A stretch of DNA of 64,000 nt from Qipengyuania gaetbuli (GTDB taxonomy: Bacteria > Pseudomonadota > Alphaproteobacteria > Sphingomonadales > Sphingomonadaceae), in the NCBI RefSeq assembly GCF_009827315.1, contig NZ_WTYF01000004.1, forward strand, positions 310,001 through 374,000, read 5' to 3'. The notes under the pieces were generated by a model, which was not told where the DNA came from, did no database searches, and saw nothing but the letters and a program-made list of their open reading frames with translations. This document shows, piece after piece, positions 1 to 64,000 of this stretch (positions within the stretch are counted from its first letter, which is position 1; the number at the start of each line of letters is the position of its first letter). The translations under genes and the position numbers were made by a program.

Positions 1-1154
1 TCAAGGCCTCGGGTCTGCGCGGCCGCGGTGGTGCAGGATTCCCGACCGGCCTCAAGTGGTCGTTCATGCCGAAGGAAAGCAAGGACGGTCGTCCGAGCTT
101 CCTCGTCATCAATGCCGACGAATCCGAACCCGGTTCGTGCAAGGACCGCGAGATCATCCGCCACGATCCGCACAAGCTGATCGAAGGTGCGCTGGTCGCC
201 GGTTACGCCATGCGGGCGAGGGCGGCCTATATCTACATCCGCGGCGAATATATCCGCGAGGCGGAGACGCTTCAGGCCGCGATCGACGAGGCCTATGATG
301 CCGGACTGATCGGCAAGAACGCATCGAAGTCGGGCTATGACTTCGACGTGTTCCTGCACCGCGGCGCGGGCGCCTACATCTGCGGCGAAGAAACCGCGAT
401 GATCGAGAGCCTCGAAGGCAAGAAGGGCCAGCCGCGCCTCAAGCCGCCGTTCCCGGCCGGCGCTGGCCTCTACGGGTGCCCGACTACGGTCAACAACGTG
501 GAATCCATCGCCGTCGTCCCGACCATCCTGCGCCGCGGCGCAAATTGGTTCGCAAGCTTCGGCCGCGAGAACAACAAGGGCACCAAGCTCTTCCAGATCA
601 GCGGCCATGTGAACAAGCCCTGCGTGGTCGAGGAAGCGCTCTCGATCCCGTTTAGCGAGCTGATCGAAAAGCACTGCGGCGGCATTATCGGTGGCAAAGA
701 CAACCTCCTCGCCGTGATCCCCGGCGGTTCTTCGGTTCCGCTGGTCCCGGCCGAGCAGATCTGGGATGCGCCGATGGATTTCGACGGCCTGCGTGACCTC
801 GGTTCCGGCCTCGGCACTGCCGGCGTTATCGTGATGGACAAGTCGACCGATATCGTCCGCGCGATCAGCCGCCTCAGCTATTTCTACAAGCACGAGAGCT
901 GCGGCCAGTGCACCCCCTGCCGCGAAGGCACGGGCTGGATGTGGCGCATGATGGAGCGCCTGCGCACCGGCGATGCGGCGATCGAGGAGATCGATATGCT
1001 TCAGCAGGTTACGAAGCAGGTCGAAGGTCACACCATCTGCGCCCTGGGTGACGCGGCCGCATGGCCGATCCAGGGCCTCATCCGCCACTTCCGCCCCGAG
1101 CTCGAGCGCCGGATCAACGAACACAACGCCAAGTTTGCCGAGGCAGCCGAATAA
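1..1154 (+). CDS. nuoF: NADH-quinone oxidoreductase subunit F (5' partial)
   Basis: Flavoprotein subunit of complex I; it oxidises NADH and passes electrons through FMN to iron-sulfur cluster N3. The reading frame is open from base 3, so the 5' end lies outside the window. It begins with the glycine-rich [11 protein letters not shown] motif of the FMN/NADH site near the N-terminus. The N3 cluster motif [13 protein letters not shown] is encoded near 901-940. The stop TAA shares its last base with the nuoG start. It is the first visible gene of a long complex I operon. Confidence 0.97.
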
Positions 1155-3148
1155 TGCCCAAGGTTATCGTAGACGGACAGGAAATCGAGGTTCCGGACGG
1201 CGCGACCGTCCTCCAGGCCTGCGAACTTGCGGGTAAGGAAATCCCGCGTTTCTGCTATCACGAGCGGCTCTCGATTGCCGGCAACTGCCGCATGTGCCTG
1301 GTCGAAGTGAAGCCCGGACCGCCCAAGCCGCAGGCCAGCTGCGCGCTCCCCGCGACCGAAGGCCAGGAAATCCGCACCGACACGCCGATGGTGAAGACCG
1401 CGCGCGAAGGCGTGATGGAATTCCTGCTCATCAACCACCCGCTTGATTGCCCGATCTGCGACCAGGGCGGCGAATGCGACCTGCAGGACCAGTCGGTGGC
1501 CTATGGCCGCGGCGGCTCGCGCTATCACGAGAACAAGCGCGCCGTGACCGAGAAGTACATGGGCCCGCTGATCAAGACGGTCATGACCCGCTGCATCCAT
1601 TGCACCCGCTGCGTGCGCTTCTCGGAAGAGATCGCCGGCGTGGACGAAATCGGCGCGCTGTATCGCGGCGAGGACATGCAGATCACGACCTATCTCGAGC
1701 AGGCAGCCGAGCACGAGCTGTCGGCCAACGTGATCGACCTTTGCCCGGTCGGCGCGCTCACCTCGCGTCCCTATGCCTTCGAAGCCCGTCCGTGGGAGTT
1801 GAAGAAGACGCTGAGCATCGACGTGTCGGATGCTGTCGGCGCCAATATCCGCCTCGACAGCCGCGGCCGCGAAGTCATGCGCGCGCTTCCGCGCATCAAT
1901 GACGACGTCAACGAGGAGTGGATTTCCGACAAGGCGCGCTACCAGGTCGACGGCCTCGGCAAGCGCCGCCTCGACAAGGTCTTCATGCGCAAGCGCGGCA
2001 AGCTCCAGCCAGCAAGCTGGGACGAGGCCTTCAAGGCAATCGCCAAGCAGCTCAAGTCCGATACCTCGAGTATCGCCGCGGTTGCAGGCGACATGGTCGA
2101 TTGCGAAACGATGTTCGCGGCCAAGTCGCTGCTCAAGGCCTGCGGTTCCTCGCTGGTCGAAGGCCGCCAGACCGGCATGGACTACGACGTTTCCAGCCTC
2201 GCGGCCGTCAACTTCAACTCGACCTTCGCAGGTATCGAGAATGCCGATGCCGTCCTGATCGTCGGCAGCCACATTCGCTGGGAAGCGCCGCTCGTCAACG
2301 TGCGTATCCGCAAGGCGGTGAAGCGCGGCGCCAAGGTCTTCGTGGTCGGTCCGCACTGGGAAACCACCTATCCGGCCGAATTCCTCGGCAATGACCTCGG
2401 CGTGCTGAACAGCCTGCCCAAGGAAGTGTCGGACGTCTTCACCAAGGCAGAACGTCCCGCGGTTATTGTCGGCGGCGCGGCTCTCAAGGGTGCGCATGGC
2501 AAGGCTCTGGCGCTGGCAAGCGAATGGGGTGCGGCCTTCAACGTGCTGCACTTCAGCGCAGCCCGCATGGGCGGCCTGATGCTCGGTTTCGCGCAGAAGG
2601 GCGGCATGACCGATCTTGCCAAGGCGGCGCCCAAGGTGCTGCTCGCGCTCGGCGCGGACGAGATGGATTTCGAACCCTTCGCCGACAGCCTCAAGGTCTA
2701 TATCGGCCATCACGGCGATCGCGGTGCGCATGCTGCGGACATCATCCTGCCCGGTGCCAGCTATGCCGAGAAGGACGGGACCTACGTCAACACCGAAGGC
2801 CGCGTGCAGTTTGCCGAAAAGGCCGTCTTCGCCCCCGGCGACGCGCGCGAGGACTGGACGATCCTTCGCGCTCTGGCCGATGCCCTGAAGGTCGACGTCT
2901 GTTTCGACAGCTTCGACCAGCTCCAGTCGGCCATGATTGCCGCTGTTCCGGCGCTGGGTGAAGAAGGCCTCGCAGATTACGGCGCACTGCCAAAGGCCGA
3001 TGCCAAGGCAAAGGCCGAAGGCGTCCTGTCGGCGTACCCGATCAAGGACTTCTATCTCACCAACCCGATCGCCCGCGCCAGCGAGGTCATGCGGCGCTGT
3101 TCGGCAGAACTGCTCCACGGCGGCGAACTGGCGGAGGCAGCGGAATGA
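1154..3148 (+). CDS. nuoG: NADH-quinone oxidoreductase subunit G
   Basis: Large iron-sulfur subunit of the complex I peripheral arm, 664 aa. The start is the ATG at 1154, which overlaps the nuoF stop (TAATG); the longer upstream open frame is only the nuoF region read in another frame. The N-terminal 2Fe-2S domain shows [15 protein letters not shown]. It is followed by the [14 protein letters not shown] segment and the [10 protein letters not shown] cysteines of 4Fe-4S clusters. The rest matches the molybdopterin-oxidoreductase-like region, which in NuoG carries no molybdenum. The stop overlaps the nuoH start by 4 bases. Confidence 0.97.
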
Positions 3149-4200
3149 CCGAATTCTTCCAATCCCTCGGCATGAGCTACGAATGGGCATGGGGCGTTGC
3201 CACCCTTGCCGGTATCCTGCTCATCGCATTGCCGCTGATGCTGGCCGTCGCGATGATCATTTACGTCGACCGCAAGGTCTGGGCGGCGATCAACCTTCGC
3301 CGCGGCCCTAACGTCGTCGGCCCCTTCGGCCTGCTGCAGAGCTTTGCGGATGGCCTGAAGGTCTTCCTGCAGGAAACCGTTATTCCGAGCGCTGCGAACA
3401 AGGGGATCTTCATCCTTGCCCCCATCGTCACGTTCACCGTGGCCCTGGCGGCCTGGGCGGTGATCCCGTTCAGCGCGGAAGCCGTGCTGGCGGATATCAA
3501 TGTCGGCCTGCTCTACATCCTCGCGATCAGTTCTCTGTCGGTCTACGGCATCATCATGGCGGGCTGGGCTTCGAACTCGAAGTACCCGTTCTTCTCGGCC
3601 ATGCGCGCTTCGGCTCAGATGATCAGCTATGAAGTCTCGATCGGCTTCATCCTGGTCTGTGTCGTGCTGTTCGCTGGCACGTTCAATCTCAACGACATCG
3701 TGCGTGCGCAGGAAGGCTTCGGCCTCGGCGTCATCAACGCCTATGTCGTGCATCCGCTGCTCTTCCCGATGTGGGTGCTGTTCTTCATCTCGAGCCTTGC
3801 CGAAACGCAGCGCGTTCCCTTCGACCTCACCGAGGCGGAGAGCGAGCTGGTGGCCGGATACCAGACCGAATACAGCTCGATGAGCTTCGCGCTCTTCTGG
3901 CTCGGCGAATATGCCAACATCCTGCTCATGTGCATGCTCAACGCGCTGCTGTTCTGGGGCGGTTGGCTGCCGCCGGTCGACTGGGAGCCGCTTTACGCTG
4001 TCCCGGGCATCGTCTGGCTGCTGCTGAAGGCGTTCTTCTTCTTCTTCATGTTCAGCTGGGTCATGGCGACCGTGCCGCGCTACCGCTACGACCAGCTGAT
4101 GCGCCTGGGCTGGAAGGTCTTCCTGCCGATCAGCCTGCTGTTCGTCGTCGTAATCTCCGGTTACCTTATGGCAACCGGCCACTTCGGAGCCGCCGCATGA
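3145..4200 (+). CDS. nuoH: NADH-quinone oxidoreductase subunit H
   Basis: Membrane subunit of complex I, 351 aa. It lies next to the quinone site and links the peripheral arm to the proton-pumping arm. About eight hydrophobic segments are visible. Family signatures include the [21 protein letters not shown] stretch near residues 36-56 and the acidic loop [17 protein letters not shown] near residue 230. The gene overlaps nuoG (ATGA) and nuoI (ATGA), which indicates translational coupling. Confidence 0.98.
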
Positions 4201-4682
4201 GCGTCGCCCACCTCATCAAGTCGTTCACCCTGTGGGAGTTCGTGAAGGCGCACGCCCTCACGCTGAAGTACTTCTTCAAGCCGAAGGTGACGATCAACTA
4301 CCCGTTCGAGAAGAACCCGCTGAGCCCTCGTTTCCGCGGCGAGCATGCCCTGCGTCGTTATCCCAACGGGGAAGAGCGCTGCATCGCCTGCAAGCTGTGC
4401 GAGGCGGTCTGCCCGGCACAGGCCATCACGATCGAGGCCGAACCGCGCGAAGACGGCAGCCGCCGCACGACGCGCTACGACATCGACATGACGAAGTGCA
4501 TCTACTGCGGCTTCTGCCAGGAAGCCTGCCCGGTCGATGCGATCGTCGAAGGTCCGAACTTCGAATACGCAACCGAAACCCGCGAGGAGCTGCTCTATGA
4601 CAAGGCCAAGCTGCTCGCCAATGGTGACAAGTGGGAGCGGGCAATCGCCGCGAACCTTGAAGCCGACGCACCCTATCGCTAA
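4197..4682 (+). CDS. nuoI: NADH-quinone oxidoreductase subunit I
   Basis: Ferredoxin-like subunit, 161 aa, carrying clusters N6a and N6b that deliver electrons towards N2 and quinone. Two complete 4Fe-4S motifs are visible: [15 protein letters not shown] near residue 61 and [15 protein letters not shown] near residue 100. The start chosen is the ATG at 4197 overlapping the nuoH stop. The open frame continues upstream to 3771, but that stretch is nuoH in a different frame and the 161-aa form has the usual family length. Confidence 0.97.
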
Positions 4683-4709
4683 CCGCGCCGCAACCGAATC
4701 CGGGGCATC

Positions 4710-5330
4710 ATGATCCAGACTTTCGCCTTTTACATGTTCGCGATCATCGTGATTGCTTCCGCCGTGATGGTCATCACGGCGCGCAATCCGGTGCATTCGG
4801 TCCTGTGGCTCATCCTGGCATTCTTCAATGCCGCCGGCCTGATGGTTCTCGTCGGTGCGGAATTCATCGCGATGCTGCTGGTCATCGTCTACGTCGGTGC
4901 AGTCGCCGTGCTGTTCTTGTTCGTCGTCATGATGCTCGACATCGACGTCGCGGCGATGCGCGCAGGGTTCATCAAGAACTTCCCGCTCGGCATCGTGGTG
5001 GCGCTGGTGCTGCTCGCAGAACTCGTGCTCGGCATCGGTGCTTACAATGTCGGTGCAATCGAGCTTGGCATGCCTGCTGCTGCAGATGCACCGGCGATGG
5101 CAGAAAGCAACACTGCGGCCATCGGGGCGCTGCTCTATACGCGCTATATCTTCCTGTTCGAGGTGGCAGGCATCGTGCTGCTGGTCGCCATGATCGGCGC
5201 AATCGTGCTGACGCACCGCCCGTCCAAGTCGAAGCGCGGTCAGCAGGATATCGGCAAGCAGGTCCGTCGCCGTCCCGACGAAGCGACAATCATGAAACAA
5301 CCCGAAGTGGGCAAGGGGATCGAACTGTGA
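4710..5330 (+). CDS. nuoJ: NADH-quinone oxidoreductase subunit J
   Basis: Membrane-arm subunit of complex I, 206 aa, with about five hydrophobic segments. The N-terminal region ([18 protein letters not shown]) and the [19 protein letters not shown] segment near residue 52 are typical of NuoJ, whose third helix forms the pi-bulge involved in coupling. A 27-base gap separates it from nuoI. The hydrophilic tail, from about residue 168, ends at a stop overlapping the GTG start of nuoK. Confidence 0.95.
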
Positions 5331-5632
5331 TCGCCATCGAACACTATGTCATCGTCAGCGCGATCCTGTTCGTGCTGGGCGTGCTGGGCATCTTCCTCAA
5401 CCGGAAGAACATTATCGTCATCCTGATGGCGATCGAGCTCATCCTCCTGGCGGTGAACATCAACCTCGTCGCCTTCAGCGCTTTCCTCGGCGATCTGGTC
5501 GGGCAGGTCTTCGCGATGTTCGTCCTGACCGTTGCCGCTGCCGAAGCGGCCATCGGCCTCGCCATTCTCATGATCTACTTCCGTGCACGCGGCACCATTG
5601 CGGTCGACGATGCGAACCGGATGAAGGGATAA
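5327..5632 (+). CDS. nuoK: NADH-quinone oxidoreductase subunit K
   Basis: Small proton-channel-arm subunit, 101 aa, the family's usual length. Three transmembrane helices are visible, with conserved glutamates in [11 protein letters not shown] (about residue 35) and in [11 protein letters not shown] (about residue 72), which are part of the proton path. The GTG start at 5327 overlaps the nuoJ stop by 4 bases. The in-frame upstream extension is nuoJ sequence in another frame and was discarded. Confidence 0.96.
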
Positions 5633-5638
5633 GCACCA

Positions 5639-7633
5639 GTGCAGACCTCCATTCTCGCCATCGTCTTCCTGCCGCTGCTCGCCTCGATCGTCGCGGGCCT
5701 GGTCAACAAGAGCGCACCGAGCGTTTTCGCCAAGAGCGTCACGACCGGCGGCCTGTTCATTTCCTGCCTGCTGAGCTGGCCGATCTTCATAAGCTTCTGG
5801 ACCGGCAACGCCGAGGCCACCGTGGTCCCGGTACTGACCTGGGTCCAGTCCGGCGCGCTCAGCTTCGACTGGGCGCTGCGGGTCGATACGCTGACTGCAG
5901 TCATGCTGGTGGTCATCACGACCGTCTCCGCGCTCGTCCACCTCTATAGCTGGGGCTATATGGAGGAAGACCCGGACCAGCCGCGGTTCTTCGCCTACCT
6001 GTCGCTTTTCACCTTCGCCATGCTGATGCTGGTGACCGCCGACAACCTCGTCCAGATGTTCTTCGGTTGGGAAGGGGTGGGCCTCGCCAGCTACCTGCTG
6101 ATCGGCTTCTGGTTCAAGAAGCCCAGCGCAAATGCCGCGGCGATCAAGGCCTTCGTGGTCAACCGCGTCGGCGACCTTGGCTTCATGCTCGGCATCTTCG
6201 GCACTTTCTGGGTGTTCGGCACAGTCTCGATCCCTGAAATTCTCGAAGCTGCTCCCGGCATGAGCGGGGCGACCATCGGCTTCCTCGGCATGCGCGTTCA
6301 CACGATGGACGTGCTGTGCATTCTCCTGTTCATCGGCGCGATGGGCAAGTCGGCGCAGCTCGGCCTGCACACCTGGCTTCCGGACGCGATGGAAGGCCCG
6401 ACCCCGGTGTCGGCGCTAATCCATGCCGCGACCATGGTGACTGCGGGCGTGTTCATGGTCTGCCGCCTCTCGCCCATGTTCGAGACTGCGCCCATCGCGC
6501 TTGCCATGGTCACCTTCGTCGGCGCTGCCACCTGTATTTTCGCTGCTACCGTCGGCACCACGCAGTGGGACATCAAGCGCGTGATCGCCTATTCGACCTG
6601 TTCGCAGCTGGGCTACATGTTCTTTGCTGCCGGCGTCGGTGCCTATGGCGCGGCCATGTTCCACCTGTTCACGCACGCCTTCTTCAAGGCACTGCTGTTC
6701 CTCGGTGCAGGTTCGGTCATCCACGCGATGCACCACGAACAGGACATGCGCTATTACGGCGGCCTGCGTAAGCACATCCCGCTTACCTTCTGGGCGATGA
6801 TGATGGGCACGCTGGCCATTACCGGCCTCGGCATCTACCACCTTGGCGTCGGTTTCGCCGGCTTCTGGTCGAAGGACGCGATCATCGAGGTCGCATTCGC
6901 GCGCGGCACCGAACTCGGTAACTTCGCGTTCTGGATGGGTGTGTTCGCCGCGCTGCTTACCAGCTTCTACAGCTGGCGCCTGATGTTCCTCACCTTCTGG
7001 GGCAACCCGCGCTGGATCGAGAGCGAGCATATCCAGCACACCGTCCACAAGACGCCGGAACAGGCGGGAGAAGACACCACTGGTGGCTATCACCCGCATG
7101 AAAGCCCGCTGACCATGCTGGTGCCGCTCGGCATCCTGTCGATCGGTGCGATTGCGGCCGGCCAGGTGTTTGCGCCTGCTTTCCTCGACAGCGCGGAATT
7201 CTGGGGCGGTTCGATCTTCTACAACGAAGCCCTCATCCACGCGATGCACGCCGTGCCTTACGCGGTGAAGTACGCAGCGCTGATCGTTATGCTGATCGGC
7301 CTGACAGTAGCATGGTTCGCCTACATCAAGGACACTTCGATCCCGGGTAAGGCGGCCGAGCAGCTCGGCCCGATCTACCGGTTCCTCTACAACAAGTGGT
7401 ATTTCGACGAGCTCTACCACTACCTCTTCGTCGTCCCCGCCTTCTGGCTGGGCCGCCAGTTCTGGAAACTCGGCGACATCGGCACGATCGACCGCTTCGG
7501 CCCCAATGGCGTGGCCTGGGTAGTCGAGAAGGGCGCTGTCGGAGCGAAGAAGTTCCAGACCGGATATCTCTATAGCTACGCGCTGGTGATGCTCCTCGGG
7601 CTTGTCGCCGCCGTCACCTGGGTGCTGTTCTGA
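5639..7633 (+). CDS. nuoL: NADH-quinone oxidoreductase subunit L
   Basis: Distal antiporter-like proton-pumping subunit, 664 aa. It has the Mrp-antiporter core ([20 protein letters not shown] near residue 140, [20 protein letters not shown] near residue 245) and a long C-terminal part that includes the lateral helix. It starts with GTG, 6 bases after the nuoK stop. The stop overlaps the nuoM start (TGATG). Confidence 0.97.
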
Positions 7634-9177
7634 TGGAGTTCCCCATCCTCTCGCTCATGCTCGCCGTGCCGCTGGTCGGTGCGATCGCCTGCCTGTTCCT
7701 GAATGCCGGCAGCGCCCGGATGGTCGCGCTGTTCGCGACGCTGTTCAACCTCGCGCTCGGCATCCTGCTCTGGATCAATTACGATATCGGCGGGGCGCAG
7801 TGGCAGTTCACCGAACGCGCAGAGCTGTTCGCAGTGTTCAGCTATGCGCTCGGCATCGACGGCATTGCCCTGATGCTGATCATGCTCAGCGTGTTCCTGA
7901 TGCCGATCTGTATCCTCGCCAGCTGGGATTCCATCACAAAGCGCGTCGGCGAATACATGGCAGCCTTCTTGCTGATGGAAGTGCTGATGATCGGCGTCTT
8001 CGCCGCGCAGGACCTGTTCCTGTTCTACATCTTCTTCGAAGCCGGCCTCATTCCGATGTACCTGATCATCGGCGTCTGGGGCGGCGATAACCGCATCTAC
8101 GCCTCGTATAAGTTCTTCCTCTATACGCTGCTTGGCTCGGTCCTGATGCTGATCGCCATGTTCTGGATGGTGAACGAGGCCGGGACGACCGACATCCCGA
8201 CGCTAATGCAGTACGACTTCCCGGTCGGAGCGCAGTTCTGGCTGTGGCTGGCATTCTTCGCCAGCTTCGCCGTGAAGATGCCGATGTGGCCCGTGCATAC
8301 CTGGCTACCCGACGCGCACGTTCAGGCACCAACCGCAGGTTCGGTGATTCTTGCCGGCGTCCTGCTGAAGCTTGGCGGTTACGGCTTCATCCGCTTCAGC
8401 CTGCCCATGTTCCCCGACGCGAGCGCGGATCTGGCCTGGCTGGTCTTCGCCCTTTCCATGGTCGCAGTGATTTACACCTCGCTCGTCGCGCTGGTGCAGT
8501 CCGACATGAAGAAGCTCATCGCCTATTCGTCGGTTGCCCACATGGCGATCGTGACAGTCGGCCTGTTCGCCTTCAACGTGCAGGGTATCGAAGGCGCCAT
8601 GATGGTCATGCTCGGCCACGGTCTGGTTTCAGGCGCGTTGTTCCTGTGCGTCGGCGTGATCTACGACCGCCTGCACACCCGGGAAATCGCGCGGTACGGC
8701 GGCCTGTCGATCAACATGCCGAAGTATGCGCTCTTCTTCCTCCTGTTCACCATGGCCTCCATCGGCCTGCCGGGCACCAGCAACTTCGTCGGCGAGTTCC
8801 TTGCGCTTGCTGGCATCTACAAGGTCTCGACCTTCGTGACGCTGGTCTGCACCACCGGTATCATCCTGGGCGCTGCCTACATGCTTTATCTCTACCGCCG
8901 CGTGGCATTCGGCGAACAAGTCAATGCCGACGCTGCCCGCATGCCCGACCTCAATACACGCGAATGGGCCATGCTTGCTCCGATCGCTGCAGCCGTGCTG
9001 TGGATGGGTGTCTACCCGGAAAGCTTCCTTGCCCCTATGCGCCAGGACATCGCAGCCCTCGAGGCGCGGCTCGCCAGTGTCACTCCGCAATATGACAGCG
9101 CACTGAAAGTTGGCACTCCGAAGGAGCATAACGCGAACTTCATTGCCGTCGAGCACGGATCCGAGGGAGAGCACTGA
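7633..9177 (+). CDS. nuoM: NADH-quinone oxidoreductase subunit M
   Basis: Antiporter-like proton-pumping subunit, 514 aa, with about 14 hydrophobic segments. Family signatures include the essential membrane glutamate in AFLLMEVLMIGVFAAQD (about residue 115), FFEAGLIPMYLIIGVWGG near residue 137 and HTWLPDAHVQAPTAGSV near residue 222. Its stop overlaps the nuoN start (TGATG), so nuoL, nuoM and nuoN are coupled. Confidence 0.97.
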   Translation: MEFPILSLMLAVPLVGAIACLFLNAGSARMVALFATLFNLALGILLWINYDIGGAQWQFTERAELFAVFSYALGIDGIALMLIMLSVFLMPICILASWDSITKRVGEYMAAFLLMEVLMIGVFAAQDLFLFYIFFEAGLIPMYLIIGVWGGDNRIYASYKFFLYTLLGSVLMLIAMFWMVNEAGTTDIPTLMQYDFPVGAQFWLWLAFFASFAVKMPMWPVHTWLPDAHVQAPTAGSVILAGVLLKLGGYGFIRFSLPMFPDASADLAWLVFALSMVAVIYTSLVALVQSDMKKLIAYSSVAHMAIVTVGLFAFNVQGIEGAMMVMLGHGLVSGALFLCVGVIYDRLHTREIARYGGLSINMPKYALFFLLFTMASIGLPGTSNFVGEFLALAGIYKVSTFVTLVCTTGIILGAAYMLYLYRRVAFGEQVNADAARMPDLNTREWAMLAPIAAAVLWMGVYPESFLAPMRQDIAALEARLASVTPQYDSALKVGTPKEHNANFIAVEHGSEGEH

Positions 9178-10631
9178 TGTCCTACGCTACTTCCCTCTAT
9201 CTCACCGGCGCCGAAATCGGCCTTTCCGTTGCCGGCCTCATCCTGCTCTTGATCACTGCGTGGACCAGCCGCGCCGCTGCCCGGGGCATCACGATCGCGG
9301 CCGTGGCGGCTCTGGTCGGCGCGCTGGTATTCTCCGTATCGCTGTTCGACGGCGGCGTGGGTGCGATGGCCTTCGATGGCCTGTTCCGCGTCGATGCTTT
9401 CTCGCTCTTCGCCAAGGTGCTGATCTTCACCGCCACAATCGCGTGCCTGATCGTCGCTCCGCATTACTTCGGCGAACGCGGCGATTACCGGGGCGAGTAC
9501 CCGGTCCTGCTGCTGTTCAACGCGGTCGGCATGAGCATGATGGTGTCGGCGACGGACCTGCTGACGCTCTACGTCGGCCTCGAGATGTCGAGCCTTTCGT
9601 CCTACGTGCTCGCGAGCTTTGCGCGCCGCGACGACCGTTCGAGCGAAGCGGGCCTCAAATATTTCATCCTCGGCGGACTTGCCTCGGGCATCATCCTCTA
9701 CGGCATCAGCCTCGTCTACGGATTTACCGGAGCGACGGGTTACGAAGCGATCCGCATCGCATTCGATGGCAATTTCTCGACCGGCGCGCTGTTCGGCGTG
9801 GTGTTCGTGCTTGCCGGTTTCGCCTTCAAGATCGCCGCTGTCCCGTTCCACATGTGGACGCCCGACGTTTACGAAGGCGCTCCGACTCCGGTCACCGCCT
9901 TCTTCGCAAGCGCCCCGAAGGTTGCTGCCGTATCGATGCTCGTGCGCATGGCGATCATGCCGTTCGGCGGCGAGGTTGCGGCGTGGCAGCAGATCGTCAT
10001 TTTCGCGGCACTGGCGTCGATCGTGGTCGGCGCACTTGGTGCCATCGGGCAGCAGAACCTGAAGCGGTTGCTTGCCTATTCGTCGATCAACAACGTCGGC
10101 TTCATCCTGATCGGCCTTGCCGCAGCGACGCCGGAAGGTGTGGCGGGCGTCATGGTGTACCTCGCCATCTACGTCTTCATGACGATCGGCAGCTTCGTCG
10201 CGCTGCTTATGCTGCGCGACGAGCAAGGCAATGCCCTGTCGACCTTTGACGATATCTCCGGTCTTTCGACCACCAGCCCGGCGCTCGCATGGTGCCTGCT
10301 GGCACTGATGTTCAGCCTTGCGGGTATTCCGCCGCTGTTCGGCTTCTGGGGCAAGTTCGTGGTCTTCCAGGCTGCGGTGCAGGCCGACATGATCCAGCTC
10401 GCTGCAATTGGTATCGCGGCCAGCGTGATCGGTGCCTTCTATTATATCAAGTTCATCAAGGTGATGTTCTTCGATGAACCGAAGGGTGCTGCTCCCGCCA
10501 AGGCTCCGCTGTCCCACTGGGTGGTGCTGGGCCTCAGCGTTCTGGTGATTTCGCCGCTGGGTTATTTCCTGACGCCCTGGCTTGGTGACATCGCTGCCGC
10601 AGCAGCACAGGCACTGTTCCAGTTCGCTTGA
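9177..10631 (+). CDS. nuoN: NADH-quinone oxidoreductase subunit N
   Basis: Third antiporter-like subunit, 484 aa, and the last nuo gene of the operon. The signatures LYVGLEMSSLSSYVLASFAR near residue 131 and FHMWTPDVYEGAPTPVTAFF near residue 224 are characteristic of NuoN, with the lysine in AFKIAAVPFHMW lying on the proton path. The stop TGA is contained in a 4-base overlap with the TTG start of birA. Confidence 0.97.
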   Translation: MSYATSLYLTGAEIGLSVAGLILLLITAWTSRAAARGITIAAVAALVGALVFSVSLFDGGVGAMAFDGLFRVDAFSLFAKVLIFTATIACLIVAPHYFGERGDYRGEYPVLLLFNAVGMSMMVSATDLLTLYVGLEMSSLSSYVLASFARRDDRSSEAGLKYFILGGLASGIILYGISLVYGFTGATGYEAIRIAFDGNFSTGALFGVVFVLAGFAFKIAAVPFHMWTPDVYEGAPTPVTAFFASAPKVAAVSMLVRMAIMPFGGEVAAWQQIVIFAALASIVVGALGAIGQQNLKRLLAYSSINNVGFILIGLAAATPEGVAGVMVYLAIYVFMTIGSFVALLMLRDEQGNALSTFDDISGLSTTSPALAWCLLALMFSLAGIPPLFGFWGKFVVFQAAVQADMIQLAAIGIAASVIGAFYYIKFIKVMFFDEPKGAAPAKAPLSHWVVLGLSVLVISPLGYFLTPWLGDIAAAAAQALFQFA

Positions 10632-11350
10632 TCGAAGTTCTGGCCGAAACCGGCTCTACCAATGCCGATCTAATTTCGCGTCTTTGCGACGGCGATCGCG
10701 TGGCGGAGGGGCACTGGTTAGTGGCCGACCGGCAAACGGCCGGGCGTGGCAGGCAGGGTCGAAGCTGGTTTGACGGCAGCGGCAATTTCATGGGCTCGAC
10801 CGTGGTTCGCTGCCTTGCCCAGGATCCTCCTGCGGCAAGCCTGGCACTTGGCGTCGCGCTGGCGGTCTACGAGGCCGTCCTGCCATTCGTGCCGAACCCT
10901 GCCGACCTTTCGCTGAAATGGCCGAACGACCTGATGCTGGGCGGGGCCAAGCTGGCAGGCATTCTGCTCGAACGTGAGGGTGATGCGGTGGTTGTCGGAG
11001 TGGGGGTTAATCTGGCCGCTGCGCCCGACTTGCCCGATCGCCGGACAACATCGATCTCGATGGTCGCGCCTGCTCCCGATCGGGATCACTTCGCGCGCGC
11101 TCTCGCTAACCAGTTCGCTGTCGAACTCGACCGCTGGCGCACCTTCGGTCTTGAGCCGCTCACGCGCCGCTGGATTGCAGCGGCCCATCCGGTCGGGACG
11201 CCGCTTCGGGTCCATCCTCCAGGCGAGGAGGTGATCGAAGGAGCTTTCGCGGGATTGACCGAAGACGGTGCGTTGATGCTGCGCTTGCCCGAAGGGCGAA
11301 TTCGCACCATTCATGCCGGTGACGTAATGCTCGCAAGAGAGGAGGGCTAG
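10628..11350 (+). CDS. birA: Biotin--[acetyl-CoA-carboxylase] ligase, class I
   Basis: Attaches biotin to biotin-dependent carboxylases, 240 aa. It has no N-terminal helix-turn-helix, so it is a class I ligase without the BirA repressor function. Visible motifs are the substrate segment TGSTNADLI (residues 8-16), the biotinyl-AMP loop TAGRGRQGRSW (residues 37-47) and the catalytic-lysine motif KWPNDLMLGGAKLAGIL (residues 97-113). The TTG start overlaps the nuoN stop; no shorter candidate retains the N-terminal substrate motif. Confidence 0.93.
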   Translation: MIEVLAETGSTNADLISRLCDGDRVAEGHWLVADRQTAGRGRQGRSWFDGSGNFMGSTVVRCLAQDPPAASLALGVALAVYEAVLPFVPNPADLSLKWPNDLMLGGAKLAGILLEREGDAVVVGVGVNLAAAPDLPDRRTTSISMVAPAPDRDHFARALANQFAVELDRWRTFGLEPLTRRWIAAAHPVGTPLRVHPPGEEVIEGAFAGLTEDGALMLRLPEGRIRTIHAGDVMLAREEG

Positions 11351-11353
11351 ACC

Positions 11354-12130
11354 ATGCTGCTGGCAGCCGATGTCGGAAATACCAATGTGGTGTTCGCCCT
11401 GTTTGACGGCCGCGCGATCAAGGCGCGCTGGCGCATCGCGACCGATCCGCGGCGTACTGGCGATGAATATGCCGTGTGGCTCCTGCGCCTGCTCGAGCTC
11501 GAAGGCTACAAGCGCGAGGATATCACGCGCATCATTATCGGCTCGGTTGTCCCGCGTTCGATCCACAACCTCACGGTCCTGTCACAGAAATACTTCGGTA
11601 TCGAACCTCTGATCGCGGGTCAGGACGAGGCGCAGTGGGGCATCACGATCGACGTCGACGAGCCGCGCAGTCTGGGGGCGGACCGTGCCTTGAACACGAT
11701 TGCGGCACACGAGAAATACGATGGCGATCTGATCGTCATCGATTTCGGGACTGCGACCACGATCGACGCGGTCGATTTCACCGGCGCCTACAAGGGCGGG
11801 ATCATCGCGCCTGGCATCAACCTGTCGCTCGATGCGCTGGTCGGCAATACGGCCAAACTCCCGCGTATCGCCATCCGCAAGCCGGACAATGACAGCGTCA
11901 TCGGTCGCAACACGGAAGACCAGATGCTGATCGGCGTATTCTGGGGTTACGTGGCGCTGATCGAAGGTCTGGTGTCCCGGATGAAGGGCGAAATTGGCCG
12001 CCCGGCAAAAGTTGTCGCCACCGGCGGTCTCGCGCTCCTGTTCGACGAAATTACCGACCTGTTCGACGCTGTCGACAGCGATCTTACACTGACCGGTCTG
12101 GCCATCCTGGCCGAAAGGGCTTCCGCTTGA
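11354..12130 (+). CDS. coaX: Type III pantothenate kinase
   Basis: First step of coenzyme A synthesis: ATP-dependent phosphorylation of pantothenate, 258 aa. It shows the ASKHA-fold phosphate motifs of the type III family: [17 protein letters not shown] at the N-terminus, [15 protein letters not shown] near residue 108 and [14 protein letters not shown] near residue 126. It follows birA after 3 bases and its stop overlaps the TTG start of rnj. Confidence 0.95.
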
Positions 12131-13782
12131 AGAAAGATTTCACCCCCGAAGACGAACTGCTGTTCCTGGCCCTTGGCGGGTCGGGCGAAATTGGCATGAA
12201 CGTCAACCTGTACGGCTGCCAGGGCCGCTGGTTGATGGTCGATCTGGGTATGACGTTCTCGGGAGCCGAGTATCCCGGTGTCGACCTGGTATTTGCGGAC
12301 CTCGATTTCATCGAGGAACGCGTCGACCAGCTCGAAGCCATCGTGCTGACCCATGCGCATGAAGACCATATCGGCGCGGTCCCGTATTTCGCGGCCGACC
12401 TCGGTGTGCCCATCTATGCGACGCCATTCACGATGGAACTGGTCCGTCGGAAGCTGGAAGAGGCGGGCGTGCTGGGCGAGGTGGAGCTCCACACCATTCC
12501 CGACGATCACGGCAGCTTCGAGGTCGGCCCGTTCGAGGTGACCTATATCCCGCTCGCGCACTCGATCGCGGAAGGCAATGCCCTGCTGATCGATACCCCG
12601 CATGGCCGTATTTTCCATACCGGCGACTGGAAGCTCGACGAGGATCCCATCATTGGCGAGCCTGCTACGGACGAAGAACTGACCCAGATGGGCGACGAGG
12701 GCATATTGGCGCTCGTCTGCGACAGCACCAACGTCTTCAATCCCGCGCCGAGCGGTTCGGAAGGAGCGGTCTACAAGGGCCTTCTCGAAGAGGTTCAACG
12801 TCACCCCGGTAAGCGAGTGCTGGTGACGACCTTTGCCAGCAACGTGGCCCGTCTCCAGACGCTAGGCGAGGTGGCTCGCGAAACCGGACGCCAGCTATGC
12901 GTCGCAGGCCGCTCGCTCGACCGGATTATCGAGGTGGCACAGGAAAACGGTTATCTCGCCGATTTCCCTGAGCCCGTCGATTTCGACGCTGCAATGAGCT
13001 TGCCGCGTGGAGAACTGCTGATCCTCGCAACGGGTGGGCAGGGCGAGCCGCGGGCGGCACTGTCCCGGATTTCCGAAGACAATCACCCTCTTCAGCTTGT
13101 GTCCGGCGACGTGGTGCTGTTCTCCAGCCGCCAGATCCCGGGCAATGAGCTGTCCATCGGCGCTGTGCAGAACCGGCTTGCCTTGAAGGGCGTGACGATG
13201 GTCACGGACCGCCAGAGCATGATTCACGTGTCCGGCCATCCGGGGCGCCCCGAGCTCGAGGCGCTCTACGGTTGGCTTCGACCCGAAGTGCTGGTGCCCG
13301 TTCACGGCGAGATGCGGCACATGCAGGAACAGGCAAGGCTTGGGCGTGCAAACGGTATACCTGCAGCTGTCTTCCAGCAGAACGGCGACATTGTGCGCCT
13401 GGCACCTGGTGCGCCCGGCGTGATTGCGCAGGTCAGGTCGGGTCGGCTTGTGCTCGATGGCGACATCATCGCACCTGCAGATGGCGAAGCGATGGTCATG
13501 CGCCGGCGCATCATGCACGAAGGCGTGATGATCGTGGCGCTGGACCGCAACCTGTCGGTCCAGATCGACAGCGTCGGGCTTCCGCTGGACGAGGATTACG
13601 GCGATTTCGTTGACGAAGCGAAGGAAGACGTGCGCAGTGCCCTTGCCAAGCTGAAGGGAAGGGAACGTTCAGACCGCGAGGCTGTGCACGAGGCTGCGCG
13701 CCTTGCCGCACGGCGCGCGGCGCAGCGCTGGTCCGGCAAGCGGCCGCAGGTGCGCGTGCTCCTTCCGGAAGTGGGTGAGTGA
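12127..13782 (+). CDS. rnj: Ribonuclease J
   Basis: Metallo-beta-lactamase/beta-CASP ribonuclease with 5'-exo and endo activity in mRNA decay and rRNA maturation, 551 aa. The start is TTG, overlapping the coaX stop. Visible elements are the N-terminal [17 protein letters not shown], the zinc motif HAHEDH (residues 76-81), HTGDWKLD near residue 161, CDSTN near residue 198 and the beta-CASP region ending in [11 protein letters not shown]. Alphaproteobacteria commonly carry RNase J together with RNase E. Confidence 0.95.
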
Positions 13783-13787
13783 CGACA

Positions 13788-14072
13788 ATGGAATTGCCGA
13801 TGCAGTGGACTTCGATCGTCGCGATCTATGTCCTGTTCTGGGTGGTAAGCGCCTTCGTCCTGCTTCCCTTCGGGGTTCGCACCGCCGACGAAACCGGTGC
13901 GGAGACGATACCCGGTCAGGCGGAAAGCGCCCCGGTCAATTTCCGTCCCGGACGGATCGCCATGCGCGCAACGATCCTGTCGGCTCTGCTGACCACGCTT
14001 TACGTCGTGAACTACGCCTATGGCTGGATCGAGGCAGAAGACCTGATCTTCTGGGGTCCGACCGTCCAGTAG
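13788..14072 (+). CDS. DUF1467 family small membrane protein
   Basis: A 94-aa protein with two hydrophobic segments (residues 6-26 and about 61-81) joined by a short polar region with the PFGVRTADE segment typical of DUF1467. The function is unknown; the family is widespread in alphaproteobacteria. I chose the ATG at 13788 because GGTGAG lies 8 bases upstream; a GTG at 13779 overlapping the rnj stop is an alternative. It is the last gene of the nuo-birA-coaX-rnj run. Confidence 0.75.
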   Translation: MELPMQWTSIVAIYVLFWVVSAFVLLPFGVRTADETGAETIPGQAESAPVNFRPGRIAMRATILSALLTTLYVVNYAYGWIEAEDLIFWGPTVQ

Positions 14073-14075
14073 AAC

Positions 14076-16685
14076 CTACTGGCGCAGGCGCTCCAATGCC
14101 TGGGCCATCACCACGTAGAGCTTGCCCATGTCGCTCGACAGCAGGGTGACGCTCAGCGCATTGCCGTCGCGGGTGGACAGCAGGTTCCTGAGCATCGCCT
14201 CGAAGTCGTGGATGTACCGGTTCACGTGTTCGCGGAAATCTGTATCCTCGTCGTAGAGCTCGGCAATCTCGCGGGCTTGGCCATTGTCGATCAGCTTGAC
14301 CGCGCGGCGCGTGAAGATGCCGCGATCGCCGCGCAGGTAGCTGGCCCAGGCGGTGTCGGTCACATCGGTCGAAAGAGCCTTGGCGATATCGATGGAATTG
14401 GAGTTCAGGCTTTCGGTAATGAGAGCCACACGGCGGGCGAAATCGCCGTCCACGCTGTCGGTGATCTTGTCCCGCGCATGAGCGATGCGTGCCTCGAGAT
14501 TGACGGTAAGCTCGTTGAGGCGCGCGAGTTGGTCCCGCAGTTCCTTGGCGGATGAACGCGCCGCTTCGGTGGAGCGTTGGCGGGCCTCGTCGAGACGGGC
14601 GAGCGCATCGGCCGTATGCTCCGCCAGCGCCTTGTCGATTGCTTCGCTGCTGCGTTCGCCGACGGACCTGGCCAGGCGGGCAATCCGCTCGGCATCTTCG
14701 GTTTCTACGGCTTCGAGAGCAGTGCGGGCCCTGTCTTCGAGTTCGGTGATCGATGCGCTGAGTTCGCTCTGCACGCGCTCGGCGAGCTGCGCGCTTTCGT
14801 CCCGCAATGCCGCGATGCCGGCACGCAGGCGTTCGACACTGTCGACTTGCGCTGCGGCAGTTTCGCCGAAGCCCGACTGGAAGTTCTCGAAGCTTTCGAT
14901 GGCTTCCCGCGTCCGTCGTTCGATCTCTTCCATGCCTTGCGTGAGCTGGTCCCCGGAAGCGCGGGCCTGATCGAGCAGCGAGCGGATGTCTGCAGTGCGC
15001 TGCTCGATATGTTCGAGCCGGTCTTCGGACGCCTTCATCGCCACGGGCAGGTCTTCGCGGCTGTGGCGCGCGCTGGCCTGGATCAGTTCGAGCAGGCGGA
15101 CGCTGGCGTCGGTCAGGCGGGCAACCGCAGTATCGGTTCCGTCCAGCGCCTCACGGCTGCCGGTCAGCTTGTCTGCAAGCTTTGTCACGGCCTGGTCGAG
15201 ATCCTCGCCGGCCTCGCGACCCTGCTCGCGCACGATGTCGAAGGTAGAGCCGAGCGCTGCGACCTTCTCGGCCAGCGCCTCGCTTTCTTCGGTCAGCCTT
15301 TCGAGCTGCGAACGTTGGGCTGCGCGACGCGCTTCGACGGCTTCGTCGATTGCCGCCAGCTTCAATTCGAGATCGCGCGCAATGTCATCCTGTGCACCGC
15401 TTAGCGCAGCAAGACGTTCGCTGGTGGCATTGTCGAGCGAAGTGCCATGCGCGTCGATCTTGGCATTGATGGTCTCGGCCCGCTCGTAGAGGACCTGAAC
15501 GCGTTCTGTTGCGGCCTGGATGACGGCCGCATCCATGCGCTCGATTTCCGAGATCGCATCGGTGAGGCGTTTCCTGAGGCCTTCAACCTGTCCGGTCCAG
15601 GCCTCGAGAGCGTGCTCCTCACCCTTGCGGATTGAGCCCGCAAGCTGGGCAGCTTCGACACGCAGCCCTGTGAACCGGTCGCGCATCGCGGCGAGAGCGA
15701 GCTCTTCTTCGGCACTGGCCGTTTGCTGTGCCTCTGCAAGTTCGCTGCGGAGGGCCTCCGAGCGGGCACGGATTGCAGCCAGCGCCTCGATTTCGCGCAC
15801 GTCGAGTTCTGCGCGTGCTTGCTCGCTGGTTTCGCGCAGGGCTGCGAAGCGTTCCTCCCCGATGCGTTCGAGGTCAGACGCCTGGGCGGTAAAGGCTTCG
15901 AGAGCCTCGTCGACGCGGGTCTGGAGCGATTTCACCTGGCGTTCGCTCGCAGCGCCGAATTCGTTGAGCCGCTCGAAGCCGGAAACCAGCTTGTCGAGCT
16001 GTTCCTGCGCGCTGCGACCAGCGCCGCCGATCTGGTTGGAGACGTCTTTCGCGGAATTGGCGATGACGGGCAGATTGTCGCGCAGGCGCGTCATGTTCTC
16101 GAGCGCGGTGGCGCTGACGGTGGCGATCTGTTCGACCTGGTGCCCGTTATCGAGAACGAGGCCCTGCAGCTTGTCCGCATGCTCGGACAGACGCTCGCTC
16201 GCCGAGCGGCTGAGGAATTCGAGTTCGCGCGACTGGCTGCCGAGGAATTCGCGAGCAAGGCTGAGTTCGCGGTTCACGACAGCGAGTCTCGCCTCGAGAC
16301 GGGCAGATTCTTCTGCCAGCGAGCGAGAGACCTCACCGAACCTGCGCGCCTCCACAGTCGAGTAGCGGCGCGACAGGATCCATAGCGAAACGATCAGGAG
16401 GACCGGGACCGCCCAGGCGGAAGTCCAGCCGCTCCACTGCTGGATTGTGCCGCCGGCAAGGATTTCCGCGCGGTTGGCGTAACCGAAGAAAGCCGTCCAA
16501 GCCGTTGTGGCGAGACCCGCGATGGTCGGCACGATCCAGCCCCGGCGAGACATCGCTACGGGTTCGGCCTCTTCCCATTCCTCGAATTCGACCACTTCGT
16601 CCTGCAATTCGAGCGTTTCGGGCTCTGCGTGCTGGACGTTTTCGGTTTCGCCTTCGACGACGGTGATGTGCGATCGCTTCCTCAT
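14076..16685 (-). CDS. Large coiled-coil inner-membrane protein
   Basis: 869 aa with an acidic N-terminal tail (about 45 residues), two transmembrane segments (about residues 51-68 and 84-105) and roughly 640 residues of predicted coiled coil rich in Glu, Ala, Arg and Leu. It ends in a globular region of about 110 residues (ASYLRGDRGIFTRRAVKLID ... LLSSDMGKLYVVMAQALERL). With two membrane passes, both tail and coil should be cytoplasmic. The end region recalls alphaproteobacterial coiled-coil proteins sometimes labelled kinesin-like or ATPase, but I see no Walker motif. It is transcribed divergently from the Hpt-like gene across a 70-bp region holding a CtrA box. Function unknown; a scaffold or polarity role is inference. 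Confidence 0.8.
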   Translation of the reverse strand: MRKRSHITVVEGETENVQHAEPETLELQDEVVEFEEWEEAEPVAMSRRGWIVPTIAGLATTAWTAFFGYANRAEILAGGTIQQWSGWTSAWAVPVLLIVSLWILSRRYSTVEARRFGEVSRSLAEESARLEARLAVVNRELSLAREFLGSQSRELEFLSRSASERLSEHADKLQGLVLDNGHQVEQIATVSATALENMTRLRDNLPVIANSAKDVSNQIGGAGRSAQEQLDKLVSGFERLNEFGAASERQVKSLQTRVDEALEAFTAQASDLERIGEERFAALRETSEQARAELDVREIEALAAIRARSEALRSELAEAQQTASAEEELALAAMRDRFTGLRVEAAQLAGSIRKGEEHALEAWTGQVEGLRKRLTDAISEIERMDAAVIQAATERVQVLYERAETINAKIDAHGTSLDNATSERLAALSGAQDDIARDLELKLAAIDEAVEARRAAQRSQLERLTEESEALAEKVAALGSTFDIVREQGREAGEDLDQAVTKLADKLTGSREALDGTDTAVARLTDASVRLLELIQASARHSREDLPVAMKASEDRLEHIEQRTADIRSLLDQARASGDQLTQGMEEIERRTREAIESFENFQSGFGETAAAQVDSVERLRAGIAALRDESAQLAERVQSELSASITELEDRARTALEAVETEDAERIARLARSVGERSSEAIDKALAEHTADALARLDEARQRSTEAARSSAKELRDQLARLNELTVNLEARIAHARDKITDSVDGDFARRVALITESLNSNSIDIAKALSTDVTDTAWASYLRGDRGIFTRRAVKLIDNGQAREIAELYDEDTDFREHVNRYIHDFEAMLRNLLSTRDGNALSVTLLSSDMGKLYVVMAQALERLRQ

Positions 16686-16714
16686 GCGGGGAAGCTACCA
16701 CGTTTGGGCCATCC

Positions 16715-16731
16715 TTAAAGCCTATTTAACC
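16715..16731. promoter_or_regulatory. CtrA-type binding site in a divergent promoter
   Basis: The sequence reads TTAA-agcctat-TTAACC, a full match to the CtrA consensus TTAA-N7-TTAA(C). It lies centrally in the 70-bp gap between the coiled-coil gene (start 16685, minus) and the Hpt-like gene (start 16756, plus), so one site could control both. CtrA is the cell-cycle and motility master regulator of alphaproteobacteria. Occupancy is inferred, not shown. Confidence 0.7.
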
Positions 16732-16755
16732 CTCGGGCCGCTATTAAGCCGAGCC

Positions 16756-17055
16756 ATGGCCTATCATTCTGCCAGTTTCGACAGTGCCTTAGCGAGCGCA
16801 GCGGGCGAGGATCCCCAGCTCGCGGCGGAGTTGCGCGCGGCGTTCAAGGACAGTCTCGAACAGCGGCTTGACCTCCTCAAGAGAGCGCGCTGTGATGCAA
16901 ACTGGTACCAGGCAGCCGAGCGCCTCCGTGGCCTGGCCGCCAGCTTCAACTCCGGCGAACTGATCGAACTGGCCGAAAACGCGCTGCAGGCCGCTCCGGG
17001 CGAGCCCACCGTGGTGCGCGATATCGAGACGTTCTCCCAAGAATTCGGGGAATAG
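16756..17055 (+). CDS. Hpt-like four-helix protein lacking the phospho-histidine
   Basis: A 99-aa all-helical protein. The start is the ATG at 16756; the longer open frame upstream runs through the promoter region and the antisense of the neighbour. Residues 50-70 (WYQAAERLRGLAASFNSGEL) follow the Hpt pattern 'AHxLKGsAaxxGaxxL' closely, but the phospho-accepting His is Glu55. The later helix ELIELAENAL also fits. It is first in a four-gene set with the NTase-like, helical and kinase-like genes. The sequence shows the motif loss; a scaffold, decoy or adaptor role is inference. Confidence 0.75.
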   Translation: MAYHSASFDSALASAAGEDPQLAAELRAAFKDSLEQRLDLLKRARCDANWYQAAERLRGLAASFNSGELIELAENALQAAPGEPTVVRDIETFSQEFGE

Positions 17056-17110
17056 GGGACCGGAGCCGAAGCTGCTCCTTTGCAGCGGGCACCATGCTGC
17101 CTAAGGTGGC

Positions 17111-18319
17111 GTGCCTGGCTTTTCGGAGTTGTCTGCCCCCGTGCGTATTGCCCTGCTGTCCATACTCGATCGGGATCCCGCTCCTGGGAGAACGAGGCCG
17201 GCCTTCCTGCCATTTGCAGGTGCGCGAGTGATCGAAAGGCAGCTGGACCTGGCATTGTCACTGGGTTGCGAAGCGGTCGCCTGCCTCGCCGACGGCATCG
17301 GGCGCGAGGTCATCGAATTGCAGCACCGGGCCGAAAAGGCAGGCGCGCGCTTCATTGCCGTGCGCGAGCCTGCCAAGCTTTCAGGACTGGTGACTGCGAA
17401 TGACGAATTGCTCGTCATCGCATCGGGCGTCCTGCCAGAGCCCGCAGCAGTAGAGCGCTTGCTGGCAAAGCCCGCGGTGGTCGCATTTCCGGCTGATGTG
17501 GCGGTGCCGCTCGGCTTTGAACGGATCGATCCGGAGTTTGCCTGGACCGGCGTAGTTCTCACACGCGGTAATCTGGTCGAGCGGCTGACCGAGCTGCCGC
17601 CTGATATCGACGTGCCTTCCTCGCTCATGCGACTGGCCCTGCAAACCGGCACGCAGCTCGTCCCTGCGGAACGGCGGCTGCTCGACGACGGGGACTGGAC
17701 GATCGACGCCACGCCCGAAGAGCTTAAGGCCCGCGAAACACGGTGGATCGAGGCTCAGCGGGAGAAGATACCGTTCAACGCTCCGGGTATCGCCGTTGCA
17801 GAGAGAGCGGGAACGCGCCTTGCTCGCGACATCGTCGGGCGGAAAAGCGAGGCTGCTCCGGCTATAGTGTCCGGCGTGTTTGCGGCCTCCGCAGGAATTG
17901 CGGGATGGCTTGAAATGCCGGCCCTGGGTTTCGGGTTTCTTGCCGTTGCGGCTTTCTTCGCGAGGGTGGGCCTCGTAATCGAGCGCATCGCGAGCAAGGG
18001 CGATACTGGCGCGAAACGCGGATCGTTTGTTAAGTTACTGCAGCATCTATCTGATCCTCTTGTGATTTATCTGATGTACGCCGCATCCTCGCAAGAATCG
18101 GATTGGGTGCGCCTGTTCGTGCCCGCTATGCTTGTCGGGTTGCTACGACTTGGCGAATGGCACGGGAACGAGGATTGGCGGCGGACCTACGCGGATCGGA
18201 TCCTGCTCAGTACTATCCTGTGTGCGGCTGCATTCTTCGGGGTATCGGCAGAGGTTGGCGCGTTCATTGCCTTGCTGGTCCTTATTTCCCGCTTTCTTGC
18301 TCCCTTTCGCCAGCCCTAA
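17111..18319 (+). CDS. Nucleotidyltransferase-like N-terminal domain fused to a membrane domain
   Basis: 402 aa, GTG start at 17111. Residues 10-110 resemble the Rossmann-like fold of sugar-phosphate nucleotidyltransferases (ALLSILDRDPAPGRTRPAFL then FAGARVIERQLDLALSLG). The nucleotide loop that normally reads GGxGTR is degraded to PAPGRTR. The C-terminal part, from about residue 250, has about four hydrophobic segments. The layout recalls fusions of a cytidylyltransferase with a CDP-alcohol phosphatidyltransferase, but the DxxDGxxAR motif of the latter is not present. It lies between the Hpt-like and helical genes, same strand, with 36-55 base gaps. Substrate and activity are unknown. Confidence 0.65.
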   Translation: MPGFSELSAPVRIALLSILDRDPAPGRTRPAFLPFAGARVIERQLDLALSLGCEAVACLADGIGREVIELQHRAEKAGARFIAVREPAKLSGLVTANDELLVIASGVLPEPAAVERLLAKPAVVAFPADVAVPLGFERIDPEFAWTGVVLTRGNLVERLTELPPDIDVPSSLMRLALQTGTQLVPAERRLLDDGDWTIDATPEELKARETRWIEAQREKIPFNAPGIAVAERAGTRLARDIVGRKSEAAPAIVSGVFAASAGIAGWLEMPALGFGFLAVAAFFARVGLVIERIASKGDTGAKRGSFVKLLQHLSDPLVIYLMYAASSQESDWVRLFVPAMLVGLLRLGEWHGNEDWRRTYADRILLSTILCAAAFFGVSAEVGAFIALLVLISRFLAPFRQP

Positions 18320-18332
18320 CTTCGAATTAACC
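18316..18332 (+). promoter_or_regulatory. CtrA-like site upstream of the helical-protein gene
   Basis: The sequence reads CTAA-cttcgaa-TTAACC, one base from TTAA-N7-TTAACC. It starts within the last codon and stop of the NTase-like gene and ends 23 bases before the ATG at 18356. It could drive a second, internal transcript of the operon. Because one half-site is imperfect, confidence is limited. Confidence 0.45.
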
Positions 18333-18355
18333 ACACGGCTGCTACGCGCGGGAGT

Positions 18356-19318
18356 ATGACAATGGCGCAGGACAGGCCCGGAAAGAATTCTGGCACGCAG
18401 GCGGAATTGCGCGCTGCTCTTGCGAGCGGGCAGCAGGCGCTCGACCGCATCGAGCCGATACTGGGCCATCTCCTGTCGTCGCCGGACCATTCGCTGTTCA
18501 GCGACGAGATCGTCGCGCGCCTCCGCGGAATGTTTAACGACCTCGCTTGGCAGGTCCTGCGCGTGCAGGCGGAGGCGACCGGTCAGGCGGGCCGCGAGGC
18601 ATTCGCGGAGCGTCACGGCGAAGCACTTGCCGCGCATTTCCAGCAGTGCGGAGCGATCTTGACCCATTGTCATTCGTTGGCGGTCGAATGGCAGTTGACG
18701 GAACGTCTCGAAGCCAAGGGTGGGCTGGACCCGGTACTCTCGCCAGTTCTCCAGGACTTCATTGCACACCACGATCCCTCGGTGGCGAGCACGGCCATGT
18801 CCGCACTTGCTGCGCAGGCGCGTTTTGCGCAGGCGCAGAGGCGTATGGAACTCCCGCTCGCAGAATTGCCAGGTGACCTGTTTCACGAGGTACTCGTGTC
18901 ATGGCGGACCTATAACGGCGAGCGCGTTTCTGACGCTCTGACCCGCGCCGAAGGAAAGATGCGCTCGAATTTCGATGAAAGCGCCAGTCGCCTGGCCCTG
19001 TTCGCCCGTCTAATCGCCAGCATCGGTGGCCAGGCGCTCGACGCGCTAACGCCTGACCGGGCAGGGGCCGGACTGTTCTTCACAGCGCTTGCCGCCCGGT
19101 CGGGTCAAACGAGGGCAGAGGCAATTCTTTCGAGCAATTACCGCCAGGTTCCGAGGCTCGCCCTAGGCCTTCGGGCAGCGGGCCTGCCGGCGAGCAAGGT
19201 CGACGAGGTGCTGTTGAAGCTGCATCCACAGGCGGCACCGATTGCCGATCTCGACCTTGTCAGCGAAGCAGAAGCGCGCCGAATGCTCGCCGATGTGCAA
19301 GCGGAGATCGGCGCATGA
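18356..19318 (+). CDS. Helical hypothetical protein, distantly DUF2336-like
   Basis: A 320-aa soluble, mostly helical protein without a signal peptide or membrane segment. The C-terminal part (residues about 235-300: FFTALAARSGQTRAEA ... LALGLRAAGLPASKVDEVL) resembles the helical-repeat end of DUF2336 proteins, which occur near regulatory genes in alphaproteobacteria; this is a weak resemblance from memory. The last 4 bases overlap the start of the kinase-like gene, so the two are probably translated together. Function unknown. Confidence 0.6.
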   Translation: MTMAQDRPGKNSGTQAELRAALASGQQALDRIEPILGHLLSSPDHSLFSDEIVARLRGMFNDLAWQVLRVQAEATGQAGREAFAERHGEALAAHFQQCGAILTHCHSLAVEWQLTERLEAKGGLDPVLSPVLQDFIAHHDPSVASTAMSALAAQARFAQAQRRMELPLAELPGDLFHEVLVSWRTYNGERVSDALTRAEGKMRSNFDESASRLALFARLIASIGGQALDALTPDRAGAGLFFTALAARSGQTRAEAILSSNYRQVPRLALGLRAAGLPASKVDEVLLKLHPQAAPIADLDLVSEAEARRMLADVQAEIGA

Positions 19319-20727
19319 CCGTCTCGACCAAGCATATCGCTCAAGGGCGCACGGACGCCGAGGACCGGCTTATCGAGGCCGATGGTCCACTCTATGCGCT
19401 GCAGAAGGCTTGCGGCGGCGGGAAGGGGACCACGCTCGCCATACCCGAACTGCTGATGCTGGTCGGGAAAGCGCGCAGCTTTGGCCTTCGCCTTGCCCGC
19501 CAGTTCGAAGCGGTCGACGAGGAGTCCCACATTACGGCTTGGGTGGAAATCCGCCCGGTCGGCGGAGGCAAGGACGGCTGCGAAATTATCGTCGAGAGTT
19601 GGCAAACCGAGCCGCTACCTCCTGAAAATTCCATCGATTCCGATCGCCGCAAGGTCGAGATCAACCGGCATTTGGCGGAATGCACCGCACGTCTCGATCC
19701 GGCCCAACGCCTGCTTTCCCTCGAAACAGAGGCACCCGATCTCGCAGGTTTGCAGGCCAAGGTTGCCGGTGCGATCGGCAAGCCCTGGACGGACCTGGTT
19801 GAAATCGAGGGCAGTTCGCACGAACAGCCGATGCACTGGCGTCTGCTTGACGGTGCGCATTGCCGCGTGCCGGGATCCAAGCGGTTGTGGACGGCACACC
19901 TGGAGCCGCTCGGCCAGCCGACGCCCGGAAGCGCAGGGTTCGTGCTCCACCTGAGTGCGGAAACGCCGCTGGCGGACCTCCCTGCCGAAGCGGCGCCCGA
20001 CACGCCATCGCTCGGCCGCGATCTTACGCCGGTCCTGCGCCAGCCGATCAATCGCATTATCGCCAATGCAGAGACGATCCGTACCAAGCTCGCCGGGCCG
20101 ATTGCGGACGAATACAGCCAGTACGCCGCCGACATTGCCAGCGCCGGGCAGCATCTTCTCGCTCTGGTAGACGATTTGTCTGACCTCGAGATCGTGGAGT
20201 CGGAGGATTTCGTCACCGAACCCGACAGGATCGAGCTCGCCGATGTCGCGCGGCGAGCATGCGGCATCCTCGGTGTCAGGGCGCGGGAACGTGGAATTAC
20301 ACTCGTTCCGCCGGCCGAGGGTGAGAGCCAGCTGGCGATCGCGGAGTTTCGCAGGGTCCTGCAGATCATGCTCAACCTCGTCGGCAATGCCATCCGTTAT
20401 TCTCCGGAGGACAGCCAGGTCTGGATCAGGCTGGATCGTATCGGATCGCGCGCGATGATTACCGTGGCCGACCAGGGGCATGGGCTCGACGAGGACCAGC
20501 AGGTCCGCATTTTCGAGAAGTTCGAGCGGCTCGGGCGCAGCGGTGATGGCGGTTCCGGGCTCGGCCTCTATATTTCGCGGAGGATTGCACGGGCAATGGA
20601 CGGCGATCTCACCGTGGAGAGTGCGCCGGGTCTGGGTGCGCGATTCACGCTCTCCGTTCCGGCTGCGGAAGAGATGCGCAATGCGCCGCGCGAAGGCCGC
20701 CCGGCGGACGGCCCCGACTTCAAGTGA
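19315..20727 (+). CDS. Histidine-kinase-like protein lacking the H-box histidine
   Basis: 470 aa. The C-terminal ATP-binding domain is intact: N-box NLVGNAIRYSPED (about residue 356), G1 box DQGHGLDEDQQ (about residue 385), F box IFEKFERLG and G2 box GDGGSGLGLYISRRIA (about residue 413). The dimerisation region reads DLTPVLRQPINRIIANAE where the H-box should read xHELRTPLNxIxG, so the phospho-accepting His is Pro239. No transmembrane segment is seen; the N-terminal 200 residues are a possible sensory domain with no family I recognise. Precedent for kinase-fold proteins without the His exists (DivL of Caulobacter has Tyr). It is the last gene of the set, followed by a terminator that serves the opposing gltA. 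Confidence 0.8.
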   Translation: MTVSTKHIAQGRTDAEDRLIEADGPLYALQKACGGGKGTTLAIPELLMLVGKARSFGLRLARQFEAVDEESHITAWVEIRPVGGGKDGCEIIVESWQTEPLPPENSIDSDRRKVEINRHLAECTARLDPAQRLLSLETEAPDLAGLQAKVAGAIGKPWTDLVEIEGSSHEQPMHWRLLDGAHCRVPGSKRLWTAHLEPLGQPTPGSAGFVLHLSAETPLADLPAEAAPDTPSLGRDLTPVLRQPINRIIANAETIRTKLAGPIADEYSQYAADIASAGQHLLALVDDLSDLEIVESEDFVTEPDRIELADVARRACGILGVRARERGITLVPPAEGESQLAIAEFRRVLQIMLNLVGNAIRYSPEDSQVWIRLDRIGSRAMITVADQGHGLDEDQQVRIFEKFERLGRSGDGGSGLGLYISRRIARAMDGDLTVESAPGLGARFTLSVPAAEEMRNAPREGRPADGPDFK

Positions 20728-20731
20728 AATG

Positions 20732-20754
20732 AAAAGGGGCGCCGAAGCGCCCCT
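20732..20754 (-). terminator. Rho-independent terminator of gltA
   Basis: A perfect 8-bp stem (20735-20742 with 20747-20754) closed by a four-base loop. On the minus strand it is followed by TTTT, so it terminates gltA transcripts. It sits in the 51-bp gap between two convergent genes and may also stop plus-strand reading. Confidence 0.85.
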
Positions 20755-20778
20755 GATCGTATTTCGCGATGGTAGCGC

Positions 20779-22065
20779 TCAGCGCTTGTCCATCGGGATG
20801 TAGTCGCGCTCCGTCGGCCCGGTGTAGAGCTGGCGCGGGCGGCCGATGACCTGGCCGGGATCGGAGATCATCTCGTTCCACTGCGCCACCCAACCCACGG
20901 TGCGGGCAAGCGCAAAGAGTGCGGTGAACATGGTGGTCGGGAAGCCGATCGCAGAGAGGATGATGCCCGAGTAGAAGTCTACGTTGGGGAAGAGCTTCTT
21001 CTCGCGGAAGTAATCGTCATTGAGAGCGATTTCTTCCAGCTGGAGGGCAGTCTCGAAAACCGGGTCCTTGACGTTGAGCGCCTCGAACACCTCACGCACG
21101 GTCTTCTGCATGACCGTCGCGCGCGGGTCGTAGTTCTTGTAGACGCGGTGCCCGAAGCCCATCAGGCGGAACGGATCGTTCTTGTCCTTCGCACGCTCGA
21201 TATAGTGCTTGATGCGATCGGGCGTGCCGATTTCCTGCAGCATGTTGAGTGCGGCTTCATTGGCGCCGCCATGTGCAGGGCCCCAGAGACAGGCGATACC
21301 GGCCGCGATGCAGGCGAACGGATTGGCACCCGACGAACCGGCAAGGCGCACGGTCGAGGTCGAGGCGTTCTGTTCGTGGTCGGCGTGCAGGATGAAGATC
21401 CGGTCCATGGCGCGTTCGACGGCCGGATGGATCTCGTATTCTTCGGCCGGAACACCGAAGGTCATGCGCAGGAAGTTGCCGGTGTAGCTCAGCGAGTTCT
21501 TCGGCTGCAGGAAGGGCTGGCCGATCGAGTACTTGTACGCCATCGCCGCGATGGTCGGCATCTTTGCGATCAGGCGGTGCGAGCTGATCTTGCGGTGCTC
21601 GGGATCGGAAATGTCGGTGCTGTCGTGATAGAAAGCCGACAGGGCACCGACGACGCCGCACATGATCGCCATGGGGTGCGCATCGCGGCGGAAACCCTGG
21701 TAGAATTGACGCAACTGGTCATGGACCATGGTGTGGCGCGTGATCGTGTAGTCGAAGTCGGCGAGTTCTTCCTGGTTCGGCAGTTCGCCGTTCAGGAGCA
21801 GGTAGGCCACTTCCATGAAGCTGGAATGCTCGGCCAGCTGGCCGATCGGATAGCCACGGTGAAGGAGAACGCCTTCCTCGCCGTCGATATAGGTGAGGGC
21901 GCTTTCGCAGCTGGCCGTCGACTTGTAACCCGGATCGTAAGTGAACTTGCCGGTCGTTCCGTAAAGCTTGCGGATGTCGATGACGTCCGGCCCGACGCTT
22001 CCCTCAAGCACGGGGAAGGTCTGGCTCTGTCCGCCCAAATCGAGTGTTGCCTGTTTGTCGGCCAC
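20779..22065 (-). CDS. gltA: Citrate synthase, type II
   Basis: Condenses acetyl-CoA and oxaloacetate to citrate at TCA cycle entry, 428 aa. Active-site histidines are in [15 protein letters not shown] and [15 protein letters not shown]; the catalytic aspartate is in NVDFYSG. The GTG start at 22065 ([12 protein letters not shown]) is supported by GAGGAGA a few bases upstream and by the usual length. The upstream in-frame codons overlap the gltX end and were rejected. It lies 22 bases downstream of gltX on the same strand. Confidence 0.96.
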
Positions 22066-22087
22066 GCGTGTCTCCTCAGTCAGTCTT

Positions 22088-23533
22088 TTACCTGGGACCT
22101 GCCGGGGAGGCCTGCGCGTCGATCCGCGCGAGAGACTCCTCCTTGCCCAACAGGACCAGAACATCGAAAATTCCGGGTGACGTGGTTGTCCCCGTCAGTG
22201 CCGCACGCATGGGCTGCGCGAGCTTGCCAAGACCCAGTTCGAGCTCCTCGGCATACGATTTCGTAGTGGCTTCGAGAGCCTCGATTGTCCAGTTATTTTC
22301 CGCCTTTAGACGCTCCGTAAGGCCGCCAAGCCTCTCGCGCGATTCATCGTCGAGCAGGGCAGCGGCCTTTTCGGTCATTTCAAGCGGCCTCTTGGCGAAG
22401 AGAAACGCTGCACCTTCAGCGAGTTCATGCGTGGTCTTCGCACGCGGTTTCAGGACCGGCATTGCCTGTGTCAGCAGGGCGACATCAGCCTTATTTCCTA
22501 TGGCCTCGGCGACCAGCGCCGCCAGCCGCGCATCATCGGCTTCGCGGATGTAATGCGCATTGAGATTGAGCAGTTTCTTGATGTCGAAGCGGGATGCGCT
22601 CTTGCCGACGCCATCAAGATCGAACAGCTCGACAGCCTCGTCGCGGGTGATCTCCTCGCGGTCGCCGTGGCCCCAGCCAAGGCGCAGCAGGTAGTTGAAC
22701 AGCGCTTCCGGCAGGACGCCTTCCTCGTCGCGATAGGCCTCGACGCCGATGGCACCGTGGCGCTTGGACATTTTCGCCCCGTCCGAGCCGTGGATCAGCG
22801 GTACGTGCGCGTAGACGGGATCCGGCCAGCCGCCTTCGATGGCGTTCATCGCGCGGATGATCGGCAGCTGGCGGAACGCGTTGTTCAGGTGGTCATCGCC
22901 GCGGATGATATGCGTCACGCCCATGTCGTGATCGTCGACGACGACCGCCAGCATATAGGTCGGAGTGCCGTCTGCGCGCAGCAGGATGTAGTCATCGATC
23001 TCGGCGTTCTGGACCGTGACCTTGCCCTGCACGGCGTCGTGGATCGTGGTCTCGCCCTCGGTGGGGACCTTGAGACGGATCACGAAGGGTGCGCCCGCGG
23101 GTGCTTCGGAGGCGTCGCGGTCGCGCCAGCGACGGTCGTAACGCATGGGCTGCTTGTTAGCGCGCTGCTGGGCGCGCATCTCTTCCAGTTCTTCGGGCGT
23201 GGCGTAACACTTGTAGGCGTGGCCCGCTTCGAGAAGCTGCATGGCGACTTCCGCATGTCGCGTCGCGCGGTCGGACTGGAACAGCGGCGGCTCGTCGAAG
23301 TCGAGACCGAGCCAGTCGAGCCCTTCGAGGATCTTGTCGATGGCTTCCTGCGTGCTGCGCTTGCGATCGGTGTCTTCGATACGGAGCAGAACCTTGCCGC
23401 CGTGGTGACGTGCGTAGAGCCAGTTGAAAAGCGCGGTACGGGCGCCGCCGATATGAAGAAAGCCGGTGGGCGAGGGGGCGAAACGGGTCACCACCTGCTG
23501 GGTGCTGGCGGTCGTTTCGGTTTCGCTTGCCAT
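22088..23533 (-). CDS. gltX: Glutamyl-tRNA synthetase
   Basis: Class I aminoacyl-tRNA synthetase charging tRNA-Glu, 481 aa. The ATG at 23533 ([10 protein letters not shown]) is preceded by AGGAAAGAAGAG. The ATP-binding HIGH motif appears as [12 protein letters not shown] near residue 22 and the KMSKR motif as AKMSKRHGA near residue 248. The open frame extends 212 codons further upstream, but this is antisense to comEC. gltX and gltA appear to form a two-gene unit. Confidence 0.96.
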
Positions 23534-23561
23534 TAGCTCTTCTTTCCTTTCAAACACTTGC

Positions 23562-23783
23562 ATGGCGATGCAGGGGACGCCTTTGGTGCCGTTCGGCGAA
23601 CCCGGGGGTGGCGCCGATGTTGCAGTGCAGCGCCCTTGGCGCATACGCTCTCTCTTGTCCAGAACGGCCGACGAGGTGGAGCGGTTTCTGGCCAGTCCCA
23701 AACAGGACCAGATGCCTTGGCTAACGGTGGCATTTGCCAGCGGAATTGGCGGGTGGTTCGCACTTCCCGCGATGTCGTCCTGA
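23562..23783 (+). pseudogene. comEC: N-terminal fragment of comEC, cut by an in-frame TGA
   Basis: ATG at 23562 opens a 73-codon frame ending at TGA 23781-23783. The fragment ends [25 protein letters not shown], which matches the N-terminal membrane segment expected of ComEC. The next codons in the same frame ([12 protein letters not shown]...) continue directly into the main comEC frame. The stop is therefore a point nonsense change (for example TGG to TGA) or a sequencing error, not a frameshift. The fragment starts 28 bases from the divergent gltX start. Confidence 0.7.
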
Positions 23784-23810
23784 CTGGTCACCCTTGGCTT
23801 TGCCGGCGCT

Positions 23811-25772
23811 TTGGCAGGGTTGGGATGGGCCTGCCTGAGAATGACCGGCCGTCCGGCAGTTTCTACCGCTCTTGTTGCCGTCTCCGTCGCATTCACCCTG
23901 GGAATAAGTGTTATCTGGGCCCGGTCGGAAGTGGTCGGCACCGAGCCGATTGCAGCACCTGTCTTTGCCAAGCTGGACGGAACGATCCTCGAGCGTGAGG
24001 AGCAGCCGGCAGAGGACCGGGTGAGGCTGGTAATCGCCACAAGGGAACAGGGCACCGGCCGCGCTATCAAGGTCCGGATCAAAGTGCCCGCCATGTCGGA
24101 TGATAACGCGCTGAAAGAAGGTGCGAGGATACGGCTCGGCGCTCGCCTGATGCCGCCATCACCACCCATCCTGCCCGGCGCCTATGACTTCGCCCGGGCA
24201 GCGTGGTTCAGGGGTTACGCTGCGACCGGTTCGCTGGCTGGAGACATCGAGGTCCTAGCGGAGGCCCCGAGTAATGAGGGAGGATCTCTTGCCAGTGCGC
24301 AAAGGCGTTTGTCGGCGCATGTCCGCAGCCGCGTTGACGGTTCGGCAGGTTCCATCGCAGCGGCCTTCGCCAGCGGTGACAGGGGCGGAATCCCCCTGTC
24401 CGACGAGGAAGCGATGCGCGATGCGGGTCTGACACACCTCCTGTCCATTAGCGGGCTGCATGTGAGCGCCGTGATTGCAGCGGCCTATTTCCTTGCGCTG
24501 AAGCTACTCGCCTTGTGGCCATGGCTCGCCTTGCGTGTGCGCTTGCCGCTGTGCGCCGCCACGGTCGGGGCGGGGGCAGGCATAGCCTATACGCTGCTTA
24601 CGGGAGCCGAAGTGCCCACGGTCAGGAGTTGTATCGGCGCAGTGCTGGTTCTCGGGGCACTGGCACTGGGGAGGGAGCCCCTGTCGATGCGAATGGTCGC
24701 GGTTGCGGCTTTCTGCGTCCTGCTGTTCTGGCCCGAAGCGGTAATCGGCCCGAGCTTCCAGATGAGCTTTGCTGCGGTGCTTGCGATCATTGCCCTGCAC
24801 AACTCCGGGCCCGTGCAGCAGTTTCTCCGCCCGAGGGAAGAAGCGCTTGCGGCGAAATACGTACGCCGGGTGGCAATGCTGTTCATCACCGGTGTCGTCA
24901 TCGAAATAGCCCTTACGCCCATCGTGCTGTTCCATTTTCACCGGGCAGGGCTCTCCGGTGCCTTTGCGAATGTCGTCGGCATCCCGCTGGTCACTTTCCT
25001 GTCGATGCCGCTCATTGCCCTGGCGCTGCTTCTCGATCTGGCGGGACTGGGCGGTCCGGTATGGTGGCTGGCGGGCAAGTCGCTCGATCTCTTGTTGTGG
25101 ATCGCCCATTTCACCTCTGCCCAGCCCGGAGCGGTGAAGCTGGTTCCGCAGATGGGAATGGGGACGATTGCACTCTTCGTCGGCGGTGCGCTGTGGCGGG
25201 GAAGGGTGCGGCTGTGGGGTCTGTTGCCGGCCGCCGTGGGCGCGTTTGCGCTAGCGGCAACGCCTACAGCCGACATCCTCGTGACCCGCGATGGCGCGGA
25301 TTTCGGCGTCGTGGACGGAAGCGGGCAACTTCACGTGCTGCGCGGCTCGCCGCTATCCTATTCCCAAACCAACCTGATCGAGCTGTCCGGCAGCGATAAC
25401 CCTCCAGTTCCCTTGCAAATCTACCCGGACGCGAAGTGTAGCGCTGATTTCTGCAGCCTTGTCGTCGCCCGTGGGGAGCGTGAGTGGGCCCTGCTGGTGG
25501 CGCTCAACCGACAGCGCATCGATGAGCGCCAACTGGCCGCAGCATGCGAGCTGAGCGATATCGTGATCGCAGAACGGTGGTTACCCCGCAGCTGCCGGCC
25601 CCGATGGCTCAAGCTCGACGGTCGCTACCTGAGCGAGAATGGCGGTACGACGATCTACCTCGACGATAAGCGCGTAGCCGGCGTGGCTGATGGCCAGGGA
25701 AGCCATGGATGGCAGCGTTCAGGGATCGAGAGCCCCAAACAAGAAGGGCGCCAGCTTTCGCCGGCGCCCTGA
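23811..25772 (+). CDS. comEC: ComEC/Rec2 family DNA-uptake channel, lacking its first segment
   Basis: Inner-membrane channel thought to pass single-stranded DNA during transformation. This frame gives up to 653 aa from a TTG at 23811; the first ATG is 23841. The core competence domain is clear: [38 protein letters not shown], near residues 186-223, then a run of membrane helices ([30 protein letters not shown]). The C-terminal part lacks an evident complete metallo-beta-lactamase-type motif set. With the fragment at 23562-23783 the protein would be about 736 aa, a normal length. Whether the truncated form is made is unknown. It is convergent with lexA; the lexA terminator lies in its last codons. 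Confidence 0.8.
25736..25770 (-). terminator. Rho-independent terminator of lexA
   Basis: An 8-bp GC-rich stem (25745-25752 with 25763-25770) with a 10-base loop, followed on the minus strand by a T-rich tail (TTCTTGTTT). It lies inside the last codons of the convergent comEC. Confidence 0.75.
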
Positions 25773-25791
25773 TTGCCCTGAACCTTACTTG

Positions 25792-26493
25792 TCAGTGGTA
25801 ACGACGCAGCAGTCCTGCGAGTTTTCCCTGAACCTGCACGCGGTTGGCTTCGTAGACCTGAGGTTCGTAAGCGCCGTTTGCCGGATCGAGCCGGACCATT
25901 GCGCCTTCGCGCCGCAGGTACTTGAGCGTCGCTTCCTCGTTATCGACGAGAGCGACGACGATTTCACCGTCGCGTGCCGTTTCCGTGCGGCGGACCAGGG
26001 CGAAGTCCCCGTCGAAGATACCGGCCTCGATCATCGAGTCACCCGACACTTCGAGCGCATAATGATCGCCCGGGCCGAGGAGGGCGGCGGGTACCGGCAT
26101 GCTCGACTGGCCTTCGATGGCTTCGATCGGAGCACCTGCGGCAATACGGCCGTGAAGCGGGATCTGGAGGACGTCGTTCGCCGGATCGGGCGCGACCGGT
26201 GCTGCCTTGTGCGCGGACACTACCGCGTCGTTCGCAGCAGCGACCGATACCTTCGCAGCGGCGGGTGCAGTGACTGCATCTTCCGGAAGCTTGATCACTT
26301 CGAGCGCCCTAGCACGGTTCGGCAAACGGCGGATGAAGCCGCGTTCCTCGAGCGCGGAGATCAGGCGGTGGACGCCCGACTTGCTCTTCAGATCGAGCGC
26401 TTCCTTCATCTCTTCGAAAGAAGGCGAAATGCCCGTTTCCCCGAGACGCTGCTGGATGAAGCGGATCAATTCATGCTGCTTTGCGGTCAGCAT
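25792..26493 (-). CDS. lexA: LexA repressor
   Basis: SOS-response repressor, 233 aa. The N-terminal winged helix covers residues 1-70 ([16 protein letters not shown], then [18 protein letters not shown]). A linker leads to the autocleavage site Ala119-Gly120 in GRIAAGAPI. The catalytic dyad is Ser153 ([10 protein letters not shown]) and Lys191 (ATLKYLRR). GAGGGAG precedes the ATG. An operator GAAC-N7-GAAC lies upstream at 26526-26540, so autoregulation is expected. Confidence 0.97.
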
Positions 26494-26525
26494 CGGTCAC
26501 TCCCTCGTTCCTGTTCACATCATGC

Positions 26526-26540
26526 GAACGAATGTGGAAC
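26526..26540. promoter_or_regulatory. LexA operator (SOS box, alphaproteobacterial type)
   Basis: GAAC-gaatgtg-GAAC is a perfect direct repeat with a 7-base spacer, the LexA site of alphaproteobacteria (GTTC-N7-GTTC on the other strand). It lies 33 bases upstream of the lexA start and implies negative autoregulation. Confidence 0.85.
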
Positions 26541-26617
26541 AATTAGGCAACCAATTTTCGCGAGTCAAGCAATTCTGCGGTTTTTCGCGCCGAAATGGAG
26601 GAACAGGCGTTCCCGTT

Positions 26618-27091
26618 TCAGTCCTCGGCTTTCCAGTCGCCGGACTTGCCCCCGGTCTTTTCGACCAGGCGCACACCGGAGATGACCATCGATCGGTCGA
26701 CTGCCTTTGCCATGTCGTAGAGCGTCAGCAAGGCAACGCTGGCGGCGGTGAGTGCTTCCATCTCCACGCCGGTCTTGCCACTCAGCCCTGCCTTGGCGGT
26801 TACCGCGACATGGTCATCGGCGAGATGGAAATCGACCGTGACCGTCTCCAGCCCGAGCGGGTGGCAGAGCGGGATGAGCTCGTCAGTGCGCTTGGCCGCC
26901 ATGATCCCGGCGATCCTTGCAGTCGCGAGTGCATCTCCCTTGCCGAGGCTTCCGTCCGCAATGGCGGCGAGCGCCTCTGGTTTCATCGTAATCCGGCCCT
27001 CTGCAGTGGCCGTGCGGCGCGTCATCGGCTTCGCGGAGACGTCGACCATGCGGGCGGCACCCTTCTCGTCGAGATGCGTCAGCCTGGTCAC
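26618..27091 (-). CDS. moaC: Cyclic pyranopterin monophosphate synthase
   Basis: Molybdenum cofactor synthesis, converting the MoaA product to cyclic pyranopterin monophosphate, 157 aa. Family motifs are [20 protein letters not shown] near residue 15, [18 protein letters not shown] near residue 67 and the catalytic region [23 protein letters not shown] near residue 105. The start overlaps the trpC stop by 4 bases. No moeA follows before lexA. Confidence 0.96.
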
Positions 27092-27891
27092 GCTGCCTCT
27101 GCGCCGGTTCCGACCAGCAGGGCCTTCGTAGCCGTCTCGACATCCGCTTGCCGCATCAGGCTTTCGCCCACTAGGAAGCTGCGCACTCCCGAACGGGACA
27201 GGCGGAGACAGTCGTCGTGCGTGAAAATGCCGCTTTCCCCGACGATCAGCGACCCATCCTTTGCCAGCGGCGCAAGTCGCTCGGTGGTGGCGAGATCGGT
27301 CTCGAAGGTCTTGAGGTTACGGTTGTTTATCCCGACGAGTTCTGACTTTAGCGCCTTGGAGCGTTCCAGTTCCTCTTCGTCATGCACTTCAACCAGTACG
27401 TCCATGCCGCGCTCCAGCGCCGCGTCTTCGATTTCGTGCATCGTGCTGTCATCGAGAGCGGCGACGATGATGAGAATGGCGTCTGCGCCGATCGCGCGGG
27501 CTTCGGCCACCTGCCACGGATCGACCATGAAGTCCTTGCGCAGGACGGGAAGGTCGCAGGCACCTCTTGCAGCAATGAGGAATTCCTCGTGACCCTGGAA
27601 ATACGGCGCGTCGGTCAGGACCGAAAGGCAGCTCGCTCCGCCTGCCTGATAGGAGCGGGCATGGGCCGCAGGGTCGAAATCGGCCCTGATCAGTCCCTTG
27701 GACGGAGAGGCCTTCTTGATCTCGGCAATCAGCCCGAATCCGGTTTCCTCTGCCTTGCGCAAAGCGGCGTGAAAACCTCGCGGTGCGCTCTGCTCCGCTG
27801 CCATCGCATCCAGCGCATCGAGCGAATGCACCCGCTTGCGCTGGGCTACTTCCTCGCGCTTGGTCGCGCAGATTTCCTCGAGTTTGTTCAT
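27088..27891 (-). CDS. trpC: Indole-3-glycerol phosphate synthase
   Basis: Closes the indole ring in tryptophan synthesis (CdRP to indole-3-glycerol phosphate), 267 aa, TIM barrel. Visible motifs are the N-terminal [30 protein letters not shown] near residue 55 with the catalytic lysine, [12 protein letters not shown] near residue 116 and [16 protein letters not shown] near residue 187. It is not fused to TrpF. Five bases separate it from trpD. Confidence 0.97.
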
Positions 27892-27896
27892 GCCTC

Positions 27897-28889
27897 TTAC
27901 TTCGCCATCCCGATCCAGTCATGGAGCAGCTGGCGCGCCTTTCCGCTGTCGATGGCTTCAGCCCCCAGTTCGGCAGCTTCTGTCCAGTGGTCGCTCTTCC
28001 CGGCCACCAGGAATGTAGCTGCAGCATTGAAGAGCACCGCATCGCGGTAGGGCCCCGGTGCGCCGAGCAGCAGGGCCTCCAGCGCCTTGGCGTTGTGTGC
28101 CGGATCGCCGCCGCGGATCGCCTCCACCGGCGCATAAGGCAGGTTCGCCTGGACCGCGGTCACGCGCCGCATCTCGAAATCATTGCCGCGTACGTCTGCC
28201 AGCTCGTTGCCGCCGGCAAGGGACAGTTCGTCGAGGCCCTCGTCGCCCGAGGCGATGAACGTACGTTCGGTACCGAGCATGGCTTTCGCCTTGGCATAGA
28301 TCGGTACATAGGCCGGCCGCGCGATGCCGATCAGTTGGCGGGTGACGCCAGCCGGATTGGAAAGCGGGCCCATGAGATTGAAGATGGTGCGAACGCCGAG
28401 GCGCTGGCGGATGGGTTGGATGCGACCCATTGCGGGGTGGTGGTTCTTCGCGAACAGGAAGCAAATCCCGAGTTCATTCAGGGTTTTCTCCGCGGTTTTT
28501 CCCGCAGCTTCCATGTCCAGCCCGAGCGCTTCGAGCGTATCGGCCGCACCGGATTTGGAGCTTGCGGCGCGGTTGCCATGCTTGGCGACAGGCACCCCGC
28601 TTGCCGCAACGACCAGGCTGACCGCGGTCGAGACGTTGAGCGTGTGATGCCCGTCCCCGCCGGTGCCGCAGCAATCGACCGTGCCTTCGGGCGCATCGAT
28701 CGGGATCAGGCGGGCACGAAGAGCTCGGGCAGCTCCGGCGATTTCCTCGGACGTTTCGCTGCGCGCCGACATGTCGACGAGGAAACGGGCGATTTCATCC
28801 TCGCCGGTCTCCCCGTCGAGGATCCAGCCGAAGATCTCTTCTGCCTGATCTGCATCCAGATGGACGTCTGCGGTCGGCAATTGTTTCAT
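27897..28889 (-). CDS. trpD: Anthranilate phosphoribosyltransferase
   Basis: Transfers phosphoribosyl from PRPP to anthranilate, 330 aa. The PRPP-binding motif [16 protein letters not shown] lies near residues 78-93. [21 protein letters not shown] near residue 107 matches the anthranilate/Mg site, and [12 protein letters not shown] near residue 168 is also conserved. The start overlaps the trpG stop by 4 bases. Confidence 0.97.
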
Positions 28890-29500
28890 GCCGGCACCTT
28901 TGCGTCGATCCCGCAGATCGCGAGGAAATTGGCGAGCAGCGCGTGCCCGTGTTCGGTCGCGATACTTTCGGGGTGAAACTGGACCCCGTGGATCGGCAGT
29001 TCGTGATGGCGGAAACCCATCACGCTGCTGCCGTCGAGGCCCGGCGTCTCGCTCTCGGCGTTGACGACAAGGACGTTCGGAATCTCCTCTACCACCAGCG
29101 AGTGATAGCGCGTCGCGGTGAAGGGCGAGGGCAGGCCCTTGAACAGCCCGCTTCCGTCATGCGTCACCGCGCTGGTCTTGCCGTGCATGAGGCCGCCGCG
29201 CACGACCTTGCCGCCGAAATGTTGGCCGATGGATTGGTGCCCGAGGCAAACGCCGAGCAGCGGTTTGGCGCTTGCCGCACAGGCCTGCACGAGATCGAGG
29301 CTGATGCCAGCTTCCGACGGCGTGCATGGCCCGGGCGAAATAAGGTATCCGGCGGCATCGCGCTCCATGGCTTCGGCAGCGGAAATCGCGTCGTTGCGCA
29401 CCACTTCGACCTTCGCCCCCAGTTCCATCAGGTAATGGACGAGGTTGAAGGTGAAGCTGTCGTAATTGTCGACGACGAGGATGGTCCGATTGTCGGTCAT
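28886..29500 (-). CDS. trpG: Anthranilate synthase glutaminase component
   Basis: Class I glutamine amidotransferase, 204 aa, that supplies ammonia to TrpE. The catalytic Cys is in [18 protein letters not shown]; the His-Glu pair is in [13 protein letters not shown]. The N-terminal [16 protein letters not shown] is typical. I chose the ATG at 29500; a TTG four codons upstream is possible. It is separated from trpE by two unrelated genes. Confidence 0.95.
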
Positions 29501-29559
29501 GTCAGGCGTCAATGGCGGGGCAGGGACTTCAGTTCAAGCAAGCAAAACAACTTGCCGCG

Positions 29560-30522
29560 TCACGCCTGCTTGCCCGCAAGCTTGTCGGTCGCCCGTACCA
29601 AGCCGTCGACGATCCCGGGTTCACCCGCGCTGTGACCAGCATCGTGGACGATCCACAATTCGGCTTCGGGCCAGGCTTTCTTCAGTTCCCATGCGCTCGT
29701 CGGCGGAGTGCAGATGTCATGACGGCCCTGCACGATGATGCCGGGGATATGCTTGATCCGGTCGACGTTCCTGATGAGCTGCGCCTCTTCGAGGAAGAAA
29801 TCCTCGAGGAAGAAACGGGCACAGATGCGTGCAAACGGCACAGCCTTGGCCGGGTCGGCAAAACTGTCGAGTAGTTTTTCGTCCGGCAGCAGGGTGGCGA
29901 CATTGCCTTCCCACAGCGACCATTCCCGCGCGGCTGCAAGGCGGGTCGCTTCGTCGGCGCTGGTGAGCCGGTCGTAATAGGCTTGCACCAGGTCGCCCCG
30001 CTCGGCCTCGGGGATTAGCCCGGTAAAGTCGTCCCATTGCTCGGCCATGATCTCGCTGGCGCCGTAGCTGTAGAGCCAGTGCTTCTCCTTCTGGCGGGCC
30101 AGGAACACACCGCGCAGGACGATCTCGCTGGTGCGTTCGGGATGGGTCTGGGCATAGGCGAGGGCGAGCGTTGCGCCCCAGCTGCCACCGAAGACCTGCC
30201 ATGTGTCATGGCCACACATTTCACGGAGACGCTCGATATCGGCAACGATACGCCAAGTGTCGTTATGCTCGATTTCGGCGAAGGGCAGCGACTTGCCGCA
30301 GCCGCGCTGGTCGAAGAGCAGCACGTCGTAGAGTTCGGGATCCCATTGGCGACGGTGGTCGGGGCTCATCCCGCCGCCCGGGCCGCCGTGCAGGAATACG
30401 GCCGGTTTCGCACCCGGCGTTCCGACCCGTTCGTAATAGAGCGAATGGCCTTCGCCGACATCGAGCATCCCGGTCTCGTAGGGTTCGATCTCGGGGTAGA
30501 GGGTGCGGCGTTCGTTACTCAT
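29560..30522 (-). CDS. pip: Proline iminopeptidase
   Basis: Alpha/beta-hydrolase (peptidase S33) that removes N-terminal proline from peptides, 320 aa. Visible elements are the oxyanion motif HGGPGGG (residues 45-51), the DQRGCGKS segment (71-78), the nucleophile elbow GGSWGATLA with Ser114, and the C-terminal HDICTPP and DAGHS carrying Asp and His. The ATG at 30522 has GGAAGG nine bases upstream and overlaps the end of the upstream lipoprotein gene by 8 bases. It sits inside the trp gene run. Confidence 0.93.
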   Translation of the reverse strand: MSNERRTLYPEIEPYETGMLDVGEGHSLYYERVGTPGAKPAVFLHGGPGGGMSPDHRRQWDPELYDVLLFDQRGCGKSLPFAEIEHNDTWRIVADIERLREMCGHDTWQVFGGSWGATLALAYAQTHPERTSEIVLRGVFLARQKEKHWLYSYGASEIMAEQWDDFTGLIPEAERGDLVQAYYDRLTSADEATRLAAAREWSLWEGNVATLLPDEKLLDSFADPAKAVPFARICARFFLEDFFLEEAQLIRNVDRIKHIPGIIVQGRHDICTPPTSAWELKKAWPEAELWIVHDAGHSAGEPGIVDGLVRATDKLAGKQA

Positions 30523-31357
30523 CGTCTGCAACCTTCCGTTCCACCAGCACGATAGGACCGATGGGTGCGCCCGTATCGAGGCGATCTGTCGCGGGGTTCC
30601 ACAGGCCCGACACGCTCCCGTCGAGATAAAGCGCGTTCTTCACGCTCAATTCGTCGCGGAAGAAGCGGGCTAGCTTGCCGAACGAAATCGGCGCGTTCGA
30701 GATGACGAAATGCGCCCTGCCGCGATCGTCCACGCCGACGCCGTTCCGGATCGAGCGCGCATGCCCATCCTGCGTGATTTCCGGGTGAAGCTTCCCGCCG
30801 ACGACCAGCATCGGTCCCGACTGGGTGCCGAATTCGGGGCGATCGGCGACATTGGCGAGGAAGTCGTCAGTGGTGCGGATTTCCCACTTGTCACCCGTGC
30901 CGAAGAAGACGCCGTTCGGCTTCATGTGGAAGTTGCCCTCACCGTCGGCGGTGTTGAGCGTCTTCAGCCGCTCCGAACCGCTGACGAAATAGCCGATCGG
31001 CTGCCCTTCATCGTCATACATCCCGGCATTCATGGCGAAGGCCACGGTCGCGGGATCGCGGGTGCCGGAGAAGGCCGTCAGGCTGCGGAAAGGACCTTGC
31101 CCCTCCGGCCCGAGGACCATTGCGACCCGGTGACGGGAAGGCACGGCAAGACAGTGGGTCAGCGAGGTATTCTCGAAGATGATCGAGCGGCAGGCACTTT
31201 CTACCTGGCTTGCCACCGACGGGGCATCGCTGGCTGCAGCCGTCGGCGTGGCTCCGGCCTGGCCGTCGATGCGCGTGCGTGTGACCGGTTCGCCGGCCTG
31301 CGGCGGTTCGCATGCACTAAGAAGGAGGAGGGTAATTGCGACCGAAAAGTACTTCAT
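30515..31357 (-). CDS. Lipoprotein with phosphodiester glycosidase (NAGPA/DUF2233) domain
   Basis: 280 aa. The start at 31357 gives a lipoprotein signal: MKYFSV, a hydrophobic stretch and the lipobox LLSAC with Cys about residue 16. After a low-complexity linker, residues 80-275 match the phosphodiester glycosidase family (AFAMNAGMYDDEGQPIGYFV, NFHMKPNGVFFG, TQSGPMLVVGGKLHP, KNALYLDGSVSGLW). Relatives remove GlcNAc from phosphodiesters; the substrate here is unknown. The start overlaps the trpE stop by 4 bases, which places it in the trp transcript. Confidence 0.8.
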   Translation of the reverse strand: MKYFSVAITLLLLSACEPPQAGEPVTRTRIDGQAGATPTAAASDAPSVASQVESACRSIIFENTSLTHCLAVPSRHRVAMVLGPEGQGPFRSLTAFSGTRDPATVAFAMNAGMYDDEGQPIGYFVSGSERLKTLNTADGEGNFHMKPNGVFFGTGDKWEIRTTDDFLANVADRPEFGTQSGPMLVVGGKLHPEITQDGHARSIRNGVGVDDRGRAHFVISNAPISFGKLARFFRDELSVKNALYLDGSVSGLWNPATDRLDTGAPIGPIVLVERKVADDE

Positions 31358-32868
31358 TGTCCGTAACCGGGTTCCTGGGCAATGCGGACGGCTTCCTTGG
31401 CAGCCGCGAACAGAGCGCCAGCCTTGGCCTCGCATTCGCGTTGCTCGTAGGCGGGATCGCTGTCTGCGACGATTCCCGCACCTGCCTGCACATGCATGAG
31501 GCCATCCTTTAGGACGGCAGTGCGCAAGACGATACAACTATCGAGCGATCCATCGGGCGCAAAATAGCCGACACCGCCGGCATAGGGACCGCGCTTGGCC
31601 GGTTCGAGTTCGGCGATGATCTGGCAGGCCCTGATCTTGGGTGCGCCGCTGACCGTTCCGGCGGGAAAGCCCGCGAACAGCGCGTCGAGCGCATCGCATT
31701 CGGTATCGAGCTTGCCGACCACGTTGCTGACGATGTGCATCACGTGACTGTAGCGTTCGACGGTGAAGCTGTCGGTCACCTCTACCGTGCCGCTTTGCGC
31801 GACACGGCCCACGTCGTTGCGCCCTAGGTCGAGCAGCATGAGGTGTTCGGCCCGTTCTTTCGGGTCTGCCAGCAGCGATGCCTCTGCTTCGCGATCCGCT
31901 GCAGGTGTCGCGCCGCGTGGGCTTGTACCGGCAATGGGGCGGATAGTGACCTGCTCGTCGCGCACGCGGACGAGGATTTCGGGGCTCGATCCGACGATGG
32001 CAAAACCCGGAAGGTCGAGGAAATAGAGGAAAGGCGAGGGGTTCACCCGCCGCAGGGCGCGGTAGAGAGCGATCGGCGGCAGCTCGAACGGCGTCGTGAA
32101 GCGCTGCGAGAGTACGACCTGGAAGATATCGCCCGCGGCAATGTACTCCTTGGCCGCATCAACCATGCTTGCGAATTGTTCGCGCGGCATGGTGGGCTGC
32201 GGGTCGCATGACGAAAGCGCGCCGGGCGTCTCCGTCTGGACCGGTACCGCCGACGAAAGGCGGGCCAGCGCGCTATCGATCCGATCCGCCGCTGCCGCCA
32301 GCGCGGCGTCGATGCTGGTGTCCGAAGGCCATATCGGCGCGATGCAGAAGAGCTGCTCCGTCAGATTGTCGAACACGAGCAGCAGGGTCGGACGCACGAA
32401 CAGCATGTCCGGCACATCGATCGCGCTTTCGCCTGCAGCCGGAAGCTTCTCGACCAGCCCGATGGTCTCGTAGCCGAAATAGCCCACGAGGCAGGCCAGT
32501 GCGGGCGGCAATTCTTCGGGCACGTCGATCCGGCATTCGGCAAGGAGGTTGCGCAAGGCGGCGAGCGTATCGTCCTCGCAGCCTTCAAACGCATCGCGAG
32601 AATACTGCCAGCGGCGGTTGATAGCCGCCGTGTTGCCGTCTGCGCGGAACACGAGATCGGGGTCGAGGCCGATCAGGCTGTAGCGTCCCCGGACCTCGCC
32701 GCCCTCGACCGATTCCAGCAGGAAATCTCCGCGCCCTTCCTCGATCAGGCGCAGGCCGGCCCCGACCGGGGTTACCGTGTCGGAGACGATCTTGCGCCAG
32801 ACGAGGGCAGGTTGCCCTGCTGCAAGAGCCCTACGTGCCCGGTCGGACCCTTCTAGCGATGGTCCCAA
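31354..32868 (-). CDS. trpE: Anthranilate synthase component I
   Basis: Chorismate to anthranilate, first step of tryptophan synthesis, 504 aa. The C-terminal chorismate-binding domain shows IAGTSPRGATPAADREAEAS, LLDLGRNDVGRV and the FPAGTVSGAPKIRACQIIAEL segment. I chose the TTG at 32868 because GAGG lies six bases upstream and just past the ppiD stop; the upstream in-frame codons are antisense-like and have no start with a ribosome site. No leader peptide or attenuator is visible in the 8-base gap to the upstream gene. Confidence 0.92.
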   Translation of the reverse strand: MGPSLEGSDRARRALAAGQPALVWRKIVSDTVTPVGAGLRLIEEGRGDFLLESVEGGEVRGRYSLIGLDPDLVFRADGNTAAINRRWQYSRDAFEGCEDDTLAALRNLLAECRIDVPEELPPALACLVGYFGYETIGLVEKLPAAGESAIDVPDMLFVRPTLLLVFDNLTEQLFCIAPIWPSDTSIDAALAAAADRIDSALARLSSAVPVQTETPGALSSCDPQPTMPREQFASMVDAAKEYIAAGDIFQVVLSQRFTTPFELPPIALYRALRRVNPSPFLYFLDLPGFAIVGSSPEILVRVRDEQVTIRPIAGTSPRGATPAADREAEASLLADPKERAEHLMLLDLGRNDVGRVAQSGTVEVTDSFTVERYSHVMHIVSNVVGKLDTECDALDALFAGFPAGTVSGAPKIRACQIIAELEPAKRGPYAGGVGYFAPDGSLDSCIVLRTAVLKDGLMHVQAGAGIVADSDPAYEQRECEAKAGALFAAAKEAVRIAQEPGYGQ

Positions 32869-32876
32869 GGCGAACC

Positions 32877-34814
32877 TCAGTTCGTCTCGCCGAGCAACTG
32901 GCGGCGAACCGCGGCAATTGCATCGGGATTGCGCTCGACGCCGACTTCGGCGCGCATGGCGGCCAGCATCTGCTGCGAATATTCCGCGGTCCAGCCCTGT
33001 GCGATCTGGAGCAGTGCCTGCTGCACCAGCGGGTCGTTTTCTTCGAGCTGGCCGAGCGAGATGTCTTCGAGCGACACGACGAACCAACCCTGGTCGCCAT
33101 TCCCCTTGAGCTTCTTCGTCGAGCCTTCGGCCATAGCGAACATCAGCGCGATCGGCGCAGGCACGCTGGTATTGCCGAGGCGTGCGAGTTCCTCGCGGCT
33201 GAGGTTCACGGCTTCAGGCGCGGGGAGGGCAACCTTCTCTGCTGCCATTGCTGCAGCGAGACTCTGTCCTCCCTGGACACGCTTGAGGACGCGATCTGCC
33301 GCAGCCCTTGCACCTTCGTTACCGCGCGAGCGGCGCCATTCGGCGATCACGTTCTCCCGGATTTCGGCGAGCGGGGCGACCGAGGAGGGGGTGATCGACG
33401 AGACTTCGTAAAGCAGGAAGTTCTGGCCGTCGGGCAGGGCAGCGATCTCGGGTTCGCCTTCTTCGATCTGGAATGCGAAATCGAGCGTCGATGCCACCAG
33501 TTCGGGCGCACGTTGGGCGGTTCCGTAAACGAAGCCAGAAGCGGTGAGAGGCTGCGTTGCCACGACCTCGAGGTCGAGCTCTTCCGCCACTGCGGTAAGC
33601 GAAGCACCATCGGCGAGGCGGTCCTCGATCGTAGTAGCCAGTTCGGCGATACCGCGCTGGCGGTTGCGTTCGCGAAGCACGTCGGCGATTTCGCCGCGAA
33701 CGCTCGCAACGGTCTTTGCGGGAACCTGTGTCACGTCGTCGACACGGGCGATGTGCCAGCCGAGCGGGCTGCGCGCAGGTGCGGTCAGGCCGCCCTCGGA
33801 TGCTGAGAAATAGGCATCGGCGACAGCGGCGCTGGCCTGTTCGCGAACATTGTCGCGTTCCTGGTCCGACAGTTCGGCCGTACGGAAGCCAGCTTCTGCG
33901 GCCGCTGCGGCGAAGCTCTGGCCGCCGCGGACGCGGTTGGCGATGGCTTCGGCGCCCTGCCGGGTGGCGACGATGACCTGCGTGAAATCACGGGTTTCGC
34001 GGGCCGCGTAGTTTTCCGCGTTTTCCTTGAAGTAGGCCGCGATCTGGGCGTCATCGGGCTCGATGCTTTCGCCCAGGGCCTCGCTGCCGAAGGTCGCATA
34101 GCGCAGCGTGCGCCGCTCGGGGCGGACGAAGCGCGACTGGTTGTCAGCGTAGAACTTCTGGAGCTGGGCGTCGGTGGGCGCACCGGTCGGAGCGAAGGCA
34201 GCGGCCGAAATCACGGCGACCGAACCGCGGCGGCGCTCCTTGAACGTGCGGGCATAGGTCCGGGCAATGGAATCGGGGACCTTCGCGCCGTAGGCAGCCG
34301 GGATGATCGACTGGCGGAAGAACAGCGACGTGCGGATCTGGCTGCGCAGCTGCGCGTCGGTCAGGCTCTGGGTCTGGAGGAAGGCCTGATAGGCTGCTTC
34401 CTCGAAATCGCCGCTGGGGCCACGGGCGCCGGGAATCTGGCGGATTTCGCTGTTGACGAGGTTGCGACCTGCCCGAAGTCCGTTTTCCTCGCCCCAAGCA
34501 ACCAGGACGAAGCGGTCGATCAGGCCGTCGAGGATTTCGTCGAGCCCGTTGTCTGCCAGCAGCGTCTGGATGGTCGCGTCGGGGTTGCCCTGGCGCGCCT
34601 GGCGCAATGCCTCGGCCGCGCCGTCGCTTAGTTCGGCGGTCGAGATCTTCTCGCTACCGACCACTGCGACACGGTCGCCGCCTGCAACGCCGCCGAATGC
34701 GCCGGTGCTGGACACGTCCATGCTGGCGAAAGCGAAGCCGATCAGGCCGAGAAATGCGAGGGCGATGGCAAGGCCGACCTTCGTCTTGAAGAAATTCCGG
34801 AAAAAGGTGAGCAT
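32877..34814 (-). CDS. ppiD: Peptidyl-prolyl isomerase, PpiD/SurA-like, membrane-anchored
   Basis: 645 aa. The N-terminal MLTFFRNFFKTKVGLAIALA anchor (one transmembrane segment, residues 11-31) places the rest in the periplasm. It is followed by a SurA-type chaperone region (SEKISTAELSDGAAEALRQA) and a parvulin-like domain near residues 240-370 (APARSPLGWHIARVDDV). It helps fold proteins emerging from the Sec channel. The ATG at 34814 was chosen because the 22 upstream codons precede the membrane anchor without any family feature. It is first in the trpE transcription unit. Confidence 0.9.
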   Translation of the reverse strand: MLTFFRNFFKTKVGLAIALAFLGLIGFAFASMDVSSTGAFGGVAGGDRVAVVGSEKISTAELSDGAAEALRQARQGNPDATIQTLLADNGLDEILDGLIDRFVLVAWGEENGLRAGRNLVNSEIRQIPGARGPSGDFEEAAYQAFLQTQSLTDAQLRSQIRTSLFFRQSIIPAAYGAKVPDSIARTYARTFKERRRGSVAVISAAAFAPTGAPTDAQLQKFYADNQSRFVRPERRTLRYATFGSEALGESIEPDDAQIAAYFKENAENYAARETRDFTQVIVATRQGAEAIANRVRGGQSFAAAAAEAGFRTAELSDQERDNVREQASAAVADAYFSASEGGLTAPARSPLGWHIARVDDVTQVPAKTVASVRGEIADVLRERNRQRGIAELATTIEDRLADGASLTAVAEELDLEVVATQPLTASGFVYGTAQRAPELVASTLDFAFQIEEGEPEIAALPDGQNFLLYEVSSITPSSVAPLAEIRENVIAEWRRSRGNEGARAAADRVLKRVQGGQSLAAAMAAEKVALPAPEAVNLSREELARLGNTSVPAPIALMFAMAEGSTKKLKGNGDQGWFVVSLEDISLGQLEENDPLVQQALLQIAQGWTAEYSQQMLAAMRAEVGVERNPDAIAAVRRQLLGETN

Positions 34815-35030
34815 GACTTGCGGTCGGGCCTCTTCAGTGCTTTGGGGGCGCCCGCTTCCGGACGGGAAGCGGTGCGACACCGGTTCGAGCAGCGCGCTTT
34901 ATCCGCCCTGCGACCTCGTCGCAACAGGTCCCGTCCGCTTTTGACGCATAAACAAGCCCACTCTGGCGATTGTCCGCTACCACCCTATATAGCGCCCGCC
35001 GGATACGACATTACGTGACAGGAAATAACC

Positions 35031-35792
35031 ATGGCCGAACGGCCTTATATCGTTGGCAACTGGAAGATGAACGGTACGCGCGCAATGCTCAGCGAAGCGC
35101 GCGCGATCGATCGCGCTGCACAGCGCTACATGAAGGCGGAAGTGGCCGTAGCCCCGCCGTACACGCTTATTCACGCCGTCCACCGCGAAGCCGAACAGAT
35201 CGGAATCGGTGCGCAGGACTGCCATCCCGGCGCAGAAGGTGCGCACACCGGCGACATCTCGGCATCCATGCTGGCGGACGCTGGGGCAAAGTTCGTCATT
35301 CTCGGCCATAGCGAGCGCCGCGGCGCCCATGGCGAATCGAACGACCTCATCAACGCCAAGATCGAAAGCGCGCTCGAAGCGGGCCTGCGTATCATCCTGT
35401 GCTGCGGCGAAAGCCTTGAGCTTCGCGATGCCGGGAAGGCCGAGGAGTTCGTGCTCGGCCAGCTTCGCGCAAGCCTCCCCAAGATCGAGGACGCTGCCGA
35501 ACGCCTGACGGTCGCCTATGAACCGCTCTGGGCGATCGGAACAGGTCGCACAGCAACCGTGGAAGACATCGAGGCGATGCACGCGGCAATCCGCAAGCTG
35601 CTCGACGAAACCTATGGCGAAGAGCATTCCTCGCAGGTCCGTATTCTCTACGGCGGCTCCGTGAACGCAGACAATGCCCGGGAAATCCTGTCGACTCCCG
35701 AAGTCGGTGGTGCGCTGGTCGGCGGGGCGAGCCTGTCGGCCGAAAGCTTCCTGGGTATCGTTGTGGCCGCTTCGGAAGCCGAAGAAGCCTGA
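35031..35792 (+). CDS. tpiA: Triosephosphate isomerase
   Basis: Interconverts dihydroxyacetone phosphate and glyceraldehyde 3-phosphate, 253 aa. Catalytic residues are visible: Lys in VGNWKMNG (about residue 12), His in FVILGHSERR (about residue 95) and Glu in VAYEPLWAIGTG (about residue 166), with the phosphate motif YGGSVN near residue 207. It is divergent from ppiD across a 216-bp gap, in which I see a TATATA-like element at about 34984 but no confident -35 partner. Confidence 0.97.
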   Translation: MAERPYIVGNWKMNGTRAMLSEARAIDRAAQRYMKAEVAVAPPYTLIHAVHREAEQIGIGAQDCHPGAEGAHTGDISASMLADAGAKFVILGHSERRGAHGESNDLINAKIESALEAGLRIILCCGESLELRDAGKAEEFVLGQLRASLPKIEDAAERLTVAYEPLWAIGTGRTATVEDIEAMHAAIRKLLDETYGEEHSSQVRILYGGSVNADNAREILSTPEVGGALVGGASLSAESFLGIVVAASEAEEA

Positions 35793-35868
35793 TTTTCGCA
35801 CACCTTGCCGTAGCGCCGTCTGACGCCTAGATGCGGCCCACCAGTTTATTCGATAGAGCTAGCAACCG

Positions 35869-36237
35869 ATGTTCCTCTTCCTCACTGTCGTCCAGGCGAT
35901 CGTCGCCGCTGCCCTCGTCGGCGTCATTCTCATGCAGCGCAGCGAAGGCGGCGGTCTTGGCATCGGCGGCAGCCCCTCCGGCATGCTCAGCGCCCGCGGC
36001 GCGGCCGATTTCCTCACCCGTTCGACCAAGTGGCTGGCGGTGGCTTTCGTGATCCTGTCGATTGCGCTGGCTGCGATGGCTGTCGAGGGAGTGGGAACGG
36101 GCGGTGTCGAATCGACGCTGGATCGTTCGGTCACTCCGGCCGAGCCGGTCGACCCGCTGGGCGGTCCGGGTGCGGCACCTGCAGCAGCTCCGGCTCCGGC
36201 AGAGCCTGCTCCGGCTGCCGATCCGCTCGCCGAATAA
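35869..36237 (+). CDS. secG: Preprotein translocase subunit SecG
   Basis: Small auxiliary subunit of the SecYEG channel, 122 aa. Two transmembrane segments (about residues 2-22 and 54-73) enclose the conserved loop LMQRSEGGGLGIGGSPSGM and the ARGAADFLTRSTKWLA segment. The C-terminal 40 residues are rich in Ala and Pro, as often seen in alphaproteobacterial SecG. The gene precedes pyrG, an arrangement common in the class. Confidence 0.94.
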   Translation: MFLFLTVVQAIVAAALVGVILMQRSEGGGLGIGGSPSGMLSARGAADFLTRSTKWLAVAFVILSIALAAMAVEGVGTGGVESTLDRSVTPAEPVDPLGGPGAAPAAAPAPAEPAPAADPLAE

Positions 36238-36274
36238 GCCTCAAATCTTCGCCCTTCCTCAGGCGTCTGTGGAC

Positions 36275-36298
36275 GACGCGCGCTTTGGCGCGTCTTTA
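36275..36298 (+). terminator. Probable terminator after secG
   Basis: A 7-bp GC-rich stem (36275-36281 with 36288-36294) with a six-base loop, followed by TTTATCC. The T tract is short, so it may only attenuate read-through into pyrG. Confidence 0.55.
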
Positions 36299-36340
36299 TC
36301 CTTGCGCCGACTCACCCCCCACGCTTAAGGCCCGACTCCC

Positions 36341-37975
<1,635 letters not shown>

Positions 37976-38052
37976 ATTTTTTTTCACGTCGCCCACAGGC
38001 GTAAACGATTGTTTTCGCTAAGGCCGATTTGCCGGTTTTGTACCAGCGCGAC

Positions 38053-38095
38053 AGAGCGCGGAGTCCCTAGGGATTCCGCGCTCTTTATCTTTTGT
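38053..38095 (+). terminator. Strong Rho-independent terminator downstream of pyrG
   Basis: A perfect 10-bp stem (38053-38062 with 38075-38084). Its 12-base loop contains the self-complementary TCCCTAGGGA. It is followed by a T-rich tail (TTTATCTTTTGTT). It probably ends the secG-pyrG transcript. Confidence 0.85.
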
Positions 38096-38285
38096 TGCAT
38101 TTAATGCAGACCGACCCCGGATCAGTGGTGATAGGTCACTGAATTTACGAAACTACACTGCGCCAGCCGGTGGTGGGCTTGCCTCGAACCCGATCGTCTT
38201 CTGCGACCCGGACGGTCGAATTTGGGGCTTGGCGGCGCTAGTCGTCGCGAGGGCGGTGCCTTAGGGCGCCGCCCTCTTTAGTTTC
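38096..38285 (+). ncRNA. Candidate small RNA between two plus-strand terminators
   Basis: No protein-coding frame is supported here, yet a second plus-strand terminator ends the stretch although pyrG has already been terminated upstream. Within it are an inverted repeat TCAGTG...CACTGA (38122-38142) and a longer fold. In that fold, CGCCAGCC (38161-38168) can pair with 38226-38234, and GATCGTC (38192-38198) pairs with GACGGTC (38211-38217) around a 12-base loop. This suggests a structured RNA of up to about 190 nt. I cannot assign it to a known family and see no confident promoter. Confidence 0.4.
38249..38285 (+). terminator. Orphan Rho-independent terminator, plus strand
   Basis: A 12-bp stem including one G-T pair (38249-38260 with 38265-38276), TTAG loop, then TTTAGTTT. 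The T tract is only on the plus-strand side, so it does not serve the minus-strand hsp20 gene that ends at 38295. Confidence 0.75.
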
Positions 38286-38294
38286 AGGGCCTTG

Positions 38295-38759
38295 TCAGGC
38301 AGCTTCGCTGTCGTCGCCCTTGACGATTTCCAGGGGTTTCTGTCCGCCGATCGAGATCTTCTTCGGCTTCATCGCCTCGGGAACTTCGCGCAGCAGGTCG
38401 ATGACCAGCATGCCGTCCCTGAGGTCTGCGTTTTCTACGCGGACATAATCCGCCAGGTCGAAGCGGCGCTCGAACCCGCGATTGGCGATGCCGACATGCA
38501 GCATTTCGCCTTCGGGCTGGTCGTCGCGCTTGCGGCCCTGGATCACCAGCAGGTTCTGCTGGGCCGTGATATCGAGGTCTTCGGGGCGGAAGCCCGCGAC
38601 CGCCAGCGTGATGCGATATTCATCGTCACCGCGGCGCTCGATATTGAACGGGGGGTAGTTGTCGCCGCCCGCATTGCGTGCCTGGCGTTCCATCAGGTCG
38701 AACAGGCGGTCGAAGCCGACGGTAGAACGGCGATAGGGGGTAGTGTCGAAACGGTTCAT
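38295..38759 (-). CDS. Small heat-shock protein, Hsp20 family
   Basis: ATP-independent holdase chaperone, 154 aa. The alpha-crystallin domain spans about residues 35-135 (YPPFNIERRGDDEYRITLAV at its start, AGFRPEDLDITAQQNLLVIQ next, then the GIANRGFERRFDLADYV strand). The N-terminal FDRLFDLMERQA is typical of the IbpA/HspA group. The ATG at 38759 (MNRFDTTPYRR) has AGAGGA upstream. That ribosome site lies in a ROSE-like hairpin, so translation is probably temperature controlled. Confidence 0.93.
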   Translation of the reverse strand: MNRFDTTPYRRSTVGFDRLFDLMERQARNAGGDNYPPFNIERRGDDEYRITLAVAGFRPEDLDITAQQNLLVIQGRKRDDQPEGEMLHVGIANRGFERRFDLADYVRVENADLRDGMLVIDLLREVPEAMKPKKISIGGQKPLEIVKGDDSEAA

Positions 38760-38800
38760 CGAAACAAATCCTCTTCTGAGCAATTTGACATTGGGGAGCC
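38760..38800 (-). promoter_or_regulatory. ROSE-like RNA thermometer in the hsp20 leader
   Basis: On the minus strand, bases 38784-38768 read AUUGCUC-AGAA-GAGGAU. UUGCU pairs with the AGGA of the ribosome site and leaves a G opposite a G, exactly the core of ROSE elements (U-U/C-GCU against the Shine-Dalgarno). The ATG lies 8 bases beyond. An additional hairpin seems possible just upstream (GGGAG with CUCCC, about 38790-38815). ROSE elements control alphaproteobacterial small heat-shock genes. Assignment rests on base pairing seen here. Confidence 0.7.
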
Positions 38801-38925
38801 CGCAATCGGCACTCCCGAGCCCGCTGAACATCAGCCGGCACATTCAAGATAGTCGCCCGTCGGGGGCTTTCAAGCATCCCGCTGCACGGCTAGACAGCAA
38901 TGGAAAGAACAGCACGGGATCGACC

Positions 38926-39189
38926 ATGAGCCAGCCCCATATCGACATCTACACCAAGTTCGGCTGCGGCTACTGCTACCGCGCGAAGAAGCTGCTCGAC
39001 GACAAGGGCGCGGTGTATGAGGAACACGACATCACGATGGGCGGTCCCAAGCGCGATGAAATGATGGAGCGTGCGCCGCAAGCGCGCACGGTGCCGCAAA
39101 TCTTCATCGGCGATGTCTACGTTGGCGGTTCGGACGATCTCGCGGCGCTGGAACGCGCCGGCAAGCTTGATGCTCTCCTGGCCGGTTGA
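38926..39189 (+). CDS. grxC: Glutaredoxin 3
   Basis: Glutathione-dependent disulfide reductase, 87 aa. The redox motif CGYC is at residues 14-17 (KFGCGYCYRAKKLL), followed by the cis-proline segment RTVPQIFIGDVYVGGSDDLAAL. The ATG at 38926 was chosen over the longer in-frame extension, which runs across the hsp20 leader. The stop is immediately followed by the ATG of the nitrilase-family gene. Confidence 0.94.
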   Translation: MSQPHIDIYTKFGCGYCYRAKKLLDDKGAVYEEHDITMGGPKRDEMMERAPQARTVPQIFIGDVYVGGSDDLAALERAGKLDALLAG

Positions 39190-40005
39190 ATGACGCGGAT
39201 CGCGCTCTTCCAGGCGACGACCGGGATCGATCCGCAGGCCAATGCAGCGCGCCTAGTCGAGGCGATCGGAGAGGCAGCCGCGGGCGGGGCGCAGATGTTG
39301 TTCACGCCCGAGATGTCGGGTCTGCTCGACCGGGATCGCCAGCGCGCTGCCGCTCATGTCGTAAGCGAAGAGGCAAACCCTGTCCTCGCCGCCGTAAGGG
39401 AAGCAAGTGCACGTGCCAGTATCTGGACTTGCATCGGGTCGCTTGCCGTCCTCGCTGATGGCGGGAAATGGGCCAACCGGAGCTTCGTGATCGACGGAGC
39501 TGGCGAAATCGCGGCCCGTTACGACAAGATGCACATGTTCGATGTCGATCTTGCGACCGGCGAAAGCTGGCGCGAGTCCAACGCATACCAGGCGGGCGAC
39601 AAGGTCGTTGCCGTCGATACGCCGCTTGGCAGGCTCGGCCTTGCGGTGTGCTATGATTTGCGCTTTCCCGGCCTGTTCGAAGCTCTGGGCAAGCTTGGCT
39701 GCGACGCCATTGCCATCCCTGCCGCGTTCACTGTGCCGACGGGAAGGGCGCACTGGCACATAATGCAAAGGGCGAGGGCGATCGAGGCATCCGCCTATGT
39801 TATCGCTGCCGCCCAGGTCGGCCAGCACGAAGACGGTCGCATAACCTACGGGCACAGCCTTGTCGTCGATCCATGGGGCGAGGTCCTGCTCGACATGGGG
39901 GGCGAGGTGAGCGGGGTCGGATTCGCGGAAATCGACTTATCACGCATCGCCGATGTGCGGGCGCAGGTTCCCAGCCTTGCCAACCGCCGCGAAATCGCCA
40001 TTTAG
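39190..40005 (+). CDS. Nitrilase-family amidohydrolase (Nit1/Nit2-like)
   Basis: 271 aa, with the catalytic triad of the carbon-nitrogen hydrolase family: Glu41 (FTPEMSG), Lys113 (YDKMHMFDVDL) and Cys154 (GLAVCYDLRFPGL). The FDVDLATGESWRES and RAIEASAYVIAAAQ segments match the Nit branch, whose known members hydrolyse deaminated glutathione or omega-amides. Its position after glutaredoxin fits a role in glutathione repair, but that is inference. Confidence 0.88.
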   Translation: MTRIALFQATTGIDPQANAARLVEAIGEAAAGGAQMLFTPEMSGLLDRDRQRAAAHVVSEEANPVLAAVREASARASIWTCIGSLAVLADGGKWANRSFVIDGAGEIAARYDKMHMFDVDLATGESWRESNAYQAGDKVVAVDTPLGRLGLAVCYDLRFPGLFEALGKLGCDAIAIPAAFTVPTGRAHWHIMQRARAIEASAYVIAAAQVGQHEDGRITYGHSLVVDPWGEVLLDMGGEVSGVGFAEIDLSRIADVRAQVPSLANRREIAI

Positions 40006-40010
40006 GCGCC

Positions 40011-40478
40011 ATGATCGTTTACGACCTCCACTGCGACAACGGCCACCGCTTCGAAGGTTGGTTCGGCTCGTCCGCCGATTACGAGCGGCAGAGCGAGGTC
40101 GGACTGGTCGATTGCCCCGAATGCGGCTCGACCAATGTCGGCAAGGCACCGATGGCGCCGGCGGTCCCTGCGAAGTCGAATTCCGCGCCGAAGCAGAATA
40201 CCGGTGCAAAGGAGGCCCAGCTTTCCAATGCCCCGATGCCGCCGGAAGTGCGCAAGGCCTTCGAGGCTTTAGCCAAGGCGCAGGCCAAGGCGCTCGAAAA
40301 GAGCAGGTGGGTAGGTGACAAGTTCGCCGAGGAGGCCCGCTCGCAGCACTACGGCGAGGCCGACGAAACGCCGATCCACGGCAAGGCCACCAAGGAAGAG
40401 GCCAAGGAACTCGCAGCCGAGGGTATTGCGGTTGCGCCCATCCTTTTTCCCATCGCGCCGCCCGACGAACTCAATTGA
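40011..40478 (+). CDS. DUF1178 family protein
   Basis: 155 aa. The N-terminal 45 residues hold a zinc-ribbon-like arrangement (IVYDLHCDNGHRFEGWF ... LVDCPECGSTNVGKAPMAP). The middle is Ala/Lys rich and helical, and the C-terminus ends AVAPILFPIAPPDELN, as usual for DUF1178. The function is unknown. It lies 5 bases after the nitrilase gene and is probably co-transcribed with grxC and that gene. Confidence 0.88.
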   Translation: MIVYDLHCDNGHRFEGWFGSSADYERQSEVGLVDCPECGSTNVGKAPMAPAVPAKSNSAPKQNTGAKEAQLSNAPMPPEVRKAFEALAKAQAKALEKSRWVGDKFAEEARSQHYGEADETPIHGKATKEEAKELAAEGIAVAPILFPIAPPDELN

Positions 40479-40516
40479 TTGCCACGGCAAGTTGAGCCGC
40501 TATACGAAGCGCCGGC

Positions 40517-40593
40517 GCGCCCGTAGCTCAGTCGGATAGAGCACCAGATTCCTAATCTGGGGGCCACAGGTTCGAATCCTGTCGGGCGCACCA
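40517..40593 (+). tRNA. tRNA-Arg (anticodon CCT)
   Basis: A 77-nt cloverleaf. The acceptor stem GCGCCCG (40517-40523) pairs with CGGGCGC (40583-40589), discriminator A, encoded CCA. The anticodon arm CCAGA-TTCCTAA-TCTGG gives anticodon CCT (reads AGG). The T arm contains GGTTCGAATCC. I see no attachment-site duplicate or integrase nearby. Confidence 0.97.
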
Positions 40594-40600
40594 TTCCCGT

Positions 40601-41515
40601 CTAACCGAGAACCCCGGCTTTGCGCGCCATGGCGATGATGCCATCGGCCAGTTCGCGCGGGCGGTCTTCCTGGCTGAAATGGCCACACTTGCTAAGCATT
40701 GCGTGCGGCTGCCCCTTTGCCCCGGCAATGCGCTCGGAAAGCAGCGGCGCGGCCATGCCCAAGACCGGGTCATCCTCTCCGAAGAGCGTGAGGAACGGCC
40801 GATCGAAGGCTTCGAGTCCCTTCCACGCGACCAGATTGTCTTCGATGCCATCCATGCCGTCTTCGACCGGTACCAGCTGCGGAAACGCTCGCGCCCCTGC
40901 CTTGCTCGGCTCGTCAGGGAATGGCGCATTGTAAGCTGCTACCTCGGCATCGCTGAGCTCGGTCTGGGTGGCTCGCTGGAGAATGTCGCCGATCACGAAA
41001 TCAGGCGAGCTCTTGGCGAAGGCGCGCCAAGCGAGGAATCCGTCCGAAACCTTGCCGCCCGTGGGCAGTGTCGCATTGCTGGCGACAACGAAGGTAAAGC
41101 GCTCAGGCTCCTGTCCAACTATGCGCAACCCGAGGAGGCTCCCCCAGTCTTGGCAGAACAGGCCCGCAGGTTGAGGCACTACGGCATCGCGCCATTGCTT
41201 CAGCCATGCGGTGTGCCGGGCATAGGTGTAGAAGGCCGGATCGTCGGGCTTGTCGCTTTTGCCGAAACCGATGAGGTCGGGGGCAAGCACCCTGAAACCT
41301 GCGTCGACCAAGAGGGGGATCATCTTGCGATAGAGATACGACCAGCTCGGCTCCCCGTGGAACAGCAAGACCGGCGGCGCGTCCTTGGGGCCTTCGTCGA
41401 GATAATGCTGAAGGGCCGACATCCCGTTGCCGAGGTCGATCTCGATCCAGTTCTCCGCGAAGGGGTAATCAGGAATGCCTGTAAAGCGTTCGGCGGGCGT
41501 ACGAAGTATCTGCAT
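40601..41515 (-). CDS. Haloalkane dehalogenase, subfamily I-like
   Basis: 304-aa alpha/beta-hydrolase that would cleave carbon-halogen bonds to give an alcohol and halide. The oxyanion/halide motif HGEPSW (residues 53-58) and the nucleophile Asp123 in FCQDWGSLLGL match the DhlA-like subfamily. The acid is probably in LFGEDDPVLGM and the base His in KCGHFSQEDRP. Substrate range cannot be read from the sequence, and some family members have other hydrolase roles. The gene stands alone between tRNA-Arg and mscS. Confidence 0.85.
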   Translation of the reverse strand: MQILRTPAERFTGIPDYPFAENWIEIDLGNGMSALQHYLDEGPKDAPPVLLFHGEPSWSYLYRKMIPLLVDAGFRVLAPDLIGFGKSDKPDDPAFYTYARHTAWLKQWRDAVVPQPAGLFCQDWGSLLGLRIVGQEPERFTFVVASNATLPTGGKVSDGFLAWRAFAKSSPDFVIGDILQRATQTELSDAEVAAYNAPFPDEPSKAGARAFPQLVPVEDGMDGIEDNLVAWKGLEAFDRPFLTLFGEDDPVLGMAAPLLSERIAGAKGQPHAMLSKCGHFSQEDRPRELADGIIAMARKAGVLG

Positions 41516-41580
41516 GAGCCTCTCCCGTGGCTAGCCGCCATTTGAGCGATGCATTTGCGCCGGGCGGCTTCAGAGGAAGC

Positions 41581-42459
41581 TTAGGGGGTCCGCTTCGCCG
41601 TGTCACCCAACTGGCTTACGGGCACCGTCTCCTTGAAGGTGTGCGTAATGTAGGGAAACGGGATCTCGATATGCGCTTCGTCCAGCGCGGACTTGATCGC
41701 GCGGATCACCTTGTCCTTGCTCTCCCAGCCAGACCGAGGCGTCGACCCGGCCCACCAGCGCACGAGGAAGTCGACCGAGCTGGAATTGAATTCCTGCGCA
41801 AAGATATCGACGCCCTTGCTGGCAAGCACGTCGTCCACCCCTTCGACTGCACGCCTTATTACGTCGGCCGCGTGATCGAGATTGGTGTCATAGGAAACGC
41901 CGATCACGACTTGGTGCCGGCGCTGGTCGACATCGGTCAGGATTTCGACCGGGTTCTTGAACAGGATCGAGTTGGGCACGACGGTCAGTTCGCCCGAAAG
42001 CTTGCGAACATGCGTCTCGCGCAAGGTGATGTGTTCTACCTTGCCGGTAATGCCTTCGCACTCGATCACGTCGCCGATCCGCATTTTCTCGCGAACCATG
42101 ATGAGCACCCCGGCGAGGAAGTTCTCGAAGATGTCCTGGAAGGCGAAACCGATGGCGACGGCGCCGATACCCAATCCAGCGAGGAGGCTTGCCGGGGTGA
42201 GGCTGGGAATGACGATGACGGCTGCAATGAACAGGCCCGTCACCCAGATCGCCAGCCTCACCAGCGTGTCGATGAGGTTCTTGAGGCTGGCCCTGATTTC
42301 GGTTCTGCCGACCAGTGTGTCCGCAATCTTGGCGGCGAAACGGGCGACGATCCAGGTGAGCAGAATGACGAACAGCGCGATGGCCATGCTGGGCAGGGCC
42401 TCGACGAAGCCGGTACCCATGTCCTGCAGCTCATCGCGCAGCGTGGAAATGTAATTCAC
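41581..42459 (-). CDS. mscS: Small-conductance mechanosensitive channel
   Basis: 292-aa MscS-family channel releasing solutes on hypo-osmotic shock. Three N-terminal transmembrane segments are seen; the pore helix region reads LLAGLGIGAVAIGFAFQDIFENFLAG (residues 93-118), with the Gly/Ala packing of MscS. A beta domain (VREKMRIGDVIECEGITGKV) and an alpha/beta C-terminal domain follow. One of the shorter MscS types with a single cytoplasmic cage domain. Confidence 0.93.
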   Translation of the reverse strand: MNYISTLRDELQDMGTGFVEALPSMAIALFVILLTWIVARFAAKIADTLVGRTEIRASLKNLIDTLVRLAIWVTGLFIAAVIVIPSLTPASLLAGLGIGAVAIGFAFQDIFENFLAGVLIMVREKMRIGDVIECEGITGKVEHITLRETHVRKLSGELTVVPNSILFKNPVEILTDVDQRRHQVVIGVSYDTNLDHAADVIRRAVEGVDDVLASKGVDIFAQEFNSSSVDFLVRWWAGSTPRSGWESKDKVIRAIKSALDEAHIEIPFPYITHTFKETVPVSQLGDTAKRTP

Positions 42460-42543
42460 CCGAAGGACTCCCTTTGCGGGGCAACGGTATGCCCCGCTCA
42501 GGGTTCCGAAATGGCGAAATTACATGGTTTTCGCCGCTTAGGC

Positions 42544-43101
42544 TTAGTTCAGCCCGTGTTCCTTGCGGGCAATCTCGTGGAGCCAGTCCGCATGGCGCGG
42601 GGCCTTCTTGGTCTGGCTCCATTCTTCCAGCATCAGCGGGGCAACCCGCTTGAGTTCCGCATATTGCTCGTCGGTGCCGATATCGGCAGCAAGCTCCACG
42701 CGATGGCCGTTCGGGTCGAAGAAATAGATCGACTTGAAGATACCGTGGTGGGTCGGACCAAGGACGTCGATGCCGAGGCTTTCCACATGGTCCTTGGCAG
42801 CCATCAACTCTTCCTCCGAACCGACGCGGAAGGCGAGGTGCTGGACCCACTGCGGCGTATTCTCGTCGCGGCCCATGTCGGGCTGGTTGGGCAGTTCGAA
42901 GAAGGCGAGCACGTTGCCGTTACCTGCATCGAGGAAGACGTGCATGTAAGGGTCGTAGGCGCCGGTCGAGGGAACGTGGTCCTCGGCAAAGGCAGTGGTG
43001 TATTCCATGCCCAGCACCTTGGCGTACCATTCGACGGTCTCTTTCGCATCCTTGCAGCGATAGGCTGCGTGGTGGATTCCGGATGGCTTGATCGCGCTCA
43101 T
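42544..43101 (-). CDS. VOC-superfamily protein (glyoxalase/dioxygenase fold)
   Basis: 185 aa. A vicinal-oxygen-chelate module covers residues 5-140. Candidate metal ligands are His10/His11 (GIHHAAYRC), His89 (WVQHLAFRV) and Glu136 ([10 protein letters not shown]). The C-terminal 40 residues are helical. It overlaps the stop of HPPD by 4 bases, so it probably acts in the same tyrosine/aromatic pathway; the exact reaction is unknown. Confidence 0.85.
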
Positions 43102-44195
43102 TCTGCAGGTTCCACTTCGAGAACGCCGCGACGGATCTGGTCGCGTTCCATGCTTTCGAACAGGGCCTTGAAGTTGCCTTCGCCGAAACCTTCGTCACCC
43201 TTGCGCTGGATGAATTCGAAGAACACGGGGCCGACCTGCGCTTCTGCGAAGATCTGCAGGAGAAGGCGGGGCTGGCCGCCCTCGGTCGTGCCGTCGAGCA
43301 GGATGCCGCGAGCCTTGAGTTCAGCTTCGTCTTCGCCGTGGCCGGGCAGGCGCTCGGACAGCATCTCGTAATAGGTTTCGGGCGGGGCGGTCATGAAGGG
43401 AACGCCCAGCTTCTTGAGGTTGTCCCAGCACCCGAGCAGGTCGTCGCAGATCAGCGCGATGTGCTGGATGCCTTCGCCGTTGAACTCGCGCAGGAACTCC
43501 TCGATCTGGCCCTTGCCGCCTTCGCCTTCCTCGTTGAGCGGGATGCGGATCTTCCCGTCGGGTGCGGTCAGCGCCTTCGAGGTCAGGCCGGTATACTCGC
43601 CCTTGATGTCGAAGAAGCGGATTTCGCGGAAGTTGAAGAGCGTCTCGTAATAATCCGCCCAGTACTTCATGCGGCCGTTGTAGACGTTGTGGGTGAGGTG
43701 ATCGATCAAGTTGAAACCGGCACCGACGGGGTGCTTCTCGACGCCCGGAAGGTATTCGAAGTCGATGTCGTAGATCGACAGGCCGTTGCCTTCGCCGTCT
43801 TCATAGCGGTCGATGAGGTAGACGATTGCGCCGCCGATGCCGCGGATGGCCGGGATGTGGAGTTCCATCGGGCCGGTCTGCACAGCGACAGGCTCGGCGC
43901 CGCGTTCGAGCAGTTCGGCGTAGGCCTTACGGGCGTCGCGAACGCGGAAGCCCATGCCACAAGCAGAGGGGCCGTGTTCGCGCGCAAAGAACCATGCAGC
44001 GCTCTTCGGTTCGTAGTTGAGGATGAGATTGATCTGGCCCTGACGCCAGAGATCGACATCCTTCGAGCGATGCTTGGCGACGAGGGTGAAGCCCATGGCT
44101 TCGAAAACCGGCTCAATCACGCCTTTTTCGGGCGCGCAGAATTCGACGAATTCGAAGCCGTCGAGGCCGATGGGGTTTTCGAAAAGATCGGGCAT
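43098..44195 (-). CDS. hppD: 4-Hydroxyphenylpyruvate dioxygenase
   Basis: Fe(II) dioxygenase converting 4-hydroxyphenylpyruvate to homogentisate in tyrosine breakdown, 365 aa. Iron ligands are visible as His in [10 protein letters not shown], His in [11 protein letters not shown] and Glu in [12 protein letters not shown]. The ATG at 44195 ([13 protein letters not shown]) gives the normal length; the upstream in-frame extension crosses the promoter. Homogentisate dioxygenase is not in the window. Confidence 0.95.
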
Positions 44196-44218
44196 GTGCT
44201 TCCTCTGTCCACTAGATA

Positions 44219-44232
44219 GTTTCAATGGAAAC
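44219..44232. promoter_or_regulatory. Palindrome GTTTC-N4-GAAAC upstream of hppD
   Basis: A perfect 5-bp inverted repeat with a four-base spacer, 24 bases upstream of the hppD start in the 136-bp gap shared with the divergent acyl-CoA dehydrogenase gene. Its position fits an operator, but no regulator gene is adjacent. Confidence 0.3.
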
Positions 44233-44331
44233 CAAATACGCAATAGCTGCGTGGCTGTCAAGAAATTGGCGTGCCTGTCAGGGTTCGTTCCGACGGATTG
44301 CCTTGCTGCTGCGGTGAGTCCATGGAGGGGC

Positions 44332-45486
44332 ATGGCTAGTGAAGACCTCGACGACATCCGCCGCGCCGTTCGCGCAGTCTGCTCCGACTTTCCGGGCGAG
44401 TACTGGCGCGAGAAGGATCGCGAACGGGCCTATCCCGGCGAGTTCGTGGACGCCATCACGCAGGCTGGTTTCCTCGCGGCGCTGATCCCCGAGGAATATG
44501 GCGGCAGCGGCCTGCGTCTCGACGCGGCTTCCGTCATCATGGAGGAAATCCAGGCGTTAGGCTGTAACGGAGCCGCTGCACACGCGCAGATGTACGTGAT
44601 GAACACGCTGCTGCGTTACGGCAGTGAGGATCAGAAAACGGCCTACCTGCCTGCCATCGCTACCGGCGAGCTGCGCCTTCAGGCGTTCGGCGTGTCGGAA
44701 CCGACCAGTGGGACGGATACGCTTTCGCTGCGTACATTCGCGCGACGGGACGGGGATGACTATGTGGTCAACGGACAGAAGATCTGGACGAGCCGGGCGG
44801 AGCATTCCGACCTCATGGTTCTGCTCGCCCGAACGACACCGCGCGAGGAAGTGGCCAAGAAGACCGAGGGGCTGTCGCTGTTCCTCGTCGACATGCGCAA
44901 GGTGGTGGGCAACGGTATGACCATCAAGCCGATCCGCACGATGATGAACCACTCCACCACGGAAGTGTTCTTCGATGACATGCGCATTCCTGCCTCCGCG
45001 CTGATCGGCGATGAAGGGCAGGGCTTCCGTTACATCCTTTCAGGCATGAACGCAGAACGCATCCTGATCGCTGCCGAATGCATCGGCGATGCCAAGTGGT
45101 TCATCGAGAAGGCCAGCGATTACGCGAAGGAGCGTCAGGTCTTCAGCCGTCCGATCGGGCAGAACCAAGGCGTGCAGTTCCCGATTGCCCGTTGCTACGC
45201 CCAGATGCGGGCGGCGGAACTGATGGTCCATCACGCAGCGCAGGTTTACGACCAGGGCGGCAATGCCGGCGCCGAAGCGAACATGGCAAAGATGCTCGCC
45301 AGCGAAGCCAGTTGGGCCGCAGCCGACATGTGCGTGCAGACCCTTGGCGGCTTTGGTTTTGCGGAGGAGTATGATGTCGAGCGCAAGTTCCGCGAAGCGC
45401 GGCTCTACACCGTCGCCCCGATCAGCACGAACCTGATCCTCAGCTATGTGGCCGAACATGTTCTCGGCCTGCCGCGTTCTTACTGA
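44332..45486 (+). CDS. Acyl-CoA dehydrogenase
   Basis: FAD-dependent acyl-CoA oxidation, 384 aa. FAD/substrate motifs are [15 protein letters not shown] (residues 116-130) and [18 protein letters not shown] (144-161). The C-terminal position that holds the catalytic Glu in medium-chain enzymes (YEGT) reads VAPIST here. A Glu at residue 242 ([11 protein letters not shown]) occupies the alternative position used by isovaleryl-CoA and long-chain enzymes, so branched or unusual acyl-CoA substrates are plausible. The ATG at 44332 has GGAGG close upstream. Confidence 0.88.
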
Positions 45487-45539
45487 TTTGCCGCGCGAAA
45501 CCCCTTGCGCGCAAAGGTTAACTGTGATTCTGTAGCAAT

Positions 45540-45854
45540 ATGAGGGGCAAGCCGAGACTCACCATCAGGCAGAAGCAGAAGGCGTCGCAAAGCGCGGCGC
45601 TCGGCGCATTGCTTGTGATGGGCGCGATCGGTATCGCCGGCCCGAGCGGTCTGCTGGCATGGAGCGAGAATCTCCGCCTGCTGGACCAGCGCGAAGCCCA
45701 GCTGGCTGCACTCCAGAAGGAACGTGCGGCGCTGGAAAACAAGGTGGCGCTGCTGCACCCCGAACATGCCGATCCCGACATGGTGGGCGAACTGCTTCGC
45801 AGCCAGCTCAACGTCGTCCATCCGGACGAGGTCGTGATCAAGCTCGACGACTGA
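45540..45854 (+). CDS. ftsB: Septum formation initiator, FtsB/DivIC family
   Basis: 104 aa: a short cytoplasmic N-terminus, one transmembrane segment (about residues 19-38) and a coiled coil (LRLLDQREAQLAALQKERAA) followed by LLHPEHADPDMVGELLRSQL. The DPDxVxExLR pattern is the signature of alphaproteobacterial FtsB-like proteins located upstream of pdhA. It is expected to bridge FtsL/FtsQ in the divisome. The symbol is assigned by family and context. Confidence 0.85.
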   Translation: MRGKPRLTIRQKQKASQSAALGALLVMGAIGIAGPSGLLAWSENLRLLDQREAQLAALQKERAALENKVALLHPEHADPDMVGELLRSQLNVVHPDEVVIKLDD

Positions 45855-45980
45855 TCGGGCGCAAAACCCCGCTATTCCGTAAGGTTTTCGTATGCGTGCC
45901 GAGCAGGGCGTTGCGCGGCGCGCGTGGCTATGCCTATAGGCTCAGGCATATTCCTCCCCGGAAGAGAAGGATGCTGTAGT

Positions 45981-47051
45981 TTGGCAAAGGCCCCGAAGAG
46001 CAAAGCCGCAGGTAGCCCGGCAGAAAACCTCGATTTCGTCCTGCATTCGCTGCAGGAAGAACTCGACAAGAAGAAGCGTTTCGACGCCAGCAGCGACCAG
46101 ATGCTGCATTTTTACGAGCAGATGCTGCTGATCCGACGCTTCGAAGAACGCGCCGGCCAGCTCTACGGCCTCGGCCTCATCGGCGGGTTCTGCCACCTCT
46201 ATATCGGGCAGGAAGCCGTTGCGGTGGGCCTGCAATCGGCCCTGACCGAAAAGCTCGACAGCGTTATCACCGGTTATCGCGATCATGGCCACATGCTTGC
46301 TTACGGCATCGATCCCAAGGTCATCATGGCCGAGCTGACCGGCCGCGAAGCTGGCATCTCCAAAGGCAAGGGCGGGTCGATGCACATGTTCTCGACCGAG
46401 CATAAGTTCTACGGCGGCCACGGCATCGTGGGCGCGCAGGTTGCGCTCGGCGGCGGACTGGCGCTCGCTCACCAGTACAACGAGGACGGCGGCCTGTGCC
46501 TCGCCTATTTCGGCGACGGCGCAGCCAACCAGGGTCAGGTCTACGAAACCTTCAATATGGCGTCGCTCTGGAAGCTCCCGATCGTCTTCGTGATCGAAAA
46601 CAACCAGTACGCGATGGGCACTGCCGTCAGCCGCAGCTCGGCCGAGACAGAGTTCTACCGCCGCGGCACCGCGTTCCGCATCCCGGGCATGAAGGTCAAC
46701 GGCATGGACGTGCTGGAAGTCAGGCAGGCTGCAGAGATCGCCTTCAAGCACGTGCGCGAGGGCGGTGGCCCCGTCCTGATGGAATGCGAGACCTACCGCT
46801 ATCGCGGTCACTCCATGTCCGATCCGGCAAAGTATCGCTCGCGCGAAGAAGTGCAGGACATGAAAGATCACAAGGACCCGATTGAGGGCATGAAGAAGAT
46901 CCTCGTGGAGCAAGGCACCAGCGAAGACGATCTGAAGGCCATCGACAAGGACATCCGCAAGATCGTTAGCGAAGCAGCCGATTTCGCCGAAAATTCGCCC
47001 GAGCCGGAGGCATCCGAGCTCTACACCGACGTTCTGGTCGAGGAGTATTGA
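45981..47051 (+). CDS. pdhA: Pyruvate dehydrogenase E1 component, alpha subunit
   Basis: Thiamine-diphosphate-dependent decarboxylation of pyruvate, 356 aa. The TPP motif runs from FGDGAANQGQVYETFNMASL to VIENNQYAMGT, and the phosphorylation-loop-like region is YRYRGHSMSDPAKYRSREE. The TTG at 45981 (MAKAPKSKAAG) is preferred over the upstream GTG/ATG codons because AAGGA lies about 10 bases before it and the length fits the family. It lies 3 bases before pdhB. Confidence 0.95.
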   Translation: MAKAPKSKAAGSPAENLDFVLHSLQEELDKKKRFDASSDQMLHFYEQMLLIRRFEERAGQLYGLGLIGGFCHLYIGQEAVAVGLQSALTEKLDSVITGYRDHGHMLAYGIDPKVIMAELTGREAGISKGKGGSMHMFSTEHKFYGGHGIVGAQVALGGGLALAHQYNEDGGLCLAYFGDGAANQGQVYETFNMASLWKLPIVFVIENNQYAMGTAVSRSSAETEFYRRGTAFRIPGMKVNGMDVLEVRQAAEIAFKHVREGGGPVLMECETYRYRGHSMSDPAKYRSREEVQDMKDHKDPIEGMKKILVEQGTSEDDLKAIDKDIRKIVSEAADFAENSPEPEASELYTDVLVEEY

Positions 47052-47054
47052 TCC

Positions 47055-48431
47055 ATGGCCATCGAACTGAAGATGCCGGCGCTTTCGCCCACGATGGAAG
47101 AAGGCACGCTAGCCAAGTGGCTCAAGCAGGAAGGCGACGAGATCGCCATCGGTGACATCATTGCCGAAATCGAAACCGACAAGGCGACGATGGAATTCGA
47201 AGCTGTTGACGAAGGCACCTTGGGCAAGATTCTCGTGGCCGAGGGCACCGAAGGCGTGAAGGTCGGGACTGTCATCGCCATGCTTGCGGGCGAGGGCGAG
47301 GATGCCTCTGCGGTTGCGGATGCGGCCCCCGTCGCCGACGTTCCTGGCGAGGGCAAGGACGTAGGCCGCGAGCCGTCGGAAGCGGAGATCACCAAGCCGA
47401 CCAAGAAATCGGGCGTGAAGGATCCGGAAATCCCGCACGGCACCAACATGGCAACCGTCACGGTCCGCGAAGCCCTGCGCGATGCCATGGCCGAGGAAAT
47501 GCGCCGCGACGAGCGCGTGTTCGTGATGGGCGAGGAAGTTGCCCAGTACCAGGGTGCCTATAAGGTTACGCAGGGCCTGCTCGACGAATTCGGCCCGAAG
47601 CGCGTAATCGATACGCCGATCACCGAATACGGCTTTGCCGGCATCGGTACGGGCGCGGCGATGGGCGGCCTTCGTCCGATCGTCGAGTTCATGACCTTCA
47701 ACTTCGCCATGCAGGCGATCGACCACATCATCAATTCGGCAGCCAAGACCAATTACATGTCCGGTGGCCAAATGCGTTGCCCCGTGGTCTTCCGTGGTCC
47801 CAATGGAGCGGCCAGCCGAGTTGGTGCACAGCACAGCCAGAACTACGGCCCCTGGTATGCCAGCGTTCCGGGCCTGATCGTCATCGCGCCCTATGACGCC
47901 GCAGACGCCAAGGGCCTGATGAAAGCTGCCATCCGCTGCGAGGACCCGGTGGTCTTCCTCGAGAACGAGCTCGTCTACGGCCGCAGTTTCGAACTGCCCG
48001 AACTGGACGACCACGTGCTGCCGATCGGCAAGGCGCGGATCATGCGCGAAGGTTCGGACGTCACGATCGTTGCATACTCGATCGCGGTGGGCCTTGCGCT
48101 GGAAGCGGCCGAGCAGCTGGCCGGCGAAGGCATCGATGCTGAAGTGATCGACCTGCGCACGCTGCGCCCGCTCGACAAGGAAGCCATCCTTGAAAGCCTT
48201 GCCAAGACCAACCGTCTGGTCATCGCGGAAGAAGGCTGGCCGACATGCTCGATCGCATCGGAAGTCGTCGCCATCTGCATGGAAGAAGGCTTCGACCACC
48301 TCGATGCCCCGGTAACGCGGGTATGCAACGAGGACGTTCCGCTGCCCTACGCCGCGAACCTCGAAAAGCTGGCCCTGATCGACACGGCGGGCATCGTCTC
48401 GGCTGTGAAGAAGGTTTGCTACCGGGACTAG
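47055..48431 (+). CDS. pdhB: Pyruvate dehydrogenase E1 component, beta subunit with lipoyl domain
   Basis: 458 aa. Residues 1-80 form a biotinyl/lipoyl domain ([19 protein letters not shown]; lipoylated Lys in [12 protein letters not shown]). A linker of about 45 residues leads to the transketolase-type E1-beta domain ([37 protein letters not shown]). The E1-beta/lipoyl fusion is typical of alphaproteobacteria. The lipoate would come from LipA, encoded at 61463. E2 and E3 genes are outside the window. A strong terminator follows. Confidence 0.96.
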
Positions 48432-48454
48432 GACGCCGGCGTTCTTTCGAATTG

Positions 48455-48489
48455 AAAAGCCGCCGTAGCGAGTGCTGCGGCGGCTTTTT
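48455..48489 (+). terminator. Rho-independent terminator after pdhB
   Basis: An 11-bp stem from 48455-48465 with 48478-48488, extended inward by further pairs, closed by a short loop and followed by TTTTT. It ends the pdhA-pdhB transcript. Confidence 0.9.
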
Positions 48490-48635
48490 CATTACGTGCA
48501 TCGAATCGCACGATAATTGCCTTGCCGCACAGCTTAAGGTCGCTCCCGAAACTGGACGAAAGGGGGCGTTAACCTTGGAGGCGAAAAGCCGACTCATGGG
48601 AGCAAGAGGGTTGCGGTCCTCAACAGGGGCGCATT

Positions 48636-48650
48636 TTAACTTCCTTTTAG
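48636..48650 (+). promoter_or_regulatory. CtrA-like site upstream of the tad-type genes
   Basis: TTAA-cttcctt-TTAG differs by one base from TTAA-N7-TTAA and lies 56 bases before the TadG-like start. A separate half-site GTTAACC lies at 48570-48576. Pilus genes are known CtrA targets in Caulobacter; control here is inference. The rest of 48490-48706 holds no supported gene. Confidence 0.4.
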
Positions 48651-48706
48651 GGCTGTTGCTTTACCTCGCCCCAATCGCGGGGGGCTATGAATGGAACCTC
48701 GAATAA

Positions 48707-49978
48707 ATGGACACGAGGTTCGCAATGCTCCGCAGTGCGCTGCAATTTCTGAAGCAGGTCCGCGACGACAAGCGCGGAAACATGCTCATTCTCGTCGCGG
48801 CTTCGCTCGTGCCGATCGTCGGCACGATGGGCCTCGCCGTGGACGCAGCCCAGTGGCTGAGCTGGCGTCGTGATCTTCACAGTGCTGCCGATGCCGGCGC
48901 AATCGCAGGTGCACTCGCTAAGAAGAATGGCGAGGACGTGAACGCCGTCGTGACGAAGGTGCTGAGCTCTAACACGCAGCACACCTACACTATCGAAGCG
49001 ATCGAAACGCCTCCCACCGCGGGGCCATTCACCGGCAACAACAGCATGGTGCGTGTCGTGCTCAGCGTCAGCCAGCCGCTCCCGTTCTCGAGCCTGTTCC
49101 TCGCCACTCCTCCGACGATCAGTGTCGAGGCCGTTGCCGAGAGCAGCTCTGAAGTTCCCAACTGCATGATCGCGCTCGACAGGTCGTCCATTGGCCTGAT
49201 CATTTCCGGTTCGGCGCGTGTCGACATGAACTGCGGGATGGCGTCGAACTCGAATTTCGATGCTACGGCATCGGGCAACAACACCATCCGGGCCGGCGCG
49301 CTTTCGGCGGTCGGTACGGTGAATGCCTCGGGTGGAGTTAGCGCCGATACGGCGATCAACAATGGTGCAGCACCCGCCGTTGATCCTTATGACGGACTAT
49401 TCTCCGACCCGAACGTGGTGTGCAACAACTGGCCGCTGGTCTCGGGTTCGCCCAACGAGCTTTCGCCAGGATGCTACCGCGGTATCCAGGTCCAGTCTAA
49501 CGCGACCGTTACGCTGCTTCCCGGCACCTATTATCTTGGAGAAAAGGGCCTGTCCGTCGGAGGTAACGCCTCGGTCATCGGCAATGGCGTGACGCTCGTC
49601 TTCACGAATACCGCGTCTCCGTTCAATGCCAGCAAGATCGGTACTTTCAGCGCGCAGGGTACTTCGAACATCCAGCTGACCGCGCCCAGCACCGGGACTT
49701 ACGCCGGCATCATCATGGTGCAGGACAGCCGCACCGTGCCTTCGAATACCAACCGCATGCTGATCACCGGCGACAACGGTTCGGTGTTCGACGGGACGAT
49801 CTACGCACCGACGAACGCGGTCACATTCAGCGGTAACAGCAGCATGTCCACGGACTGCCTGCAGATCATCGCGACCTATATCACCTTCACCGGCAACACA
49901 ACCGTGCGCAACAACTGCCCGGCAGGCCGCGGCGTCGCCTCGTTCTCCGGTTCGGAATATCTGAGGCTTCGTCAATGA
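48707..49978 (+). CDS. TadG-like pilus-assembly protein
   Basis: 423 aa. A basic N-terminus and one transmembrane segment (about residues 26-44, DKRGNMLILVAASLVPIVGT) are followed by AVDAAQWLSWRRDLHSAADA, the TadG/TadE-G pattern. The rest is predicted extracytoplasmic, Ser/Thr/Asn rich, with repeating beta-like segments (SGNSSMSTDC, TFTGNTTVRN) and a few cysteines. No von Willebrand A domain is evident. It overlaps the next gene by 4 bases. Other tad genes are not in the window. Confidence 0.8.
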   Translation: MDTRFAMLRSALQFLKQVRDDKRGNMLILVAASLVPIVGTMGLAVDAAQWLSWRRDLHSAADAGAIAGALAKKNGEDVNAVVTKVLSSNTQHTYTIEAIETPPTAGPFTGNNSMVRVVLSVSQPLPFSSLFLATPPTISVEAVAESSSEVPNCMIALDRSSIGLIISGSARVDMNCGMASNSNFDATASGNNTIRAGALSAVGTVNASGGVSADTAINNGAAPAVDPYDGLFSDPNVVCNNWPLVSGSPNELSPGCYRGIQVQSNATVTLLPGTYYLGEKGLSVGGNASVIGNGVTLVFTNTASPFNASKIGTFSAQGTSNIQLTAPSTGTYAGIIMVQDSRTVPSNTNRMLITGDNGSVFDGTIYAPTNAVTFSGNSSMSTDCLQIIATYITFTGNTTVRNNCPAGRGVASFSGSEYLRLRQ

Positions 49979-50433
49979 TCGCGCTTCTTTCAAAAGCGCT
50001 GCGCGACCGCGGAGGCAACGCGACTATCGAGATCGCTCTGGTGATGCCGCTGGTGCTGATGTTTGCGCTCGGCGGGATCGATTTCGCCATGGGCTACCGG
50101 CACAAGATCGAGATGCAGCAGACGGCGCAGCTTGGCGCGGAATACGTAATGGGCACTATGGAGGACCTCCCGACCGCCATCGAGGTGCGGCAGGCTATTT
50201 CCGATGCCAGCGGCATGCCGGTTGGCAGCATCACGATCGACACGTGGATCGAGTGTGACGGTGTCAAGCCGACGATCGCTGCCCCGATTTGCGTGAACCC
50301 GACTGCGGTCCAGACGGACTTTATGACGATCACTGTTCGCGACACCTACACGCCGATGCTCAACATCGACGGTATCGCAGATTTCGCGACGACCCAGACC
50401 CACGTCGGCTCGGTCACGCTGAGGACGAAATGA
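49975..50433 (+). CDS. TadE-like pilus-assembly protein
   Basis: 152 aa. The TadE motif GGNATIEIALVMPLVLMFAL (residues 13-32) includes the conserved Glu of pseudopilins at the start of the transmembrane segment. The remainder is extracytoplasmic with two cysteines (WIECDGV, APICVN). It overlaps both neighbours by 4 bases, giving a tightly coupled three-gene set. Confidence 0.85.
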   Translation: MIALLSKALRDRGGNATIEIALVMPLVLMFALGGIDFAMGYRHKIEMQQTAQLGAEYVMGTMEDLPTAIEVRQAISDASGMPVGSITIDTWIECDGVKPTIAAPICVNPTAVQTDFMTITVRDTYTPMLNIDGIADFATTQTHVGSVTLRTK

Positions 50434-50837
50434 TCATGACGCGCCTGAAGAGCCTTTTTCGAAACGCCAACGGGAGCGCGGCTGTCGAGTTCGCGCTCGC
50501 CTTGCCGCTTACCGTGACGATGCTTCTGGGCGCGCTCAACATGGGCATCTACCTGTTCTTCCAGAACTCGCTCTCTTCCGCGCTGGACGAGACAGCCCGG
50601 AGCGTGACGGTCTGGCCGATCCCCAACGACACCGAATTGCAGACCGAGTTCACGAACAATCTGCTCAGCGCCCAGCAGTTCGGCAATGCGACGCTCGCGA
50701 TTACCCATGGCACCGACACGTTCGGACGCGACTATGTCGACCTGGTGGCCTCCGGCGGAATCAATGTGAACCTCGTGTTCGTCGACATGGGCACAATGCC
50801 CGTTCGCCTGACCAAGCGTTCCTACCCGCAGCTCTAG
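50430..50837 (+). CDS. TadE-like pilus-assembly protein, second copy
   Basis: 135 aa with the motif NGSAAVEFALALPLTVTMLL (residues 14-33) containing the pseudopilin Glu, one transmembrane segment and an extracytoplasmic domain. The ATG at 50430 overlaps the upstream stop; an ATG two codons later is an alternative. The in-frame extension to 50289 overlaps the previous gene and was rejected. Confidence 0.83.
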   Translation: MIMTRLKSLFRNANGSAAVEFALALPLTVTMLLGALNMGIYLFFQNSLSSALDETARSVTVWPIPNDTELQTEFTNNLLSAQQFGNATLAITHGTDTFGRDYVDLVASGGINVNLVFVDMGTMPVRLTKRSYPQL

Positions 50838-50876
50838 GCCTGTCCGGCAGGCTTGCACCACGCGCGCGGCTTCGTC

Positions 50877-51560
50877 ATGGCCGCCAGTATGGATGGCAAG
50901 GAACTCCTGAACGATAACCACCTGCGCCCGGAATACCGGATCGCATTGGCCTATGCCCATCCGGATGACCGGTTGGCGTATCATGCCATGTTCGAGCTCG
51001 ACCGTCGGTTGGCAGAGATCGTCGCAGGCAGCAGCGAACCGATGATCGGCCAATTGCGCCTTGCATGGTGGCGCGATGTCCTTGGCAGGCAGCCTGAAGA
51101 CCGTCCCAGCGGCGAGCCGCTTGTCGCTGCGTTGAACACGGCATGGGGCGCTCATTCCGACGGCCTCGAAACGTTAGTGGACGCGTGGGAAGGGATTTTG
51201 CTGGCCGAGAGGCTCGAACGCAATGCCGCAATGCAATTCGTCGAAGGCAGGGGGGCGTCCTGGACAGCGCTTGCGAGCGGTCCTTTAGCCAAGGAGAGCT
51301 CCGCGGGGATATCGTCCGCAGCCCAGGCATGGTTTCTCGCCGATCTCTTGTCCCACCTATCCGATGCGGAAGAACGCGAGGTCGTTGCCGGTCTGGCTAA
51401 TGGCATGAAGCTCCGCTCCAAGAGGCTTCCCCGCCGCCTGCGCCCCTTTGCAATCCTGGCGGCGTTGGGGAGCCGGGCCCTTGCCGCAGGCGGCATCTCT
51501 CCGATGGAGGGCAGGGGGGCACCGCTTCTGGCCTTGCGCATCGGTATTTTTGGCCGCTAA
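50877..51560 (+). CDS. Squalene/phytoene synthase family protein, active-site residues not seen
   Basis: 227 aa from the ATG at 50877; a TTG at 50853 is possible. Helical prenyl-synthase-fold segments are recognisable (YRIALAYAHPDDRLAYHAMF, then EPMIGQLRLAWWRDVL near residue 55). The aspartate-rich DxxxD motifs needed for synthesis are not evident; the first site reads ELDRRLAEI. The protein is shorter than true phytoene synthases. Its pattern recalls the NDUFAF6 group, a complex I assembly factor in eukaryotes, but that link is inference. Confidence 0.65.
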   Translation: MAASMDGKELLNDNHLRPEYRIALAYAHPDDRLAYHAMFELDRRLAEIVAGSSEPMIGQLRLAWWRDVLGRQPEDRPSGEPLVAALNTAWGAHSDGLETLVDAWEGILLAERLERNAAMQFVEGRGASWTALASGPLAKESSAGISSAAQAWFLADLLSHLSDAEEREVVAGLANGMKLRSKRLPRRLRPFAILAALGSRALAAGGISPMEGRGAPLLALRIGIFGR

Positions 51561-51590
51561 ACAAAGGGTTGTCGAAATACAGGGGGTAGC

Positions 51591-52077
51591 ATGAGGGGCA
51601 TTGTCACCGGCGGGATCATCGTCCTCATCGCCATGGGGGTCGGGCTGTTCTGGTACCAGGGCCGCGCCGAGGTGGTACCAGGGCCGCGCCGAGGTCGAGT
51701 CCGCCGCCCCGCCGCCTTCGCTTGCCGAACTGCCGTCGACAGCATCACCTGACGCGCTCCCATCCGGCGACCCGAAGGACATGGTTGGCCCAGCGCCGCC
51801 CGAAGCAACCGAGCTGACCAAGGAAGAGCAGCGCTTCTTCCGCTACGACCGTGACCGCGACTGGCGCATCAGCCGGACCGAGATGCTCTCCACCCGCAGC
51901 GACGGGTTCCGCAAGCTCGACAAGGACGGCAACAATCTGCTCACCTTCGAGGAATGGGCAGTCGCCACCGTCGACAAATTCGAGGGCGCCGACGCCGATG
52001 GCGACAACGAACTTTCCCCGAGGGAATTCGCTACCACACGGGCCAAGCCCGCCAAAAAGCGAAAGTGCGCGTGCTGA
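51591..52077 (+). pseudogene. EF-hand protein, frameshifted by a 22-bp tandem duplication
   Basis: ATG at 51591 opens a frame with a transmembrane or signal segment (MRGIVTGGIIVLIAMGVGLF then WYQGRAEV) that soon stops. After a perfect 22-bp duplication at 51651-51694 the correct frame is shifted by one base. The downstream frame (to 52077) encodes three EF-hand loops: DRDRDWRISRTE, DKDGNNLLTFEE and DADGDNELSPRE. Removing one repeat copy restores a single 155-aa frame: membrane anchor, Pro/Ala linker, EF-hands, basic tail. A TTG at 51601 can open the downstream frame alone, without the anchor. Calcium binding is expected for the intact form. Confidence 0.75.
51651..51694 (+). repeat. Perfect 22-bp tandem duplication
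   Basis: Two identical, adjacent 22-base units (51651-51672 and 51673-51694), each beginning TGGTACCAGGGC and ending GCGCCGAGG. Because 22 is not a multiple of three, the extra copy changes the frame of the EF-hand gene. Both copies read WYQGRAE in one of the two frames. Confidence 0.95.
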
Positions 52078-53445
52078 TCAGGCGGTGACCGCTTCGGCGC
52101 CCGCAATCCACTCCCCGAACTCTTGCTTGGCTCGCGACGTGTAGGCTTCCTTGCGCGCTTTCTTCTTCACGTCGTGAAGCGGGGGGAAGAGGCCGAAATT
52201 GACGTTCATGGGTTGGAACGTCTCTGCTTCCGCATCGCCGGTGATGTGGCTGAGCAGCGCACCAAGAGCGGTTGTCCTTGGCGGAGGCGTCCAGTCGCGC
52301 CCGGCCAGTTCGGCCGCAGCCATCATCCCAGCCATCAGGCCGACTGCGGAACTCTCCACGTAGCCTTCGCAGCCGGTTATCTGGCCGGCGAACCGGATGT
52401 GTTCCCCGCCGCGCAGCCGCAACTGGCGATCGAGGACGAGTGGCGAGTTGATGAAGGTGTTCCGGTGGAGACCGCCGAGCCGTGCGAACTCAGCATTCTC
52501 GAGGCCCGGAATTGTCCGGAACAGCTCGATCTGTGCGCCATATTTCAGCTTCGTCTGGAAGCCGACCATGTTCCACAAGGTGCCGAGCTTATTGTCCTGT
52601 CGCAGCTGGACCACGGCATAGGGCCAGCGCCCCTGCGGGAATTCCGGGGTCGTGTCGTGCGGGTTGTCGAGCCCTACTGGCTTCATGGGACCGAAGCGGA
52701 GCGTGTCGACCCCGCGCGCGGCCATGACCTCGATCGGCATGCACCCGTCGAAGTAGGGGGTATCCGCTTCCCATTCGCGGAATTCGGTCTTCTCGCCATC
52801 GAGCAGGCCCTGGTGGAAGGCGAGATACTGCTCCTTGGTCATGGGGCAGTTGATGTAGTCTCCGTCCTCATTCGAGGCCTCGGTGCGCTTGTTCCAGCGG
52901 CTCTGGATCCAGCATTTCGACATGTCGATGCTGTCCCGGTGGACTATCGGGGCGATGGCATCGAAGAAAGCGAGGCGGTCTTGGCCCGTTGCCCCAACGA
53001 TGCTTTCGGCAAGCGATTGCGCAGTCAGCGGGCCCGTCGCGACAATGGTGGCACCGGCGGAGGGCAGGGTATCCACGCGTTCGCGCACGACGGTCACGTT
53101 GGGGTGCTCTTCGAGCGTGCGCTGCACTTCGGCTGAGAACACGTCGCGGTCGACCGCCATTGCGCTTCCGGCAGGGACGCGGGCCACTTCGCCCGCACGC
53201 ATGACAAGGCTGTCGAGCCCGCGCATTTCGTGGTGCAGCAGGCCGACGGCATTGCGGTCGCTATCGTCCGACCGGAAGCTGTTGGAGCAGACCAATTCGG
53301 CGAGGCCATCGGTCTGGTGGGCAGGCGTCATCTCGCCGCTGCCGCGCATTTCGGACAGGCGAACCTTTAAGCCGCGCTTCGCCAGTTGCCATGCCGCTTC
53401 GCTTCCCGCGAGGCCGCCGCCGATGATATGTACGTCGTGAGTCAT
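52078..53445 (-). CDS. trmFO: tRNA (uracil-54-C5) methyltransferase, folate/FAD-dependent
   Basis: Makes ribothymidine at position 54 of tRNA using methylenetetrahydrofolate and FAD, 455 aa. The FAD motif [20 protein letters not shown] lies at residues 5-24. The [20 protein letters not shown] segment is characteristic of TrmFO, with [15 protein letters not shown] and [16 protein letters not shown] further on. It converges with the EF-hand gene across a few bases. Confidence 0.95.
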
Positions 53446-53515
53446 TGCGGTGGCGCACCTAGGGCTTGCATGCCCCCTCTATCAAGGATTACCGAGCGCC
53501 AACGAGGGGAATTTC

Positions 53516-54172
53516 ATGCCAAAACGCGCATTGTCCGAGCACCGGCCGTACCTGCTGGCCAGCCTGGCCGCAGCAGTCAGCTACTTTTTCGTCATGGACG
53601 ACCCCATCGGCGGGATCTGGCTGATGGCTTGGAAGGGAGCTGGCGTGGGGTTTCTCGCCCTCTACGCAGCTCACCGCGGCAAGGGGTTCGATGGTGCGCT
53701 GATCGCGCTTGTCATGACCTTCGGCGCGCTCGGTGACGTGGTGCTCGAGTTCAGTTTTCTCGTCGGGGGCGCGCTCTTCGCGGTCGGGCACCTGATCGCG
53801 ATAGCCCTCTATTTGCGCAACCGCCGCCCGGCTACGACCGCTAGCCAGGCGCTTACCGGCATAGCCCTTCTGGCAGCGACACCGGCAATTGCTGGATTGA
53901 TGACCTATCCCCTGCCGAACTGGCAGGCGGCGACCGGTTATTCGTTCCTCGTCGGAGCCATGGCAGCTGCGGCTTGGACGAGCCGTTTTCCTCGCTACCG
54001 CGTCGGGACGGGGGCGGTGCTGTTCGTTGTCAGCGATTTGCTGATCTTTGCAAGGGAAGCGGGACATATCCCCGCCGAGGTCGGAAGCTGGCTGATTTGG
54101 CCACTGTATTACGGCGGTCAGTTCCTCATCGCGATCGGCGTGGTGCAGAGCATTCGCAAGCACCACGCCTGA
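53516..54172 (+). CDS. YhhN/TMEM86 family membrane protein (lysoplasmalogenase-like)
   Basis: 218 aa with about seven to eight hydrophobic segments. The family pattern is visible in FGALGDVVLEFSFLVGGALF (residues 68-87) and FVVSDLLIFAREA near residue 178, where paired aspartates are expected to be catalytic. Animal relatives hydrolyse lysoplasmalogen; the bacterial substrate is unknown. The ATG at 53516 has GAGGGGA upstream; 22 upstream in-frame codons were rejected. Confidence 0.82.
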   Translation: MPKRALSEHRPYLLASLAAAVSYFFVMDDPIGGIWLMAWKGAGVGFLALYAAHRGKGFDGALIALVMTFGALGDVVLEFSFLVGGALFAVGHLIAIALYLRNRRPATTASQALTGIALLAATPAIAGLMTYPLPNWQAATGYSFLVGAMAAAAWTSRFPRYRVGTGAVLFVVSDLLIFAREAGHIPAEVGSWLIWPLYYGGQFLIAIGVVQSIRKHHA

Positions 54173-54190
54173 TCGCGACTTCACAGCGCT

Positions 54191-57025
54191 TTAGCCGCCC
54201 GGTTCACCTTCGATGTTCTTGTCCGAATGGGCCGTCGTGTACGGTTCGGTCGTCTGCGCGGTGCGGTCGGCCATTTCTTCCGCGACAGCTTCTTCCGCCT
54301 CGTTTTCCGGCTCTTCCGTCTCGTCGATCAGAGCCGCGCCGACGATCTGCTCGCCCTTCGCGACGTTGAAAATGCGCACACCCGAGGATCCGCGGCCCGA
54401 GATCGAGAACCCCTCATGGTTGTCGAACCCGCCTTCCACCATGTGGCGAAATTGGATCGGAAGGCGTATCAGCTTGGCCTGGTCGGTCACCAGCATGAGC
54501 TGCGAACCGTGCTTGACCGGGAAGCTGGCAACGACCGGCCCGTTCCGGTCCGGATTGCTGGCGGGCTCGCCGATATTGGTCAGGCCCATCCCGCCGCGAC
54601 CGATCGTGCGGTATTCGTAGGCTGACGAGATCTTGCCATAGCCGTTGGCGGTGAGTGTAAGGATGAATTCTTCCGCCTCTGCCATCTCGGCAACCTTTCC
54701 GGCGCCGAGCGTCGCTTCGTTCTCGTTATTCTTCCAGTTCGCCGCGCGCAGGTAAGCGTCACGGACCTCGGTGTCGCGTTCCCCTGCGTCCAGCACGGCC
54801 ATCGAGACGACCTTCTGGCCTTCCTTGAGCTTCATGCCGCGCACGCCGATGCCGGTACGGCTCTTGGTTTCGCGGGCGTCGGTAGCCGAGAAGCGGATCG
54901 CCTTGCCGGAATCGGAAGCGAGGAAAATCTCCTGCTCCTCGGTCAGCAGTTCGACGCCGATCAGGCGGTCTCCGCTGCCTTCGACAAAGCCCATCGCGTA
55001 TTTGCCGTTGGTGGGCACGTTGGTGAACGCGTCCATCGAATTGCGGCGCACCATGCCTTGCTCGGTCGCAAAGACGATGTTGAGGTTCGCCCACTCGCTC
55101 TCGTCTTCGGGCAGTGGCAGCACGTTGGTCACGCGCTCCTCGTCACCCAAGGGAAGCAGGTTGACCATCGGCCGTCCCTTGGTGGTCGGCCCGCCTTCGG
55201 GCAGCTTCCACACCTTCATCCGGTACACTCGGCCGGTGTTCGTGAAGAAGAGCACCGGATTGTGCGTCGAAGTGACGAACATTTCGACGACGGCATCCTC
55301 GTCCTTGGTCGCCATGCCCGAGCGGCCCTTGCCGCCGCGCGCCTGTGCCCTGAAGGCCTGGAGCGGGGTGCGCTTTATGTAACCGCCGTGGGTGACAGTC
55401 ACGACCATGTCTTCGCGCTCGATAAGGTCTTCGTCTTCGAGACCGTCCCAAGCGGGCGCGATTTCGGTGATACGCGGCGTGGCGTAGGTAGCGCGAATTT
55501 CCTCGAGCTCCTCGCGCATCACGCCGTAAAGCTTCACGCGGTCGGCGAGGATCGAGAGATACTCTTCGATCGCGAGGCTCAGTTCCTTGAGCTCGTCACC
55601 GATCTCGTCGCGGCCCAGCGCGGTGAGGCGGTGGAGGCGCAGGTCGAGGATGGCCTTAACCTGGCGCTCCGAGAGACGATACGAGCCGCCTTCCTGTTCG
55701 GCGCTCGGCTCGATCGCTTCGACGAGCTGGATATACTGCGCGATGTCACCGATCGGCCATTCCTTCGTGAGCAGCTTGGCGCGCGCATCGGCCGGATTGG
55801 ACGACCCGCGGATCATCGCGACGACCTCGTCGAGGTTCGACACGGCCACCACGAGGCCGAGCAAGATGTGGGCACGCTCGCGCGCCTTGTTCAGTTCGAA
55901 CTTGGTGCGACGGGTGATGACCTCTTCGCGGAAGGCGATGAAGGCCTGCACGAATTCGCGCAGCGTAAGCACTTCGGGACGGCCGCCGCGGATAGCCAGC
56001 ATGTTGGCCGGGAAGCTCGCCTGCGCGGGCGTGTAGCGCCAGATCTGGTTGAGCACGACTTCGGGAGAGGCATCGCGCTTCAGGTCGACGACGACGCGCA
56101 CGCCTTCGCGGCTCGATTCGTCGCGGATGTCCGAGATGCCCTCGATCCGCTTGTCCTTGGCGGCTTCGGCAATCTTTTCGACAAGTGCGCTCTTGCCGAC
56201 CTGGTAGGGAATGGAGGTGAGAACGATCGACCGTCGGTCGTTCTTGCCGGTTTCCACATCGTGACGCGCACGCATTAGGATCGAGCCGCGACCGGTGGTG
56301 TAGGCCGCACGGGCACCAGACTTTCCAAGGATGAGCGGGGCAGTCGGGAAATCCGGGCCCGGAATGATCTCGAACAGTTCCTCGCTGGTGATAGCGGGAT
56401 TTTCGATGAAGGCGAGACAGCCGTCGATCACTTCGCCCAGATTGTGCGGCGGGATATTCGTGGCCATGCCGACCGCGATGCCACCTGCGCCATTGACCAG
56501 GAGGTTGGGGAAGCGTGCCGGAAGGACCGTCGGTTCCTGGCGCGAACCGTCGTAGTTGTCGACGAAATCGACCGTGTCCTTGTCGAGGTCGTCGAGCAGC
56601 GAATTTGCGACACGGGCAAGCCGCGCCTCGGTGTAACGCATCGAGGCCGGCGGATCCGGGTCCATCGAACCGAAGTTCCCTTGGCCGTCGACCAGAGGAA
56701 CGCGCAGCGACCAGTCTTGGGTCATGCGGGCAAGCGCATCGTAGATCGCGGCGTCGCCATGCGGGTGGTAGTTACCCATGACGTCGCCGACGATCTTCGC
56801 GCTCTTGCGATAGGGGCGGCCGGCAACGAAGCCGCCTTCTTGGCTAGCGAAGAGGATACGGCGATGAACCGGCTTCAGGCCGTCCCGCACATCGGGCAGC
56901 GCGCGGCTGACGATCACGCTCATCGCGTAATCGAGGTAGCTGGTCTTCATCTCGTCGACGATGTCGATGCGAGCGTATTCGGCGCCGGGGGCCGGTGGGT
57001 CAATCAGGTCGGTTTCGTCGGACAA
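54191..57025 (-). CDS. gyrA: DNA gyrase subunit A
   Basis: Breakage-reunion subunit of DNA gyrase, 944 aa. The catalytic Tyr131 is in MRYTEARL. The quinolone-determining region reads [12 protein letters not shown], so the residue equivalent to E. coli Ser83 is Ala92 and Asp87 is Asp96. The C-terminal pinwheel domain carries the GyrA box (QARGGKG near residue 576), which separates it from ParC. An acidic tail of about 45 residues ends the protein. Confidence 0.96.
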
Positions 57026-57327
57026 GACTATGGTATTCCGTGATCTGTGATCGGGATTTGGATTGCAGTCAGAACCCTAGGCGAAATGCCGTTCCCGCGC
57101 CACTTTCGGGCGTGTCTGACAGGGGTGTTGGCGGGCTTTTTCCACATATGGATAGCCCGATTGCCCATATCGGACCTGAACGGCGGGAACGTGCATCATT
57201 CAATGACCATTCAGCGCCAAAACCCTACAAGATTTGCAATGAGAGCGTTAAAAGGCCAAGTGCCGCACCGTTGAGAGAATTCCGGCGCCCACCGCGCTCA
57301 TTCCCCCTATCCACTCTTGGGAGTTAC

Positions 57328-58620
57328 ATGATGATCTTCACCCGTATTTCCAAGGCCTCGCGTCCGTCGTCGGCGCTGGCTCTGGCCCTCGTTCTTGCCG
57401 CGACCGGCACTGCAGGCGTTTTCGCCCTCGAGCAGCCGGCTTTCGCACAGAAGAAGAAGAAAGAGGAAAAGCCTGCAGCGAAGAGCTACTCCAAGGAGTT
57501 CATCGCTGCCTACCAGCCGCTGGCCGATGCCGTGAATGCGCCTGCTCCAGACTACGCGACCATCAATGCGCAGCTTCCGGCGATGAAGGCGCTCATCCAG
57601 TCGAATGACGAGCGGATGGTTGCCGGCAACCTCATCTACAACGTCGGCACGAAGAACCAGAACCGCGCCCAGCAGCTCGAAGGCGTGGAGCTCATGCTTG
57701 CAAGCGGGCAGGTTCCGGCTGAAAACCAGGGCCAGTACAATCTGCTCGCAGGTCAGCTTGCCTATAACGAGAAGGAATACGCGAAGACCCGCACCTACCT
57801 CATGAAGGCTGTCGAATTCGGCTATACCGAGGGCGAGCCGCAGGGCCTTATCGCCGAATCCTTTTTCGCCGAAGACAACCACGCTGCCGGCCTGAAGTAC
57901 CTGGCCGAAGCAATTGCTGCCGAAGAAGCTGCGGGCAATCCGGTCAACGAACAGTGGGTCCGTCGCGGCCTGCAGATGGCCTATAACAACCAGATGGCAG
58001 AGGAGCTGGGCCAGTTCGGCCTGCTCTTCGTCAAGCACTTCCCCTCGACCCAGAACTGGGGCGAAGTGATCGCCATCACCGCGTATGGCGGCGGTTGGCA
58101 GAACCCCGAGATCCTCGATCTCGTCCGTCTGGCCCGTTCGGCCAAGGCAATGCGCGATGAGCGCATGTATGCCGACTACATCGACAGCGCCGATTATCGC
58201 CGCCTGCCGGGTGAAGTCGTTGCCGTCATCGACGAAGGCTATGCGCAGGGCACGCTCAAGAAGACCGACACCTACGTCGCCGAAGTTCGGGGCATGGCAG
58301 CCGAACGCGCGAAGACCGACCGTGCCGATCTCGCAGGCCTGCTGAGCAAGGCAAAGGCGTCGACCGATGTGAAGTCGATCGTCACCGGCGGCGACCTCGC
58401 ACTCAGCTACGGCGATTATGCTGCGGCTGAAGTGCTCTATACCAAGGCTCTCGGCATGCCGGGCGTCGATGCCGGCCTAGCTCGCACGCGTCTCGGTATT
58501 GCACAGCTTGAGCAGGGCAAGGCTGCCGAAGCCGTCGCAACGTTCAATGCCGTGGAAGGCAAGCGCGCTGCCATCGCCCGTCTCTGGGCGACCTATGCTG
58601 CGGAAGAAGCCGGCATCTAA
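57328..58620 (+). CDS. Secreted helical-repeat (TPR-like) hypothetical protein
   Basis: 430 aa. The signal peptide runs to about residue 48, with cleavage after PAFA in AFAQKKKKEE. The mature protein is helical with TPR/Sel1-like repeats (NLLAGQLAYNEKEYAKTRTY, AGLKYLAEAIAAEEAAG, GDYAAAEVLYTKALGMPGV, then LARTRLGIAQLEQGKAAEAV). It is probably a periplasmic binding or scaffold protein of unknown partner. Start ATG 57328 (a second ATG follows directly) with GGGAG upstream. The 302-bp gap to divergent gyrA (57026-57327) holds promoters presumably, but I see no clear operator or gene. Confidence 0.8.
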   Translation: MMIFTRISKASRPSSALALALVLAATGTAGVFALEQPAFAQKKKKEEKPAAKSYSKEFIAAYQPLADAVNAPAPDYATINAQLPAMKALIQSNDERMVAGNLIYNVGTKNQNRAQQLEGVELMLASGQVPAENQGQYNLLAGQLAYNEKEYAKTRTYLMKAVEFGYTEGEPQGLIAESFFAEDNHAAGLKYLAEAIAAEEAAGNPVNEQWVRRGLQMAYNNQMAEELGQFGLLFVKHFPSTQNWGEVIAITAYGGGWQNPEILDLVRLARSAKAMRDERMYADYIDSADYRRLPGEVVAVIDEGYAQGTLKKTDTYVAEVRGMAAERAKTDRADLAGLLSKAKASTDVKSIVTGGDLALSYGDYAAAEVLYTKALGMPGVDAGLARTRLGIAQLEQGKAAEAVATFNAVEGKRAAIARLWATYAAEEAGI

Positions 58621-58650
58621 GCCTGACGCTTCAGCGCCAATGACAAAAGG

Positions 58651-58682
58651 CGGCGCGGGTCTATCGGATCCGCGCCGTTTTT
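58651..58682 (+). terminator. Rho-independent terminator, probably bidirectional
   Basis: A stem of 8 GC pairs (58651-58658 with 58670-58677) extended by two weaker pairs, then TTTTT on the plus strand. On the minus strand the stem is followed by CCTTTTG, so it may also end the convergent NYN-domain gene. Confidence 0.88.
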
Positions 58683-58687
58683 CATGT

Positions 58688-59413
58688 CTAGCGAAGGCGT
58701 TTTACCCAGACGGTGTTGTCGCGCCGCTCAACCTTGAACTGCTCCATCGCCTCGAACAGGTCGGACAAGCGCTTGAAGCCGTAGTTGCGCACATCGAAGC
58801 TCGAGCGGTTCCCGGCAATCTGGCCAACCTCTCCCATCTGCGCGAAACCTTCGTCGTCGCGGCGGGCTGCCTTCCAGGCGGTCCCGAGCAATTCGACGAG
58901 TTCTTCGTCCACATTGGACCTGGCCTTGCTCGCCTTTGTCTTGGTCGTATCGGGCTCGTCCGAAGCGCCCTTGATGAGGGCGTCGATATCGATGAAGCGC
59001 GTGCAGGCGCTCTTGAAGGCACCGGGCGTCTTGTTCGTGCTTCCGAAGCCGTAGACGATCAGGCCATCCTGCCTAAGGCGCGTGACCAGCGGCGTGAAAT
59101 CGCTGTCGGAGCTCATGATACCGAAACCGTCCACCTTGCCCTGGTACAGGAGGTCGATCGCATCGATCGTCATGGCCATGTCGGTGGCGTTCTTGCCGGC
59201 AGTCAGGTCGAACTGCTGCTGCGGACGGATGCCGTATTTGTGGGTGATCGTATCCCAGTTGGCGAGGTTGTTCTTGGCGAAATTGCCATAGGCCCGCTTG
59301 ATGTTAACCTGACCGAGTTCGGCCATGACGGTGAGGACGGGATCGATCCCCTTTGGGGAGGTGTTGTCCGCGTCGATCAGCAGCGCGATGTTCTTGAGTT
59401 CTTTTTCAGGCAT
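58688..59413 (-). CDS. NYN-domain ribonuclease with C-terminal OST-HTH/LOTUS domain
   Basis: 241 aa. Residues 8-150 form a PIN-like NYN domain with the acidic site spread over LLIDADNTS, NATDMAMTIDAIDLL and MSSDSDFTPLVTRLR. Residues about 170-240 (VDEELVELLGTAWKA ... RNYGFKRLSDLFEAMEQFKV) match the OST-HTH/LOTUS fold, an RNA-binding module. The combination is like animal MARF1/limkain and many uncharacterised bacterial proteins. An RNA target is expected but unknown. Confidence 0.9.
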   Translation of the reverse strand: MPEKELKNIALLIDADNTSPKGIDPVLTVMAELGQVNIKRAYGNFAKNNLANWDTITHKYGIRPQQQFDLTAGKNATDMAMTIDAIDLLYQGKVDGFGIMSSDSDFTPLVTRLRQDGLIVYGFGSTNKTPGAFKSACTRFIDIDALIKGASDEPDTTKTKASKARSNVDEELVELLGTAWKAARRDDEGFAQMGEVGQIAGNRSSFDVRNYGFKRLSDLFEAMEQFKVERRDNTVWVKRLR

Positions 59414-59450
59414 GCAGCGTCACATGGTCGCCTTGCCCGAGGTGCGCAAG

Positions 59451-60092
59451 TCACTTGGCCGGTTGGAACTGGCCGCTCTCTTCGTCGCGGACGTAAAGCA
59501 CGCCTTCCGCAATGGAGAAGAACGCGCCGCGCAGCTTCAGTGTGCCGTCGGCTTCCTTTTCGCGAACGCAAGGGAAGGTGCGCAGATTGGCGAGGCTCAC
59601 GCCGACTGCCGCCATCTCCATCGCCCTTTCGGCTTCGCGACCTTCCGTCCCGTATTTCGCCGCAACCTCGTCGCGGGCCTCGTCCAGCATCCGGACCCAG
59701 TTCGCGATGAAGCCGCCATCCCCGGGAGCGGTGCCGTGGAGGTCGCGCGTTAGAGCTGCCTTGCAGCCGCCGCACATCCCGTGCCCCATCACGACGATCT
59801 GTCGCACGTGGAGGAACTGGATGGCGAACTCCAACGCAGCCGATACGCCGTGCTGGCCCGGCGAGATTTCGAAGGGCGGGACCAGTGCAGCGACATTACG
59901 TACAACGAAAATCTCGCCAGGATCGACATCGAAAATCTGCGCCGGATCGACGCGGCTATCCGAGCAGCCGATGATCATCAGCTTGGGGCTCTGCCCCTCG
60001 GCCACCAGCCGGTCGTATCGTTCGCGCTGTTCGGGGTAGCCGTCCGCGCGGAAGCGGTGATAGCCGCGCAGGAGTTCGGTAAACTCGGGCAT
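59451..60092 (-). CDS. Beta-class carbonic anhydrase
   Basis: Reversible hydration of CO2, 213 aa. Zinc ligands Cys43 (IGCSDSR), His104 and Cys107 (MGHGMCGGC) and the Asp45-Arg47 dyad are present. The ATG at 60092 (MPEFTELLRGYHRFR) gives the usual length. The start overlaps the stop of the PII-like gene and closes an sbtA-sbtB-carbonic anhydrase operon that links bicarbonate import to CO2 interconversion. Confidence 0.94.
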   Translation of the reverse strand: MPEFTELLRGYHRFRADGYPEQRERYDRLVAEGQSPKLMIIGCSDSRVDPAQIFDVDPGEIFVVRNVAALVPPFEISPGQHGVSAALEFAIQFLHVRQIVVMGHGMCGGCKAALTRDLHGTAPGDGGFIANWVRMLDEARDEVAAKYGTEGREAERAMEMAAVGVSLANLRTFPCVREKEADGTLKLRGAFFSIAEGVLYVRDEESGQFQPAK

Positions 60093-60400
60093 CAGAACCG
60101 CTCCCCGCGGATCACTTCCACATCCCACATGGTAAGCAGGAAACCGTGCGAGGTGAGGATGGGGGCAAGCGCTTCGGCCAGTGCATTGGCATTTTCCTGC
60201 GAGGCAATGGTCACGACGAGGTTCTTGTCGGTCCCCATGACGCGTTCCTCGCGCCAGCGTCCCTCGCGTCCCTTGCCGGACGTGACGGGCAGGACTGTCC
60301 ATCCGGTTATACCGACCTCGTCGATGATCGAGGTCACGCGCTTTACCTGCGCCTGGTCCGCGAGGATTTCGATGCGCTTGCGGATGACGGTTTCGATCAT
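60092..60400 (-). CDS. sbtB: PII-like regulator, SbtB type
   Basis: 102 aa. The fold pattern of P-II proteins is visible: VIRKRIEILADQAQVKRVTS at the N-terminus, GITGWTVLPVTSGKGREGRW as strand and T-loop start, and KNLVVTIASQENANALAEAL. The ATG at 60400 overlaps the sbtA stop by 4 bases. The context (directly after sbtA, before a carbonic anhydrase) supports SbtB, which in cyanobacteria binds and controls SbtA. The C-terminus ends EVIRGERF and lacks the two-cysteine R-loop of cyanobacterial SbtB. The long open frame continuing upstream to 62080 is a shadow of sbtA and lipA. Confidence 0.85.
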   Translation of the reverse strand: MIETVIRKRIEILADQAQVKRVTSIIDEVGITGWTVLPVTSGKGREGRWREERVMGTDKNLVVTIASQENANALAEALAPILTSHGFLLTMWDVEVIRGERF

Positions 60401-61380
60401 GGGAGAGGTGCTCCGGAACCGGTCAGCATACCTGCAAGGGCGCCGATCAGGCCGATGTTTACGAGGACGTTGAAGGGAAAGGTAATGCTGAGCGACATGG
60501 TCAGGTAGATGCCGGGATCGGCTTCGGGCAGGGCGAGCCGCATGGCCGCCGGCACCGCGATATAGCTGGCGCTTGCGCACAGCACGCCGAGCGCAGCCGC
60601 GGAGCCGGGATCTAGGCCTATTCCGACACCCAGCGTAGTCCCCAGGGCGCCATTCAACAGCGGAAGGAAGATAGCGATGACGACCAACCGCCAGGTGAGC
60701 GCACGCGAATCCATTATGCGCCGTGCAGCAATCAGGCCCATGTCGAGTAGGAAGAGGCAAAGGATGCCCTTGAACAGGCCGTCGAAGAACGGACGCACCG
60801 GGTCGAACCCCAGCGGGCCCGCTACCATGCCAATGAAGAATGCGCCGAGCAGCAGGACGACCGATGGATTGAGCAGGACCTCGTGCGCGAGTTCCTTCTT
60901 GGTCTGACCGCTGTCCGATCCGATCCCGCGGGCAAGGAGAAGGCCGGCAAGGATCGCCGGGCTTTCCATGGAAGCCATCACGGCCACCATGTACCCTTCG
61001 GGCGGGATGCCCTGGATCGTGTAAATCTCCACCGCGGTCACGAAGGTGACGACGCTGATCGATCCGTAATGGGCCGCAACGGCACCTGCGTTCAGCCGGT
61101 CGAGGCGCCCGAAGCCTTTCAGCAGCCAGAAGGCGTAGACTGGCATCACGAATCCTGCGGCAATCCCGGCAGCAAGTGCGGCGAGCACAGTACCGTCGAG
61201 GCCGGATTCGGCGACTTCGATCCCACCCTTCAGGCCGATCGCCGCCATCAGGTAGAGCGACATGCCTTTGGCGATTGCTTCGGGGATTTCGAGGTTGGAG
61301 CGTGCAAACGCAGCCAACAAGCCGAGGACGAAAAACAGAATGACCGGAGAGGTCAGTGCCTGAATACCCATCGCTTCCAT
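60397..61380 (-). CDS. sbtA: Sodium-dependent bicarbonate transporter, SbtA family
   Basis: 327-aa membrane protein with about ten hydrophobic segments. Family segments include LTSPVILFFVLGLLAAFARS at residues 9-28, GLLLARGIGSDSGQTKKELA in the middle loop and LLFLLDMGLIAARRIMD-like residues near 220. SbtA proteins import bicarbonate with sodium. It is first in the operon with sbtB and carbonic anhydrase and divergent from lipA across about 80 bp. Confidence 0.88.
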   Translation of the reverse strand: MEAMGIQALTSPVILFFVLGLLAAFARSNLEIPEAIAKGMSLYLMAAIGLKGGIEVAESGLDGTVLAALAAGIAAGFVMPVYAFWLLKGFGRLDRLNAGAVAAHYGSISVVTFVTAVEIYTIQGIPPEGYMVAVMASMESPAILAGLLLARGIGSDSGQTKKELAHEVLLNPSVVLLLGAFFIGMVAGPLGFDPVRPFFDGLFKGILCLFLLDMGLIAARRIMDSRALTWRLVVIAIFLPLLNGALGTTLGVGIGLDPGSAAALGVLCASASYIAVPAAMRLALPEADPGIYLTMSLSITFPFNVLVNIGLIGALAGMLTGSGAPLP

Positions 61381-61462
61381 GCGGCGCGCTTAGTCCAGCC
61401 TTTCCGCAACGGCAAGCATGGCCATTGCGGTTGTCAGCCCCTTTCCCTAAGTGGGCCGCGCA

Positions 61463-62416
61463 ATGAACGATCTCTCCTCCGCTCCCGCGCCCGAGGGCGA
61501 AGCTCCTCGCAAGCAGCGTAAGCCCGACTGGATTCGCGTCAAGGCCCCGGTCAGCAAGGGCTATCAGGAAACGCGAAAGCTCATGCGCGACCTCAAGCTT
61601 AATACGGTTTGCGAGGAAGCGGCTTGCCCGAACATCGGTGAGTGCTGGGACAAGAAGCACGCCACGGTCATGATCCTGGGAGACGTCTGCACGCGCGCCT
61701 GCGCTTTCTGCAACGTCAAGACCGGCATGCCGCGCATGGTCGATCCGATGGAGCCGGAAAACGTCGCCATCGCAGCGGGCCAGATGGGTCTCGAACACAT
61801 CGTCATCACGAGCGTCGACCGGGACGATCTTCCTGACGGCGGGGCGGGCCAGTTCGTCAAGGTGATCAAGGCACTGCGCCGTGAAACGCCGAACACGACC
61901 ATCGAAATCCTGACGCCCGATTTCCGCGGCAAAATGCGCGCGGCAGTTGAGGCTATCTGCGAGGCGGGACCGGACGTCTACAACCACAATCTCGAAACCG
62001 TGCCGCGGCTTTACCCGACGATCCGGCCGGGTGCGCGCTACTACGCGTCGCTCCGCTTGCTGGAAGAGGTGAAGAGCCACGACCCGATAATCTTCACCAA
62101 GTCAGGCATCATGCTCGGCCTCGGCGAACAGCGTCTCGAAGTGCACCAGGTCATGGACGACATGCGCAGTGCCGATGTCGATTTCATCACCATGGGCCAG
62201 TATCTCCAGCCGACCCCGCGCCATGCCAAGGTCGAGGATTTCGTTACGCCGAAGGCGTTTGCGGCCTATGGTTCGATCGCGCGCGCGAAAGGCTTCCTGC
62301 AGGTCGCTTCCAGCCCGCTGACACGCTCGAGCTACCATGCAGGGGACGACTTCGCGCAGATGAAGGCTGCCCGTGAAGAGCGTCTCGCAAAGGAGCGGGC
62401 GAGGGCGAACGGCTGA
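61463..62416 (+). CDS. lipA: Lipoyl synthase
   Basis: Radical SAM enzyme that inserts two sulfurs into protein-bound octanoyl groups, 317 aa. The auxiliary cluster motif [13 protein letters not shown] is near residue 49 and the radical SAM motif [13 protein letters not shown] near residue 76. I chose the ATG at 61463 ([12 protein letters not shown]); a GTG at 61451 is possible. Its product modifies the lipoyl domains of E2 proteins and of PdhB here. The stop overlaps the next start. Confidence 0.95.
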
Positions 62417-62871
62417 TGCCGGGCATCCGGGAGACCCGACGCCTTCCCTACAGCTGCGAACAGATGTTCGATCTGGTCGCCGATGTGGGTAGCTATTCCA
62501 AGTTCCTGCCCTGGGTGGTCGCCACCCGCATACGGAGCGACAGCGAAACGGAAATGGTTGCCGACATGTTGGTCGGCTTCAAGGCGATCCGCGAGAAGTT
62601 CACCTCGCGCGTGGTGAAACGCCGCCCCGAATTCATCGAGGTGTTCTACGTTGACGGTCCGCTGAAGGACCTCGACAACAAGTGGACCTTTACCTGCCTT
62701 CCCGATGGTGGATGCGAGATCGATTTCTGTGTCGATTTCACTTTCCGCAACGCCATGTTCGAAGCGTTGGCCGGCCAGTACTTCGACCGCGCGTTTCGCA
62801 AGATGGTCGAAGCTTTCGAAAAGCGGGCGGACGAACTCTACGGCCGCGAGAACGCCGCAGCCAACCTCTAG
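62416..62871 (+). CDS. RatA/Coq10-like START-domain protein
   Basis: 151-aa SRPBCC-fold protein (TRRLPYSCEQMFDLVADVGS ... YSKFLPWVVATRI; NKWTFTCLPDGGCEIDFCVD). In mitochondria Coq10 binds ubiquinone; in E. coli RatA was described as a ribosome-association toxin. A quinone-related role is more plausible here, next to lipA and in a respiring alphaproteobacterium, but the sequence alone does not decide. It overlaps lipA (TGATG) and is convergent with the CinA-type gene, sharing 4 bases. Confidence 0.88.
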   Translation: MPGIRETRRLPYSCEQMFDLVADVGSYSKFLPWVVATRIRSDSETEMVADMLVGFKAIREKFTSRVVKRRPEFIEVFYVDGPLKDLDNKWTFTCLPDGGCEIDFCVDFTFRNAMFEALAGQYFDRAFRKMVEAFEKRADELYGRENAAANL

Positions 62872-63371
62872 GGCAACAGCAGTTCCAGCGCGCACAACGT
62901 CGCTTCGCGCCGCACGCCTGCGCGCGAAGTAGGCTCGAAGCTTTTCAGCTCGCCTTCGGGCTCGCCTTCCTGGCCGCGAACGACCTTGGCGAAGACGACG
63001 GTCCCAACCGGCTTGAGCTGCGTGCCGCCACCCGGGCCTGCAACACCGCTGATGGCCACTGCGACATCCGCATCGCTTCGCGCGAGGGCGCCCTTGGCCA
63101 TGGCCCAGACACACGCGATCGAAACAGCCCCGAACGTCTCGATAATGTCGAGCGGTACGCCGAGCAGTTCCATCTTCGATTCGTTCGAATAGGTAACAAA
63201 GCCGCGATCGAGCACGGCGGATGAGCCGGCGATCTCGGTCAGGGCTGCGGCGACGAGGCCGCCAGTGCAGCTTTCTGCGACCACCACCTTACGCCCGGCA
63301 GCCGTGTTTTCTTCTATGACCCGCTTGGCGAGATCATCGATATCCGTGGGTAGTAGGGTTTCGAGCGCCAT
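62868..63371 (-). CDS. pncC: CinA-type nicotinamide-nucleotide amidohydrolase
   Basis: Deamidates nicotinamide mononucleotide in NAD recycling, 167 aa, corresponding to the C-terminal domain of CinA without the N-terminal molybdopterin-binding-like domain. Motifs are VVAESCTGGLVAAALTEIAG (residues 29-48), GFVTYSNESKMELLGV near residue 56 and AVAISGVAGPGGGTQLKPVG near residue 104. It lies 15 bases downstream of ispDF on the same strand. Confidence 0.92.
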   Translation of the reverse strand: MALETLLPTDIDDLAKRVIEENTAAGRKVVVAESCTGGLVAAALTEIAGSSAVLDRGFVTYSNESKMELLGVPLDIIETFGAVSIACVWAMAKGALARSDADVAVAISGVAGPGGGTQLKPVGTVVFAKVVRGQEGEPEGELKSFEPTSRAGVRREATLCALELLLP

Positions 63372-63386
63372 GCTCTCCTCGCAGTA

Positions 63387-64000
63387 TCAGTCGCGAATGA
63401 CGGTGGCGACGGCCTGGGCGGCGATGCCTTCGCCCCTGCCGGTGAAGCCCAGCCGTTCGGTCGTCGTCGCCTTCACCGATATTGCAGCGATGTCAACGCC
63501 GAGAAGTTCCGCAATCCGGCAGCGCATAGCCTCGCGGTGGGGACCGATCTTGGGCGCTTCGCAGATGATCGTCAGGTCGATGTTGCCGATCCGGTAACCG
63601 GCCTCTGCGGCAAGTCCGGCTGCATGCTGCAGGAAGCGGTCGCTGCTCGCACCGCGCCACTTGGGGTCGGAAGGGGGGAAATGGTCGCCGATGTCGCCCA
63701 TCGCAACCGCGCCCAGGATCGCATCGGTAATCGCATGGAGCGCGACGTCGGCATCGCTGTGTCCCGAAAGTCCCTTTTCGTGTTCGATGCGGATGCCACC
63801 GAGCCACAATTCCTCGCGGGCGACGAGGCGATGCACATCGAACCCGCTTCCCATGCGGACCAAGGGTAATTCGGTCACGAAATCCTCCGCGAAAGTGAGC
63901 TTCTTGAGGGCTTCGCTTCCCTCCACCAGGCCGACAGTCCCACCCGCCGCACGCAATACCTGCGCATCGTCGCCAGCGTCCTTCGGGCCGGGCCAAGCGC
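63387..64000 (-). CDS. ispDF: Bifunctional IspD/IspF (MEP pathway), 5' partial
   Basis: The window holds the C-terminal end of the IspD cytidylyltransferase part (DDAQVLRAAGGTVGLVEGSE then LKKLTFAEDF) fused to a complete IspF domain (MEcPP synthase). IspF metal ligands are in GSGFDVHRLV and SGHSDADVALHAITDAILGA; GDIGDHFPPSDPKW and VSVKATTTERLGFTGRGEGI are also conserved. The frame stays open to the window edge at 64000. The fusion is typical of alphaproteobacteria and feeds carotenoid and quinone synthesis. Confidence 0.95.
   Translation of the reverse strand, partial: AWPGPKDAGDDAQVLRAAGGTVGLVEGSEALKKLTFAEDFVTELPLVRMGSGFDVHRLVAREELWLGGIRIEHEKGLSGHSDADVALHAITDAILGAVAMGDIGDHFPPSDPKWRGASSDRFLQHAAGLAAEAGYRIGNIDLTIICEAPKIGPHREAMRCRIAELLGVDIAAISVKATTTERLGFTGRGEGIAAQAVATVIRD

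Follow-up and report, generated by a model that had tools for sequence, protein, structure and literature searches.

TipN is the new-pole landmark of Caulobacter, and Huitema and Lam (both in 2006) are said to have described it as a protein with N-terminal membrane segments and a long coiled coil. AHP6, one of the plant pseudo-Hpts, is thought to compete for receivers. Judging by title, the pseudo-Hpt papers among the matches listed deal with plant subjects. In bacteria, DivL is a pseudo-kinase that has been modelled as a repurposed binding sensor and that binds a nucleotide analogue weakly (passages of PMC4211667). SpbR has been tied to cell-pole development (by the title of Wang and Bowman 2019, as cited in PMC12700997), and DivJ-PleC-DivK is described as degenerate or completely lost in Sphingomonadales in the relevant part of PMC2877005.

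We analyzed a window, by which we mean the whole 64,000-nucleotide stretch of Qipengyuania gaetbuli contig NZ_WTYF01000004.1 from 310,001 to 374,000, in which five adjacent genes at 14076-20727 surround one divergent promoter. Their open reading frames are those that the first-pass annotation gave, and, as it had claimed, the acceptor histidine is missing from both of the phosphorelay proteins:

14076-16685, minus strand: TipN-like gene (P0001), 869 aa
Its product has one or more membrane segments at the N terminus, then a long coiled coil (judged by eye) and a C-terminal domain that is conserved
16715-16729: CtrA-like box, TTAA-N7-TTAA, between the two divergent starts
16756-17055, plus strand: pseudo-Hpt gene (P0005), 99 aa, acceptor His replaced by Glu55
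17111-18319, plus strand: membrane protein gene with GTG start, apparently a degenerate nucleotidyltransferase plus CDP-alcohol phosphotransferase (IPCT-DIPPS-like)
18356-19318, plus strand: putative divergent DUF2336 gene by profile homology (P0003), 320 aa
19315-20727, plus strand: pseudo-histidine kinase gene, 470 aa, with Pro239 in place of the acceptor His and with intact ATP-binding motifs; its start overlaps the end of the DUF2336 gene by 4 bp

The kinase resembles DivL in having HisKA and HATPase_c domains without the acceptor histidine, but has Pro instead of Tyr, intact ATP motifs and a different gene context. The pseudo-Hpt would share with AHP6 an Hpt fold lacking the acceptor histidine, whereas it is bacterial and lies in an operon with a pseudo-kinase. 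The likeness to TipN lies in an apparently similar layout (N-terminal membrane segments and a long coiled coil, about 880 aa), and unlike TipN the gene is coupled to pseudo-phosphorelay genes. On balance, we think it probable that the locus encodes a TipN-anchored, non-catalytic polarity module, whose products would bind receiver-domain partners in the fashion of DivL with no transfer of phosphate.

Loss of the phosphate acceptor in both phosphorelay proteins

At the acceptor position of the kinase, Pro239 is encoded at 20029-20031. Histidine occupies this position in 0 of 105 pseudo-kinase rows, two of which are the window's own protein. It is present in 1 of the 15 additional kinases and in 8 of 8 outgroup kinases; the kinase L264 has it. 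Among organism-named loci the site is Pro in 66 of 71, with the other 5 unread. The residues beside the lost histidine are gone as well (Glu in 0 of 105, Thr in 1 of 105). Of the features of a catalytic histidine kinase, the protein lacks the acceptor DHp histidine and has the ATP-binding residues: its HATPase_c domain scores 95 bits (Pfam), and the N, G1 and G2 residues are kept at six positions in 120 of 120 pseudo-kinase rows and at a seventh in 119. DHp positions 247, 250 and 251 are A, G and F in the outgroup kinases (8 of 8 each) and R, A and N in the pseudo-kinases (103, 102 and 104 of 105; 13, 12 and 13 of the 15 additional kinases), so that they vary less than the acceptor position does. 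Where the histidine was lost, the ATP site is intact and an altered DHp stretch, R-I-I-A-N, is fixed.

A kept ATP site raises the alternative of a phosphorelay active by other means, the ATP domain of the pseudo-kinase phosphorylating the histidine of a partner kinase in a heterodimer. The retained ATP-binding residues favor it, and set the protein apart from DivL with its weak nucleotide-analogue binding (PMC4211667, in the passages on that point). However, the operon holds no active partner kinase, and the acceptor has gone from the Hpt and the kinase alike, along with the Glu and Thr beside it in the kinase. We consider this unlikely.

In the Hpt protein the acceptor position is Glu55 (codon 16918-16920). 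Histidine was found there in 1 of 86 rows, the window's protein again counting twice, and in 0 of 12 additional sequences; the Hpt L073 has it. An expression for this site applied to the organism-named loci read 0 of 72. The supposition that His-to-Glu is fixed does not hold, as the commonest residue is Met (39 of 86), followed by Leu (17), Gln (13) and Glu (9). The Pfam match of P0005 to PF01627 falls under the cut-off (E 0.042), although the Hpt assignment is supported because a profile-profile comparison with canonical relatives matches (hhalign probability 95%, E 3.6e-8), one of these relatives, L328, being a PF01627 protein at 37 bits. The protein thus has Hpt family homology and lacks the HxxKG acceptor histidine of catalytic members. 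A search of PDB profiles with the Hpt yielded nothing beyond weak matches to retroviral capsid proteins (E 0.15 and above), which were taken as chance.

TipN-like, DUF2336 and membrane proteins

The two-pass coiled-coil membrane protein of the first-pass annotation has a coiled coil by eye, but a simple hydropathy test passes one N-terminal segment in P0001; the same test passes two segments in L304, L305 and L307, which are 3 of the 6 distant relatives. All six distant relatives read have a similar layout, with open frames of 691-886 aa. The C-terminal ~120 residues are the most conserved part of the protein. Homologues are present in 275 of 296 genomes of the order at E 1e-15 and in 55 of 289 genomes of the class at E 1e-10, 4 of the 55 belonging to the same family as the window. 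Pfam and NCBIfam matches of P0001 look like coiled-coil noise, and NCBIfam, which may hold no TipN model, gave no TipN match for P0001 or three distant relatives.

P0003, formerly described only as a helical protein, appears by profile homology to be a divergent DUF2336 protein (hhalign of its family against canonical DUF2336, 97.5%, E 5.4e-12). PF10098 matches 3 of 23 aligned family members, the best at 2e-16, and P0003 itself has no match to it or to any NCBIfam model, among them the SpbR model NF052659 (cut-off 400 bits). Two outgroup proteins that were scanned score 150 and 171 bits against NF052659. The likeness of the P0003 family to SpbR and DUF2336 lies in this profile homology.

The membrane protein, earlier called nucleotidyltransferase-like, looks like a degenerate IPCT-DIPPS enzyme. 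NTP_transf_3 matches 3 of 23 family members (best E 0.00067), and the protein's C-terminal membrane domain aligns to the IPCT-DIPPS structure 4mnd (E 4.4e-7). The catalytic CDP-alcohol phosphotransferase motif of that enzyme, D-x2-D-G-x2-A-R, is gone from the aligned stretch. Among 240 class genomes the protein has 10 matches at E 0.001: three in the same family, and seven weak ones (E 9e-8 to 7.5e-4) covering 38-156 profile positions. The TipN layout and the DUF2336/SpbR superfamily relationship of these neighbors point to cell polarity.

Divergent promoter and CtrA pathway context

Between the divergent starts lies TTAAAGCCTATTTAA, a perfect TTAA-N7-TTAA, of which the 2.78-Mb genome has 4 in all. 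The pattern is not enriched genome-wide, its backward control giving 6 sites against 4 in the same 2.78 Mb. With a relaxed pattern, a box at or near TTAA-N7-TTAA begins 38-50 bp upstream of the Hpt gene in 73 of 85 promoters; this pattern was set after the promoters were read, which makes its shuffle control, with an expectation of 0.18, post hoc as well. The perfect form is present in 13 of 85. Our first scan, restricted to perfect sites, gave 15 of 102 regions and 2 sites in the remaining 1.94 Mb, and it understated the conservation of the box. The relaxed box is absent from 12 of 85 promoters, in several of which the start-calling rule misplaced the Hpt start. What had been proposed as a CtrA site in the shared promoter is, at the level of sequence, a CtrA-like box of conserved position.

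The genome encodes ChpT, which scores 115 bits against a cut-off of 22.9, and a CckA-like kinase, whose 512 bits fall under the model's cut-off of 1000. A DivL-like gene is also present elsewhere in the genome, and its acceptor position is Tyr (SYEFRTPL). Because of this other gene, the module kinase, with Pro where DivL has Tyr, is probably not DivL, and we judged a DivL orthologue unlikely. It is more doubtful still than the heterodimer that the pseudo-kinase is a DivL-like regulator of CckA, replacing the DivJ and PleC inputs where DivJ-PleC-DivK is degenerate. The CtrA-like box, a DivJ-like kinase core (95 bits to the NCBIfam DivJ model, whose cut-off of 1000 is far higher) and the degeneration or loss of DivJ-PleC-DivK in Sphingomonadales (as stated in part of PMC2877005) agree with such a role; the separate DivL-like gene and the fixed DHp residues, unlike those of outgroup kinases, argue against it.

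Conservation and selection across Sphingomonadales

Of the 104 Sphingomonadales genomes that carry a homologue of P0003, 84 show the complete set of five genes in order. Another 18 keep the other four without the Hpt gene, for which there is no match and no room. Two same-genus genomes (G190 and G191) miss both Hpt and DUF2336, and the module is split (L260-L263) in G005 and G047, the two members of genus g2 in which both places were examined. All five profiles match in 65 of 80 organism-named loci. For five informative species pairs, dN/dS was 0.03-0.14 for the kinase, DUF2336, membrane protein and TipN-like genes and 0.06-0.33 for the Hpt gene; in the one pair to which the window belongs, the module genes are under weaker constraint than gltA and RNase J.

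The genes thus stay together, and the loss of both histidines goes far back and is close to fixed. Intact histidines in close relatives, or a neighborhood that is not conserved, had been named in advance as grounds for abandoning the idea, and we found neither; near-absent histidine, kept synteny and purifying selection led us to reject recent decay. Slow decay of an old phosphorelay carried along by its neighbors, to which the losses of Hpt and DUF2336, the poorly conserved membrane half of the nucleotidyltransferase-like protein and the Hpt dN/dS would lend themselves, is very improbable given low dN/dS in the other four genes, kept ATP motifs, fixed new residues and synteny retained across 35-78% kinase identity to the window (22 aligned rows).

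Canonical relatives outside the family

In the outgroup loci, a DUF2336 gene precedes the gene for an ordinary histidine kinase with a PAS domain; these are the same 8 of 8 kinases that have the acceptor histidine. A canonical Hpt gene divergent from a TipN-like gene was found six times outside the family, with histidine in 6 of 6, although three of these (L331, L304 and L306) were found by a pattern requiring histidine, and the fair count by profile is 3 of 3. Such an Hpt gene neighbors the TipN-like one in 4 of 5 outgroups of the order and in 2 of the 6 genomes read from the class, and TipN-like loci elsewhere also have canonical Hpt or DUF2336 neighbors. These arrangements suggest that the module originated from canonical PAS kinase and canonical Hpt ancestors.

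A profile of the outgroup PAS domain matches 9 of the 15 additional pseudo-kinases and 2 of the 105 from the clade, at E 8.7e-19 to 2.2e-5. Of 14 other kinases encoded in the genome it matches 1, and it has no match in the kinase of the window or in nearly all of its close relatives. A sister grouping of the pseudo-kinases with the DUF2336-linked kinases was also considered; the kinase tree gave no resolution and did not recover the outgroup kinases as sisters (support 69/87).

A proposed polarity module and its implications

Because the histidines are lost and yet selection preserves the proteins, they probably signal by binding and not by phosphate transfer. In a TipN-anchored polarity module of this kind, the TipN-like protein would mark the new pole or division site and recruit the other products. 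The pseudo-kinase could serve as an ATP-dependent binding switch, docking a receiver-domain protein or pairing with an active kinase without phosphorylation, and the pseudo-Hpt, where present, as an adaptor or decoy that docks receivers. The DUF2336 protein may link to a polar assembly, as is thought for SpbR in Caulobacter, with the membrane pseudo-enzyme acting as an anchor or ligand sensor and CtrA setting a late-cell-cycle timing of expression. More tentatively, we propose that near the base of the family a kinase and an Hpt were turned into a relay that works through protein contacts, free of phosphate, and is joined to a TipN-type polarity landmark, losing their histidines, keeping the ATP switch and a re-specialized docking face, and so reading ATP or receiver state and positioning polar machinery.

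Single pseudo-kinases such as DivL are already known; in this module a kinase and also an Hpt are phosphate-dead, and the conserved operon that they share is tied to a polarity-type protein. Together with its canonical relatives outside the family, the module would offer a natural comparison of before and after, for asking how a phosphorelay turns into a scaffold. It may also open the cell polarity of sphingomonads to genetic study, in a group where DivJ-PleC-DivK is reported, in the portion of PMC2877005 concerned, to be degenerate or lost.

Organization and conservation of the locus

The module lies in the 2.78 Mb genome of Qipengyuania gaetbuli (contig C4, window 310001-374000), with RNase J/DUF1467 to its left and citrate synthase to its right, and comprises the following features in window coordinates:

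14076-16685, minus strand: coiled-coil membrane protein (TipN-like), 869 aa, coiled coil judged by eye
between 16685 and 16756: divergent promoter, 70 bp, separating the coiled-coil gene from four plus-strand genes
16756-17055, plus strand: Hpt-like protein, 99 aa, Glu at the acceptor site
17111-18319, plus strand: nucleotidyltransferase-like (NT) membrane protein, 402 aa, GTG start
18356-19318, plus strand: helical protein (P0003), probably a divergent DUF2336 protein, 320 aa
19315-20727, plus strand: kinase-fold protein, 470 aa, HATPase_c 95 bits and HisKA 28 bits, Pro at the acceptor site

Homologues of the helical protein, single-copy in each case, were found in 104 of 296 Sphingomonadales genomes. 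The first-pass annotation had proposed checking whether the five genes stay together, and they largely do: among regions of up to 20 kb retrieved around all 104 homologues, 84 have all five genes in the same order and orientation and 18 lack the Hpt gene alone, leaving two deviating regions, one without an NT match (L042) and one without the coiled-coil gene (L055). The 18 Hpt-less regions contain no notable weaker Hpt match, and the gene has no space there because the neighboring open frames are only -227 to 261 bp apart, versus a median of 388 bp where Hpt is present. When organism-named loci were collected as the best 80 of more than 581 matches to the coiled-coil alignment, all five profiles matched in 65 of 80, and in 53 of the 59 longer than 19 kb; the best-matching records were from Erythrobacter and Qipengyuania.

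Alignment-based searches extend the coiled-coil family to 275 of the 296 genomes in the order (E 1e-15). For the helical family they give 219 (E 1e-6), a count that includes ordinary DUF2336 proteins of other families. A looser form of the module was seen in 20 further regions, drawn from 18 genomes that include two of the same genus and one (G020) belonging to another family. The TipN-like/Hpt pair sits apart from the NT/DUF2336/kinase set in two genomes (G005 and G047), and the same-genus G190 and G191 retain the coiled-coil gene, NT and the kinase alone.

The citrate synthase gene (20779-22164) is convergent with the module and lies less than 6 kb from the kinase gene in 101 of the 104 regions. 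The Caulobacter citrate synthase CitA reportedly emerged from selection in tipN cpdR mutant cells (PMC7083601); the connection with this neighboring gene may be coincidence.

Loss of acceptor histidines without evident decay

No histidine occurs at the kinase acceptor site in 105 rows of clade homologues (99 P, 4 S, 1 A, 1 R). In 15 additional kinases, two from the same genus and 13 from other genera, we found R in six, P in three, and N, A, K, S, E and H once each, while all eight outgroup kinases have His. At the Hpt site, 86 rows gave 39 M, 17 L, 13 Q, 9 E, other residues and a single His; the window's own protein is entered twice in both row sets. None of 12 additional Hpts has His, and all six outgroup Hpts do, three of them (L331, L304 and L306) having been found through a pattern demanding it and three (L330, L332 and L334) through a profile. 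The two exceptions are a kinase of another genus (L264 8279-9748, DHSFKPP) and the Hpt of L073 (AAHRLKG). Based on these counts, the loss is old rather than recent, though not absolute. The first-pass annotation had asked whether the His-to-Glu and His-to-Pro changes are fixed: Glu is not fixed in the Hpt, and Pro in the kinase is nearly so.

Recent decay, which that annotation named as the outcome that would count against it, can be set aside, and slow decay of the module is unlikely. In five informative species pairs (a sixth, nearly identical, says little), dN/dS from stop-to-stop frames ranges from 0.03 to 0.14 across the coiled-coil, NT, DUF2336 and kinase genes, and Hpt spans 0.06-0.33; in the pair including the window, the first four give 0.12-0.14, whereas citrate synthase gives 0.06 and RNase J 0.08. 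All 120 rows keep the ATP-site residues N354, D386, G388, G413, G415 and G417, and 119 keep G390. On the helix that follows the variable acceptor position, Ala, Gly and Phe at 247, 250 and 251 have become nearly invariant Arg, Ala and Asn, which we read as a putative re-specialized binding face.

Relatives outside the module

Nine outgroup regions were picked from the DUF2336-like matches shown in listings (L266 among them). In eight, a DUF2336 gene comes immediately before a PAS/HisKA/HATPase kinase that carries SHELRTPLN; L280 lacks this arrangement. The four outgroup proteins scanned score 211-244 bits against Pfam DUF2336; among module members, L257 reaches E 0.0015 and L258 has no match. 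A PF10098 search of the window's genome found nothing, P0003 included, with one match in the Caulobacter vibrioides control. Profile comparison relates the helical protein to DUF2336 (97.5%, E 5.4e-12) and the window's Hpt to canonical outgroup Hpts (95%, E 3.6e-8). Matches to the outgroup-kinase PAS domain occur in nine of the 15 additional pseudo-kinases and in two of the 105 from the clade, the best with E 8.7e-19; the window's own kinase has no match to the profile, and one of 14 other kinases of its genome does. In a tree of 55 kinase cores, 36 pseudo-kinases form one group (100/99), whose sister group the tree does not settle.

Upstream of the TipN-like gene, a small, divergently oriented Hpt carrying HxxKG or HxxRG is found in four of five order outgroup genomes (G026, G020, G058 and G007; not G006) and, within limited flanks, in two of six class genomes, once about 830 bp away (L306). 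Among loci viewed with about 1.5 kb of flank, 6 of 20 from order outgroups and 2 of 26 from the class have a DUF2336 gene placed tail to tail with the TipN-like gene. Outside the family, this recurrent pairing of two polarity-linked families is seen in L314, L317, L323, L324, L325, L326, L140 and L150. A second, larger Hpt-like protein with His present (AHDMKGQGGTF/AHDMRGQGGTF) also occurs near outgroup TipN-like genes (L330 2068-2607, L331 275-790, L333 3-512 and L323 4413-4814).

Of 289 class genomes, 55 have a member of the coiled-coil family, and 51 of these lie outside the window's family; conservation in the protein is highest over its last ~120 residues. In six distant relatives, the N-terminus carries one or two hydrophobic segments and the open frames are 691-886 aa long; we take this layout to be that of TipN. 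The NT protein is likely a pseudo-enzyme, given that its C-terminal half matches the IPCT-DIPPS structure 4mnd (E 4.4e-7) with the enzyme's motif absent, and that MobA-like NTP transferase was matched in 3 of 23 members. No full-length NT relatives outside the family were seen among 237 class genomes.

Promoter and possible mode of action

A TTAA, TAAA or GAAA-N7-TTAA box is present in 73 of 85 promoters, starting 38-42 bp (71) or 50 bp (2) before the Hpt start; this pattern was loosened once the promoters had been read, and shuffles give an expectation of 0.18. The perfect form occurs in 13 of 85, and the genome has four perfect TTAA-N7-TTAA sites with no overall enrichment. Near the start of the coiled-coil gene, a TATCAC/TACCAC element recurs (window ~16695-16702 and the matching place elsewhere, by eye and k-mer counts) and is perhaps that gene's -10 region. 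The genome likely has a CtrA pathway, judging from a CckA-like kinase (512 bits to a Brucella model with a cut-off of 1000), a ChpT match of 115 bits and a DivL-like kinase whose acceptor position is Tyr (SYEFRTPL; G000:C4:667005-667208, L285).

Among the open-licence papers listed for SpbR, TipN or pseudo-Hpt, we found no account of this locus, and none turned up for DUF2336; one paper naming both TipN and sphingomonads has TipN as a reference-list entry. TipN is reported to remain at the new pole once the cell has divided and to interact with ParA and Tol-Pal (PMC7403779). DivL has neither kinase nor phosphatase activity; it binds DivK~P, and its binding of a nucleotide analogue is weak (PMC4211667), whereas the module kinase keeps its ATP-site residues. 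The module kinase may act in a DivL-like mode, but would do so with a live ATP site and in a TipN/DUF2336 setting.
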